Shown: positions 1 to 64,000 of the stretch, one piece after another | Layout: every line of letters starts with the position of its first letter | Position numbering within the stretch: the first letter of the stretch is position 1 | NCBI GenBank assembly: GCA_032622095.1 | Contig: CP136068.1 | Location: 121,523,989 to 121,587,988 of the forward strand | DNA: 64,000 nucleotides | Reading direction: 5' to 3' | From: Siphonodentalium dalli | Lineage: Eukaryota > Mollusca > Scaphopoda > Gadilida > Siphonodentaliidae | Notes under the pieces: model-generated | Seen by the model: the letters and a program-made list of their open reading frames with translations, nothing else | The model's database searches: none | What the model was told of the DNA's origin: nothing | Program-made: the position numbers and the translations under genes

Positions 1-725
1 TATCATGCTTTGTTTATGTTTTCAAAAAGAACTAATTTCATCTGAAGTCTAATCGGCAACATTCAGTTGATTCAGACAATAATTTCGATTCGGTGACAGA
101 TCGAAAACACACCCAAAACACGAACACGTGAACGTATGGAATAAAGATTTATTCCAATATTCTATCAATGTTAGAAGGTTTTTGTATGGTAAGCAGCGTC
201 ATAACTGGTTAGTTAAACCTTTTTACACTGGACGTCTCGCGTTGTATGTTTTTTTAAACTAATTTTCCGTTTAGCATGCTATTTTGTTTTCAATTTAGTG
301 ACCATGCTTCCTAATGTAGACAAACTTTTCATAATGAAATGAAGAAATAAGCCGAGTTCACTTTGTGAGGTCAAACGAGGTCGTAATCTTTTGAAATTAT
401 GTAAACATTGTGATTAAATATATTTTTGACATTAAATCTGATTAAATTACCACTTTCAATTGACATAATTTGACAACTGTTGTGGAGTTCAGAACAAATA
501 TCATGTTTTCTACAGAATAACCCCGTTTATTGTCACAATTGTGATTATATTTTTCTTAAACTCTGATAGTTGCTATACCAATTGATCTCGGGACGCAAAC
601 TACATGTAGCATCATGCTCTCTGGATATAAGTTCATATAACTAACGTACGAGGAAACATGGACTATACGTTCTTATGTTTTCAAAATTCTGATTAATTTC
701 AATAACTTTCTATCTATTTTGTATA
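1..725. other. No gene recognised; dispersed repeat at 355-545
   Basis: AT-rich, no convincing coding exon. Bases 355-545 (GTAAACATTGTGATTAAATA, later GTGGAGTTCAGAACAAATAT) recur at 55730-55842 and continue at 56058-56100, where a palindromic MITE interrupts the repeat. This copy serves as the empty site for that insertion. Confidence 0.6.
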
Positions 726-857
726 TTAAGCCAATTTAAGGGTCCCAAGGCTCTTGCAGTGGGTAAATGTTAAAAAAATATAAAAGTTCAAATATAAAAA
801 AAAACATCACCACTGAGAAGAATATGGAGAAATAGATACTTGAAATCTTTGTTCTTA
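726..857 (+). repeat. Dispersed repeat, CAGTGGGTAAATG family
   Basis: Contains a GTGGGTAAATGT stretch, an A-rich run, AACATCACCACT and GGAGAAATAGATA. The same order is seen at 40885-40995 and 44790-44925. No coding content and no terminal structure could be defined. Confidence 0.55.
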
Positions 858-1239
858 CCCTGCTGGACAAGACAAGTGTCCACTTAACTGCGGTGCGGTT
901 AGCGTTGCCACCACGGCCGAAATGCAACTACACCGCGGCTCCACCGGCTAACTACAGTTGGGTCGCAGTGTACATGTACTTGTCATTCGGCCATGGTGTA
1001 GTTGCCACGGTGTACTTTCATCAAACTGAAAAAAGACAATACAAACCAGAAATCTAACCACAGTGTACATGCCATTCGACCTCGAGGATAGTAGCCTTTC
1101 GGCCGCAGTGAACTTGCCGTTTGGCCGCAATGTACTTGCCGTTCGGCCGCGGTGCTCAACTGCAGTTACAAACTCTGACACCGCAGCCGAACGGCAAATA
1201 CACGGCGGTGCCAATGGGCACTTGTTTTGTCCAGCGGGG
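858..1239. mobile_element. TA-flanked MITE, GC-rich interior
   Basis: Inverted ends CCCTGCTGGACAAGACAAGTG (858 onward, one base shortened here) and its counterpart ending CCAGCGGGG at 1239, flanked on both sides by TA (856-857, 1240-1241). The 382-bp interior is an imperfect series of direct and inverted repeats around TTCGGCCGCAGTGTACTTGC, much richer in G+C than its surroundings. The TA duplication suggests Tc1/mariner-type mobilisation. Short open frames inside it are by-products of the repeats. Confidence 0.65.
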
Positions 1240-1424
1240 TATATCATTATTGATAGTTCTCCAAAAATCAAATCATAGAACGTTATGTAAACAAAACGTT
1301 ACAGTGAGTTGCTAATAAACAGCCCTCGAAATATGCTATGGGAAAGGAATTGTCGCAGAAAAAGCCATAGATAGCCATAAAAGCCAATATAGAATATCAT
1401 GCTGTTACATTTTCAAAACCTGTG

Positions 1425-1925
1425 TACCCTCCAGCACTAGTCATCACTCCTCGTCCGTCCATCCGTCCGTCAACAATTCTTTAAACATCTTCTCCTCTGA
1501 TTCCATAGGACGGAATGGGTTCATATTTGGTGTGGATGTTCCCTAGGTGACTCCCATTCAGATTTGTTCAAATGAGGTCACTGGGTCAAATAGTTGCGAA
1601 GCCAGGGACATAACTCTTTCCCTCCATAGTATTTCTTAAAACGACTTCTTGTCTAGAACCATTGGTCCGATTTAGCTTATATTTGGTATGAAGGGTTCTT
1701 GAATGACTGGAGTTGAGATTTGTTCAAATGAGGTCACCAGGTTGATTAGTTGAGAAACCAGGGCCATAACTCTATTCCTCCATAGTAATTCTTAGAATGA
1801 CATCTTCTCAAGAAACATTGGGCCGATTTAGCTTATATTTGGTACAGAGGGACCTTGGGTGACTGTGGTTCAGATTTTTTCAAATTGGGTCACTGGGTCA
1901 AATAGGGACAGAGCCATATTAACTC
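1425..1925 (+). repeat. ACGG-type tandem element, copy 1
   Basis: Starts with a GTCCGTCCATCCGTCCGTC microsatellite-like tract and continues with imperfect ~185-bp units carrying CATATTTGGT, GGTGACT, CAGATTTGTTCAAATG and CCATAACTCT. Same family at 2550-3250, 5571-5870 and 6170-6895. The plan of a CCGT tract followed by tandem core units is that of bivalve pearl-type elements. Poly-C at 1990-2003 follows. Confidence 0.6.
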
Positions 1926-2282
1926 TAAAAACAAAAAATTACATTTTTGCATTTTGATCTTTGATTTTTTTTAGACACATCACAGCTACCCCCCCCCCCC
2001 CCACCCCACCTCCTGTCCCTGCCACACCATTCTGTACCATACCATATTAGCTCTGCCTACTTCACCCCATTAAAATCCTTGTTTTGATCACAGCTGTAGG
2101 AGTAACACAATACATTGGTATTGCTCTGCAAAATGTTTGCAGTCATTAATTATCTCAGTGTCAACAGCTCTCCAAGACATACAGGTAGCTGATAGTGGCT
2201 TTATGAATGGAATTTTATCCCATGTTTATCTCAGATACAAATTACCTGTTTGACAGATAAAGTTTATTTTTACTATTAATAT

Positions 2283-2436
2283 TAACCATTTCATGACCAG
2301 AGTTGTGCTGGTGAGAGCAATGAAGACCCTGTGCTTGTGCATTCTCTTATATATGCGAGTCTCCCATGGGGAGCCTCCCATATAAAAGAGAATGCACTGG
2401 CTTTCAAGGTCATGGAAATTTTGTTAAGCCAATATA
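2283..2436 (+). mobile_element. Degraded TTAA-type MITE
   Basis: TTAACCATTTCATGACC start, then CTGTGCTTGTGCATTCTC and the hairpin TATATATGCGAGTC / CATATAAAAGAGAATGC found in the better preserved 50611-50873 element. The right end is not clearly preserved. Confidence 0.5.
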
Positions 2437-2549
2437 GTCAGGCATTCAAATAAATCATGTATGTCATATTCTTGCAGGGATGTCCCCACAGTGTTGGGGG
2501 GGGGGGTGATTTACAGATTTGTTCAATGAAATGTAATTTTTAAACTCGC

Positions 2550-3250
2550 CTGAGACGAAGCTACAGTCATCACTTCTCATCTGTCACCTGTTCATCTGTC
2601 TGTCCGCCCATCCATCTGTCAACAATTCTTTGAACATCTTCTCTAGATCATAAGACTGAATGGGTTCATATTTGGTGTGGATGTTCTCTAGGTGACTCAC
2701 ATTCAGATTTGTTCAAATGACGTCACTCTGTCAAATGGTTATGAAGCCAGGGCCATAACTCTTGCCCTCCATAGTAATTCTTAAAAACGACTTCTTCTCA
2801 TATACCATCAGGTTGATTGGGTTCATATTTGTTATAAAGGGTCCTTGGGTGACCGGAGTTCAGATTTGTTCAAATGGGGGTCATTTGTTTTAAATGGGGT
2901 CACCTGGTCAGCTAGGGGCCAAGCAAAGGAAAGTTTTCCTCTTAATATGCTTCCTTCACACGGACCATCAGGTCTATTTTACTGATATTTAGTTTGAAGG
3001 GTTCTTTGGTGCCTGGGATTCAAATTTATTCAGATGGTGTCACCAGATTAAATAGGGTGGGACCCAGATTAAATAGGGTGGGACCAGGGACATAACTGTA
3101 TGTCTCTATAGTAATACTTCAAATGTCTTCTCAGAGAGGTTGGACTATTTAGCTTACATATAGTATGGAGGATCCTTTAGTGACTGAGATTCAGATTTGT
3201 TAACATGAGGTCAACCTGTCAAGATATGACGGGTCTATCAGGGGCTATGG
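2550..3250 (+). repeat. ACGG-type tandem element, copy 2
   Basis: Begins CTCGCCTGAGACGAAGCTAC, CTGTCCGCCCATCC, then four imperfect units with GGGTTCATATTTGGT and GATTTGTTCAAATG. A small direct duplication (GATTAAATAGGGTGGGACC) lies at 3055-3095. Non-coding. Confidence 0.6.
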
Positions 3251-3494
3251 GGACTTAACATAATAAAATCATTAAAATACAAAATTGGAAATTTCCAACA
3301 ATTGAGAAAGTTTGAGATGTCGGTTGTGAAATTCCAACCTAAGACTTTGGGAGTCTGGAGCCCGGTTGGGAGGGAATATGTTGAGCTGGAGGGGGGGGGG
3401 GGGTGATCAGTAGTGTACAGTTGGTAATTTAAAAGTAGATATTCACCGATCTACATACATGAAGCCTCTCTAGCCACATATCCTGTTTAGATCT

Positions 3495-3605
3495 ACTTCT
3501 TTTAAAGTGATTATGAAAAGTTCTGACTGTTATGATCTCCAGAGTCCCAGTCTTTGCAGTCTGGTGAGCGACCCCACAGTCATTGACTGTCTTGTTTGGT
3601 GAGAG
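3495..3605 (+). repeat. Dispersed repeat shared with 7858-7975
   Basis: TCTGACTGTTATGATCTCCA, CCCAGTCTTTGCAGTC and CACAGTCATTGACTGTCTTG recur in the same order at 7858-7975. Function unknown. The rest of 3250-4040 shows no gene apart from a G-run at 3392-3405. Confidence 0.55.
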
Positions 3606-4041
3606 TGACCCCTTCAGCTTTTAATAGTGTCAGTCTGCAAATGGCAAAAATTTATTGTTGAATGCCAAGGACTACTGAGATATCAATGATTACACATGTG
3701 TCCTGATAATCAGCAATTTTATTAAAGTCAGACCCAACCATGGTAAAGCTATGGATGGTAATCGGCCAAATTATAATTTTGAACTGAAATTATACTTGTA
3801 TGTGCAGAGTGTACAACTACCGGTAGGTCAAGTGTTGTAATTCCAGAAAATAAATTTATAGCAAAAATTTACAATTTACCAAGCCGGCCACCAGTTACAT
3901 GCTATGTCTATTTATAATATGGCTGCTTTAGTTCCCAGACAACTGCTTCATATATAACTTTTGCTGCAGCGATTTGCATGGAAATCCCCATTCAAAATTG
4001 ATCACTTTACCTCCCCCTTAATGACAATCATTGCTGAACTA

Positions 4042-4254
4042 CAGTAATGCCCTAAGTAATCAACTTCTTAACCACAGCAGAATTATGGGCAACTTTTCAG
4101 GATTTAGTCGGAAATATGGCTTGTTGCCATTCATCGGAAAGCTCTCGCCGAAAGCTTTCCGATGAATGGCAACAAGCCGTATTTCCGACTAAATCCTGAA
4201 ATGTTACCCATAATTATGCTGTGGTTAAGAAGTCGATAACTTAGGGCATTACTG
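4042..4254. mobile_element. Palindromic MITE, CAGTAATGCCC family (copy 1)
   Basis: Near-perfect palindrome of about 213 bp from CAGTAATGCCC to GGGCATTACTG, flanked by TA on both sides (4040-4041, 4255-4256). The fold would pair almost the whole element around CTCTCGCCGAAAGC. TA duplication and the CAGT terminus fit Tc1/mariner. It ends 16-18 bp upstream of the exon a acceptor, so only TATTATTCTCTTTTAG of the intron end is host sequence. Confidence 0.85.
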
Positions 4255-4272
4255 TATATTATTCTCTTTTAG

Positions 4273-4381
4273 TGAGGTCTTCGGGGAAGGATGATGCTTC
4301 AGTGAAGGTTGATCCAGAAATGAGTGTGAAAATATTGTCTGAGATACACGCAGCCCTCACTCCAGATGAGGATGGAGACTT
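4273..4381 (+). CDS. BCL3-like nuclear IkB, exon a (first exon seen)
   Basis: First recognisable coding exon of a six-exon ankyrin gene. The acceptor is TTTTAG at 4267-4272 and the donor GTAAGT at 4382. Two bases complete a codon begun in an unseen upstream exon, then 35 codons follow and two bases (TT) are carried over. It encodes an acidic linker ending DEDGD, the signature that precedes the first ankyrin repeat of BCL3 and IkB-zeta. Proteins of this family sit in the nucleus on NF-kB p50/p52 dimers and activate or repress their targets; that role is inferred from the family. No DSGxxS phosphodegron of classical IkBs is seen in this part. The N-terminus and promoter are not in view. A palindromic MITE ends only 16-18 bases before the acceptor AG. 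Confidence 0.85.
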
Positions 4382-4414
4382 GTAAGTAGATGAAATCCAG
4401 GGAGTCCTTTGTTT

Positions 4415-4910
4415 TTTAACCATTCCATGACAGGAGCTTCCTAAATTTTTACGAAAGCCCTGAGCCAATGCACCCTGTCCCTAAGGGAGACTCGCATGCT
4501 AGTATATATGTGTAACTCAGAAGATGAGGCCTGAGCAGTATGACGTCAGCAGAGGGTGAATTTAATTCACTCTCCGGGGACCTCATTCTGCAAATGACAG
4601 ACACACTATTTGCAGGCTTGATAAGAAGGAATGTACAACAAGACAAAATGCCCACCAAAATGGCTGATACTTGGGATTTGCCTCATTATATAAAATCCAC
4701 TATGCGCTTCTTTTGTTAACAATGCCTGTTTTCTACATGTATATCCCCTAATTTTGCAGAAGATAAAATGAATAATCAAGGTGACTATTGGGTGAATATC
4801 ACCAACTTAAACTGGGGAACTTCAATCTGATCCTAGGTCTTCCATAGCAGTTCAAGCCTAAGCTAAATGAGGTTCCCAGAGGGTGAATTTAGTGATGCTA
4901 GCCCATTGTT
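4415..4910 (+). mobile_element. Fragments of TTAA-type and composite MITEs
   Basis: 4415-4510 matches the TTAA-type MITE (CATGACAGGAGCTTCC, GAGACTCGCATGC). 4515-4622 and 4737-4910 match the composite MITE (GAGGGTGAATTTA, GGGGACCTCATTCTGC, GATCCTAGGTCT). All are truncated. They fill the intron between exons a and b. Confidence 0.6.
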
Positions 4911-5116
4911 CTTCTGATGAATACAATGAAACTCAGGACTAAAACACCTCCTATTCTGAAATGTCAGGTCTACAGTGCAGTTTGTTTATATTTGGGGTGT
5001 GAGTTCCTAGTCCTGGATTGTGGAAACATGAGCTTTTTCTTATTTTACAAGTTGTGCAGTGAATTGGTACACTTTTGTTGTGTTGTGTACATGTATTTGT
5101 TTTTCACTTTTCACAG

Positions 5117-5225
5117 GCCGCTGCACATCGCTGTTGTACAGGAACATTTACCCCTGGTTAAGAAGTTTGTTCAGCTGATGCAGATCTCCAGGAAAAGTGT
5201 TGATCGATACAACAAAGACCAACAG
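5117..5225 (+). CDS. BCL3-like nuclear IkB, exon b (ankyrin repeat 1)
   Basis: Acceptor TTTTCACAG at 5108-5116, donor GTTTGC at 5226. The first base joins TT of exon a to make Leu, followed by 36 codons ending in phase 0. The protein reads PLHIAVVQEHLPLVKKFVQL and then a basic stretch to NKDQQ. Vertebrate BCL3 has PLHIAVVQ at the same place, also directly after DEDGD, which is why BCL3 is preferred over IkB-alpha or cactus. This is ankyrin repeat 1 (visible-protein residues about 33-70). Conventional IkB or IkB-zeta/IkB-NS remain possible names, but an atypical IkB is clear. Confidence 0.9.
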
Positions 5226-5282
5226 GTTTGCGACTTACCATACATACATGATACATAGGCTAAAATCACACAAAAAATGGCA

Positions 5283-5395
5283 TATGTCGGAACTCTATAT
5301 AGCTGGGAGGGTATAAAAGCTTTAGTATAAGGCATAGGTCAGAACTCTATATAGCTGGGAGAGTATAAAAGCTTTATTATAAGGCATAGGTCAGA
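5283..5395 (+). repeat. Two-copy tandem duplication, ~54 bp
   Basis: AACTCTATATAGCTGGGAG followed by GTATAAAAGCTTTA and TATAAGGCATAGGTCAGA occurs twice in a row just behind the exon b donor. Slippage-type duplication. Confidence 0.7.
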
Positions 5396-5570
5396 TACTC
5401 GTTTGATTTTAATACCGCGGTCACATGCCGTGGTAACCACCAACATCATGTTACAGTTACAGCTTCACAACCGTGATGCATCCGGGATTTAAAATTAAAA
5501 GCAAAATTTAAAACAGAAATATCACAATTACAACAGTAAACACGTTACTAAATAATCAAGTGCACTTTTT

Positions 5571-5870
5571 AGCTCACCAAAGATGAAGTCTCCGGTGGGG
5601 CTATAGTCATCACTCCTCGTCCATCGTCCGCCCGTTCTTCAAGAATCATCTTCTTCTCCAAAACCATAATACCGAATGGGTTCATATTTGGTGTGGATGT
5701 TCCCTAGGTGACTCATATTCAGATTTGTTCAAATGAGGTCACCAGGTCAGATAGTTGTGAATACAGGGCCATCCATAACTCTCTAATAAAAAATAAAAGT
5801 TCATATTGAACTCCTTGCTCAATTTAACGAAAATTTAATATTTTTTTTTTATAAATAAGGTGCAGTCATT
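5571..5870 (+). repeat. ACGG-type tandem element, copy 3
   Basis: Starts TTTTTAGCTCACC, with ATAGTCATCACTCCTCGTCC and one core unit (GGGTTCATATTTGGTGTGG, GATTTGTTCAAATGAGG). Starts after a T run like the satellite-bearing elements at 33.7 and 12.3 kb. Confidence 0.6.
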
Positions 5871-6169
5871 GATAATAGCTTTGGCCAGCTAGCCGACACA
5901 TGTCATTAATTGAGATTTAATCTCATCTGACATACTATAATATAAACAATCACATAGCGCTGATGTGTTTGTGTTGTAATTAAAATCAAATTGAATAAAA
6001 TGTGCTGCTCTAATATTATTTTGTTAACCCCCCACTCTGTTGAACTCATTATACCATGACAATGGGCAATGCTCGGCATGTTTCGGAGGCATACAAATAT
6101 AACATTGCTACTGTGTGATATCTCCTATATACATTATACCATGGTTTGTGAAAGAAAAATGAGAGGTAC

Positions 6170-6895
6170 GCTGGATTGAATTTTTCTGTTGGGGTTTCCT
6201 TCTGTCCGTCCATCTGTCAGGGTGTCCTTCTCTCCATCCATCTGTCAGGGTGTCCTTCTCTCCATCCGTCAATAACTGTCGTCTTCTCCAGATCCATAAG
6301 ACCGATTGGGTTCATATCTGGTGTGGATCTAGGTGATTCATATTCAGATTTGTTCAAATGAGGACACCAGGCCAAAACAGGTGTGAAGCTTAAAGGTGAA
6401 TACTCTTTCCCTCCATAGTAACTCTTAAAACGACTTCTACTCAAGAACCATCAGGCCTATTTAGCTTTTATTTGGAATGGAGGTTTCTGGGTGACTGGGA
6501 TTCAGATTTGGGGCTGAGCCAGGGTCATGACTTTTTCTTACCATAGTAATTCTCAAAACATTTTCTCCAGAACTGCAAGACTCAATGGGGTCATATTTTA
6601 TGGGGATAGTAGCTAGGTGACTGGGATTCCGATTTGTTCAAATGGGGTCACCAAGTGAAATATGGGCGGGGCCTGGAACATAAGTCTTTCCCACAACAGC
6701 AATTCTGAAAACAACTTCTTCTCAAGATCCATTAGGCCGATTTAGCTTATATTTGGTATGGAGGTTCCTTGTGTGACTGGGATTCAAATTTGTTCAAATT
6801 GGGTCACTGGGTCAATTATGGGCGGAGCCAGGGACATATATCTTCCCTGCGATAGTAATTCTTAAAACAACTTCTTCTCATGACCATTGATCATA
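6170..6895 (+). repeat. ACGG-type tandem element, copy 4
   Basis: CTCCATCCATCTGTCAGGGTG is repeated at its head, then four imperfect core units of about 180 bp with GATTTGTTCAAATGAGG, CATAGTAATTCT and ACTTCTTCTCAAGA. Open frames on either strand come from the CCATC repeats. Confidence 0.6.
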
Positions 6896-6916
6896 AGAGG
6901 TTTAGGTCATATAAGA

Positions 6917-7066
6917 AATAAACGGCGGTTTCAATGTGGTCATGGGATTTTGACCGCGAGAAAAAATCAGCAAACTGCATGAACCTCGAAGGGGTTCATG
7001 CGGAGTTTGCTGATTTTTTATCGCGGTCAAAACCCATGACCACGTTGAATCCGCCGTTTATTATTT
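6917..7066. repeat. Long hairpin palindrome
   Basis: About 70-bp arms with few mismatches: AATAAACGGCGG, GTCATGGG, TTTGACCGCG, AAATCAGCAAACT and CATGAACC on the left return inverted on the right, around CTCGAAGG. Probably a full palindromic MITE of another family; no clear flanking duplication. Confidence 0.7.
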
Positions 7067-7591
7067 ATATTTATATACTTAAATTCATTATGAACTAGGA
7101 TTGTCTGTCTTTCCCACTATTTATTCATCTATTTAAATGAACGCATGGAGTTCAGTTCAGAAAGTGCGAATCCTCGTTTTTTTGGAAAGCCAAACATTTT
7201 GAGAATCCATTCTTGAAGAACGGAAAAAAACGCAATTTCACAGTTTAATATACACATATGACAAACTGTCTTGTTTAGCTAGTAACTAATGTAGACGTGT
7301 TGATTTCAAGAATGATAACTGAAACTAACAATTAAGTTTCGGCTGTGGATAAGAATTCGACAACACGCCGTTCTACCATAATGATATATTTGTGAGGTTC
7401 GGGGGATATTTGTAGCGGTAAGGAATATGATAAAACATTATTAATTAGCGGGATTTTCGAACATCAACGTTCAGTAACACCGGGCAACAACACTGATTAT
7501 AGACCAAAAACAAATTCTTGCCAAATCCGGACGTACTATGTAGATACTCAAGCAGTCGGCAATGTCCGACAATCCCCGGTCATTTCCGGGA

Positions 7592-7670
7592 CCAATGTGT
7601 TCATAAACCTATGAACGACATTGGAAGTGACGTCACGTTGCGTTCATAGGTTTATGAACGCATTGAATAC
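7592..7670. repeat. Hairpin, CGTTCATAGGTTTATGAACG family
   Basis: CAATGTGTTCATAAACCTAT and its inverse AGGTTTATGAACGCATTG flank GAACGACATTGGAAGTGACG. Each arm is itself partly palindromic. No gene in 7066-8369. Confidence 0.6.
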
Positions 7671-7857
7671 GGGGGCGTGTCTACCGTAACGCTATGGTGA
7701 AATCGGATGAGATATTAGGTGTATGTAAATATAGAATTTTGAACATTTAACCATTTTGATTTAAAAAAAACATTATTTTAAATTATACATTTTTTTAAAT
7801 TGAATGTTTTTAATGTTATTAGATTTAACTCCTTGCTCTAGCTATGTCCCTGGTTAG

Positions 7858-7975
7858 AAGTACGTGTTTTAAGTGATTTTGAAAGTACTGACTGCTGTAG
7901 TCTTCAGAATCCCAGTCTTCTTAGTCTTTGCAGTCCGGTGAGCGACTCCACAGTCATTGACTGTCTTGTTGTTCA
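7858..7975 (+). repeat. Dispersed repeat shared with 3495-3605
   Basis: Second copy of the repeat containing CCCAGTCTT, TTTGCAGTC and CACAGTCATTGACTGTCTTG. Unknown class. Confidence 0.55.
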
Positions 7976-8369
7976 TGCGACATGATTGGTTTTCATTGTA
8001 ATCTTCCAGCTGAGTAGCCCGGTATCCCACACTGGGGCATGCCATGAACTTTACGTGACTTTGAAGTTGCTGACATTGTTTCAGCTGTCAAATTATATAC
8101 TCCACCCATCGCCTGGTGTCAGGCCACATTAATTGGCATTACACATGCAGGAATGAACATCAAGTGCAGTGATTCTCCTTATATCTGTGTAACTGAACGA
8201 GATCGTCATGGACATATTTTTTTTTTTCAACTTAAGTTGTGGCAATCCGCTAATAGACTGCAGTGACCATCTCATTACCGCTGTGGATACCGTATACTAC
8301 CGGTAATACCACAGGCTTTTACCGGGGTATTACCCCGTTTTTCTAGTCAATTACTTTGAGGATAGTGGT

Positions 8370-8961
8370 CAGGGTCCGCGCTGGACAGAAATTTACCTTT
8401 GCCAAATAATTTGCCAAATGAAAGTATTTTTTGCCAAATTATTTTTGCAATTGCCAAATATTACCCCTGATAGTATCATTTTCTGCAAACATAAGTCTTA
8501 TGTTTCGACACTGGCGGTTTGAACGACTTTTGATATCGATAGAAAAGCAGTTAGTTACTAATTAGTTATACTCGCATCTCTCTTGTGGTTTATCATACAA
8601 CAATAAGCCAATCACCGAATAATACAATGGCAGAAGGGTTGCTTCATCAGAAGGGCACATCACAGGAGGATTAGCTATGTAAACACCACCAACCACACTA
8701 AAGACGGGTAATCCCTCCAACCATCAGTACGAATGCTATGAAATTAACTGCATCCTAATAGAGGTGTTAACTTTCCCTAAACCTTATAAAACACCACTAA
8801 TATAATTATGATATAAGAGTTTCCTGAAATTAATGGTGTTGATTGAGCAATATTTTTCAAATTGGTTGAAGAATTAAAAAGTGACTTGCCAAAAATATTT
8901 TTTGCCAAATGTGAATTATTTTTGCCATTGGCAAATTTGGCAAGTGGCATCGCGAACCCTG
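8370..8961. mobile_element. hAT-type MITE, CAGGGTCCGCGCTG family (copy 1)
   Basis: 592 bp, from CAGGGTCCGCGCTGG to CATCGCGAACCCTG, with the exact 8-bp target duplication ATAGTGGT at 8362-8369 and 8962-8969. Subterminal regions are full of short TTTGCCAAAT / ATTTGGCAAA motifs in both directions, possible transposase sites. No transposase is encoded. Confidence 0.92.
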
Positions 8962-9235
8962 ATAGTGGTAGGTCAAATTTACGGTGTTTTCCCCTGATTT
9001 AAGTAGATTTAGCTGGATGATGAAGGGATGATACATAGAGGATACCTACGACTTTTGACTGAATACGAGAATTATGAGTGGGTACAAGCAAATACCGATT
9101 TTCCATGAGCGGCTCTGAGAGGCTTGCCTGAATCTACCATATACCTAACACAGAAAACTTATAAAAAAAATTAATGTGCATATAGTGTTCTAAGTGTGAA
9201 TGTCTGAATTCAGCGACCATTTGAGCTTCCTGTTT

Positions 9236-9310
9236 TGGGGTCGCTTCAGTGGCCGAGTCAGACTTTGCGTCACAAGGTATGCTCGTCATCACAGGCCGGA
9301 ATCGATTCCC
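9236..9310 (+). ncRNA. Possible tRNA-derived SINE head
   Basis: TGGCCGAGTCAG resembles a Pol III A box and GGAATCGATTCC a B box, about 36 bases apart, in the order and spacing of a tRNA. It does not fold as an intact tRNA, so a SINE head or decayed tRNA pseudogene is likelier. No A-tail or flanking duplication was defined. Confidence 0.35.
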
Positions 9311-9449
9311 ACCAATCCAAAAATGTGCATTGTCTTGCTTCTAAAAATTAATGCCTCGTTGTCTCAGGTACATTTATCATGCAGCTGTGCACAAAATCTA
9401 TTATATATCAATATATACTATACCAGAGACAAGGCTCATAAGTCTGATT

Positions 9450-9985
9450 CTTGACAAAAAACCCACTAACTGCCATATCCATCAATAATTCACAAAATTG
9501 GTCATCTCGTCCAAGATATTACCCAGTTTGTCTAACTGGCCATAAAACACCCTATCTTTTGACATACAACTCGACAGAATCAAAGGTAGAGTTTTCGAGA
9601 AATCGAACCGAAATCTTGCAAAATCTGCCAAAAATTTTGGGGGAAAAGTGATTGTCAACTTGGGTGTCCACCTAATAGCTTCATTAATTCTAAAAATTGG
9701 TCAAAGCAGCCAAAATATGCCTGAGCATACCTTATAGGCCATAATATTTCATTTTGTTTGATATGTAACTTGACGGAATCAATCTAAAAGAAGTTGACAT
9801 ATCATAACGGGAATTTTCAAATTCACCATTTTAATCATATTAATTGAATTGATATGTGTTTTATGACTAGTTTTTACTACCAGACCCCCAAGCTTACGAC
9901 CACTTTTGGTGGTAGAATTTGCATGTTTACTATACATTATTTCGACCCCTAGATTTGTTGATGTCGAGTTATATATCAAAAGAAT
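9450..9985. repeat. Imperfect direct and inverted repeat region
   Basis: AATTGGTC, GGCCATAA and a GACATACAACTCGACAGAATC-like piece occur at 9498-9590 and again, diverged, at 9697-9785. The same piece returns inverted at 9955-9985 (GATGTCGAGTTATATATC). A decayed element of unknown class; nothing codes. Confidence 0.45.
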
Positions 9986-10001
9986 AGAAATTTCATAACC
10001 A

Positions 10002-10349
10002 TTAAAGGAGTACTGTACTCAAATGTTGGTGTTGGTTTCTATAGTCTCTGCTTTGTAAAATAAGGTAACCAGATTTCCATTATTTGAAAGTATGTTGAGT
10101 ATGAAGTAATATTACAGATGGCAGATTAGCCGGGATTGTGAAAATAGAACTATCGTCGTTGAGTAATTTATTTTTACAGTTTTCAAGCGAATGCATCAAA
10201 TAAATGTTATATTATACCGGTATGCATAATAGTCCTCGATACTCATTTAAGTTATTGACATCAAATTACATATTTTTCTATATATTATCGATATTAGATT
10301 GTTGTTATTACTGGGAATTTATTGAAATTGGCATACAGTCTCCCTTTAA
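10002..10349. mobile_element. TTAA-flanked MITE
   Basis: TTAAAGGAGTACTGTA at the left and TACAGTCTCCCTTTAA at the right form imperfect inverted ends with TTAA on both sides, as piggyBac-type elements leave. 348 bp, non-coding. Confidence 0.65.
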
Positions 10350-10465
10350 GACACAATGAAATATATTATTACTGAAATGACAAGTTTTGGTAATCGATGA
10401 GGAATATGACAAATGGTGTGTTTTAACCAAAATTGGAGTTGTGAGCCTTGTCTCTGGTCAAGCTT

Positions 10466-11075
10466 GAGTTTAGTGAGCCTGTCATTTGCAGAATGAGGTC
10501 CCCAGAGGGTTAATTTAGTGACGCTATCCTGCATAGTGGGCTGGCATCACTAATTTCACCCTCTGGGGACCTCATTCTGCTTAGGCCTCATCTTCTCTGC
10601 AAAGTTTCTTTATTATCAAATTTCTATGGAAATTTCTTCACGTAGATTCTATTTTTTTAGTTTAGTTTCTCTATATCTCCAAATTGGCAGATGACACAGT
10701 ACATAATCGAGGTTCCCAATGGGTGCACATCACAATATTATGCCATTTGGGAACTTCAGTCTGAGTCGCTATGTCTCCCATAGCAGATGAGGCCATGCAG
10801 AATGAGGTTCCCAGAGGGTGTACATGTATGTATGTGCCGTGTGTCGTTCGGGATATAGAGAAACCAAACTAAAAAAGAAATAGAATCTATGTGAAGAAGT
10901 TTCTATAGAAATTTGACAATAAAGAAACTTTCCAGAGGAGAGAAGGCCTAAGCAGAATGAGGTCCCCAGAGGGTGAATTTTTTATGCTAGCCTGCCATGC
11001 GGGATATGTCACTAAATTCACCCTTTGGGGACCCCATTCTGCAAATGACAGGCACATTAAACTCAGACTTGGGTC
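10466..11075. mobile_element. Composite hairpin-ended MITE (copy 1)
   Basis: Each end is itself a palindrome. The left one pairs GAATGAGGTCCCCAGAGGG with CCTCTGGGGACCTCATTC, the right one likewise (10965-11045), separated by ~330 bp containing CATAATCGAGGTTCCC and GATGAGGCC. Outer ends read CTGTCATTTGCAGAATGAGG and its inverse. Further copies at 11165-11455, 15340-15780, 27895-28465, 43290-43975, 49584-50010, 50140-50430 and 61885-62305. Confidence 0.75.
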
Positions 11076-11164
11076 TACGGACCAAGCATCATCGTAATGA
11101 ACAATTAGTTGAATTAAACAGTTGAATGCATTTCTTAAATTATTGTTCATATTGTATGTCATTA

Positions 11165-11455
11165 CCAAGCCTGATTATAGTGTGTCTGTTATTTGCAGAA
11201 TGAGGTCATCAGAGGGTGAATTTAGTGATGCTTTCCCACACAGTTGGCTAGCATCACCAAATTCACCATCTGGGGACCTCATTCTGCTTAGGCCTCATCT
11301 TCAGGGAAGTATCTATTGTTTCAATTAACATTGTTTCAATCTGATCCTAGGTCTCCCATAGCAGTGTTGATGCCTAAGCAGAATGAGGTTTCCAAAGGGT
11401 TAATTTGGCCTCTGGGTAACACATTGCAAATGACATCACTATTTGCAAGCTTGTT
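11165..11455. mobile_element. Composite hairpin-ended MITE (copy 2, shortened)
   Basis: Left hairpin complete (GAATGAGGTCATCAGAGGGT to ACCTCATTCTGC, 11196-11290); the internal part and right hairpin are deleted to AATGAGGTTTCCAAAGGG and AACACATTGCAAATGACA. Confidence 0.65.
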
Positions 11456-11459
11456 CATC

Positions 11460-12211
11460 ACATAAAGGGAAATACTATTATTTTGTTCATAAACCGGAGT
11501 GGTCCAAGTTTTGACGTAAAACATTATTCGAACCGATTTCACCAGCTAGTTTGCGTCGATGTAAAACAGCATTATCCCAACCGATTTCATTAGCTAAGAT
11601 ACGTCAACGTAAAACAGCAATATTCCAACAGATTTGAGTAGTAATTTACATCGAAGGACACTTGGACTTAAACTAGATAAAGCTTCTATAAGTTTGGGAT
11701 CTCTTGCTCAGACATTAGGAAAGACCTAACCATTTCTAATTGTGAAAGGGGCCCATATCTGCACAGTTTTGTCCCCTATGCAGGACCTACCGCTGCCCAC
11801 ACCTACACGTAATGTGAAGAAATGTAACATTTATTTATTTGAGACTTTTGTAGGTTACAATTTATTCTGCATTATTCTGAGAAACTGAACAGACCATATT
11901 CATTTGAAAATTTCTAGATCATGCCAGAATGAATTGTAACTGACAAAACACTTCATTAACAAATGTTAAGATTTAATTAAGAATATACACATGCCGGCAG
12001 CGTTCAGACATCGCATAGCAAGGGGACTGAACTCTATTTTGCAGCTTGATTTGGTCCCTGTCTTTCATTTAAGGGTGTGGGTGCAGAAAGGTAAAAAAGT
12101 GCCCTGGTATTTGTAACATTTATAGAAAGAGTTTCCTTTTTACACAAATTTCATAAAATTGTATGGTACTTAAACACAGAACTCTGACACAGATTTATCA
12201 AACATATTGTC
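11460..12211. other. No gene recognised
   Basis: Contains a three-fold imperfect repeat of a GTAAAACA-TATTC-AACCGATTTCA piece at 11515-11650. Nothing else could be supported. Confidence 0.5.
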
Positions 12212-14122
12212 TTAACCATTTCAGTGCAAAGTCCGATTTTTGTATCAACCCATATTTCCTTGATCATTTTTAGCTCAACTTTACTTTGTCATGGATGTTA
12301 ATATTGACATGTAGATGGGAACGAGTAATTTTGGGGTCATTCGGCCAAAAAACATGGCGGCCAGCAGCCTTCTTGGATTTTACTCTTTGTATGACTAAAT
12401 TCTTTAGCACGGACTACAGGTCGTACCTTTAGTCTGATCATCATCAAATTTGTCATGGATGTTAAATTTGACATGTAGATGGGAACCAGTAATTTTGGGG
12501 TCATTCGGCCAAAAAACATGGCCGCCAGCAGCCATCTTTGATTTTACTCTTTGTATGACTAAATCCTTTAGCACGGGCTACAGGTCCTACTTTTAGTCTG
12601 ATCATCATAAAATTTGTCAAGAATGTTAATAATGACATGTAGATGGGAACGAGTCATTTTGGGGTCAATCGGCCAAAAAACATGGCCGCCAGCAGCCATC
12701 TTGGATTTTACTCTTTGTATGACTAAATCCTTTAGCACTGGCTACAGGCCGTACCTTTAGTCTGATCATCATAAAATTTGTCATGGCTGTTGAAATTGGA
12801 ATGTAGATGGGAACGAGTAATTTTGGGGTCATTCGGCCAATAAACATGGCCGCCAGTGGCCATCTTGGATTTCAAAATTTAATCCATTAGCACGGGCCAC
12901 AGGTCGTACTGTTCGTCTGATCATCATAAAATTTGTCATGGATGTTAACAATGACATGTAGATGGGATTATGGGAACGAGTAATTTTGGGGTCATTCGGC
13001 CAAAAAACATGGTCGCCAGCAGCCATCTTGGATTTTACTCTTTGTATGACTAAATCCTTTAGCACGGGCTACAGGTTGTACCTTTAGTCTGATCATCATA
13101 AAATTTGTCGTGAATGTTAATAATGACATGTAGATGGGAACGAGTCATTGTGGGGTCATTCGGCAGAAAAACATGGCCGCCAGCAGCCATCTTTGATTTT
13201 ACTCTTTGTATGACTAAATCCTTTAGCACGGGCTACAGGTCGTACCTTTAGTCTGATCATCATAAAATTTGTCATGGCTGTTGAAATTGGAATGTAAATG
13301 GGAATGAGTAATTTTGGGGTCATTCGGCAGAAAAACATGGCCGCCAGCAGCCATCTTTGATTTTACTCTTTGTATGACTAAATCCTTTAGCACGGGCTAC
13401 AGGTCGTACATTTAGTCTGATCATCATAAAATTTGTCATGGCTGTTGAAATTGGAATGTAAATGGGAACGGGTCATTTTGGGGTCATTCGGACAAAAAAC
13501 ATGGCCGCCAGTGGCCATCTTGGATTTCAAAATTTAATCCATTAGCATGGGCCACAGGTCGTACTGTTCGTCTGATCATCATGAAATTTGTCATGGTTGT
13601 TAATATTGGATTTTACTCTTTGTATGACTAAATTCTTTAGCATGGGCTACAGGTCGTACCTTTAGTCTGATCGTCATAAAATTTGTCATAGATGTTAATA
13701 ATGACATGTAGATGGGAACGAGTCATTTTGGTGTCATTCGGCCAAAAAACATGGCCGCCAGCAGCCATCTTTGATTTTACTCTTTGTATGACTAAATTCT
13801 TTAGCATAGGCTACAGGTCGTACCTTTAGTCTGATCGTCATAAAATTTGTCATGGATGTTAATGATGACATGTACATGTAGATAGGATACAATCATTTTG
13901 GGGTCATTCGGCCGAAAACATGGCCGCCAGCAGCCATCTTGGATTTTACTTTTCTCTTCATGTCTATAAACTAGTATTAGACATTCAACTTTCCACATTC
14001 CTAATCGCTCCATTGACTGTAATACATTAAATTATTCCCTTTCCAAGTTGAGCTACAGTGTCATTGACACTTTCATTCAAATTTATTGATACAAAAATCG
14101 GACTTGACACTGAAAGGGTTAA
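12212..14122. mobile_element. TTAA element carrying a 160-bp-satellite element
   Basis: Outer ends are TTAACCATTTCAGTGCAAAG and its inverse ending CACTGAAAGGGTTAA, with TTAA at 12212-12215 and 14119-14122. The short form of the same element at 48217-48343 has no insert. Here an element running from AGCTCAACTT (12271) to AAGTTGAGCTACAGTGTC...CTTTCATT (about 14079) sits between TCATTTTT and CAAATTTATTGAT, with no target duplication. The insert is about ten imperfect units of 161-164 bp with TGACATGTAGATGGGAACGA, CATTCGGCC, AACATGGCCGCCAGCAGCC and CTACAGGTCGTAC. Open frames on the minus strand are repeats of the unit, not genes. Confidence 0.8.
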
Positions 14123-14146
14123 CTCAAATTTGTGTATGTTTTGCAG

Positions 14147-14348
14147 ACTCCACTACACTTGGCTGTGAAGCTAGAATTTGTGGAAGGGATAAAAGTGCTT
14201 CTAGATGCAAACGCCAATGCCAACTTAGTCGACAAGACCGGGTCATCAGCTCTGCACTTAGCTGTGAAAGAGAACTCACTCGACTGCCTCAGAGTGATAA
14301 TGGACGAGTCCCAGCATGAACTAGAAGTCAATAGCAAGGACTTTGAAG
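14147..14348 (+). CDS. BCL3-like nuclear IkB, exon c (ankyrin repeats 2-3)
   Basis: Acceptor TTTTGCAG at 14139-14146, donor GTACAG at 14349. It holds 67 codons in phase 0 plus one base (G). It encodes two ankyrin repeats: TPLHLAV at visible residues 73-79, with GIKVLLDANANANLVD completing repeat 2, and SALHLAV at about 106-112 with LDCLRVIMD completing repeat 3. The LLDANANANL segment is the usual second helix and loop. The exon follows an 8.9-kb intron full of repeats. A TTAA-flanked element ends 24 bases before the acceptor, so the intron was lengthened right up to the splice signals. Confidence 0.92.
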
Positions 14349-14507
14349 GTACAGTTACCCCTTTGGTTACTGAATGGACTCTTCCATTCAATTCTAAAAG
14401 TATACATTGGAATAGTCTATTCATTTGTATGGATGTTGAGACACACTTGTTGTGAACTATACTTTGGGAAATGGAATAAACGTAATATGCCACTGAGGCA
14501 TTCAGAG

Positions 14508-15121
14508 CAGGGTTGCCAAAGTACCGACGGTACCACAAATTTCGGTACCGGTTCCGTACTGATGTTCAGTATCGCAAACCGGGTCGGTATCGGTACTCAT
14601 TGAGTGGACTTTTACACTGCAAATAACTTTGGTTTCGTGGGGTTCCATAATCAATTACTCGTTAAGTTCGAGGTTTAGTCAAACAACGAAAATAAAAATC
14701 ACAACGATATTTACGATTAAGTTGTTGTCAGCAGCGGTTTTCGGCAAGTCGCAAAGGGAGGATTTTTTTAAAGACAGAATACAGAGTGGAACGAATGTAG
14801 ACATATATGTTTGACTACTGGGCCGGTTTAAGAAATACAGTTATCACAAGCGCCCACACAATGCATGCATTCTGTCAATTTCGTCGTAGAGCGGCATACT
14901 GTGCCTTTGATGTTTGAATGTGCTGACGATATCACGTTAACCCATCGCAGTTGTGTTGGCGTTATGTTGAGCTGCTTAATTAACCCTTTATATTCGTTAA
15001 GAGGTATATTAATAGAAATCAACAATCAGTACCGAGAACTGTCGGTACTTGACATCAGAACCGGTACCGATTAATTCCTGATTACTGCCTGTTCCGGTAC
15101 CAATACCTATTGGCAACCCTG
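14508..15121. mobile_element. hAT-type MITE, CAGGGTTGCCAA family
   Basis: 614 bp with ends CAGGGTTGCCAA and TTGGCAACCCTG and an exact 8-bp duplication ATTCAGAG at 14500-14507 and 15122-15129. Subterminal GGTACCGGTTCCG-type repeats occur at both ends. It lies in the intron behind exon c. No transposase is encoded. Confidence 0.92.
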
Positions 15122-15339
15122 ATTCAGAGAGATGTGTTGTCGCATCCTCTCTGAACACATGTCTCCTATTATCCAACACAGATACCTCAGTGCAGAAGAA
15201 ATTGTATAAAAATTTGTGAGAATAATGATACTAAAAATAAGGCTGCAACGCGACATTCCATGATTATATTTTTCAAGAACAAAGGTGTTTCTTCAGCTTG
15301 TGTCGCCTTATGAAATATTCATATTCAAATTTGATTGAC

Positions 15340-15780
15340 ATTCAAGTCTGCAAATAGTGTGTCTGTCATATGCAGAATGAGGCCCCCACAGGGTGAATTT
15401 AGTGATGCTAGCTCGGGCTAGCATCACCAAATTCACCCTCTGGGAACCTCATTCTGCTTAGGCCGCAACTGCTATGGGAGACCTAGGATCAGATTGAAGT
15501 TCCCCCGTTGATGTTGGTGATGTTCACCCAAGAGTCGCCTCGATTATGCATTTTATCTTCTGCAAATTAGGGGATATAGAAACTTCCCAGAAGGAAAAAG
15601 TAACTGAAAACAATGTTAATTTGAGATTATTGATACTTTCCAGAAGATAAGGCCTAAGGAGAATGAGGTCCCCAGAAGGAGAATTTAGTGATGCTAGCCC
15701 GCTGTGCTAAATAGAATCACTAAATTCACCCTCTGGGACCTCATTCTGCAAATGACAGACACTCTATTTGGAGGCTTGTT
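15340..15780. mobile_element. Composite hairpin-ended MITE (copy 3)
   Basis: Outer ends AAGTCTGCAAATAGTGTGTC and TGACAGACACTCTATTTGGA; two terminal hairpins (15374-15455, 15662-15750) joined by the usual GATCAGATTGAAGTTCCCC interior in inverted orientation. Complete or nearly so. Confidence 0.75.
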
Positions 15781-15789
15781 GACATTGCA

Positions 15790-16510
15790 CAAACAATTTC
15801 TCCAATTCAATTGTAATTCAATTAATTTATTTCTCATTCCCTTAAATAAAGGTACGGATATAATGATGTGTGTACAATATTTACATGTATACATGTGGTC
15901 AATATGGCTCATCTAGAACATAAAAGTGTTGTATGAAAAACATAGGATCAGATATACATGTAACATCGCTATAACATACAAGTTATGTCATGAACCAAAA
16001 GGTAATATACCTTCCTACCTAATCTAATTAAATTCCTTTATACACAGGAAATGTGTGTGAATAGAAGCATGTTAGAAGATAAATTGAAATTGAAAATTTC
16101 CGTTCGATTGGTCATCGTCAACAATTTTGTATTAACTATTCCATAAAATACGTATTTCAAACTAACTTTTATTTTAAATTGCTATAAATTCGACACCATA
16201 AAGAGACTTTTAACCCCTTGTCAGCAACATTTTTGGTGATATTCTTATGCATAAAAACGGAATACAGTGTGACCCTTATGCATATAACGATTAAAAAATA
16301 GTGTTTTTATGAGAAAATGGTTTGGTGCATGCATATTTTATGAAGATATCCGAAATATGCATTTAAACGATATGCAATTAACTGAAATTGACTGTACTTA
16401 ATAGTACCTTCAGCTATATGGGGCAGGGGTTGAGTGAATATTCAAAACACAGTATTAATATGGATAAAGCATCGCAGGCTACTTTTAACATTTACCATTC
16501 TCTACAGTCG
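15790..16510. other. No gene recognised
   Basis: AT-rich intron sequence with no coding or mobile-element signal that can be defended. Confidence 0.45.
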
Positions 16511-16517
16511 TTGTAGT

Positions 16518-16875
16518 CTAAAAGCCTTTTGGCTGGTCTTTATCGTCTTCTTTATTGTTATCGTCTTTTACATTCTTCATGTGCGTTAATGCGTTTTCGA
16601 GCTGTATGTGGTCAGTTGTGGAATTGGACGGGTACCAAATTGAGTCGAGACTGTTCTTGAAATAGATGGGATCTGGATCTTCAATGATGAAGTCAGGTAG
16701 ATGGTTCCATACCTCAACATCTCTATTTGTGAATGTGTTATCTCTGAATTTACATTCGGCACTTTGTTTGTAGCGTTTTAGATTATGTCCTTGAGTGACA
16801 TTAGTTATAGAAGGTGGAAGTATGTGAACAATTTGGATGTCTCTTTCCCATTCATTTGCATGGATATTGTCAGAC
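16518..16875 (-). pseudogene. LINE reverse-transcriptase ORF, C-terminal fragment
   Basis: On the minus strand an open frame of about 115 codons ends in TAG at 16518-16520. It contains GHNLKRYKQSAECKFRDNTF, then TNRDVEVWNHLP, FKNSLDSIW and a charged tail. The pattern of an aromatic/Arg segment, WN-LP and FK--LD is the end of the non-LTR (CR1/Jockey-like) retrotransposon ORF2 protein. The rest of the element is missing, consistent with 5' truncation. It lies antisense in the BCL3-like gene's intron. Confidence 0.7.
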
Positions 16876-17049
16876 TATAGTGAATCAAATATGTGACATT
16901 GGTAGATAAGCTCTCCAATATGGAATATAAGACAACAAGCTCATTTACTGAGTACAACAATGAATGTTCAAGACAAAATACCCACCAAGATGGCTGATAC
17001 TTGGGATCTGCCTTTTTGCAAAAGCAAGCTGGATAAAATCACAATAATT

Positions 17050-18500
17050 ATCTTAATTCCTTCATTGCTCTTGTAATACACATTGAATGGCTCCTCTGCA
17101 TACGGCTGTTCTGAATAATAATCTTAATTCCTTCATTGCTCTTGTAATACACATTGAATGGCTCCTCTGCATACGGCTGTTCTGAATAATAATCTTAATT
17201 GCTTCATTGCTCTTGTAATACACATTGAAATTTTTTTTTTAACAGGAATGGCTCCTCTGCATACGGCTGTTCTGAATAATAATCTTAATTCCTTCATTGC
17301 TCTTGTAATACACATTGAATGGCTCCTCTGCATACGGCTGTTCTGAATAATAATCTTAATTGCTTCATTGCTCTTGTAATACACATTGAATTTTTTTTTT
17401 TAACAGGAATGGCTCCTCTGCATACGGCTGTTCTGAATAATAATCTTAATTCCTTCATTGCTCTTGTAATACACATTGAATGGCTCCTCTACATACGGCT
17501 GTTCTGAATAATAATCTTAATTCCTTCATTGCTCTTGTAATACACATTGAATGGCTCCTCTGCATACGGCTGTTCTGAATAATAATCTTAATTGCTTCAT
17601 TGCTCTTGTAATACACATTGAAATTTTTTTTTTAACAGGAATGGCTCCTCTGCATACGGCTGTTCTGAATAATAATCTTAATTCCTTCATTGCTCTTGTA
17701 ATACACATTGAATGGCTCCTCTACATACGGCTGTTCTGAATAATAATCTTAATTCCTTCATTGCTCTTGTAATACACATTGAATGGCTTCTCTACATACG
17801 GCTGTTCTGAATAATAATCTTAATTCCTTCATTGCTCTTGTAATACACATTGAATGGCTCCTCTACATACGGCTGTTCTGAATAATAATCTTAATTCCTT
17901 CATTACTCTTGTAATACACATTGAATGGCTCCTCTACATACGGCTGTTCTGAATAATAATCTTAATTCCTTCATTGCTCTTGTAATACACATTGAAATTT
18001 TTGTTTTAACAGGAATGGCTCCTCTGCATACGGCTGTTCTGAATAATAATCTTAATTCCTTCATTGCTCTTGTAATACACATTGAATGGCTTCTCTACAT
18101 ACGGCTGTTCTGAATAATAATCTTAATTCCTTCATTGCTCTTGTAATACACATTGAATGGCTCCTCTGCATACGGCTGTTCTGAATAATAATCTTAATTC
18201 CTTCATTGCTCTTGTAATACACATTGAATGGCTCCTCTGCATACGGCTGTTCTGAATAATAATCTTAATTCCTTCATTGCTCTTGTAATACACATTGAAT
18301 GGCTCCTCTGCATACGGCTGTTCTGAATAATAATCTTAATTCCTTCATTGCTCTTGTAATACACATTGAATGGCTCCTCTGCATACGGCTGTTCTGAATA
18401 ATAATCTTAATTCCTTCATTGCTCTTGTAATACACATTGAATGGCTCCTCTACATACGGCTGTTCTGAATAATAATCTTAATTCCTTCATTGCTCTTGTA
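17050..18500 (+). repeat. Exon-derived 71-bp tandem array with decoy splice acceptors
   Basis: Nineteen units, mostly 71 bp, each starting like exon d (ATGGCTCCTCT, CATACGGCTGTTCTGAATAA) and ending TTCATTGCTCTTGTAATACA. Four units are 90-91 bp because they keep a T-run and AACAGG acceptor: AGs at 17244-17245, 17405-17406, 17637-17638 and 18011-18012, matching the real one at 18523-18524. Translated from a decoy, the copy reads GMAPLHTAVLNNNLNSFIAL and meets a stop in the next unit. The second half still resembles exon d's second helix (IALVIHI versus AALLSRDI), so the unit probably came from the exon itself. Confidence 0.9.
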
Positions 18501-18524
18501 ATACTGTTGATAATTTTTTAACAG

Positions 18525-18613
18525 GAATGGCTCCTCTACATACGGCTGTTCTGAATAATAATCTTGGTATAGCTGCTGCACTCTTGTCAAGAGACATCAA
18601 CATCGACAACATG
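18525..18613 (+). CDS. BCL3-like nuclear IkB, exon d (ankyrin repeat 4)
   Basis: Acceptor TTTTTTAACAG ending at 18524, donor GTGAGT at 18614. Two bases complete Gly with the G from exon c, then 29 codons end in phase 0. It reads GMAPLHTAVLNNNL, then GIAAALLSRDINIDNM, a complete ankyrin helix-turn-helix with a short loop. The first 40 bases of this exon are the source of, or share an origin with, the 71-bp tandem units that fill the preceding 1.5 kb. This copy is taken as the real exon because it alone continues past LNNNL into a good ankyrin second helix and a strong donor, and because its phase fits exons c and e. Confidence 0.9.
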
Positions 18614-18639
18614 GTGAGTTTAAATTTGATCATATCATG

Positions 18640-21600
18640 ATCTCTCTCAGTGACCAGAATCTCTCTTAGTAACCAGGAATTATATCTTAGTAACCAGGAA
18701 TTATATCTTAGTAACCAGAATTATATCTTAGTAACCAGAACCTCTCTTAGTAACCAGAATTATATCTTAGTAACCAGGAATTAAATCTTAGTAACCAGAA
18801 CCTCTCTTAGTAACCATAATTATATCTTAGTAACCAGGAATTAAATCATAGTAACCAGAACCTCTCTTAGTAACCAGAATTATATCTTAGTAACCAGGAA
18901 TTAAATCATAGTAACCAGAATATCTCTTAGTAACCAGAATTATATCTTAGTGACCAGAATTATATCTTAGTAACCAGGAATTAAATCATAGTAACCAGAA
19001 CCTCTCTTAGTAACCAGAATCTTAGTAACCAGAATTATATCTTAGTAACCAGGAATTAAATCATAGTAACCAGAACCTCTCTTAGTAACCAGAATGTCTC
19101 TTAGTAACCAGAATTATATCTTAGTAACCAGGAATTAAATCATAGTAACCAGAACCTCTCTTAGTAACCAGAATTATATCTTAGTAACCAGGAATTAAAG
19201 CATAGTAACCAGAACCTCTCTCTAAGTAACCAGAATTATATCTTAGTAACCAGAATTATATCTGAGTAACCAGGAATTAAAGCATAGTAACCAGAATCTC
19301 TCTTAGTAACCAGAATTATATCTTAGTAACCAGAAATTAAATCATAGTAACCAGAACCTCTCTTAGTAACCAGAATGTCTCTTAGTAACCAGAATTATAT
19401 CTTAGTAACCAGAATTATATCTTAGTAACCAGGAATTAAAGCATAGTAACCAGAACCTCTCTTAGTAACCAGAATGTCTCTTAGTAACCAGAATTATATC
19501 TTAGTAACCAGGCATTAAATCATAGTAACCAGAACCTCTCTTAGTAACCAGAATTATATCTTAGTAACCATAATTATATCTTAGTAACCAGGAATTAAAG
19601 CATAGTAACCAGAACCTCTCTTAGTAACCAGAATGTCTCTTAGTCTTAGTAACCAGAATTATATCTTAGTAACCAGGAATTAAATCATAGTAACCAGAAC
19701 CTCTCTTAGTAACCAGAATCTCTCTTAGTAACCAGAATTATATCTTAGTAACCAGGAATTAAATCATAGTAACCAGAATCTCTCTTAGTAACCAGGAATT
19801 ATATCTTAGTAACCAGGAATTAAATCATAGTAACCAGAACCTCTCTTAGTAACCAGAATTATATCTTAGTAACCAGAATGTCTCTTAGTAACCAGAATTA
19901 TATCTTAGTAACCAGGAATTAAATCATAGTAACCAGAATGTCTCTTAGTAACCAGAATTATATCTTAGTAACCAGGAATTAAATCATAGTAACCAGAACC
20001 TCTCTTAGTAACCAGAATGTCTCTTAGTAACCAGAATTATATCTTAGTAACCAGGAATTAAATCATAGTAACCAGAATATCTCTTAGTAACCAGAATTAT
20101 ATCTTAGTGACCAGAATTATATCTTAGTAACCAAAATTATATCTTAGTAACCAGGAATTAAATCATAGTAACCAGAACCTCTCTTAGTAACCAGAATCTC
20201 TCTTAGTAACCAGAATTATATCTTAGTAACCAGGAATTAAATCATAGTAACCAGAACCTCTCTTAGTAACCAGAATGTCTCTTAGTAACCAGAATTATAT
20301 CTTAGTAACCAGGAATTAAATCATAGTAACCAGAATATCTCTTAGTAACCAGAATTATATCTTAGTGACCAGAATTATATCTTAGTAACCAAAATTATAT
20401 CTTAGTAACCAGGAATTAAATCATAGTAACCAGAACCTCTCTTAGTAACCAGAATTATATCTTAGTAACCAGAATTATATCTTAGTAACCAAAATTATAT
20501 CTTAGTAACCAGGAATTAAATCATAGTAACCAGAACCTCTCTTAGTAACCAGAATCTCTCTTAGTAACCAGAATTATATCTTAGTAACCAGGAATTAAAT
20601 CATAGTAACCAGAACCTCTCTTAGTAACCAGGAATTATATCTTAGTAACCAGAATTATATCTTAGTAACCAGAATTATATCTTAGTAACCAGGAATTAAA
20701 TCATAGTAACCAGAATATCTCTCTAAGTAACCAGAATTATATCTTAGTAACCAGAATTATATCTTAGTAACCAGGAATTAAATCTTAGTAACCAGAACCT
20801 CTCTTAGTAACCAGGAATTATATCTTAGTAACCAGGAATTAAATCTTAGTAACCAGAACCTCTCTTAGTAACCAGAATTATATCTTAGTAACCAGGAATT
20901 AAATCATAGTAACCAGAATATCTCTCTAAGTAACCAGAATTATATCTTAGTAACCAGGAATTAAATCTTAGTAACCAGGAATTAAATCTTAGTAACCAGA
21001 ACCTCTCTTAGTAACCAGGAATTATATCTTAGTAACCAGGAATTAAATCTTAGTAACCAGAACCTCTCTCTAAGTAACCAGAATTATATCTTAGTAACCA
21101 GAATTATATCTTAGTAACCAGGAATTAAATCTTAGTAACCAGAACCTCTCTTAGTAACCAGGAATTATATCTTAGTAACCAGGAATTAAATCTTAGTAAC
21201 CAGAACCTCTCTTAGTAACCAGGAATTATATCTTAGTAACCAGGAATTAAATCTTAGTAACCAGAACCTCTCTTAGTAACCAGGAATTATATCTTAGTAA
21301 CCAGGAATTAAATCTTAGTAACCAGAACCTCTCTCTAAGTAACCAGAATTATATCTTAGTAACCAGAATTATATCTTAGTAACCAGGAATTAAATCTTAG
21401 TAACCAGAACCTCTCTTAGTAACCAGGAATTATATCTTAGTAACCAGGAATTAAATCTTAGTAACCAGAACCTCTCTTAGTAACCAGGAATTATATCTTA
21501 GTAACCAGGAATTAAATCTTAGTAACCAGAACCTCTCTCTAAGTAACCAGAATTATATCTTAGTAACCAGAATTATATCTTAGTAACCAGGAATTAAATC

Positions 21601-22577
21601 ATAGTAACCAGAACCTCTCTTAGTAACCAGGAATTATATCTTAGTAACCAGGAATTAAATCTTAGTAACCAGAACCTCTCTTAGTAACCAGAATGTCTCT
21701 TAGTAACCAGAATTATATCTTAGTAACCAGGAATTAAATCATAGTAACCAGAATATCTCTCTAAGTAACCAGAATTATATCTTAGTAACCAGGAATTAAA
21801 TCTTAGTAACCAGGAATTATATCTTAGTAACCAGGAATTATATCTTAGTAACCAGGAATTATATCTTAGTAACCAGGAATTATATCTTAGTAACCAGAAT
21901 TATATCTTAGTAACCAGGAATTAAATCTTAGTAACCAGGAATTAAATCTTAGTAACCAGGAATTATATCTTAGTAACCAGGAATTAAATCTTAGTAACCA
22001 GAACCTCTCTCTAAGTAACCAGAATTATATCTTAGTAACCAGAATTATATCTTAGTAACCAGGAATTAAATCATAGTAACCAGAACCTCTCTTAGTAACC
22101 AGAATTATATCTTAGTAACCAGAATTATATCTTAGTAACCAGGAATTAAATCTTAGTAACCAGAACCTCTCTTAGTAACCAGGAATTATATCTTAGTAAC
22201 CAGGAATTAAATCTTAGTAACCAGAACCTCTCTCTAAGTAACCAGAATTATATCTTAGTAACCAGAATTATATCTTAGTAACCAGGAATTAAATCTTAGT
22301 AACCAGAACCTCTCTTAGTAACCAGGAATTATATCTTAGTAACCAGGAATTAAATCTTAGTAACCAGAACCTCTCTTAGTAACCAGAATCTCTCTTAGTA
22401 ACCAGGAGTTATATCTTAGTAACCAGGAATTAAATCTTAGTAACCAGAACCTCTCTTAGTAACCAGAACCTCTCTTAGTAACCAGAATTATATCTTAGTA
22501 ACCAGGAATTAAATCTTAGTAACCAGAACCTCTCTTAGTAACCAGGAATTATATCTTGGTGACCAGGGCTTCTCTTT
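18640..22577 (+). repeat. 3.9-kb minisatellite, TTAGTAACCAG units
   Basis: About 190 units of 19-22 bp alternating between CTTAGTAACCAGAATTATAT, CTTAGTAACCAGGAATTAAAT (one base shortened) and CTCTCTTAGTAACCAGAAC types. They are arranged in a higher-order block of about 60 bp that varies along the array; the CATAGTAACC variant dominates the left two thirds and disappears around 20.9-22.5 kb. It begins about 26 bases after the exon d donor and ends at GGTGACCAGGG. The units contain stops in several frames, so nothing codes. Confidence 0.95.
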
Positions 22578-23123
22578 GGAGTTTGGAAGGCTACGCAAAG
22601 TCAATTTCTCATTTCTCAGGTCCTCGTGGATGGTCCCGAATAATCGCACATCCAACCTTTTTATTTGTGTTTGATATGTCGTGAAAATATTATAATCGGT
22701 AATTGTGCAGAACTGAGATAAAACATACCTGTTTCCATGTTCAGAATTCCGATTTCGTTATTGTAATTGGTAACTATAATTATCATGTGTTAGAAAGGTG
22801 TCGATTACGACTTCAATCTCATTAAAAAAAATGTGTCAGTGATGCTTGATTAGGTGATTTTCGACAAAACAAATTGCACGGAACCCATCAATAAACTTAT
22901 TATGCACATCTTTTAGGGAAAATGTTGGCCACTTGCAAATGAAATTAGACCCTGACCCAGCCGATGTGATGTTGAGTGGTTCAACGTCATGTCCCCCAGA
23001 AATAAACAAAAATAATATAGAACCTCACATGTTCATGCTTTCAAAACAATTTGGCCTGAGAAACAGGAAATTGGCTTTGCATTGGCCTAACCAGGCCTAA
23101 CACTGTTCAAACTAACATTCCAG
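22578..23123 (+). other. Intron end before exon e; no other feature
   Basis: Unique AT-rich sequence; a pyrimidine tract and CATTCCAG lead into exon e. Nothing else recognised. Confidence 0.5.
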
Positions 23124-23396
23124 GATGGGAAAAGTGGAAGGACGCCTCTATTTCATGCAGCTGAGAGGCGGCATGCCCAGATGGTGAACCTATTAGTACG
23201 CTGCCAAGCAAACCCCGATGTTGCTAACTATGCAGGTGTGACGCCGCTCGCAGCGGCACAATCAAGAAACTTGACGGAGATATCATCCATCATGTCTCGC
23301 GGTTTATCAGAGATCATCAGCAAGAACGTTGTGGAAATGAAGGGTGCTAAGGAACACCTGTCTAATTTCCTGGCTGTAAAGGCTGAGAGATCGCAG
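23124..23396 (+). CDS. BCL3-like nuclear IkB, exon e (ankyrin repeats 5-6)
   Basis: Acceptor CATTCCAG at 23116-23123, donor GTGAGT at 23397; 91 codons, phase 0 at both ends. It starts DGKSGRTPLFHAAERR, ankyrin repeat 5 (visible residues about 170-203), and continues with VNLLVRCQANPDVANYAG and TPLAAAQSRN, repeat 6. BCL3 also has the KSGR-[TS]-PL wording at its fifth repeat. After the repeats comes a charged helix (GLSEIISKNVVEMKGAKEHL) before the tail. The preceding intron carries the 3.9-kb minisatellite. Confidence 0.92.
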
Positions 23397-23617
23397 GTGA
23401 GTTGATAAGAGAATAACTACAAAGTTTGTTTGAATGCCGAAATATCTTAAGAGTGTCGGAAAAGAAATATAAAATTTTCACGGAATGATATGTTTCAGGT
23501 ATTCAAACAAAAAACTGTAGGTGTTATTTTTAGTCGAGTTTTTTCAAAAACGCAACATACGCCTTGGCGAGGTCGGTAGGCGGGCAGTCGTCCGGACAGG
23601 TGCGGCACATGCATGGC

Positions 23618-24233
23618 CAGGGTTCGCGCTGCCACTTGCCAAATTTGCCAATGGCAAAAATAATTCACATTTGGCAAAAAATATTTTCATTTGGCAAAAG
23701 TTTTGGCAAGTCACGCAAAAGTTTTGGCAAGTCACTTTGTAATTCCTCAATAAAGTTGAAAAATATCGGTCAATCAATACCATTCATTTTAGGAATATAT
23801 TACACAATATAACTATATTAGTGGTGTTTATATGGTTTCGGAAATATTATCACCTCCATTAAGATGCAGTTAATCTGGAAACATTATTATCGATGGGTGG
23901 AGTGATTAACAATATTTAGTGTGATGGTGGTGTTTACATAGCTAATCCTCTTATGATGTTCCCTTCTGGTGAAGCAACTCTTCTACCATTTTATTGTTCG
24001 GTGATTGGTTTATTGTTGTATGATAAACCACAATAGATATGCCAGTATAATTATTAACTAACTGCTTTCCTATCGATATGAAACGTCGTTCAAACCACGA
24101 GTGTCGAAACATAAAACTTAATCAAGTTGCAGAAAATGATACTATCAGGGATAACATTGGGCAAATTCTAATAGAATTTGGCAAAAAATATTTTCATTTG
24201 GCAAAAGTAAATTTCAGTCCAGCGCGGACCCTG
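23618..24233. mobile_element. hAT-type MITE, CAGGGTCCGCGCTG family (copy 2)
   Basis: 616 bp with ends CAGGGTTCGCGCTGCC and CAGCGCGGACCCTG and an exact 8-bp duplication TGCATGGC at 23610-23617 and 24234-24241. Relative to 8370-8961 it lies in the opposite orientation, with the same TTTGGCAAAA subterminal motifs. The open frames across 23521-24320 are read through it. Confidence 0.92.
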
Positions 24234-24910
24234 TGCATGGCATGGTATGAGATGGTGGCATCATTTGATGGGTTTTTTTTTGTGGTCAAGGTTGTGTTTT
24301 GCATTTCTATCAATAGTTAGCGGGGTGTGGGTAAAGTCATATGTTAAAAATGTCAGATCATAGTGAATGAACAATCACTCACGAGTGCATCCAAAGGAAA
24401 ATACATACAATTAAATGCATTCCTTATATGAAATGTGGGTTTTCTTATTGGTTATAGTTGTGTGCCTGGATCCAAAATCAGACGCGCAGGGCAATCTACA
24501 TTTTTTCAAAATCGAAGGATTGGTGAAAATGTTACCAATCTCTGTAAAACATTCATTTATTTTGCTGACAATAATGATTTTGGTTTATCTTGCTGATATT
24601 TTGCGAACAATTGCGTTATTCATAACTAGTATTGCAGCATAGTGTGTTGACACATCTCAGTTGTTTTCAGAGGAGCTTGCTTGTAGATTAGACCAGCTTT
24701 TAACCCTTTCATGACTGTAGCTTCCTGAAATTTTACGAAAACCTTGTGCCAATGCATTCTCTTATATATGCAAGTCTTCCATAGTGAGCCTCGCATAAAT
24801 AAGAGAATACATTGGCGTAACAATATTTACCTTGACCTTGTAAGCCAGTGCTTTCTCTTATATATGCAAGGCTTCCTATGGGAGACTCGCATATATAAGA
24901 GAATGCATTG

Positions 24911-27417
24911 TAGGGTCCTGCGAATTGGAGATTTTGATCGAATCGAATTCTGGAAATCGAATCTAATATCGAATCGAATATCGAATCGAATCATATCTGT
25001 GTGTTGTAGTGATGTACCGATTATCGGTATCGGCTATCGGATCGGGCCGATATATGTGGTATCGGCAAGATATCGGTATCGGTAAAATTTAGTCTCCCGA
25101 CCGATATCGTTAACCGATACATGTCGCGTCCTTTGTGAACGTTGTTACACCAATTCCGACTTTAATATTAAATAAATGACGGGAATTTCCAGAAAAAATA
25201 GCGACTATTTTACGCACTGGTCAGCCCTCCATCACATACAGTGATATACCATGATCATGATGACAACATCGACATGTGACTGTTGGTACACTCATGACCC
25301 AAATAAACATTTCCAAAGGTACCGTAGTTCGGTACGCTCAATAATTAAAGTTAAAACATAAACTGTATACAATTAAAATTACTTGTGAGTGCCGAGTAGC
25401 ACATGTTGAAAGCGAATAACTGACGCCCCTGGCATTAGCGTGAGAATGGAATCTTCCTGTGAGTGAATCAGACTGATGTACCGGTATCATTTAGTGATGT
25501 ATTCATGGGGGTGTGGAATTAATTCTGCACCACGTGCGACAGTAAGTTGTCACATTGTTATGATCTTCCCAAGGCGGATGCCGGGCGGTAAGATCAAACG
25601 ATTATTTGCATGCATTTGATGTCATCGAGTAGGAATCACTAACAAGCCACGTGTTGACAGATGACACAGTAAACTAAAAATCACAGTGTTTATAAATAGA
25701 CGAGTCACACTTGACCAGTTTGCATTAAAGTCGCCGCAGTCGTGACTCGCTATTCCTCAATAGAAACATCACGTGTTAACAACAGTTAAGTGTTTGTGTT
25801 TAAAGTGCTTTTGATTCAAATTGATTGACATTCTGGTATACGATGACTGAAGATGGAGGAGGTGACTAACTTGTTTGATAGAACCATCCGAACCAATCAG
25901 AGTGCTCTATGGGCGGGATTTGTATCTGCTGTCATGGGCAGAGAAAATATCAACAATTTATGCGGGACATTGTTGGTGTTATTAAACGCAAGTTCAACTT
26001 CTGAAAAAGGTTGAGTTTGGCAAATTGAAATTGAAATTGCCGTCATTGACTCAATTGGATTACTAGTATGGACTGATTCCGTAAGGCACGGTAACGGAAT
26101 CAAACAAATATTGAGGAAATCTTATGAATGCAACGAAATATTAAATCGTTTTGCCAGGGTTTTTGGGGAACGTAAACTAAACTTTTTTGCAACCAGGTTA
26201 TCGCAATATCGGTTCTTTGCCGACAATATTTTGTAATTTAAAAGACAAATTGATATGGAGTTTGGTTCACGTACAAGACTTATCGGTATCTGTATCGGAT
26301 CGGCCGATAATTCTACTGAAAATATCGGCTATCGGCTTTTACCGATAACCCCCGTATCGTTACATCACTAGTGTGTTGCATTCTCAGTTGGGCATGTTTT
26401 GTCAACGATTAGACGATTTGTGAAACGTTCTATCAATTTCATGCACGAAGTTCCGTCATAACTTATGTGGCGATGAACCGTCGTTTGCAATACTATTAAC
26501 TTCAAATGATAATTGTCGAGAAAAAAAGGCAGATTTAAAAAAAACGTCCATGCTGCCGTCACGACGATTAATATATAACCCCTATACTAAACGGATTATC
26601 AGAACTAAAATCACGCGAAATTTGTACAGTTTGCATGTACATGCAAAATTGCAAATCGACATTCGGAATCACCCGCTGTTATAAACTTGAAGATGCAACA
26701 ACAGTCGCATGGCAGCCTGATTATGTAGTGCTGGATGCTTCTTGGACAGATGATTCCATAGATGGGTCATTGTCCCAGATGCCTGCGATTTATACACCAG
26801 GTTGCATTCATCTCACGTGTAATTCCCTGCACTACCTGCAGCTTTATCATGTTTAAAATAAACATGAATAACGACGACATTTTGTCAAGTGTCAAAGAAC
26901 GCTCCGAAATTGAAAGTAAACTTCAAAAGAAAACACCGCCAAAATGCACTTTCAATGCCGGGAACACGTTATGTTTAAATTCTCAGCTATACTACATAAT
27001 GCAGAATCTGAGAAGGATAGACGGCGGATAACGCTAGCGGTTGCTCAGTCTCATAGCTATTATTATTCTCGCGTGTTGTCGGTCCATCAGTGATCTCCGA
27101 GCTTTTGGCTACCATGTTCAAAGCTAGAATTCAGGCGTATTTAGTAGTCCTATAGTGGCTAATTGCTGGCTATACTTATATTTAATATATATAATCGCGA
27201 TGTACAATAAGAATTATAAGGTGCATATATACATCGTTTTCTGTAATTAAATGGCACAAAAACAGCTAAGATCGACGTGTGAACTTGTCCGTAAACAGCC
27301 TACTTTTCCATCAGTGTATATTCGAAATTTCGAGTTGGCAATTTCAACTCGAATTCGAATCGAATTTGACTTTCGAATCGAATCTCGAATCGAATATCGA
27401 ATATTCGCAGGACCCTA
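24911..27417. mobile_element. hAT-type element, TAGGGTCCTGCGAA family
   Basis: 2507 bp including a second hAT element (1143 bp without it plus one duplication). Ends TAGGGTCCTGCGAA and TTCGCAGGACCCTA; exact 8-bp duplication ATGCATTG at 24903-24910 and 27418-27425. Subterminal clusters of ATCGAATCGAAT-type repeats occur at both ends. No transposase could be recognised in the interior. Confidence 0.93.
25007..26370. mobile_element. hAT-type element nested in the previous one
   Basis: 1364 bp, ends TAGTGATGTACCGAT and ATCGTTACATCACTA; exact 8-bp duplication GTGTGTTG at 24999-25006 and 26371-26378. Subterminal GGTATCGGCTATCGG repeats. It is the younger of the pair. No transposase frame remains. 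Confidence 0.93.
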
Positions 27418-27436
27418 ATGCATTGGTACATGATCT

Positions 27437-27650
27437 TTAACCCTTTGAGTGCCATGTCCGATTTTTGTATCAACCCATATACCCTGTGCCAATGCATTCT
27501 CTTATATATGCGAGTCGGCCATAGGTCGCCTCGCATACATAAGAGAATGCATTGGCCTAACAATTTTAATAAAAAATTTTAAATCTAAAAAAAAAAAAAA
27601 GGGTTTTTATTTTTTTAGGGCCGATCGGCCCCTGGCACTGAAAGGGTTAA
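27437..27650. mobile_element. TTAA-type MITE, TTTGAGTGCC family (copy 1)
   Basis: Ends CCCTTTGAGTGCCATG and CCTGGCACTGAAAGGG, TTAA on both sides (27437-27440, 27647-27650). Contains the hairpin TATATGCGAGTCGGCC / GGTCGCCTCGCATACATA and an A-run at 27587-27600. Sister copies at 40308-40547 and 43459-43706. Confidence 0.82.
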
Positions 27651-27753
27651 TGCTGCACCATCGCAATTCCCCATCATGAAACGGTTAACTACACTGTTTG
27701 TATTTCATATTACAGAATCCATGCTAATTGCATAGTTTATATTTATATTACAG

Positions 27754-27867
27754 AGTCCAGATTCACCACCGAGTTTAATCATGGATTGTGAAGTTGAGTG
27801 TTCCACTTCTGAACCCATGGACTTATCAACAGACAGACGACATTCTGATTCTAAATCACCGGGATGA
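27754..27867 (+). CDS. BCL3-like nuclear IkB, terminal exon f with PMDLS motif
   Basis: Acceptor ATATTACAG ending at 27753; the exon enters in phase 0 and runs 37 codons to TGA at 27865-27867. The tail is Ser/Pro/acidic (SPDSPPSL at its start, KSPG at the end) and contains PMDLS at visible residues 281-285, coded by 27814-27828. PxDLS is the CtBP corepressor-binding motif, and CtBP recruitment is known for vertebrate BCL3, so a nuclear repressor function is plausible (inference). A second TATTACAG acceptor at 27708-27715 would give an early stop, so the downstream one is used. The last seven bases of the CDS plus the stop are duplicated 133 bases downstream. Confidence 0.85.
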   Translation, partial: SPDSPPSLIMDCEVECSTSEPMDLSTDRRHSDSKSPG

Positions 27868-28126
27868 AGAACACAATGGAAAATCATGACATTGTCCAGT
27901 CAAGCTTGAATTTAATGTGTCTGACATTTGCAGATTGAGGTCCCCAGAGGGTGAATTTAGTGATGCTATCCTGATAGCATCACCAAATTCACCGGGATGA
28001 AGAACACAATGGAAAATCATGACATTGTCCAGTCAAGCTTGAATTTAATGTGTCTGACATTTGCAGATTGAGGTCCCCAGAGGGTGAATTTAGTGATGCT
28101 ATCCTGATAGCATCACCAAATTCACC
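27861..28126 (+). repeat. 133-bp tandem duplication across the stop codon
   Basis: GGGATGAAGAACACAATGG starts at 27861 and again at 27994. The first copy runs from the last codons of the BCL3-like CDS through half of a composite MITE, then jumps back. The junction shares TCACC (AAATCACC in the gene, AAATTCACC in the MITE), typical of a microhomology-mediated duplication. The second copy is in the 3' UTR and continues into the rest of the MITE. Confidence 0.85.
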
Positions 28127-28465
28127 CTTTGGGGACCTCATTCCACTTAGGCCTCATCTTTTGGGAAGTATCTATAGTATCAAATTAACATTGTTTTTAG
28201 TTACGTTTTCCCATCTGTTGAGTCTCTATATCCCCTAATTTGCAGAAGATAAAATGCATAATCGAGGTGACTAATAGATGATCATCACCAACCTTGACTG
28301 GGGAACTTCAATCTGATCCTATGTCTCCCACAGCAGTTGAGGCGTAAGCAGAATGAGGTCCACAGAGGGTGAATTTGGCGATACTAGCCTGCTGTGCGGG
28401 ATGGCATCACTAAATTCATCCTCTGGAGACCTCATTCTGCAAATGTCAGACACACTAAATTGAGG
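27895..28465. mobile_element. Composite hairpin-ended MITE (copy 4), in the 3' UTR
   Basis: Left hairpin partly duplicated (27935-27993, then 28068-28145), usual interior (GCAGAAGATAAAATGCATAA, GATCCTATGTCTCCC), right hairpin 28350-28440 and end GTCAGACACACTAAATTGAGG. It begins about 30 bp after the stop codon, so the gene's 3' UTR is built from it. The next AATAAA signals are at 28708-28713 and 28748-28753, inside the following MITE; whether they are used is not known. Confidence 0.75.
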
Positions 28466-28670
28466 TTTGATTGTCCTCTCACATTGAGTGGAAAAAAATG
28501 CATTATTTACAAGAATTTGTTATTGAACTGAAATTTCAAATAGGATTTCAAGAGAATATTTAAAATCAGCTTGGATTCCTCATTTGAAAAAATAATTATA
28601 CAATATATTAGTGCTGAAAAAATATGTGTCAAATATTCCCTGACTCCGCAGCCCAACTCAGAATTTAATT

Positions 28671-29070
28671 TTAACCCTTTACCCAACAAACCGGCCAAAA
28701 CCGGCCAAATAAAGCTTCAACAGCCTAAAATATCTTGGGTCTGTCTCAATAAAACCATACAAATATGGATATCATTGGAACCGGCTCATTGACCACATTG
28801 TGATGGTTACAGTTATGCCCTGTGCCAATGCATTCTCTTATATATGCGAGTCGACCATAGGTCGCCTCGCATATATAAGAGAATGCATTGGCCTAAAAAA
28901 AATCTTTTTTTAACACTTTTTACCATTTTTTCTTACATTCTTTAACAATTTTATAATTTTTAATGTGTTAAGCCAATGCATTCTCTTATATATGCGAGGC
29001 GACCTATGGTCGACTCGCATATATAAGAGAATGCATTGGCACAGGGCCCTTCTGTTGGGTAAAGGGTTAA
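28671..29070. mobile_element. TTAA-type MITE, TTTACCCAACA family (copy 1)
   Basis: TTAACCCTTTACCCAACA to TGTTGGGTAAAGGGTTAA shape with TTAA at 28671-28674 and 29067-29070. Inside are two hairpin blocks CCAATGCATTCTCTTATATA / TATATAAGAGAATGCATTGG (28825-28893, 28975-29041). A second copy in opposite orientation is at 39502-39901. Confidence 0.85.
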
Positions 29071-29116
29071 TAATGTGAATTATACAGACTATGGTAGGTA
29101 TGCAATATTCAGTCAT

Positions 29117-30544
29117 TTTTATGTTTACCCATACCATAGTATGGTAAACATAGTGTCAACGTCTGGATTGACCACTCGTCGTTAGTCCATCCGCCCATCT
29201 GTCTGTAGACATGGTAAACTTAAATTGGAATCTCTTGACCAAGTATACCATGTCCAGGTCACCTTTTCACATTTAACCCAAGGCTGTGGTGGTGTAGCAT
29301 TACAGATCCTGTTCCAGTGCATTCTCTTATATAAATGTGAGTGACCCATAAATTCCAATAATTTGTGTTATGTACATTGTCTATAATAGTACATAACAGT
29401 ATACTCTATAATTCAACATCAAAACTCTCAATTATGATACGATCGTAGTAATTTGCTATCGCCAAGGGACGGGTTAACATCTGCCGATCGTGATCGGCCT
29501 CTCGTTCCATATTTATATAGAACTAATATTCCGCTTGCAGGGTTAAGATAGTTAAGATCCCTGAGTCGATGTGTTCATATAGTTATGTTTGCATAGCCCA
29601 TCTGTGTTACACAAAATCCTGTTCGGTGATCGGTCAACTGCCAATTGTGTCACCTGTTTCATTCCCCAATAACACACAGACCGTAACACGAACACGACAT
29701 CACTAATTGTTGCCCTAATCTGACCTAATCACTAAAAGCAGTCAGCAGTATAATTGGGCGTGCTTTTCAAAGTGCAACCGAATTCCATCTGAACCGAGTT
29801 ATTTATATCGATATTATAATTGCTAAGTGCTTAGAAATCTTATATTGACTGACTTAATGTGCTGCATGGGTAAGTCTTAAATTCTTAATTTTTTTGAAAA
29901 TAAATAAGGCTAACATGAGGGCTATAAATAACTCTCATTACAATAAACCACATTGTCTCTTGTCTCTCTCACAGAGAAGCAGGTATAAATTAATTGTAAG
30001 TTACTTGGGTTATAATCTGGATAATTGTTAGTTGAAAAAGGGCCATAACTCTGGCATAACAAATCGGATCACACCCATATTCGAACTTGATCTGTATTTT
30101 GAGTTTAGAAACTCATATACCTAATTTGGTTCTGAGCAGATGAAAAATGGTTGATTTATCAAAACGTGTGCATTCTATGTCAAAGGGCCATAACTCTGTA
30201 AAAGAACATCGGATCAAACCCAAATTAAAACTCGATCTGTATTTTGTGCTGAGAAAATCACATACCAAATTTGGTTCCAATCGGATAAAAAAATGTTTGA
30301 GTTATGGCAGCATGCTTGAATTTGAAAAAGGGCCATAATTCTGTAAACCCATATTCGAACTCGATCTGTATTTTGGGCTGAGAAACACATATTCAAAATT
30401 TGGATCCGATCAAATAGAAAATGTTTGAGTTATCGCATTATGCGTAAAGTGTCGACTGACAGATGGACAGACTAACGACGAGTGGGCAATCAGGACGTCG
30501 ACCCTATGTGTACCATACTATGGTATGGGTATACATAAAAAATG
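29117..30544. mobile_element. 1.4-kb element with ~90-bp inverted ends
   Basis: TTTACCCATACCATAGTATG, then CACTCGTCGTTAGTCC at the left return inverted as GACTAACGACGAGTG and CATACTATGGTATGGGTATA at the right. The interior has three imperfect units of about 130 bp with AAAGGGCCATAACTCTG, TCGATCTGTATTTTG and AAAATGTTTGAGTTATGGC (30040-30430). No open frame of note. Confidence 0.7.
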
Positions 30545-30685
30545 AGTGCAGTTATAGCCTCTAATGACAATACTTTTGAGATAGCAGAGCATTAAATTAA
30601 CACTTTGGGCCCACAAAAGCCATTCTGTTTCTAGACGAACTGGCCGAGGTCAAATGACCTAATTTTGATACATTTTTCTGTTTTT

Positions 30686-30960
30686 ACCCTTTCTATACTA
30701 AATGGATTCTCCCACCCAGTTATAAAAGAATATTTTGGAATGGTCTATTATTAATTTAGAGGATTGTTCATGAAAATGAGCAGATGACAGACATACGAAA
30801 AGATAATACAAGTGCGCAGAAGGATTATTAATTTAATTGGTGGGAAATGTTCAGATAATAAGTTCAACAAACAACCTATGGTCGTTTGTTGAACTTATTA
30901 TCTGAACATTCTCTAATGGAATTACTCAACAATGAATATTAATTATAGAAAGGGTTTAGT
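30686..30960. mobile_element. Hairpin-bearing MITE, CTTTCTATACTAAATGG family
   Basis: CCCTTTCTATACTAAATGGA at the left and ATTATAGAAAGGG at the right; inside, a near-perfect hairpin at 30848-30909 (ATGTTCAGATAATAAGTTCA and its inverse around ACCTATGGT). A relative is at 41636-41861 with TTAA at both ends. Confidence 0.6.
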
Positions 30961-31900
30961 TTAAACAATATTTATTTGAACGAAAGAACAGAACATCACA
31001 TTGTTCAAATGAGGATTGGATAACAAGCCATGAGCCTATGGCTTTAATAAAAATCTTTTCCTCCAGAAATGTTACCCCGAGTGTCAATACAGACAGCTAC
31101 AGGGTAAAGAGGACGGGAAATTGAATATTGTTCTGTGTTTTCAAATAAATGTTGGGAAGTTAGTTAAGCGAGTGCAGGGATAAGAAAGATGGAGGAGTGA
31201 TAGAAGGGAGAAGATAATGAAATACGTAGGAAAGATAATGAAGTACATGTAGGTAGGAAAGAAGTGTGATAAATGGTGTATACAATAATGCCTCAGTCAT
31301 AATCTGAATTTTACATTATGGTTTTAAATCATGGTGTAATGTCCAATATAGAAACGGAATTAGACCCCAAATACGTCTCGGCACTCCGGAGAGATGATAC
31401 ATGAAGCTAAATATATATTAGGATCACTATTATACTGGTAGTGCGTATCAATAATCTAAATACAATTAGTAAGTACAACCAGTATTAAGTCCATTAATAT
31501 ACCAAGGTCAGCGCGGTTGCTCAATGTGCAGACAGTCGGATCCGAACACAAGGTGCAGAAACGCGACTTACATATTTATACAAACAAGTTATGTACCTCA
31601 TGTTCAAAGGGTTATAGAAACGGTTTAGTAACCACCCTTACATTTTTAAATATAACACATTGATTTCCAAGACTAGAGGTTACTTATTTTATAGGTTTCA
31701 TAAATGAATATGACTCTCTCGTGTTATCTAAAGTAGTGGTCAAGATGAATCAGATGCCGATAGAGTTGTCTCTCTTTAATCTTAATTCTGATGATTGGAG
31801 AGTATTGTTAAAGTTCTCAAGTGTCAATTCACATGAATAGTGTGACATGACAGAATCAGTAATCAATATCCCATGATAGGTAATGGAAATTGATCAAGCT
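30961..31900. other. No gene recognised
   Basis: AT-rich; purine-rich patch at 31150-31270 (GGAAAGATAATGAAGTACAT). No feature can be supported. Confidence 0.45.
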
Positions 31901-32232
31901 ACAGTAATGCCCTAAATAATCGACTCCTTAACCACAGCAGAATTATGGGTAACTTTTCAGGATTTAGTCGGAAATATGGCTTGTTGCCATTCATCGGAAA
32001 GCTGTGTCGGAAATAAGGCTTGTTGCCATTCATCGGAAAGCTCTCAGGGAGAGCTTTCCGATGAATGGCAACAAGCCATATTTATACCCCCCACAACGAA
32101 GTTAGGGGGGGTATACTGGAGTCAGCTTGTCCGTCCGTCGACACCAATTTGTCCAAAGTTTTTCTCAGTCGTTTTTTGATCAATTTCCGTGACACTTGGC
32201 ACAGACATCAACCACCATGGGAACCTGTGCAC

Positions 32233-33508
32233 TAGGCCTGTAACGATTCATCGCGATTTCGATGCATCGCGATTCGTCATTCACGATTCTATACGCGATT
32301 CATTTGACTGTAATTTCTATACACTACGATAGTTACCATACAAAGTCAATCGGATCCCCTCGTTCGTTCGTTTCCGTAAGCTGTGAATGCTTACAAAGTG
32401 TTATCGGAAGTGAATCTGTAAATTTCGTTTGTTTCCGTGAGCTCGCACTTTGACCTTTGACACAAACGTTGGCAGAAGTGAAATGACTGACCTCCGTAAC
32501 CTAGCCTCAGACTGTAAGCCATGCTCTGATTGGTTTAATTTGATGAACTGCTGTGATTTCAACCAATCAAATACTAGTATATTGGATATATCGTCTGCGG
32601 CAAAACAACAACACGTGGGCCGTGGAAAGATGTCTGCTCAAAGCTTAAAACTTGTCAATCCGCCAGCGGCCTACAGGTCGAAAGTCTGGCAATATTTCGG
32701 TTTTGGGACGTACACCGTTGAACTTGAAGAGGATGGACGCATTAAGGCAGACAGAACTAAAACGATCTGCAAATTATGTTCGACGGCAACCTCTTACAAA
32801 ACTGGTGTTACGACCAACATGTAAAAACCTAGCATAACTTCAATGCCTCATGAATAAGAACATCAACTTCGGGTGAACTTACTTACAAACACTCAGTTAA
32901 TGTTTGATGCTCCATCATGCTCGCCACTTCAGTTCGGTTCTGACAGTGACAGTGTTATCTGTTACATGTTGTGAGTTGTGACTAATGTCACATTGTTTTG
33001 TTGAATTACTGTTGATTAAAATATGAAATGAATTTAAAAAATAAGACTTGAATCACTGTTGCATGAGTTTCGGATTGAAAATTAGCTTTTCTGACAATAT
33101 ACTCAGATATAACTATGAGCATAATACAAAGTAGTGTATAAGAGCCCAGCTGCCCAGCGACATTTTGTCATGTGCCATTATTAGGCATATAGTTCAATGG
33201 TGCATGGCGAACTGTCGCTGGGTGCTTACACTACTTGTCAATAGTTATATCTGAGTATATTGTCAGAGAAGCTCATTTTCAGTCAGAAACTCCAGCAACT
33301 GACTGCCAACTGTGAAATGATATACTGTTCACTAAATTTAGTATAGTTCATCATTCTACGATAACACCTGAGAGTTGTGCAAATTTGGAGTGTTGAACTT
33401 GAATAGCTATTTACTCGTGGGATCAAATTTTGCGTATCGCGATACGTATCGTAGGCCCCGTATCGCGATACGTATCGTATCGTGACCAAGCGTATCGTTA
33501 CAGGCCTA
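32233..33508. mobile_element. hAT-type element with BED-finger relic
   Basis: 1276 bp, ends TAGGCCTGTAACGAT and ATCGTTACAGGCCTA, exact 8-bp duplication CTGTGCAC at 32225-32232 and 33509-33516. The uninterrupted site GGGAACCTGTGCACCTGCG is present at 47869-47887 in the sister element. Subterminal TCGCGAT / ATCGCGATACG clusters. Internally an imperfect hairpin lies at 33075-33280 (AATATACTCAGATATAACTA and its inverse). Confidence 0.94.
32450..32824 (+). pseudogene. hAT transposase N-terminal BED zinc finger, truncated
   Basis: An open frame of 124 codons. Residues about 70-124 contain SKVWQYFGF, a Glu/Asp turn, and TICKLCSTATSYKTGVTTNM: the aromatic-rich start and CxxC pair of a BED zinc finger as found in hAT transposases and ZBED proteins. 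The frame stops right after TTNM, just before the expected His-x-His pair, so the finger is incomplete and no catalytic domain follows. It sits inside the TIR-bounded hAT element, which explains it. Confidence 0.7.
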
Positions 33509-33718
33509 CTGTGCACCTGTGATTATGACTTCTGTTGGACTTTTTTTGGTGGAGTTATCCCCCCTTTTTTTACTTTTATACTTTTGTCCGAGCTTTTATT
33601 CCTACATTTTCTGTCAATTTTTTTAAAACATGGCACAGATATTTAGTACCATGGGAACTTGTGCACCTGCGATTATGACGTCTGTCCGACATTTTTTGGT
33701 GGAGTTATCCCCCTTTTT

Positions 33719-36667
33719 AGCTCAACTTACTTGTAAGTTTGAGCTATTGCCATGGTTTGGCGTCCGTCGTCCGTGTGTGCGTGTGTCCGTCAACAATTTC
33801 CTTTGGCGCGGGCTACAGGTTGTACCTTTGGTCTGATCTTCGTGAAATTTGTCATGAATGTTGACATTGACATGTAGATGGGAACGAGTCATTTTTGGGT
33901 CATTCGGCCAAAAAACATGGCCGCTGGCAGCCATCTTGGATTTCAAGATTCAATCCATTGGCGCGGCCTACAGGTCGTACTGTTCATCTGATCATCATGA
34001 AATTTGTCATTGATGTTAATAATGACATGTAGATGGGAACGAGTGATTTTGGGGTCGTTCGGCCAAAAAACATGGCTGCCAGTAGCCATCTTGGATTTTA
34101 CTCTTTGCATGACTAAATCCTTTGGCGCGGGCTACAGGTCGTTGTTTTGGTCGGAAGTTTATGAAATTTGTCATGGATGTTAACACTGTCATGTAGATGG
34201 GAACGAGTGATTTTGGGGTCGTTCGGCCAAAAAACATGGCTGCCAGCAGCCATCTTGGATTTTACTCTTTGCATGACTAAATCCTTTGGCGCGGGCTACA
34301 GGTTGTACCTTTGGTCTAATATTTATGAAATTTGTCATGAATGTTGACATTGACATGTAGATGGGAACGAATCAATGTGGGGTCATTCTGCCAAAAAACA
34401 TGGCCGCTGGTGGCCATCTTAGATTTCAAAATTCAATCCATTGGCGCGGGCTACAGGTCGTACTGTTCGTCTGATCATCATGAAATTTGTCATGGATGTT
34501 AATATTGACATGTAGATGGGAACGAGTCATTTTGGGGTTGTTCGGCCAATAAACATGGCCACCAGCAGCCATCTTGGATTTTACTCTTTGCATGACTAAA
34601 TCCTTTGGCGCGGGCTACAGGTCGTAGCTTCGATCGGAACATCATGAAATTGGTCATGGATGTTAACAATGACATGTAGATGGGAACGAGTGATTTTGGG
34701 GTCGTTCGGCCGAAAAACATGGCCGCCAGCAGCCATCTTGGATTTTACTCTTTGCATGACTAAATCCTTTGGCCCGGGCTACAGGTCGTACCTTTGGTCT
34801 GATCTTTATGAAATTTGTCATGAATGTTGACATTGACATGTAGATGGGAACGAGTCATTTTGGGGTCATTCTGCCAAAAAACATGGCCGCTGGCAGCCAT
34901 CTTGGATTTCAAGATTCAATCCATTGGCGCGGGCTACAGGTCGTACTGTTCGTCTGATCATCATGAAATTTGTCATGGATGTTAATATTGACATGTAGAT
35001 GGGAACGAGTCATTTTGGGGTTGTTCGGCCAATAAACATGGCCACCAGCAGACATCTTGGATTTTACTCTTTGCATGACTAAATCCTTTGGCGCGGGCTA
35101 CAGGTCGTAGCTTCGATCGGAACATCATGAAATTTGTCATGGATGTTAACAATGACATGTAGATGGGAACGAGTGATTTTGGGGTCGTTCGGCCGAAAAA
35201 CATGGCCGCCAGCAGCCATCTTGGATTTTACTCTTTGCATGACTAAATCCTTTGGCCCGGGCTACAGGTCGTACCTTTGGTCTGATCTTTATGAAATTTG
35301 TCATGAATGTTGACATTGACATGTAGATGGGAACGAGTCATTTTGGGGTCATTCGGCCAAAAAACATGGCCGCTGGCAGCCATCTTGGATTTCAAGATTC
35401 AATCCATTGGCGCAGGCTACAGGTCGTACTGTTCGTCTGATCATCATGAAATTTGTCATTGATGTTAATAATGACATGTAGATGGGAACGAGTGATTTTG
35501 GGGTCGTTCGGCCAAAAAACATGGCCGCCAGCAGCCATCTTGGATTTTACTCTTTGCATGACTAAATCCTTTGGCGCGGGCTACAGGTCGTTGTGTTGGT
35601 TGGAAGTTTATGAAATTTGTCATGGATGTTAACACTGACATGTAGATGGGAACGAGTGATTTTGGAGTCGTTCGGCCAAAAAACATGGCCGCCATCTTGG
35701 ATTTTACTCTTTGCATGACTAAATCCTTTGGCGCGGGCTATAGGTTGCCTTTGGTCTAATCTTTATAAAATTTGTCATGAACGTTGACATTGACATGTAG
35801 ATGGGAACGAATCATTGTCGGGTCATTCGGCCAAAAAACATGGCTGCTGGCGGCCATCTTGGATTTCAAAATTCAATCCATTGGCGCGGGCTACAGGTCG
35901 TACTGTTCGTCTGATCATCATGAAATTTGTCATGAATGATAACAATGACATGTAGATGGGATCGAGTCGTTATGGGGTCATTTGGTCAAAAAACATGGCC
36001 GCCAGCAGCCATCTTGGATTTTACTCTTTGCATGACTAAATCCTTTGGTGCGGGCTACAGGTCGTAGCTTTGGTCAAATGGTCATGAAATTTGTCATTAA
36101 TTATAACAATGACATGTAGATGGGAACGAGTCGTTTTGGGGTCATTCGGTCAAAAAACATTGCCACCAGCATTTTACTTTTTGCATGACTAAATCCTTTG
36201 GCGTGGGCTACAGGTCATACCTTTGGTCTGATATTTATTAAATTTGTCATGAATGTTGACATTGACATGTAGATGGGAACGAATCATTGTGGGGTCATTC
36301 GGCCAAAAAACATGGCTGCCAGCGGCCATCTTGGATTTTAAAATTCAATCCATTGGCGCGGTCTACAGGTCGTACTGTTCGTCTGATCATCATGAAATTT
36401 GTATGTCGTAGCTTTGGTCAGATCTTCATAAAATTTGTCATGGATGTTAACAATTATACGTAGATGGGAACGAGTTCTTTTGGGGTCAATTGGCCAAAAA
36501 AAATGGCCACCAGCAGCCATCTTGTATTTTACTCTTTGCATCACTAAATCCTTTGGCGCATGTTAGACATTTCAATTAGCACCTTTCCTATTCCTCCATT
36601 TACTGTCAACCATTAAATTATTCCCCTACCTAAGTTGAGCTACAGTGTCATTGACACTTTCATTTGA
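33719..36667. mobile_element. Satellite-bearing element, ~161-bp units in 483-bp triplets
   Basis: Starts AGCTCAACTTACTTG after a TTTTT run, has CCGTCGTCCGTGTGTGCGTG, then about 17 units of ~161 bp, and ends AAGTTGAGCTACAGTGTCAT with the hairpin AGTGTCATTGACACT and TTCATT. The sister element at 47930 lacks it (CCTTTTTCGACTTAG), showing insertion without target duplication. Three-unit blocks repeat with an exact 483-bp period at 34016, 34499, 34982 and 35465. Subterminal inverted repeats, a 3' hairpin, a tandem core and T-rich targets are features of Helentron-derived (HINE) elements, to which bivalve pearl elements have been likened. Confidence 0.75.
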
Positions 36668-36959
36668 CTTAGAAATGTTTTTTGCAACATGCATAATTTT
36701 GTCCAAGCTTTTATTCCTACATTTTTCGGTCAATAGGTATAAGATTAGGGTTATGGTTGTACACCTGCAATGGGAACTGTTATTTTATTATTTTAACTAA
36801 ATGTTTACTGACATGTGAAACATCTTAGTATTTTAAAAACAGGGGGGGTATCCGTAGTCCCATTGGGACAGGTCACACCTCTAGTTCTGACTAAATCCTG
36901 AAAAGTTACCCATAATTCTGTTGTGGTTAAGGAGTCGATTACTTAGGGCATTACTGTAC

Positions 36960-37752
36960 ATTCATTTCTGTGAGATTTGAGCACTGAGAGTAGTTTTCAC
37001 CAGGATATCCGATTTACACCAAAGTCGAGAAAATCCTGGGGAAAAGAAATACCCACATTTTATCAGAATGGTGCAGCCCTGTTAACTAGCAGCAATTAGT
37101 CTAGGCTAAAAAAAATGCCAAGGCCAGAAATTTTCCTTGGATAACGTCAGTTTATAATTGAAACTTGGTCCATATTATCATGACAGACTTGGTTGGGTCT
37201 GTCCTAAAGAGACGGGTGGCCTTCGTTGTAGTTTATAATTTAGAAATAACATTGATCAAATTATGATAATTTCCTCAAGAATATACAAATTGTATAGCAT
37301 ACTGATAATATGAATGTGATATTATTCACAAAACACGCTTCGTGTCCGATAAAATACAGGTCGAGTGTTGTTCAGTTTCTCACAAAAGCGCAGTGGATTG
37401 TTTATAAACAGAGTCACGATATTGCATCATTTCCTTATTTAGATTCACGCACATTATACGTCGGTTGTAAAACCCCTAATTTGGTGCGTCTACAACTCAC
37501 AATACTACTCATAGTAAACTCCTTATTTGGTATGTATTACGATATATAGCCTACTGGTTAGGATAAAATACTACAGTGCATTTTCATTGGACAGTCCGGT
37601 AGTTCCAAGTGTTTGTCTATAAACAAACGGTTCTGTAACGTTTTTGATGTTTGTTTACATAACAAAGTGTACAAACATGATAATAACATGCAATGTACGC
37701 AATATTTATGGTTGGTATAAGAACAACATATGTCTATTATATAATTATTTAG
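36960..37752. other. No gene recognised
   Basis: Unique-looking AT-rich DNA. No exon with splice sites and no repeat structure stands out. Confidence 0.4.
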
Positions 37753-37898
37753 GAGATAAACGTACCCTGTTTCGTTGTACATTCTGGGATTTGAGCATGA
37801 AAACAGTTTGTGAACGAGCTGGCTTGCTGGCGAGTTCACAAACTGTTTTCATGCTCGATTCCCAGAATGTACAATGAAACAGGGTACGTTTATCTCCA
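37753..37898. repeat. Long near-perfect hairpin
   Basis: GAGATAAACGTACCCTGTTT, CATTCTGGGA, GAGCATGAAAACAGTTTGTG and GAAC on the left return inverted on the right around GAGCTGGCTTGCTGGC. Arms of about 65 bp with very few mismatches, so a young palindromic MITE or foldback. Confidence 0.8.
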
Positions 37899-38082
37899 TT
37901 GTAATTCATTCTAGCAAGGAATTTGCAAAAAAAACTGTATAAAAAGTATCATTTAGTCATTTTCATGACACGAATCGAGACTTTCATTTTGCCGTTGTCA
38001 CCGTGCACAAATCGTTGGGTTTGTTCATTGCGTCACTCGGAACACTGCTCTGTAACAAATTTCCTGTGAGGCTGGTTGGCTC

Positions 38083-38275
38083 GTTTCGCTACTCCGTTCT
38101 GCGCAGATGAAATTTTACCGTGCTGCATTCAGATTTGATGCACACTGAAGCGGCCGATGAATGGTATCTATAGACAAAAATGCGCGGGTGTGCTCATTTC
38201 GCTACTCCATTGTTCGCCGATGAAATTTTACCGTGCTACATTCAGATTTGATGCACGCTGAAAGGGCCGATGTTG
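38083..38275 (+). repeat. Two-copy tandem duplication, ~115 bp
   Basis: TTTCGCTACTCC, GATGAAATTTTACCGTGCT and CATTCAGATTTGATGCAC occur at 38087-38150 and 38199-38260, with GGCCGATG after each. Unknown function. Confidence 0.65.
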
Positions 38276-38871
38276 TTGAATCGAAAACTAAAGTTAGCCG
38301 CTCTCGGCCAATCAGAATGCTTGTTTTTAGTGACAAATACTCAATTGAATTACAATAAATAATATTCTTTCTGTTTATGGCGGTTTTAGCAGATGTGACT
38401 ATTTTAACAGCTATACCCACGAGAGAGGCCACCTGTATCTTTAAAATTGCTGATCATCAAAATACCGGTGGTCCTACAATAAACTTTTACTGTCTGCAGA
38501 CTTCCACAATTAACATCAATTGATTGTGACTCAAACACTATACCTGCAGCAATTTGTTACAATTTGGCATATTCTGAAATTTGCCTCTGCTGAAATATAG
38601 CCAAAAAAAATTCTTTCTTTGCCCAGACATTAGCCTCGACTCAGCCGTTAATTATTACCACTTTAGACAGTTAGAGGGCGTTCTCTAGTAGATTAACAGT
38701 ATTTTACCTGCACGATAAGATTCCATAATTTTGAGGCGAAGTTGACCAGAAGCGAGTGTTAATGAAGCTTTGTTTAAATTAACGCCAGCTGCCTGCTTCT
38801 GGTTAAGTCACCAATCACGTGATCACACGAGGACGGAGTGGAATAATAGTAATAACATGATTTTGTCGGGC

Positions 38872-38994
38872 GCCATGGTTTATTAACGGCCCTCCAGGAA
38901 TGATCAACAGCCCTCAGGCCTAATAGGCTCTCGGGCTGTTAATCATTCCTGGAGGGCCGTTAATAAACCATAACGCCCTAAAAAATCATGTTAT
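38872..38994. repeat. Long hairpin palindrome
   Basis: TGGTTTATTAACGGCCCTCC, AGGAATGATCAACAGCCC on the left and their inverse on the right around CTCAGGCCTAATAGG. Outer bases ATAACATGATTTT / AAAATCATGTTAT extend the stem. MITE-like. Confidence 0.75.
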
Positions 38995-38999
38995 TGGTA

Positions 39000-39501
39000 T
39001 ATTAACAGGGCTGATGGGGTAAATCATGCTTTGAGCCACCACACACATGCAGTTCGGCAACATATTTACAGTCAGTGATGAAATTTGCTGCACCGTCATC
39101 TTACCATGGTGGAAAATAGTTGAGCAACGGTTTGTAAACACATGACCATTTGGATGCAACACAAATAGAATTGTACAAAATGCCCAACATATGCACTGAC
39201 ATGAGAGAGAGAGAGAGAGCAATATTCCAATAAAGTTTTGATATATTCAAATACTGTCCATTCCAACTGAATATCGAAATATTTGAATATTCATTTCAGT
39301 AGAGCCATATCAACGTCTTAAGTTATGGGCCTTTTTAAACATGCACTTTCTTCGTGAGTTCCCAGCTGATATCTCCATATTGGGGTGCTTGATCACCACC
39401 AGACAGTTTGTATCTGAATCGTCTCAAAATATAGGTAAAGCTTGAATCTGGATTTGTCCAATGTTTATATATAGTTGTCAACCTTTTGTTTGCATTCCTT
39501 C
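39000..39501. other. No gene recognised; short GA run
   Basis: GAGAGAGAGAGAG at 39205-39218; otherwise nothing to report. Confidence 0.45.
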
Positions 39502-39901
39502 TTAACCCTTTACCCAACAGAAGGGCCCTGTGCCAATGCATTCTCTTATATATGCGAGTCGACCATAGGTCGCCTCGCATATATAAGAGAATGCATTGGC
39601 TTAACACATTAAAAATTATAAAATTGTTAAAGAATGTAAGAAAAAATGGTAAAAAGTGTTAAAAAAAGATTTATTTTAGGCCAATGCATTCTCTTATATA
39701 TGCGAGGCGACCTATGGTCGACTCGCATATATAAGAGAATGCATTGGCACAGGGCATAACTGTAACCATCACAATGTGGTCAATGAACCGGTTCCAATGA
39801 TATCCATATTTGTATGGTGTTATTGAGACAGACCGAAGATATTTTAGGCTGTTGAAGCTTTATTTGGGCGTTTTTGGCCGGTTTGTTGGGTAAAGGGTTA
39901 A
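39502..39901. mobile_element. TTAA-type MITE, TTTACCCAACA family (copy 2)
   Basis: Inverted copy of 28671-29070 with TTAA at 39502-39505 and 39898-39901, nearly identical over its length including both TATATGCGAGTCGACC hairpins. The closeness suggests recent activity. It is followed by an imperfect hairpin, CTGACTGCCGACTATG / CAGTCGGCAGTCAACG (39906-39972). Confidence 0.85.
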
Positions 39902-40307
39902 CATGCTGACTGCCGACTATGAGTTATCTCGTACTTTTTGCATGTAACTGAATGGCAGTCGGCAGTCAACGTGTTACACATTTTTGTCATTGTTGGTTTC
40001 TGTATGAAATAGTAGGCCACAGGTGTATAAGCTTAGAAGAAAGAAAATTATATTCTGACAAAGATCATTAAATCAAACTTATGATTCGAATTTGAACTGT
40101 ATATATTGTTATCACACCTAGTTTTATTTGATGAATGCAATCAGATAACTTAGTAGAACTATACAGGTTTTTATTTGGAAACCAAAACGTTCAGCAAATT
40201 CAAAATTGGGGAGAACTCTCAATTTGAATGAAATTGGATAACTCAGTAGAAGTTTATAATATCATCCAGGCAACAAAATAAACCACAAATTCAAAGTGAA
40301 AAGGGTA

Positions 40308-40547
40308 TTAACCCTTTGAGTGCCAGGTCCGATTTTTGTATCAACCCATATACCCTGTGCCAATGCATTCTCTTATATATGCGAGTCGACCATAGGTCGC
40401 CTCGCATATATAAGAGAATGCATTGGCCTAACAATTTGTTTTTTTTACAATTTTTTACAATTTTAATATATTTTATTATATTCTTTAACAGACTTATTGT
40501 GTAGGTTTAGGGCCGATAATATCGGCCCCTGGCACTCAAAGGGTTAA
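40308..40547. mobile_element. TTAA-type MITE, TTTGAGTGCC family (copy 2)
   Basis: CCCTTTGAGTGCCAGGTCCG to CCTGGCACTCAAAGGG, TTAA at 40308-40311 and 40544-40547. Central hairpin CGAGTCGACC / GGTCGCCTCG and GGGCCGATAATATCGGCCC near the right end. Confidence 0.85.
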
Positions 40548-40884
40548 ACTAAGATAAAATTCACCGAACCAAAACCATAATCAAGCTTGATCTTAATTTT
40601 TGTGTGATTGTGTATTAATCAGGTGTTGACCGTGGTGGTGTGTAAAATGAGGGAAACACAAGCGCACATCAATATGACACGATCATATTTTATTTTTACC
40701 ACAATACAATGAGACAAAGAACTGAGAACACATTGTAAAAATATATTATTAAATAAACACAGTTCACCATTTTAATATTCAGTGCCTAATACCAATGGCA
40801 ATACCTCAAAAACCCTCAATTAAACCTGAGGGTGTCACTCCCTGAATACTAGTAACAGGGAGGGGTGATACCCGCAAAACAGTT

Positions 40885-40995
40885 AAAGGGACCCAGGGCA
40901 CTCACAGTGGGTAAATGTGCAAAAAGTATAAAAGTCTGTAAAACATCACCACTAAAAAAAGAACATGGAGAAATAAATAAACTGTTCTTATATTA
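40885..40995 (+). repeat. Dispersed repeat, CAGTGGGTAAATG family (copy 2)
   Basis: GCACTCACAGTGGGTAAATG, AAAACATCACCACT and CATGGAGAAATAAATAAAC match 726-857 and 44790-44925. Confidence 0.55.
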
Positions 40996-41029
40996 TTATT
41001 ATTAAATTATGGCTAAGGGTGTGCCAATT

Positions 41030-41345
41030 GATTCAAATGTGAAATCCAAGATGGCTGCTATCGGCCATGTTTTTTAACAAAATAAAAAAATATGGTAAGC
41101 TCTCATCTAGATTAAATTGAGGATCCAGATGAAATTTGTTAACGATTGGATGAGGGATATCGCCTGTAAGGCATGCCAAAGGAAATTGTTTATGGATGCA
41201 CACACATGCTGGATGGATGCCAACCCATGGCAATAGCTCAAACTTGACTTGGTCAATCAAGATGAGCTAAAAAGATGAAATGCCAGCTGAAATATCCATT
41301 GGCAGTATTGAATTGACAATGACACTGAAGCTCAAGCTGAGATTA
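41030..41345 (-). repeat. Single-unit relative of the 161-bp satellite element
   Basis: Read on the minus strand: TTTTTAGCTCATCTTG start, GTTTGAGCTATTGCCATGGG, one core unit with AACATGGCCGATAGCAGCC, and on the far side TCATTGACAATGACACTG-like ends. Same plan as 33719-36667 but not expanded. Confidence 0.5.
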
Positions 41346-41435
41346 GTAAAACACTGTAAAGCCTTAAATTATTGATGCACAAATAAAATACAGGAATCCA
41401 GTGCTTCTATTACTAGCTCACATTTGAAGACCAGG

Positions 41436-41566
41436 TAATTCTTCCATGACTGGAGCTTCCTGAAATTTTGCGAAAATCCTATCATCTATGGGAGACTCAC
41501 AAATATAAGAGAATGCACTGGCACATGATATTTAATGCTGCACCAGCGCAGCTCCCAAGGGTTAAA
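41436..41566 (+). mobile_element. Degraded TTAA-type MITE
   Basis: CCATGACTGGAGCTTCCTGA, GAGACTCACAAATATAAGAG, TTTAATGCTGCACCAGCGC and AAGGGTTAA match the right half of 50611-50873; the left hairpin is lost. Confidence 0.6.
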
Positions 41567-41635
41567 TATGCAATAAAATATAAAGTTTAAAAAATATCAT
41601 GACCATATGCAGAGCATTAAAATTTACCAAGCATT

Positions 41636-41861
41636 TTAACCCTTTCTATACTAAATACTCATTGACGAGTAGTTCCCTTAGGAAATATTCAGATAATAAG
41701 TTCCCACCAATGAATATGAATTCTTCTGTACTTGTTTTATCTTTTCATCTGTCTGTCATCTGCTTATATTATCGGAACACCCCTCCAAATGAATGATAGA
41801 CCATTCCAATGCATACTTTTATAACTGAATGGAAGAATCCATTTAGTATATAAAGGATTAA
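41636..41861. mobile_element. TTAA-flanked MITE, CTTTCTATACTAAAT family
   Basis: TTAACCCTTTCTATACTAAA to TTTAGTATATAAAGGATTAA; TTAA at 41636-41639 and 41858-41861. Related to 30686-30960. Confidence 0.65.
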
Positions 41862-41869
41862 TATTGACA

Positions 41870-43105
41870 GTTATATCACATGTTTCAAAGTTCGAGAGAC
41901 TAAAATATGGAACACATGTTAGGTCTAATATTAAAACCGTGGCCATACTTTTTTGTTGACAGTGAATAAAATTTCAAGCTTTGATCTTGGTGTCATGATT
42001 GTCATCCCTAAGCATTTTATTGCAAGAGGTCACATGACTGATCCCTGCTGTAATCAGGTCCACTTTGTAGGTAGAATGTCCTGCAATATTCATTGGGTTT
42101 AATGGTGGAAAAAAGAATCAAATGATAATGCTAACCACGGCTTGAGAGTCCATGTTCATCATAGCTATGGCATACCCAGTCATTTGCGCTCAGAAGATAT
42201 TTGAACTGGCATTGAAAAGATAAATGCATTATATAAAAATTTGAAGGTATTTACACATATTCCTTGCAGATGGCATTATGAGCAGCAAAATCTGCTATTT
42301 CTGAATTGGAACAAACTAATATAATGAGGGCTTTCAAATGGTGCATGTCAAACATGTTGGGAGCATTGAGCAGTTTGGTCAAATTTTTGGCATCTCATGT
42401 GTTGCTTTTACTGGGCATATTTCGTAACTATGGAGACCGAGGAAGATATCGGATATGGTCCAATCCTATCAAGACTGTGTCTGTAAATATTGTGATTGCT
42501 TCAAACTAGCTTCTAAAAAGATTGTGCATTGTCCAACCGGATTACATATTTGAATGAAACAGAAGACGTGTATAGCGACAAATTTTTTTTTTATTGATGC
42601 CAAAAATGCGAAAACTGCCCGTGATGCCATCTACATGTATAATGGATTTCAGGGTATTTCTGATTATTACAAGATTAATATGGACACCTCTCGCATAATC
42701 AAACACTACTGATAATAGCAAATAGTAGTCATAAATTTTTCGGACGGTTTAGTAGAATTGACAAAATTTAATGCGAGTCTGTTTTGAGAACAAAGTACGG
42801 CTCAAAATATCAGGCCACTCACAGCAAGGTGATATGGTTCTGTTTTCCATGATTATTTTGTTATCAGCTCATAGTTGGTGGTTGGCTTGATCATTCTTGG
42901 CCTTCTCAAAATCGTAATCGTAACTACGGATACGGTAAAACGCCAACTGATAGAAAGAACACAAATGCTAGTGACGTAGTACCCTATTCGTAGTTCTTAT
43001 CGGTAGTAGTTCATTATGCGAATGGTGTCCAATAGCAGTGAACTGTGACTACAAACACTATTGTATGAAAGTCACTCACAAAAATAAATAACAGATACAA
43101 TACAA
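41870..43105. other. No gene recognised
   Basis: About 1.2 kb of AT-rich sequence with no supported exon or element. Confidence 0.4.
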
Positions 43106-43110
43106 TTAAC

Positions 43111-43264
43111 ACCTAAATAATCGACTATAGCAGAATTATGGGTAACTTTTCAGGATTTAGTCAGAAATATGGCTTGTTGCAACAAGCCATATTTCCGACT
43201 AAATCCTGAAAAGTTACCCATAATTCTGATGTGGTTAAGGAGTCCATTATTTAGGGCATTACTG
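43111..43264. mobile_element. Palindromic MITE, CAGTAATGCCC family (copy 3, worn)
   Basis: CCTAAATAATCGACTATAGC to GGGCATTACTG; the left terminus and the centre (down to CTTGTTGCAACAAG) are shortened. TA follows the right end. Confidence 0.7.
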
Positions 43265-43289
43265 TATAACATACAAACAGACCTCAAAA

Positions 43290-43975
43290 TATGGTGCTGG
43301 ACATTTGCAGAATGAGGTCTGTAGAGGGTGAATTTAGTGAAGCTACCCCGCACCATGGGCTATCATCAATAATTCACCCTCTGGGGACCTCATTCTGCTT
43401 AGGCCTCATCTTCTCTGGAAAGTGTATTTATTATCAAATTAACAAATGTTGTAGTTTCTTAACCCTTTGAGTGCCAGGTCCGATTTTTGTATCAACCCAT
43501 ATACCCTGTGCCAATGCATTCTCTTATATATGCGAGTCGACCATAGGTCGCCTCGCATATATAAGAGAATGCATTGGCTTAACAGTTTGTTTTGTTTTTT
43601 TTTTTACTATTTTTTACAATTTTAATATATTTTATTATATTCTTTAACAGACTTATTGTGTAGGTTTAGGGCCGATAATATCGGCCCCTGGCACTCAAAT
43701 GGTTAAGAAACTTCTTTACAAATTTTCTTTTTTAGTTTAGTTTCTCTATATTCCCCAATTGGCAGACAACACAATGCATAATCGAGGTGCACATCACCAT
43801 CTTCACAATCAGGGATCTTAAATCTGAGTCTGTGTCACCCATAGCAGATGAGGCCATGCAGAATGAGGTCCCCATAGGATGAATTTAGTGACAATAGCCC
43901 GCTGTGCGGGGTAGCATCACTAAACTCATCCTCTGGGGACCTCATTCTGTAAATGTCTGGCACCGTATTTTTGAG
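43290..43975. mobile_element. Composite hairpin-ended MITE (copy 5) with nested TTAA MITE
   Basis: Left hairpin 43311-43400, right hairpin 43857-43950 (CATAGGATGAATTTAGTG / CTAAACTCATCCTCTGG). The interior is interrupted at GTTTCTTAA by the element at 43459-43706. It lies directly downstream of the SELENOS SECIS. Confidence 0.75.
43459..43706. mobile_element. TTAA-type MITE, TTTGAGTGCC family (copy 3), nested
   Basis: CCCTTTGAGTGCCAGG to CCTGGCACTCAAATGG with TTAA at 43459-43462 and 43703-43706; the host sequence GTAGTTTC|TTAA|GAAACTTC closes up when it is removed. Very similar to 40308-40547. Confidence 0.87.
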
Positions 43976-44005
43976 GCCTAAATTCCAATACAATTAACAT
44001 CATAG

Positions 44006-44097
44006 TATAACAGACACCAACACAACCACATCAGCACATTCTGTGAGAGCAGGTCTCTTGTCAGAATGTGTTTCATTAAAAGTTGTGTCATGTTATA
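44006..44097 (-). promoter_or_regulatory. SECIS element of SELENOS (type II)
   Basis: Read on the minus strand from 44097 to 44006. Helix I is formed by TATAACA/TGTTATA (44091-44097 with 44006-44012) and ACACAAC/GTTGTGT (44082-44088 with 44020-44026). The SECIS core is ATGA at 44073-44076 opposite TGAT at 44030-44033, the non-Watson-Crick quartet. Helix II is CACATTCTG/CAGAATGTG (44062-44070 with 44035-44043), a perfect nine pairs. The apical part is ACAA, GAGA, CCTGC, TCTC: conserved AA followed by a four-pair mini-helix, making it type II. It recruits SBP2 and the Sec-tRNA elongation factor so that the TGA about 1.29 kb upstream is read as selenocysteine. Confidence 0.92.
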
Positions 44098-44789
44098 TAC
44101 AATGAGAGCCCGAAGTAACGCTGTATTCCCTGATGTGACAACCTACACAACAAATATGATTACGATTAACATGGCATGATCATTAGGTCCATAAATAATA
44201 AGCTAATTTTGTAAGGCTGGTTCAAATGCGATAACTATGGTTATACTCTTTAGTTAACTGTTTGCGGTGGTTTGGAGGTTATATTGCTTAATTATCCATT
44301 TAGTCCTGCCCCTCCTGGGATCAAAATATGTCCATAAATATTGATAAATATGTGAAATACTGATGAGTTCAGTCAGCAATATACCATATAGGTATATCTC
44401 AAAGTATGTATACATAATTATCAGGTTCAAACAAGCCATGTCCATTTAAAGTTAAGTCACAAATCTCAGAAAGTTAGTAGTGTACTAGTATTCAGTGTTA
44501 TCACAATGAAGTCGATATTGGGCGATTATATATAATCAATATTTACAGATTTATGTTAGATCACGCTCTCATTGTGTCTCATGAACACAACTTGGTTATG
44601 GAGTTATCTGTCCCCACCATATGGAAATGTCAGTAATATATTGCACGTAAATTAGTACATAGTTAGAATGACACAAGTGTCTGAACTGTATGTTCACTAC
44701 TGGAATGTTATTCACCTATCAATGACATATCCATACGAAAGGTCAACAAGTTTGTGTGCGATTTTCTCAACACCAACAATTTGCATCAA

Positions 44790-44925
44790 GATTAGGTTTA
44801 AAGGAACACAAGGTGCTCGCTGTTGATAAATATGCAAAAAAAAACAAAAACAAAAAAAAGTCTGTAAAACATCACCACGAAGAAGAGCATGAAGAAATAG
44901 ATAAACTTTCTTCTCGTATTTATTA
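44790..44925 (+). repeat. Dispersed repeat, CAGTGGGTAAATG family (copy 3)
   Basis: GATAAATATGC, A-rich tract, GTAAAACATCACCACGAAGA and GAAGAAATAGATAAAC. It lies in the SELENOS 3' UTR, antisense to the gene. Confidence 0.5.
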
Positions 44926-45361
44926 TTGATTGTTCTCAAATAATGAAATTTTGTGTGTTGAAATCACTGTTATGTAAACAAAACTAAAACAGTGATTTGT
45001 CAACAACCATGCTAATCGCATAGTAAGTTCATATATTTTGGTCTGAATTTTGGTCATCATATTTTCAATCCTTTGACCTTTTCCAATGTTTTAATACCGT
45101 CAAGTTTTGATGATAAATTTGGTATCTTGTTTATCTAATTGGCCTTTGATCGGCAATGCCACTGTAACAGTAATGTCTAGATAACTATTATTTGATTTGG
45201 GAAATCATGTTATTGAGAGTTCTTAATAATGAAAATAAGAACAAAATGATATTTGTTTTACAGATTTTTCTGTTGTTTCACATGAATCAACTTCAAAGGC
45301 CTTGAGTCCCTTTAAGCACTACTCTTGATTTGTTGGTATGAGACACAATTGCACACTTTCA

Positions 45362-45444
45362 TTAACCTCATCCTCCTCCTGTGTTGCCTCGACTTCCACC
45401 GGGACGATATGTACTTTGTCCTGCTCCCATCAGTGGACTAAAAT
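45362..45444 (-). CDS. SELENOS: Selenoprotein S (SELENOS/VIMP), last coding exon with in-frame TGA (Sec)
   Basis: On the minus strand, acceptor TTTCTTGTAG precedes 45444. With the split Asp codon it reads DFSPLMGAGQSTYRPGGSRG, then NTGGG, TGA, GGT, TAA. The TGA (45368-45370) is the selenocysteine codon: the human protein also ends with PL-G, a W/Y-RPG segment and GG-Sec-Gly at exactly the same penultimate position. Frame and length fit with no change (26 residues here including Sec). A stop-codon reading would remove Sec and the last Gly only. The human Cys174 that forms the selenenylsulfide with Sec188 aligns with Ser in QSTYRPG, and no Cys occurs in either visible exon. The intron upstream is 7.1 kb (45445-52570). 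Confidence 0.93.
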
Positions 45445-45502
45445 CTACAAGAAAAATACAAAATGCTCAATTAAACAACTATAAAGATATCCTCATGGTT
45501 GG

Positions 45503-45575
45503 CGCTGGACCAAAATTTTCGCCAAATGAAATTATTTTTTGCCAATTAAAAAAATTATTTGCCAAATTTATAGTC
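45503..45575. mobile_element. hAT MITE end fragment (CAGGGTCCGCGCTG family)
   Basis: GGCGCTGGACCAAAATTTTC followed by GCCAAATGAAATTATTTTTT and TTATTTGCCAAATT corresponds to the left end of the 8370-8961 element. The terminal CAGGG and the right end are missing. Confidence 0.5.
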
Positions 45576-46164
45576 GAGCAAATTATCGTGTTTTTATCTT
45601 TGTTATATACTGTAAATACTAATCACAGAAACAGGTAAAATGAGCTGCTAGAAAAGAAAGTTAGCATTATTAATAATATCAAAGTAGCAATATACATCTA
45701 AGAGTCAGCTGCCTGGAAACTACTTATAATGTTGCTGCACACTCATCAAGCATTCATTGTACATATTATTTAGCTTTGTATTATTTCTGAGTATATTTAT
45801 TTGAGTCGAGGAACTAAAGGGTCATAACTCTAGTAAAAATGGGCAGACTGAACACAGATTCTAACCTGACCTGTATTCTCATGCGAGTAATCCATTAAAA
45901 AAAATTGAACACAATCGGATACATTGTACCTAAATAACTAGTTATCATCCGGAAACCAAAATAGTCGGCAAATTATAAATCGATAAGGGTCATAAATCCA
46001 ATATAAATGTGCAGACGGAACCCAAATCGACTTGACCTGTGCCCCCCTAACCAATAAGCTTACATAACAAATATTATTTAAATTCATTTCTTTACTGAAC
46101 ATATCATCCGGAAACCATCTGGGGTTATGTGCTAATGCTTTTATGTAGAGCCACATATGGATTT

Positions 46165-46650
46165 GACTACATGTATATTAAAGGTATTCCATCCGATCAG
46201 AGGGTCCCCATACCATCAAGATACAACAACAACAACATTTCTTGAAAGATTAATTGCAACAAAACCACTGTCAACTATGGTATCAAATTTCCCAATACGT
46301 GTTATTTATCAACATTTTGTTCAACGAAATATGGCCGTATTATCACTTGAGTATTCACGAAATTTGGCCGTATTACCACTTGTTTTTAGAGTTATCCATT
46401 TTTATCCAAATTTTTGTCTGAGACCTTCAGTGTTTTTGGGCCACAAATAATTGCACATCTCGAGAAATAACAAACTTCAAAAATATATATCTGATCACTG
46501 AGCATTGATGGGTGGGTTCCTCAACTTCAATCAAATATTTTTTACCCCGAAGCCAAAGAAATAGTGATTTAGGAGCATTAATTTGGATAATACATCTTTA
46601 AGACAAATATATAGATATGCTGAAAGTGCAACAATGAAAAAATCAGCACT
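46165..46650 (+). repeat. Dispersed repeat, copy inverted at 60200-60655
   Basis: CATCCGATCAGAGGGTCCCC, AACAACAACAACATTTCTTG, TTGTTCAACGAAATATGGCC, GATGGGTGGGTTCCTCAAC and TTTTTTACCCCGAAGCCAAA appear in inverted order and orientation at 60200-60655. The two copies are 14 kb apart; class unknown. The open frame 46157-46450 is part of it. Confidence 0.65.
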
Positions 46651-46659
46651 ATCTCTTCG

Positions 46660-47764
46660 GAAAAGCAATACATATGGTTAGTTCCAGGAACTGGTCAATT
46701 GGTGCATTCTGATTAGGCTACTGTATCACACAAAGAACTACACTAAATTCCATTGTCCTCTTTATATTATGAGCAAACTTAAATTATTCATTTAACAGAA
46801 ATCACTCTTCAAAAACGATTTAAGCCCTAGGCAGCCTAAGGCCGAAACCTTTGGAGAGCAAATACTTTTGTTTTTCAACCTACAGGGTCCCTGATCTCCT
46901 GGACCATTTATACGTTATTAAATTATTCACTTATATATAGGACGTACAATTGTATACTTGTGAATAGAAGCATGAAATTTTTTTGTTGTGCAGTCAAACT
47001 ACCATTCCCATGTCGTGTTCTGGTACATTGTCGATTCGTCGTGTGATGGCAAAGCATATAAATACGTGTTGTTGCTGGTACACTTTTGAAAATTTCAACT
47101 ACACTGTTGGGCATCTTATATCACGGAAATTCTGTATATAAATTTGTAGGAAATCACTATAAAAATGTTTTTCCAATGTATATACCACTCCTCAGACCCC
47201 CATTCCTGGCATGGATGGAACCAATATCGGGTATCTTTATACTAGTACCACACAATTTGAATCCCCAGGTCATGGAGATGCATGACTATATATAAGATTG
47301 GTAGAAATCAGCAACAAAATGTTATTAATATTGGTGCCCCTCTCCCTACCCTATCCCTGACTCGGTCGCACCAGTAGGTATCTTTAAACTAAATCATAAG
47401 ATTCTCCATGTTATGGCGAAAACTGTATATTTTTTTAGGAAATCAGCTACAAAAATATTTCCATCGAATTTGGTGTCTTACCCATTTTCCATCCCATGTT
47501 ACCCCTGTTAGACCATTTTGTAGCCCTATAGATGGTCCCCCGCTATTGTCTATGATGGACAGACAGACATTCGCAAATATATATCATATCTGAAGTCAGG
47601 TACATGCAAAAGATCCGACAAAATATGCCTCAATCCACACAAATAATGCCACGTTGTCAGCTTTACCACCAAAACTATTGCCGGTAACTGACAATTTTTG
47701 TACAACAAATTGTCGTTTGAGACTCTTGCATGTACAATTCTTAAATTGTATATTTCATATTGAG
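46660..47764. other. No gene recognised in this part of the SELENOS intron
   Basis: AT-rich sequence with two imperfect repeats of a GGAAATCA-CTACAAAAA-ATTT piece at 47150, 47300 and 47440. No exon could be supported. Confidence 0.45.
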
Positions 47765-48152
47765 GTATATTTTTTTGCAACATGCATAATTTTGTCCGAG
47801 CTTTTATTCCTACATTTTTAGGTCAATGTTTTTTAATCTTGGCACTGATATTTAGTACCATGGGAACCTGTGCACCTGCGATTATGATGTCTGTCCGACA
47901 TTTTTTTGTGGAGTTATTCCCCTTTTTCGACTTAGAACAGTTTCGCAACATGCATAATTTTGTCCGAACTTTTATTCCTACATTTTTCGGTCAATAGGTT
48001 TAAGATTAGGGTTAGGGTTGTGCACCTGCAATGGGAACTGTTATTTTATTATTTTAACTAAATGTTTACTGACATGTGAAACATCTTAGTATTTTAAAAA
48101 CACAGGGTGGGGGGTATCCTTAGTCCCATTGGGACAGTCACACCTCTAGTTC
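47765..48152 (+). mobile_element. Partial copy of the large TATACCCCCC element
   Basis: GCAACATGCATAATTTTGTC, TATTTAGTACCATGGGAACC, GATGTCTGTCCGACATTTTT, and the right end CCTTAGTCCCATTGGGACAG with CACACCTCTAGTTC match the 32083-36882 element. It lacks both that element's hAT insertion and its satellite insertion, so it supplies empty sites for both. Confidence 0.8.
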
Positions 48153-48216
48153 AAAACTAGAATGAAACCTCAAACATGTGACTGCCTGATTCTCATCTGC
48201 CTTCAATATTCAGCGA

Positions 48217-48343
48217 TTAACCCTTTCAGTGCCTTTAGAGCTCTTTCCATCAATGTATCACATTATTATAATCAATAAATTTGAAAAATGATCAAGGAAA
48301 TATTGGTTGATACAAAAATCGGACTTGGCACTGAAAGGGTTAA
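48217..48343. mobile_element. TTAA-type MITE, short form (TTTCAGTGCC family)
   Basis: CCCTTTCAGTGCC to GGCACTGAAAGGG with TTAA at 48217-48220 and 48340-48343; contains GATCAAGGAAATATTGGTTG and ATACAAAAATCGGACTTGGC. This is the uninterrupted form of the element at 12212-14122. A truncated copy is at 51750-51855. Confidence 0.82.
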
Positions 48344-48689
48344 ATACATCAGGTTAATATTATTTTGTAGGTGCTTGCATTAAAACATAATTTCTGTAAA
48401 AAAAGTCTGATACTGTCTTGATGATAATATAGACACTAGCATTTTGCTCCCAATGACAGATGATATCATACTACGCGCAATTTTAACCATATGGAACACG
48501 GTTCTCGTTACTATTGTATCACATTTCCTGGATAATTTCACTCATTTTTAACTGGTATAAAACATAGAAAAACATTATATTCAGAATTGACGACCTAACT
48601 GAGTTGATTACTTATTACTATCTCAGTGTAATAAGGGTGGTCGTCAAGCTCTACCCGCGAAAATTACATTTCATCATTTCAGCTCCCTG

Positions 48690-48780
48690 ACCATATGGGA
48701 GACCCGCAAATATATTAGAGAATGTTTTGGCACAGGGTTTTTGCAAAATTTCATGAAGCTCCAGTCATGGAAGGGTTAAC
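48690..48780. mobile_element. TTAA-type MITE fragment
   Basis: GAGACCCGCAAATATATTAG, CACAGGGTTTTTGC and TCCAGTCATGGAAGGGTTAA match the end of the 50611-50873 family. Confidence 0.6.
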
Positions 48781-48819
48781 AGAATTGAAAATCCTCCATC
48801 CACCAAAATAGGGTGAAGT

Positions 48820-49260
48820 CCTAGAGCCCGAAGCCGCCATCGCACGCCGCTGCCGGCAGCCGTATTGGCCACAAGTAGCTGCCAGCCATAAATGTATTAT
48901 CCTAACGTCAGCCAAACAAAACAAAAAACTCCGCCATCGGAACTGTAAAATGGCTGAGCTTAAATGTCAAGCACAAAGTTCTGTACTGTGAATCGCAAAG
49001 AACTATTAAACCGCATTGCCTATAATATCGGTATACACGCATGTACACTGAGAACTTGGTTGTTATTTTATCAGAACACCCAGGCCTCCCAGTGTGGTCT
49101 ATAACTGGGGATTAGGACAATTTCGAAACCGAAAATACGCTGAATGATAACGTCTCAGCCGGCTGAGCCGCCATATTTCGTTAGCCACGAACGTCGCGAC
49201 TGAGCCGGTTAAGCTAGCCAACCAGCCACGAAATTGGTTGAGCCAGCCCCAAAAACTATT
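48820..49260. other. AGCC-rich patch of unknown nature
   Basis: CCGAAGCCGCCATCGCACGC, CGGCAGCCGTATTGGCC, and later GAGCCGGTTAAGCTAGCC and GAGCCAGCC show degenerate AGCC/GGCT repeats and a higher G+C content than the flanks. No exon with splice sites was found. Confidence 0.35.
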
Positions 49261-49583
49261 GGTCGTGGCTTTGGGGTCTATGAAGTCCCCAGGGATGAAA
49301 AGAGAGTTCTTATGTTCTAATGACTACAAATCAGGAAGCAGTGAAGGGCAAGCTGGGCACATCCTTCAGATAGCTCGTTTTTTCTTGACAATACACTGGA
49401 CAATCTATGCATTCATAGATGTTCGTCTCATCCGAAGCAATGAAGGACAAGGTATAGGAACATCCTTCATAAAGGTACTTCTTTCCTTGACAATATGTGT
49501 CTTCATAGATGCTTGGTTGGCAGGCGAGGCCAGAGCGCTCTTATGTTGTCTCTGTTAGCAAGTCACTTGTTGTGAGCAAGCCT

Positions 49584-50010
49584 GGAAATAGTGTGTCTGT
49601 CATTTGCAGAATGAGGTCCCCAGTGGGTGAATTTAGTGATGCTATCACACACAGCGGGCCAGCTTCACCCTCTGGGAACCTCATTCTGCTTAGTCCTCAA
49701 CTCCTATGGGTGAGCTAGGATCAGATTGACATTCCCCAGTTGAAGTTGGTGATGTTCAACCATTAGTCACCTCGATTATGCATTTTGTCTTCTGCAAATT
49801 AGGGGATACAGAATCTGACGAAGAGGGAATAAGTAACTAAAAACAATGTTCATTTGAGACTATAGATACTTCCCAGAAGATGTGGCCTAAGCAGAACGAG
49901 GTCCCCAGAGGGTGAATTTAGTGATGCTAGTCCACTGTGCGGAGTAGCATAACTAAATTCACCCTCTGGGGACCTCATTCTTCAAATGTCAGGAACACTA
50001 TTTCAAGGCT
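49584..50010. mobile_element. Composite hairpin-ended MITE (copy 6)
   Basis: Ends AAATAGTGTGTCTGTCATTT and CAGGAACACTATTTCAAGGC; left hairpin 49606-49690 shortened, right hairpin 49893-49982 (GGTCCCCAGAGGGTGAATTT / AAATTCACCCTCTGGGGACC). Confidence 0.75.
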
Positions 50011-50139
50011 TGTTTGTGAGAAGGTAAAAGACAGATCTATAGTCGGAAGGTTTTCATCTGATCCCCACCTTCAATTTGTTGTGACATGACGTCATTGTAT
50101 ATTAAGGCGGTGCAGAAACGGCTACAAGTCTGAATTAAG

Positions 50140-50430
50140 TGCAGAATTAGGTCCCCAGAGGGTGAATTTAGTGAGGCTTATCCCGCACGGTGGGCTAGTG
50201 TCACCAAATTCATCCTCTGTCGATCTCATTCTACTTAGGCCTCATCTTCTGGGAAGTATCTAGTCTCAAATTAACATTGTTTTTAGTTACTTTTTCACTT
50301 CTGTTGGGTTTCTATATCCCCTAATTTGCAGAAGATAAAATGCATAATCGAGGTGACTACTGGGTGAAAAGAGGAACTTCAATCTGATCCTAGGTCTCCT
50401 ATAGCAGTTGAGGCATAAACAGAAAGCATC
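50140..50430. mobile_element. Composite hairpin-ended MITE (copy 7, right part lost)
   Basis: Left hairpin 50144-50235 and the interior GGGAAGTATCTAGTC, CAGAAGATAAAATGCATAAT, GATCCTAGGTCTCC, then it breaks off at ACAGAAAGC. Confidence 0.65.
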
Positions 50431-50610
50431 ACAACTCAACACAAATCAAGCCCTGTTTATGCCTGAATAAACATTGTAAGTCTGTTTTTTTAATTCACAA
50501 ATTCCAGGACGGTGTAATAAACACAGAACGACACATGTGTTAATGGATTTGATGATAAGGCATGGGTGCTAGCGCGGAAGGATGGAACGAGAGGCATTCT
50601 GTGTATTTAT

Positions 50611-50873
50611 TTAACCCTTCCATGACGGGAGCTTCCTGAAATTTTGCGAAAACTCTGTGCCAATACATTCTCTTATATATGTGAGTCTCTCATAAAGAGC
50701 CTTGCATATATAAGAGAATACATTGGCCTAACAATGTTTACCATGACCTTGTAAGCCAGTCAATTCTCTAATATATGCGAGGCTACCAATGGGAGACCCG
50801 CATATATAAGAGAATGCACTGTCACAGTGTCTTTAATGCTGCACCAGCATGGCTCCCGTCATGAAAGGGTTAA
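50611..50873. mobile_element. TTAA-type MITE, CATGACGGGAGC family, intact
   Basis: CCCTTCCATGACGGGAGC to CTCCCGTCATGAAAGGG with TTAA at 50611-50614 and 50870-50873. Two hairpin blocks around CTCTTATATATGTGAG and CTCTAATATATGCGAG. It serves as reference for 2283, 4415, 24700, 41436 and 48690. Confidence 0.87.
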
Positions 50874-51102
50874 GGGCGAAAAAAATTATCACCTCGGAGC
50901 CACCTTGAAGTCCATTGATTTATGAATTCCGAGGAGGAAGTCACTGCTGTTCAAGGAATTCCAAAGTTCAATACTTTATACTTTATATATTGACTTCTAT
51001 TCCACCCACGTTGGTGTGAAGTACATGTATTCAAGGGATTCTCAGCCATTGAATATATATTGAATATGACAAGCTGGAAATTCTTTGTGATGACATAAAC
51101 TA

Positions 51103-51266
51103 CAGTAATGTCCTAAATAATCGACCCCTAAACCACAACAGAATTATGGGAAATTTTTCAGTGAGAGCTTTCAGATGAATGGCAACAAGCCATATTTCCG
51201 ACTAAATCCTGAAAATTTCCCATATTTCTGCTGTGGTTAAAGGGTTGTATACTTCGGGCATTACTG
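51103..51266. mobile_element. Palindromic MITE, CAGTAATGCCC family (copy 4)
   Basis: CAGTAATGTCCTAAATAATC to GGGCATTACTG, TA on both sides; part of the left arm is deleted around TTTTTCAGTGAGAGC. Confidence 0.8.
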
Positions 51267-51572
51267 TACTCCAGCTATCCACTTCCTTTTGTACCTCATT
51301 AAAACCCAGTCCCTTTGTTCTATCTTCCATTGTCTTCTACATTATTTTTCCAAATGGGACCTTTTTACGATAATGATCATGTCTACACAATGTATGCACA
51401 ATGAACCCCACTGAGACCTAACTCTAGCAATTGTACTACGTCATGTACAATATACAGCGAACAAGTGCAAATCAGTGCAAATCAGTCCCTGGGATTCCTA
51501 AAAAGGAATATTAAAACACAAAATAAGGCACTCAAGAAAGCAGCTTATCAGGCCATGGTTAGCCATAGAGTA

Positions 51573-51691
51573 CAGTGAGAGCTTTCCGATGAATGGCAAC
51601 AAGCCATATTTCCGACTAAATCCAGCTAAATCCTGAAAAATTACCCATAATTCTGCTGTGGTTAAGGAGTCGATTATTTAGAGCATTACTG
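51573..51691. mobile_element. Palindromic MITE, CAGTAATGCCC family (copy 5, one arm)
   Basis: Only the right arm from CAGTGAGAGCTTTCCG to GAGCATTACTG remains; GACTAAATCCAGCTAAATCC contains a small duplication. TA follows. Confidence 0.75.
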
Positions 51692-51749
51692 TATGCTGCT
51701 GCAATTTGGTCCCATCATACCTTATAAAACATAACTAAAATTGAACGAT

Positions 51750-51855
51750 TGAGCTCTTTCCATCAATGTATCACATTATTATAATCAATAAATTTGAAAA
51801 ATGATCAAGGAAATATGGGTTGATACAAAAATCGGACTTGGCACTGAAAGAGTTA
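51750..51855. mobile_element. Truncated TTAA MITE (TTTCAGTGCC family)
   Basis: GAGCTCTTTCCATCAATGTA to CTTGGCACTGAAAGAGTTAA matches 48233-48343; the left TTAA end is missing. Confidence 0.7.
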
Positions 51856-52194
51856 AGACATTCATTCTTCTCAAGCACAGCTATACTTTGGAATCATCTC
51901 CGGTCTGATCTGATCGAGCTCTCTGACCCTGACCAGTTCAGGGGGAGTACTTATCACCTTCAACCATAAACCCAACAGCAACCTTTGTTTTTATCATGCT
52001 TTTATCTCTACATATTCTTTTAACTGACAAACTTGTCACTACTATCCACTCAATTTCCGACTCACTTGCACTGTCGTGCCTGGTGATAATACCCAAATGG
52101 GGGTGAACCAGTATACAGAGATAGATAGAGACCAAATTCAAATCTGTCACATTTTAAGAAAATTCTGGACCTGAGCATTATAACAAATGTTGTA

Positions 52195-52406
52195 AAGTAA
52201 TGCCCGAAGGATATGACCCTTAACCACAGCAGAATTATGGGAAATTTTTCAGGATTTAGTCAGAAATATGGCTTGTTGCCATTCATCGGAAAGCTCTCCC
52301 CGAGAGCTTTCCGAAGAAATGGCAGAAAGCAATATTTCTACTAAATCCTGAAAAATTTCCCATAATTCTGCTGTGGTTTAGGGGTCGATTATTTAGGACA
52401 TTACTG
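52195..52406. mobile_element. Palindromic MITE, CAGTAATGCCC family (copy 6)
   Basis: AAGTAATGCCCGAAGG to GGACATTACTG, TA on both sides; full-length arms around CTCTCCCCGAGAGC. It lies about 160 bp from the penultimate SELENOS exon, on its donor side. Confidence 0.82.
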
Positions 52407-52570
52407 TACATGCTAAACTGTTTCCACTGAGGCTATTGAAATAACGCAACCATTGTAACATTGATGCTGTTTGTTTAGTGAATATTCAAATAATATTTCC
52501 TTGTTTTTGCGACTTGGGACCATTGTCTTGAGCGACACAGCCCAAAGAAAAACCCACTACTGACACCAAC

Positions 52571-52646
52571 CTGTCTGTCGTAATTTGTCTTTGTTGGATT
52601 TCTGTGAGCCATCTGTCTTTTTAGCTGATGTGGTTGTTTCTTGTGG
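52571..52646 (-). CDS. SELENOS: Selenoprotein S (SELENOS/VIMP), penultimate coding exon
   Basis: On the minus strand, acceptor TTTCACAG lies at 52647-52654 and donor GTTGGT at 52565-52570. The exon is 76 bases: 25 codons plus one base (G), which joins AT of the last exon to give Asp. It begins PQETTTSAKK and ends KSNKDKLRQT. The human protein has KPQEE, a Ser/Thr-rich linker and a KSDRKPLR segment in the same order and spacing before the glycine-rich tail. SELENOS is an ER membrane protein of the Derlin/p97 degradation complex; this exon is part of the cytosolic low-complexity linker after the coiled coil. The coiled-coil and membrane exons should lie further upstream (higher coordinates); none was recognised within the window. 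Confidence 0.88.
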
Positions 52647-52724
52647 CTGTGAAATAGATATTATTACATGAGCCAAATGACAACAAGAACTGCATTATCT
52701 TCTACTATATACTTTGAGAACTCC

Positions 52725-54330
52725 GTATATATATATATACTAGAAGGTGACCCGACTTCGTCCGGGCTTTGACCTTGAATTGACCATTTTGAAGGTCAAG
52801 GTCAGGTGGGGTCAAACACCAACACCCCAAAAATGGTGGAAATCGGCCCAGCGGATACCGGGAAATCGGCCCAGCGGATACTGAGATACCCTATGCATCA
52901 AATTTCGTCCGTAAAAATCTGCCAGTTTAACCCGATTTGATTTCCACTCAAGTATATAAACGCGCCTCATATACACACGCTCATTAATTATCAAGTTTCA
53001 ATGTAAAGATAAATTACCATCGGTGCCCGAGATATCGCCAAGACGTCTGAAACAGTCAAATGCATCGGCCGGTTAAGCGTTAACGTGATCTAACGTTATG
53101 ACCTCTAACGACGTCATAGAAGTTACGCATTGTTTTTATCCTGATGGAAGATAGTACCACTTCTTCTTGATAATTGAGGCAGATAACTAAAACAGATACA
53201 TACGCATTATATATCGTTGGAAAGAGGAAACACGAAAGATTCTCACAGTGTCATTATTATGACTGGCATTTTATTATTCGCGCTGTTTCGAATCGATTTG
53301 TAAGCACCGAACTCAAATGAAAGTCCTGTAACACAGCGTAAAAACAGATTTGACCTCGGCACGTGAAAAATTGACCTCGGATCTGAAAATTAATATGCCT
53401 ATGCCACTTCCCGACCGATAGTACCCTCACATACGAAGTTTCATCGAAATCGGGTCGGCCGTTTTCGAGTTCATCGCGAACACACACACAGACAGACACA
53501 CCACACACACACACAGACAGATCTTCCAAAATATATAATAGACTAGCCGATGAGCCCGACGTTGTCCTGGCTATTCAAAAACCAAATTTCAAGTCGATAG
53601 CTCTACCCGTTTCCGAGATCTGGTCTGCGCATGCGCGAAGCTGGCGTCGCACGTGCTCGGCGACCCGATAAAATTTGTATCAGGGGCAAGATACATTCAC
53701 ATAGCAAATTTCAAGTCGATAGCTCCACCCGTTTCCGAGATCTCGTCTGCGCATGCGCGAAGCTGGCGTCGCACGTGCTCCGCGACCCGATAAAATTCGT
53801 ATCCGGGGCAAGATACATTCACATAGCAAATTTCAAGTCGATAGCTCCACCCGTTTCCGAGATCTCGTCTGCGCATGCGCGAAGCTGGCGTCGCACGGGC
53901 TCGGTGACCCGATAAAATTCGTATCTGGGGCAAGATACATTCACATAGAAAATTTCAAGTCGATAGCTCCACCCGTTTCCGAGATCTCGTCTGCGCATGC
54001 ACGAAGCGGGCGCCGCACAGGATCGCTAATATGACAACGACGACCGCCTGGTCAAACTACACACACGTACCAAGTTTCGTCCCGATCGGTCGAGAATCGT
54101 AGATTTGTATCAATGACATACAGACAGACAGACAGACAAACAGAGGTCGTGCAGCGCATGCGCAGATGTGCTATGATATGTGAATGTATCTTGCCCCGGA
54201 TACGATTTCGATGAAACTTGGTATGTGGGGGTATTTTCGGCCGGGAAGTGGCATAGGCATATTAATTTGTTCGTGCGACGTGACCTTGAAATCGGGTTAT
54301 TTCAAATACACGTACTGACTTTTGTTCTGA
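52725..54330. repeat. Composite repeat with four 122-bp tandem units
   Basis: An AT microsatellite (52728-52738) leads into GACCCGACTTCGTCCGGGC. 53340-53460 and 54180-54290 are inverted copies of each other (TATGCCTATGCCACTTCC / GGAAGTGGCATAGGCATA). Between them are four units of 122 bp (53576-54030) with AAATTTCAAGTCGATAGCTC, CCGTTTCCGAGATC and CTGCGCATGCGCGAAGC. CA and CAGA microsatellites lie at 53481-53520 and 54120-54140. Open frames on both strands are by-products of the 122-bp unit. Confidence 0.7.
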
Positions 54331-54379
54331 TCAAATAATCAAAACTGGAGTTATTGGTTGGAAACCAAAATGTTTGAAT

Positions 54380-54830
54380 CAAGTAAATTCTAAGTCGAAA
54401 AAGGACCGAAACTCACGTAAAAATAATTGGACAGAACCACTATTAAAAATTTGGCTGTAATTTTGGCAGATAAATACAGATATCAACTTTATCAAACAAT
54501 CCAAACTTATCGGTCGGAAAAATAAAATGTTATGAAATCGGGTAAATTCTATATCCAATGAAAGGCCGCCAGGCCAGGCATCGCCGGAATAAAGTCGCTT
54601 TATTTGACCGATGGCTTTTTTAGAAATGAAAAATTTGATTCTGGCAATAAAAAATTTCTTCCAACTGTTTATGTTGAACCCAAATTTGAACTTTACCTGT
54701 ATTTTCATGTGATTAATTCCACATACTAAATTAAAAAGCTATCAGATAATCATAACTTGAGTTACTAGTATCATCCAGACAACAAGAAAATCAGCAAATT
54801 CTAAATCGAATTGAGGCATAACTCAGACAG
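54380..54830. repeat. Tandem units of the GGCCATAACTC type
   Basis: Imperfect units with TAAATTCTAAGTCGAAAAAG, GGACAGAACC and ATAATCATAACTTGAGTTA; related pieces at 30040-30430, 45810-46100 and 58010-58320. Non-coding. Confidence 0.5.
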
Positions 54831-55434
54831 AAATGGTCAGACTGGATAAAAATTTGAACAGTCAAATAAAAACCGAATTTGAGCATGTCAATCATTGTCA
54901 AAGCGCAGACGTGATTCAACCAATGTTAGATCTTAGTAAACAAAATGGTGTGTTGAATTTTTTTTTTTATCGTAGTGGAATGGCACTTTTTTTTCTTCAA
55001 ATTTCGTCTTTCTGAAATTCTGTTTGTGACAACTGAAGTCTTTCGATGAACATTTTTGGAATTGATCTGGATTTTATGACGAATATCTCTGGAATTATAC
55101 GTCCGTCGGGATGGGGTTTGTTTCTACGTGTAGGGTAGCCTCTTGGGGAGTGATGGATTATGACGAATGGTGAATAATATTTTTATTTTTTTAAAGGAAA
55201 TTGTTATCCTGAAGTTAACATTTTTAGAAGCCTTTCCCAAGAATTATGTAATTATCCTTAATAAAAGATTCCTGCCCCCTGTGGCCCAGATCCAGTGGCG
55301 GGATGTTTCATCAATTTTAATCGATGTTACCCTACAAATCAATACATGATGCTATAAATATCAGAAAGAGTGACATCTTACAGTCATAATGATATATTAC
55401 AATCTGACTTTCATGTTAAATTGCATGTTGAATA
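54831..55434. other. No gene recognised
   Basis: AT-rich; no supported exon of SELENOS or another gene. Confidence 0.4.
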
Positions 55435-55689
55435 CAGTAATGCCCTAAATAATAGACTCCTTAACCACAGCAAAATTATGGGTAATTTTTCAGGATTTAG
55501 TCGGAAATATGGCTTGTTGCCATTCATCGGAAAGCTCTCACTAAATCCTGAAAAATTGTTGCCATTGTTCGGAAAGCTCTCACTGAGAGCTTTCCGATGA
55601 ATGGCAACAAGCCATATTTCCGACTAAATCCTGAAAAATTACCCATAATTCTGCTGTGGTTAAAGAGTCAATTATTTAGGGCATTGCTG
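55435..55689. mobile_element. Palindromic MITE, CAGTAATGCCC family (copy 7)
   Basis: CAGTAATGCCCTAAATAATA to GGGCATTGCTG, TA on both sides; carries an extra internal piece (CTCACTAAATCCTGAAAAATT) that looks like a template switch within the hairpin. Confidence 0.82.
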
Positions 55690-55729
55690 TATGCTGGTAA
55701 TTAGTTTGTTTACATTTAATACACACTGT

Positions 55730-55842
55730 CACTTCGCAAGGTCAAATGAGTTTGTATTCTTGTAAACATTGTGATCAAATATATATATTCACATTACATT
55801 ACCACTTTCAGATGACAACTCTTGTGGAGTTCAGAACAAATA
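55730..55842 (+). repeat. Dispersed repeat shared with 355-545
   Basis: AAGGTCAAATGAG, TTGTAAACATTGTGATCAAA and CTTGTGGAGTTCAGAACAAA; continues after the next MITE at 56058-56100. The window-start copy is uninterrupted. Confidence 0.6.
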
Positions 55843-56055
55843 CAGTAATGCTCTAATTAATCGACTGCTTAACCACAGCAGAATTATGGGTAACTTTTCA
55901 AGATTTAGTCGGAAATATGGCTTGTTGCCATTCAATGGAAAGCTCTCCCTGAGTGCTTTCCGATGAATGGCAACAAGCCATATTTCCGACTAAATCCTGA
56001 AAAGTTACCCATAATTCTGCTGTGGTTAAGAAGTCGATTAATTAGAGCATTACTG
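55843..56055. mobile_element. Palindromic MITE, CAGTAATGCCC family (copy 8)
   Basis: CAGTAATGCTCTAATTAATC to GAGCATTACTG, full-length, TA at 55841-55842 and 56056-56057. It interrupts a dispersed repeat whose intact copy near 500 shows a single TA after GAACAAA. Confidence 0.88.
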
Positions 56056-56174
56056 TACTTTCTATGGAATAAACCAGTTTACTGTCACACTTGTGACATC
56101 TTAGTGCAGTTATTAGGAATTTTAGGTGAGTAGATCAAGAACACTAAACCCTGATATAGAAAGATATATACAAG

Positions 56175-59100
56175 GGACTTTGACGTAAAATGGCATTATC
56201 CCAACCGATATACATGTAGGAGGGGGACCACCCCCTTTTCGTACGCCGAATTCCGGGGTTAATATAGAGTATTCCGGATGCCGTGTGTCAGTACGCCGGA
56301 TGCCGAAACCTGTATATTTCGTATTCCGGATGCCGAAATTACAATGACAGATATTATTTAGTGTTGATTTTTGCATTCATCATTAACTATGGTTGTCACA
56401 TATTTCATTTTCCTACCCGTCGAACGACGGCATTTCACAATAGTCCCGCGTCAATAGAAACAATGACAACAATAGTGTAGACGGTGAACGTAAAATGTAT
56501 AGTACGAGAGATAACTCGATCACTTTCGAGACTTCGACATGCGACCTTGAACATCTAACTTAGTAAACATGGCGCTCAAATTTAGATATTGGTCGACCTC
56601 TGCACCCTCAGGACTCAACTTCACCCCACTAATTTTCTTTCTTAATGTCTCCTCTAATTTTTTTCGGTTGTTAACCAGAAAAAAAAGTGGGCAGAGACTC
56701 CAGACAAAATGGCGTCCATCATGACGGCCATTTTTGTTTATATGATCCAGGTCTCTTTGATCACCGTTAGAGTAAAGATGATACCACATGCGGTCTTGTT
56801 TTCAGCTCGATTCGTTATGCTAATATACAACCCTTACAAATTAGCCACAAATCCGATACCAGAATCCAATATGGCGACAAAGATGGCCACCGAAATGTGA
56901 AAATATGCTATTTTTCTGACATTTCATCACCTTTCGTTTGTCTCTGTGGGAACATATTGGCATTATGGTGTGAATTTATACATTTATCGTATAGAAGAGT
57001 CATTAGCAAACACAAGGCGACCATAATATACATTCATTGTGGGATTCTTTTGTCCGATATCACATTTTCCCAAATGCCGGTATAATAGGTCAAAGCCGAA
57101 TCGACGCTAAGAACGCGATCTAATGTTTCGAATCAATGAATGCTATTGATATTATAACAACACCCATGCATATATATGTGCAGTAGATACTCGAGCTAGG
57201 ATTCCTCTTATACCTGAGTTGAGGAATATTAACCCAAATCCAAGATGGCGGCCAAAATAGCACTGGAAATAGAAAAATCGCCGATTTTAACATCAGTGAG
57301 CGTATTGTCACGACAAATCCACACCTGTTTACTAGTGTGAGTTGGGAACACTTAGGCGAAGAACTGTCCTTATATCATATCCAAATAAAAGTCCTCCAAA
57401 ATCTAAAATGGCGCCCACAGTGGCCGAAATATTTTTGAAAAATCACCGAAATTCCCTCATTTCCACATCATTGGGCATTATTTTCGAGACAACTGGACAC
57501 ATGCTGACAGTTGAGTTGGAAAGACTGAGGTGAAGTAATTACCTTGCATCTCATGCAAGAAATTGTTTTCCAAATTGAAGATGGCGGCCAAAATGGCGAC
57601 CGAAATTTGAAAACAAGCTCACATTCCTTTACTTTCTTACAATGGGCCTTATTGTTACGCGATTTATGCCCACAATTACATGTTCATATGGAAAATTGAT
57701 ATGAAGTACTCAATTGTGTTTGGCAAATTCTCACAGTCAAGATGGCGATCAAACTGGCGGCCACAAATTGAAAAGAAGTCGATATTATCACATACTAATT
57801 TCAACTTTTTGTCATTATTTTGATGGACAAAACGGTACATAATACAAGTGCACCGCTGGGCGGAGGTAACGCCCCCGACTGTACAATCAGAGAAACTTTC
57901 TGGTTAAGCGCTATAAAAATGCCAGATGTTGTTCTATATTAGCTTCAAATTTGGTCTGGTGCCACAAAAATAGAAGGAAAACTGAATTTTCTAAAAAAAA
58001 AACTGAATTTTTTAAGTCGAAAAAGGGTCATAACTCTCACAAAAATTATCCGATTGAACCGAAATTTTACCTTGACCTGTATTGCGATATTGGTAATACA
58101 CAAAAATACGGGTTTTGCAAATAAACAATCCAAAATCAAGTTATCATCTGGAAACCAAAAAAAGTAGCAGAAAACCTGAATTTTCTAAGTCCAAAAGGGG
58201 CATAACTCTGGAAAAAATGGGCGGACGAAACCGCAGTTATGGGGAAATCTTGTCCCCCCGGCTGGTCTATTAGCATACCAAAGATCAACTGAATTGAGTT
58301 AGCGAAACCAAAGTTACGAGTTGAAACGTTCGTACGGACGGAAGGACGGACGGAAGGACGGAAGGACGGACGGAAGGACGGACGGACGGAGGGCTCCACT
58401 ATATACCCCCAAATCTCCATCGGAGATCGGGGGCATAATAAGCCATCTATTAGTTCCAACATAAGTCGTAGCCTTCTGGAAGGATGAAAACCCACAATTA
58501 ATAATCGCGATGTGGCATTCGAAATCCATTCTCCACTAAGCGCCCATAATGGCCGTAACCGTATATAGGCGCGCCGAATAGTCATATTTTGACTTCAAAT
58601 AATCAAAACAACAGTACCTGAGTTTATTCTGATTTGCCACATTCAGCATTATCTGGACCAGTTTCCGTCTCTTCGTCAGATTAATCTATCTCGCTCACAC
58701 CAACACAGTTTTCTAAACTTCTATATAGAAAGGTCCCACTAATTGGAATGTTTCAAACAATGCATATGCTGGTGCCGGTCTCTATCTGCGTATTTTCAGC
58801 TTTGGTGACCTAATGGGGATAAAACATGTACACCTGGTGATCTTCCCAAACAGCCACTTCTCAATATATGGTTAATCAATTCACATTCTCATCTAATGCA
58901 CTGACATACCCGGAAAACTTCTGTATATGGCTTTGAATGTTGAAAGCCTGACATTTGACGGATGCCTTTCTGCTAAGGCGTAGAAGACCATAATGCATAA
59001 TATACCCACACTTCTTGACCGCCTACTTGAGTGTGAGTATCAATTGCCAAACTCAAATGAATACATACTTCATATCAATATTCCATATCAACATGTAATG

Positions 59101-60058
59101 GTGGGTAGAAATCGCGAAACAATAACGCCCATCGTAAGAAAGTAAATGAATGTAGGCGTGTTTTAAAATTTCTGTCGGCATTTTGGCCGCCATCTTCGAT
59201 TTGGAAAACAATTTCTTGTATGAGATGTAAGGTAATTACTTCACCTCAGTATTTCCAACACAACTGTAAGAATCGGTGAGTTGTCTCGACAATAATGCTC
59301 AATGATGTGAATATGACGGATTTCGGTGATTTTTCAAAATCTGTCTGCCATTGTGGGCGTCATTTTGTATTTGGGAGACTTTTATTTGGATATGGTACAG
59401 TTCTTGGCCTAAGTGTTCCCAACTCACAATAGCATGCAGGTATGGAGTTGTCGTGACAATAACGCTCAATGGTGTTAAAATCAGCGATTTTCGGTGAATT
59501 TTTCTATTTCTGTGGCTATTTTGGCCGCCATCTTGGATTGGGCTAATATTCCTCAACTCAGGTATAAGAGGAATCCAGCGGAGTTTTTGTTTGTCTCTAT
59601 CAAATGGAACCAATATTTCATTATCGGAGCTAAAAACCCTCCCAATCAAAGAGTACGGTGTTACTCAGTGGGCCGCATTGTTGGGTATGGCGAATTTCAA
59701 AACAAAAATATCATTGAAGAGGCTAAAACCTGATCCAGAATCCCCCCATGGAAGGTTTTTATGCTGTGACACGGAGACGGAATGCAGCAACGTAAAGGGA
59801 TAGTTGCATAGCACTCCCACGTCTCATTTTTTCTTTGAGTATAATGGTCATATATAGAATGAATTGTACATTTTATACTACCAATGTGTTGCAACGTTTG
59901 GCAACAATGGGTTAAATTGGTATAAATAGTATTCCGGATGCCACCCTCTGTTATAGAGTTTTCCAGATGCCACCCCCCATTTTAGGCCGGATGCCGGATG
60001 CCAGAGGGGGTGAGGTGGTCCCCCTCATATAGCTTTATAGCTGGTTTACGTCAAAGGA
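56175..60058. mobile_element. Fold-back element, 3.9 kb
   Basis: TTTGACGTAAA, AGGAGGGGGACCACCCCC and TATTCCGGATGCC at the left return inverted as GGATGCCAGAGGGGGTGAGG, TGGTCCCCCTC and TTTACGTCAAA at the right. The long arms pair: 57200-57250 (CTTATACCTGAGTTGAGGAA) with 59522-59575, and 57525-57600 with 59180-59250. The arms consist of ~165-bp units each with an AAGATGGCGGCCAAAATGGC-type core. The loop (57860-58860) holds another element with GGACGGACGGAAGG runs (58331-58392). Short open frames are not conserved between arms. Confidence 0.75.
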
Positions 60059-60199
60059 AACTTGGGACTAACTACAATACAGATGCTCTCGTAACAATCA
60101 CCATTTAAGAACAAATAAGGCAACAGTAATTTATAAGATTGGTTTATGAACCCCTCCTACAACTTTTTCCTCAATATTGTAAAAAAAAACCTTTTTATG

Positions 60200-60655
60200 G
60201 TCACTCTGATTAAAGATGCATAATCCGAATTATTGCTGCCAAATGACTATTTCTTTGGCTTCAGGGGTAAAAAATATTTGAATCGAGTCAAGGAACCCAT
60301 GCACCCATCAAAGCTCAGAGTGATCAGATATTGATTTTTGAAATTTGATATTTCTCGAAATGTTTAAATATTTGTGCCCAGAAACAAGTCGTCAAACCGA
60401 TTGAAGATGAAGATGGATATCTCTAAAAATAAGTGGTATGAAAGTGATAATACAGCCATATTTCGTTGAACAACATGTTGATAAATATCTTTTTTTGGGA
60501 AATTTTATACCATAGTTGACAGCAGTTAGCATTATTTTGTTGTAATTAATCAATTCTGATAACAAAAGCGTATTTTGAAGAAATTTTGTTGTTGTTGTAA
60601 CTTGATGATATGGGGACCGCCTGATCAGATTGAGTACCTTTAAAATAGGAAGCAT
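60200..60655 (-). repeat. Dispersed repeat, inverted copy of 46165-46650
   Basis: TTTGGCTTCAGGGGTAAAAA, CATGCACCCATCAAAGC, GCCATATTTCGTTGAACAAC and ATGATATGGGGACCGCCTGA in inverse order to the 46-kb copy. Confidence 0.65.
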
Positions 60656-60834
60656 GTGGTCACAGTGGTGAAGAATAGTTGATGGCAGAGTCTCTTTTTT
60701 CCTTCCCCTTTTTTTCCATTATTTGTACAATTTTATAGGAAGAAATACCTCAATTTAATTTTATAATTTGAGTGAAACTAAACATAATAAAAAAAATTGT
60801 GAAATGCATGCACAATTCTGCTATTTGTCAAGTA

Positions 60835-61005
60835 TAGTAATGCCCTAAGTAATCGACTCCTTAACCAGAGCAGAATTATGGGTAACTTTTCAGGATTTAG
60901 TCGGTAATATGACTTGTAGCCATTCATCGGAAAGCTCTCCCCGAGAGCTTTCCGATGAATGGCAGCATGCTGTGGTTAAGGGGTCGATTACTTAGGGCAT
61001 TACTG
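60835..61005. mobile_element. Palindromic MITE, CAGTAATGCCC family (copy 9, shortened)
   Basis: TAGTAATGCCCTAAGTAATC to GGGCATTACTG, TA on both sides; about 40 bp of the right arm are deleted at GGCAGCATGCTGTGG. Confidence 0.8.
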
Positions 61006-61009
61006 TATT

Positions 61010-61880
61010 GTGGTGGTGATGCATAAATCATATACTTCCTGCATCTACTTTTTCTCAACCCAAATGTTCGCAAACCAGGCTGTTTTACAGTCTCTTTGCA
61101 AAGCCAATGAAACTCCTATCGGATGTACGTCTCTGGATGTCTCTATTAAAATTAGTTTCTGTATTGAAGGGATTCCCTCCATTTCATTGGCGAGTGGCAC
61201 AAACTATGCGCGATTTCATTGGTTTATGGCATAACAGATCACTTCACAGATCAGAGGTCAATGACGTGTTGACAATTTTCCCGCGCATTGTCAAACTGAA
61301 CTATTGTTGGAAAACTGAATACCCGGTACAGGCGATATATCCATAATTCATTTTACTCATTGCAATATAGGAGACATCATCTTCGAGTCTTTATCAGACA
61401 ACGATATTCATGACTGATTATTCTTTCGCATCTTGTTGTGTTTATAACTATTTCTAAATACTATGATTCTCACAAACATATACTATGCCAGGAATTCACT
61501 CCATATTTGGAAACGGTTTATTACATCATGTTGGGAATGACACGTCGTCATAGAAATGAAATATAATGACACATCTAGAGACATAAATCCGATAGGAATT
61601 TCGTCAGCTTTTCACAGGGACTGGCTATTTTCTTGTTGTGGCCTGAGGTAAAAGTACATGTAGTTAGATCACAGATCAGGAGGCATCGGACCCCACATGA
61701 GAGCTAACATAAATTGACAAGTGCATAAAAAGGAGCTTTGAGCTAATCATCAATGGCTGCGTTAACTGCTTTAATCAAATAAAATAACTGATGAGATAGA
61801 TGACATATGGCGGAATATCACACAATACCACAACAGGACGCCCATTAAATGGAATGTTCGAATAGCAAGGAATAGTCGAG
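61010..61880. other. No gene recognised
   Basis: Two overlapping short plus-strand frames (61010-61234, 61107-61346) show no family signature and no splice context; not called as genes. Confidence 0.4.
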
Positions 61881-61884
61881 CCTT

Positions 61885-62305
61885 GAAATAGTGTGCCTGT
61901 TATTTGCAGAATGAGGTCCCAGAGGGAGAATTAGTGACGCTATCCTGCATGGCCGGTTAGCATCACTAAATTCACCCTCTGGGGACCTCATGCTGTTTAG
62001 GCTATTGGAGACCTTGGATCAGATTGAAGTTCCCCCAGTTGAAGTTGGTGATGTTCACCCATTAGTCACCTCGATTGTGCATTTTATTTTCTGCAAATTA
62101 GGGGATATAGGAACTCAACAGAAGGTAAAAAGTAACTAAATTTTTTTATTTGAGACTATAGATACTTCTGTGAAGATGAGGCCTAAGCAGAATGAGGTCC
62201 AAAGCGGGTGAATTTAGTGATGCTAACTCACTGTGCAGGGTATCATCACTAAATTCACACTCTGGGGGGCCTCTTTCTGCAAATGACAGACACACTATTT
62301 CAAGG
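61885..62305. mobile_element. Composite hairpin-ended MITE (copy 8)
   Basis: Ends GAAATAGTGTGCCTGTTATT and GACACACTATTTCAAGGC; hairpins 61908-61993 and 62190-62280 with the usual GATCAGATTGAAGTTCCCCC interior. Confidence 0.75.
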
Positions 62306-62309
62306 CTTG

Positions 62310-63005
62310 AATTGGATACTTTGAGCTAACTTCACAGGACTCACAATCAAAGTGACTCACTGCCAGAAAATACAATAAATTAAGGCATCAAACATCTATT
62401 GAAAAAAAATACATAATTATTATTCAATGAATGGAACAACATCAGTGGCACCCACACAATATAATTTAATATGTACAATGATGTATATAGCCTGTGTATT
62501 TTTTATATGATTACAGGCCAACAAGTCAAATTCTTTTTAAGCCATGTGTTGTGTATTTTCATGTCACATTCCTTTTATTATATGGGTAATATAAATGGCA
62601 GATACATGCGCATATTCAATTCATGTGCTTTAGTGAATGTTCAGATGACAAACGATTCAATCATAAGTGGAGGAATCAGGCCCGATAAAATCATGGAATG
62701 TCTTTTCACATGATTGCGATGTCATCACATATGAGGATATCGTAAGCCATGGTTAACACTGTGATTGACTACTCTACGATCTTTCCATATACGATTTTTA
62801 CGTACATACAACTGCGCTTCCGTCTCAAGTGGAGGTAAACAAGGATTACTCCACGATTTCACAGATGAAATCGAACAGTGCTTGATATTCATTTTATACT
62901 AACGATCTTGTCGTGAGCATATGCAGTCCGCCTACAGGTTACTACCCACGATGGTAAACTTCCCACTTACGATTGAATCGTGGTTATCTGAACGTTCACT
63001 TAGTA
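62310..63005. other. No gene recognised
   Basis: AT-rich; several inverted short pieces around CGATTTTTACG and CACGATTTCACAG, nothing that can be called. Confidence 0.4.
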
Positions 63006-63007
63006 TA

Positions 63008-63185
63008 CACTAATGCTCTAAATAATCGACTCCTTAACCACAGCAAAATTATGGGTAACTTTTCAGGATTTAGTCGGAAATATGGCTTGTTGCCATTCAT
63101 CGGAAAGCCATATTTCCGACTAAATCCTGAAAAGTTACACATAATTCTGCTGTGGTTAAGGAGTCGATTATTTAGAGCATTACTG
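63008..63185. mobile_element. Palindromic MITE, CAGTAATGCCC family (copy 10)
   Basis: CACTAATGCTCTAAATAATC to GAGCATTACTG, TA on both sides; the centre is shortened to ATCGGAAAGCC. Confidence 0.8.
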
Positions 63186-63275
63186 TACATCCAGAAGGTA
63201 ACAGTATATCACACAATAAAACAACAGGAACCCATCAAATGGCCTGCTCAGAGCTACCAGCAAGGAATGGTATAT

Positions 63276-63700
63276 GAAAGTGTCAATGACACTGTACGTA
63301 GCTGAACTTGGGAAGGAGTTTATTTTTTGCTGAGCAATGAATAGAATGATAAAGAAGGAAAGCCAAAAAGTTACAGTAAAGATCTTGAATTGTGTAGATG
63401 AAATTATTTTCATTTGAAACATTTCACCAATAAATCTGGGCTGCAGGGTGTGCAGATGGATTCAAATCTGAAATCCAAGATGGCTGCTGGCAGCCAGGTT
63501 TTATAACGAATTTTGGAAATAATTGATGGCTCCAATCTAGAGGACACCCTGAAGATCCATATGACGATCGGCTGAGGGATGCGGCCTGTAGGGTGAGCCA
63601 AAGGAAATTGTTGATGGATGGATGGATGGATGGATGGATAGATGCAAGGACGATGGACACCAACCCACTGCAAAAGCTCAAACATTACAAACTAATGTTG
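63276..63700 (-). repeat. Single-unit relative of the 161-bp satellite element
   Basis: GAAAGTGTCAATGACACTGT (the terminal hairpin), TAGCTGAACTTGGGAAGG, one unit with CCAAGATGGCTGCTGGCAGC, a GATG microsatellite (63617-63637) and AAAAGCTCAAACATT. Minus-strand version of the 33719-36667 plan without expansion. Confidence 0.6.
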
Positions 63701-63758
63701 AACTAATAAATTAATATATATTAAACTAGCCTCACAAGCCTCACAATCAAAGTGACTA

Positions 63759-63985
63759 CAGTAAAGCCCAAAGTATATGACCCTTTAACCACAACAGAAT
63801 TATGGGAAATTTTTCAGGATTTAGTCGGAAATATGGCTTGTTGCCATTCATCGGAAAGCTCTCGGGGAGAGCTCTCACCAAGAGCTTTCCGATGAATGGC
63901 AACAAGCCATATTTTCTGACTAAATCCTGAAAAATTACCAATAATTCTGCTGTGGTTAAGGAGTCGATTATTTATGGCATTACTG
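63759..63985. mobile_element. Palindromic MITE, CAGTAATGCCC family (copy 11)
   Basis: CAGTAAAGCCCAAAGTATAT to GGCATTACTG, TA on both sides; extra CTCTCGGGGAGAGCTCTCAC at the centre. Confidence 0.82.
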
Positions 63986-64000
63986 TAAATGATAAAACAA

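Follow-up and report, generated by a model that had tools for sequence, protein, structure and literature searches.

The window, i.e. the whole 64,000-nucleotide stretch of DNA that was analysed, contains on its minus strand the 3' end of a gene that, judged from its sequence, is an animal SELENOS (VIMP), and the TGA codon near the end of its reading frame is very probably read as selenocysteine (Sec) via a hairpin that follows downstream. The best explanation, which we regard as highly probable, is that this sole recognised SELENOS gene of the genome decodes UGA as Sec with the help of a SECIS element in its 3' untranslated region (3' UTR). What is observed in support of this explanation are the exons and their phases, the homology, the hairpin, and genes for tRNA-Sec, for eEFSec and for a member of the SepSecS family. 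The SELENOS family is well known, and the present copy is a further member of it with some unusual features.

The following exons were recognised on contig C8 of the genome, which comprises 2.23 Gb in nine contigs:

C8:121646226-121646363, minus strand: SELENOS exon 2, with the membrane helix, outside the window
C8:121641783-121641889, minus strand: SELENOS exon 3, outside the window
C8:121640016-121640099, minus strand: SELENOS exon 4, outside the window
52571..52646, minus strand: penultimate SELENOS exon, coding for PQETTTSAKKTDGSQKSNKDKLRQT, phase 0 in and phase 1 out, with AG/GT borders and an in-phase join
45362..45444, minus strand: coding part of the last SELENOS exon, DFSPLMGAGQSTYRPGGSRGNTGGG-TGA-G-stop, the first residue split over the splice, aligned to human SELENOS

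These five exons span about 78 kb, with introns of 4.3, 1.7, 63.4 and 7.1 kb between them. The four donors that were placed are GT and the five acceptors AG, all exons are in phase, and no stop codon lies ahead of the TGA. The acceptor of the exon 52646-52571 reads TTTCACAG and its donor GT, and this exon, ending in phase 1, contributes the G of the codon that is split by the last intron. That intron is 7,126 nt long, which agrees with an earlier note on this DNA that had placed the small exon 7 kb from its neighbour. The last exon starts at 45444 (minus strand) after TTGTAG and is read as AT TTT AGT CCA CTG ATG GGA GCA GGA CAA AGT ACA TAT CGT CCC GGT GGA AGT CGA GGC AAC ACA GGA GGA GGA TGA GGT TAA. 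A retrocopy was considered and rejected, because the gene has introns. The exon numbering presupposes an exon 1; a tblastn search of the 20 kb upstream with the human N-terminus did not reveal this exon, which would hold the start codon.

The joined product of 161 residues matches the Pfam family Selenoprotein_S (PF06936) at positions 31-192 of 192 with an E-value of 3.8e-37 and 128.5 bits, which bears out the earlier reading of the last-exon frame as selenoprotein S. In case of the two window exons alone, the Pfam match (E 2.1e-6, 28.2 bits) stays just below the curated cut-off of 29.8 bits. When the genome was searched with PF06936, both candidates matched (one above the cut-off), and both are exons of the SELENOS gene, on the same strand and 52-54 kb past the window end; the other three exons were missed by that search, and the exons outside the window were found by reading the matched stretches and a further 20 kb upstream. 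This search thus recognised a single SELENOS locus in the genome, and among 14 control genomes one matched, below the cut-off. The coiled-coil part of the product matches the human SELENOS structures 2q2f (E 1.8e-6) and 5kiu (E 3.5e-6). A putative membrane helix, YGWFILIGVLVLLYM, is encoded in the first exon that was found; it lies inside the profile match, and the human helix region, used as query, matches with E 0.023.

The product shares with human SELENOS/VIMP the membrane helix, the coiled-coil with a EEKRRQKIEMWD-like stretch, the RPG segment, the GG-Sec-Gly ending with Sec as penultimate residue, and the SECIS in the 3' UTR; in an alignment with the human sequence, in which Sec is written as C in both proteins, 61 of 155 aligned positions are identical. 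The gene differs from the human one by its 63.4-kb intron and by a SECIS that is 1,294 nt off, with a repeat between. The codon in question is the following:

45368..45370, minus strand: TGA in frame, predicted to encode selenocysteine, with GGT and TAA (45364-45362) next, aligned with Sec188 of human SELENOS

The protein ends with GGG-TGA-Gly-TAA, and the predicted Sec codon is therefore the penultimate one. That the frame passes through TGA and continues with Gly and TAA, as had been claimed, was confirmed at 45370-45362 on the minus strand. The claim that the protein ends like animal selenoprotein S holds for the RPG and GG-Sec-Gly segments and fails for the Cys that partners Sec in the human protein. 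In the alignment to human SELENOS, the position of human Cys174 is occupied by Ser, and the translation of exons 2-6 contains no Cys at all, as the sole C among the 162 aligned letters is the placeholder of the Sec codon. Human Cys174 is the proposed partner of Sec188 and is said to bound the most conserved SelS region (PMC3628699), although the Cys partner is a feature of the human protein and no condition of the Pfam family. Among the literature matches listed for a loss of Cys174, none was about it by title or by the start of the abstract. The p97-binding motif RX5AAX2R, which is described for human positions 78-88 in a paper that also names contact residues (PMC5725882), deviates from its consensus, as these positions read I-IEGHE-RA-RQ-K, with R78 replaced by Ile and A84 by Arg. 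Of the contact residues named, R86 and K88 are kept, and besides R78 also L82 (His), M89 (Leu), L93 (Phe) and V97 (Ala) are exchanged. The SelS stem-loop 1, which is described directly 3' of the stop codon of human SELENOS, was not seen here, and the 3' UTR folds weakly over its initial 40, 50 and 60 nt (-1.7, -3.7 and -5.0 kcal/mol).

The hairpin to which the decoding of this TGA is ascribed was recognised by folding and by a pattern scan, and has the following parts:

44014..44093, minus strand: SECIS-like hairpin of type II shape
44089-44081/44027-44019, minus strand: helix I
ATGA 44076-44073 / TGAT 44033-44030, minus strand: quartet
CACATTCTG/CAGAATGTG, minus strand: helix II, nine pairs

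The hairpin contains in addition an internal loop and a four-pair mini-helix. Counted from the first base of the SELENOS TGA, its ATGA at 44076 follows at 1,294 nt on the same strand, which matches the claimed distance of 1.29 kb, and folding confirmed the quartet, the nine-pair helix II and the mini-helix that the earlier note had described. The fold has -26.8 kcal/mol and a z-score of -2.43, equally good folds occurred in two of 200 shuffles, and the hairpin is kept in the minimum-energy fold with 121, 181 and 301 nt of context. The apical AA stood up only in part: in the best fold, one of the two A residues is paired (AGAG/CTCT, -13.9 kcal/mol), while the register with a free AA (GAGA/TCTC), the only other one that was computed, is 1.3 kcal/mol weaker. 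The eukaryotic SECIS core AUGA ... AA ... UGA with helices I and II is thus present, with the AA fully unpaired in the weaker register only. With its ATGA/TGAT quartet, helix II, internal loop and extra mini-helix, the element resembles a type II eukaryotic SECIS (the type classes are described in PMC3965025), and it differs from such elements by the partly paired AA of the best fold and by the missing match to the Rfam model. Almost all SECIS elements of non-sponge invertebrates have been described as AUGA_AA (PMC3473315).

In the pattern scan of both window strands, in which helix II was scored as pairs minus mismatches, six candidates had a helix II score of at least 8, and a score of 9 was reached only by the SELENOS hairpin, which also has the longest helix I (10) of these six. 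As a guide only, the limits of the scan having been chosen with this hairpin already known, 500 random 64-kb strands with the dinucleotide frequencies of the window contained a helix II of at least 9 together with a helix I of at least 7 19 times (0.0008 per 1.3 kb), and together with a helix I of at least 10 three times (0.0001 per 1.3 kb); in an earlier set of 300 random strands, the combination with a helix I of at least 7 occurred 20 times (0.0014 per 1.3 kb).

The Rfam model SECIS_1 (RF00031) did not match the hairpin, neither at the gathering score over the whole window nor at E 5 (1,601 nt) or E 10 (111 nt). Genome-wide, where the best 150 of 40,523 candidates were scored, this model gave seven weak hits, none of them above the cut-off and the SELENOS hairpin not among them, and by eye no selenoprotein was recognised in the frames upstream of the seven hits. 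The model thus seems to be generally weak in this 2.2-Gb genome, despite clear signs of Sec use. Two near-identical SECIS-like hits, C3:277402919 and C3:276423749, lie 0.98 Mb apart in a duplicated stretch, and no selenoprotein frame was seen upstream by eye. The SECIS stretch of SELENOS has a single match in the genome, which is itself, and one scan of viral contigs found no relative. Right downstream of the SECIS, at about 43858-43949 of the window, there is a palindrome-like repeat (gaatgaggtccccag ... ggggacctcattc), and similar palindromes were noticed by eye near exons 3 and 4.

Sec decoding depends on further components, and genes for several of them were looked for in the genome. Above the model cut-off of 47 bits, 14 of 53 scored candidates are tRNA-Sec genes, and ARAGORN also identified all 14 as tRNA-SeC(tca):

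C3:91435809-91450537, 209349595-209355725, 210156485 and 221239887: tRNA-Sec genes

Nine of them form an array, in which a 5.4-kb unit with three genes occurs three times, three others are clustered, and the remaining two stand alone. Thirteen of the 14 are identical over 86 nt, and in all 14 a G follows at position 73, with a T-run shortly after; the eight genes whose upstream 40 nt were inspected have a TATA-like motif in common. Flanks are shared between the three clustered genes and the gene at 210156485 (3' 98-99%, 5' 76-78%), whereas they are unlike (about 47-58%) between the array, this group and the gene at 221239887. As the nine array genes lie in three near-identical units, the assembly could have inflated the count, but at least eight tRNA-Sec genes differ in their flanks, because the three genes of a unit are each flanked differently and five others are found elsewhere on C3. 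The gene is apparently amplified. A degenerate copy with 29.3 bits is located at C3:91452069. In addition, C8:163268000-163272000, with hits up to C8:163411082, contains a tandem array of a 1.7-kb unit with tRNA-Arg, Ser, Thr and Leu genes, and one of the tRNA-Ser genes of each unit scores 46.2 bits, just below the tRNA-Sec cut-off.

SepSecS-family exons are present on C2, although this model was also above its cut-off in three of 14 control genomes and is not specific alone, and domain III of eEFSec was found on C9 with E 7.6e-38, with a match in none of the 14 control genomes. Moreover, a C-terminal frame of a SELENOP gene (C9:191601190-191610026, minus strand) contains 37 in-frame TGA codons, which are meaningful only with TGA read as Sec, and an N-terminal exon of this gene has an additional one. 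SELENOP proteins with dozens of Sec residues have been described, with 46 in oysters and 132 in one bivalve (PMC8230778). The Sec-rich SELENOP thus makes a mollusc plausible, without establishing the bivalve to which the earlier note had pointed. When up to 9 kb past SELENOP were scanned with looser limits (a helix II of 7, ATGA or GTGA, AA or CC), three SECIS candidates emerged, of which one lies 1,013 nt past the frame and has the AUGA-13 nt-AA spacing of the SELENOS hairpin. The heavy Sec demand of SELENOP fits the tRNA-Sec copy number. Given the genes for tRNA-Sec, SepSecS-family protein and eEFSec and the TGA codons of SELENOP, it is almost certain that TGA is read as Sec in this animal, and together with a hairpin that is rare by chance, the tRNA-Sec, SepSecS-like and eEFSec genes make Sec decoding of the SELENOS TGA very likely.

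The long distance between TGA and SECIS is partly due to a repeat, which also carries a candidate poly(A) signal:

44798..45315, minus strand: dispersed 518-bp MITE-like repeat with TTAA at both ends, in the 3' UTR, past the stop codon and ahead of the SECIS
44919..44924, minus strand: AATAAA in the repeat, ahead of the SECIS, candidate for an early poly(A) signal
43631..43636, minus strand: AATAAA past the SECIS, candidate for the poly(A) signal of the full-length mRNA

The ends of the repeat, TTAAAGGG...CCTTTAA at 45315-44798, were determined by an alignment of eight of 39 copies. TTAA ends are a footprint of piggyBac-type elements. The repeat is abundant in the genome: the matches listed include 39 long non-self ones with 73-81% identity and another 16 that are shorter (best 40 of 4,430 candidates scored). 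It accounts for 0.5 kb, and without it the distance from TGA to SECIS would be about 780 nt. Further hexamers are ATTAAA at 45095, in the repeat, and ATTAAA at 43626, after the SECIS.

If the early AATAAA were used, the mRNA would lack the SECIS and the protein would be two residues shorter. How else, then, could the TGA and the hairpin be understood? The reading that survives best is compatible with the preferred explanation and would be an addition to it, namely that the gene has two products, a Sec form from the long mRNA and a form shortened by two residues from an mRNA that is cut at the AATAAA of the repeat and has no SECIS. The insertion of the repeat would then have made a switch akin to the primate SECIS-less SELENOS splice form, and a SECIS-less mRNA variant, generated by splicing, is indeed described for human SELENOS (PMC3628699, PMC5133445). 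The AATAAA at 44924 lies inside the 518-bp repeat, 848 nt ahead of the SECIS, and is followed by a T-rich stretch at about 44859-44836; this stretch is rather distant from the hexamer, however, and hexamers of this kind occur frequently in AT-rich DNA, as the ATTAAA at 45095 in the same stretch illustrates. We consider a second product rather unlikely.

Far less probable is that the TGA is an ordinary stop codon, that the hairpin arose by chance or is decayed, and that this SELENOS has no Sec. The missing match to Rfam SECIS_1, the long distance of the SECIS from the TGA and the loss of Cys174, the partner of Sec in the human protein, as a loss of Sec might entail it, would fit such a reading, but a hairpin by chance at this place is unlikely (expected, as a guide, 0.0001-0.0014 times per 1.3 kb), the ending GG-TGA-Gly-stop is retained, and the Sec machinery is present with an apparently amplified tRNA-Sec. 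That the SECIS belongs to another selenoprotein transcript of the same strand, as 1.3 kb and a repeat between TGA and SECIS might suggest, is barely credible, as no other coding exon was noticed by eye from 45361 to 44094, and as the SELENOS TGA needs a SECIS, for which this hairpin is the only window candidate with a helix II of at least 9.

For the preferred explanation, in which UGA is decoded as Sec via the SECIS of the 3' UTR, we infer transcription of the gene, use of the SECIS, Sec insertion and a location of the product in the ER membrane. A ribosome would encounter the UGA two codons from the end, while the SECIS in the 3' UTR would attract eEFSec with its tRNA-Sec as well as a SECIS-binding protein, and Sec would thereby be inserted as penultimate residue. 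The product, as predicted from its sequence, would cross the membrane once and have a coiled-coil on the cytosolic side and a flexible tail, rich in Gly, that ends in Sec. As the recovered protein has no Cys, an internal selenosulfide as in human SELENOS is impossible, and the lone Sec would likely react with an outside thiol. We tentatively propose, as a possibility with somewhat less than even prospects, that SELENOS kept the Sec codon and the SECIS here although the Cys partner and the consensus p97-binding motif were lost, that Sec works by itself on external thiols or peroxides instead of forming the internal selenosulfide switch suggested for human SELENOS, and that the repeat that splits the UGA from its SECIS is tolerated and offers a SECIS-free mRNA end.

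C-terminal Sec codons, including that of SELENOS, tend toward annotation as stops in vertebrate databases (PMC12822975), and a correct SELENOS model with Sec is therefore worthwhile. SelS is listed among the selenoproteins of a sponge, Nematostella, amphioxus and Ciona (PMC3473315, PMC2874816), and in a 2012 survey the SelS row has no entry for the mollusc Lottia or the annelid Capitella (PMC3473315); a Sec-containing SELENOS in a possible mollusc would extend this survey. Among the literature matches listed for mollusc selenoproteins, none was on molluscan SELENOS by title. The 14 tRNA-Sec genes elsewhere in the genome may deserve more attention, and with its inserted repeat the gene offers a natural experiment on how widely UGA and SECIS can be separated. 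If the missing Cys turns out to be general in the lineage, the gene would moreover put to a natural test the idea that SELENOS exists for the sake of the Cys-Sec bond, as the Sec codon is retained without it.
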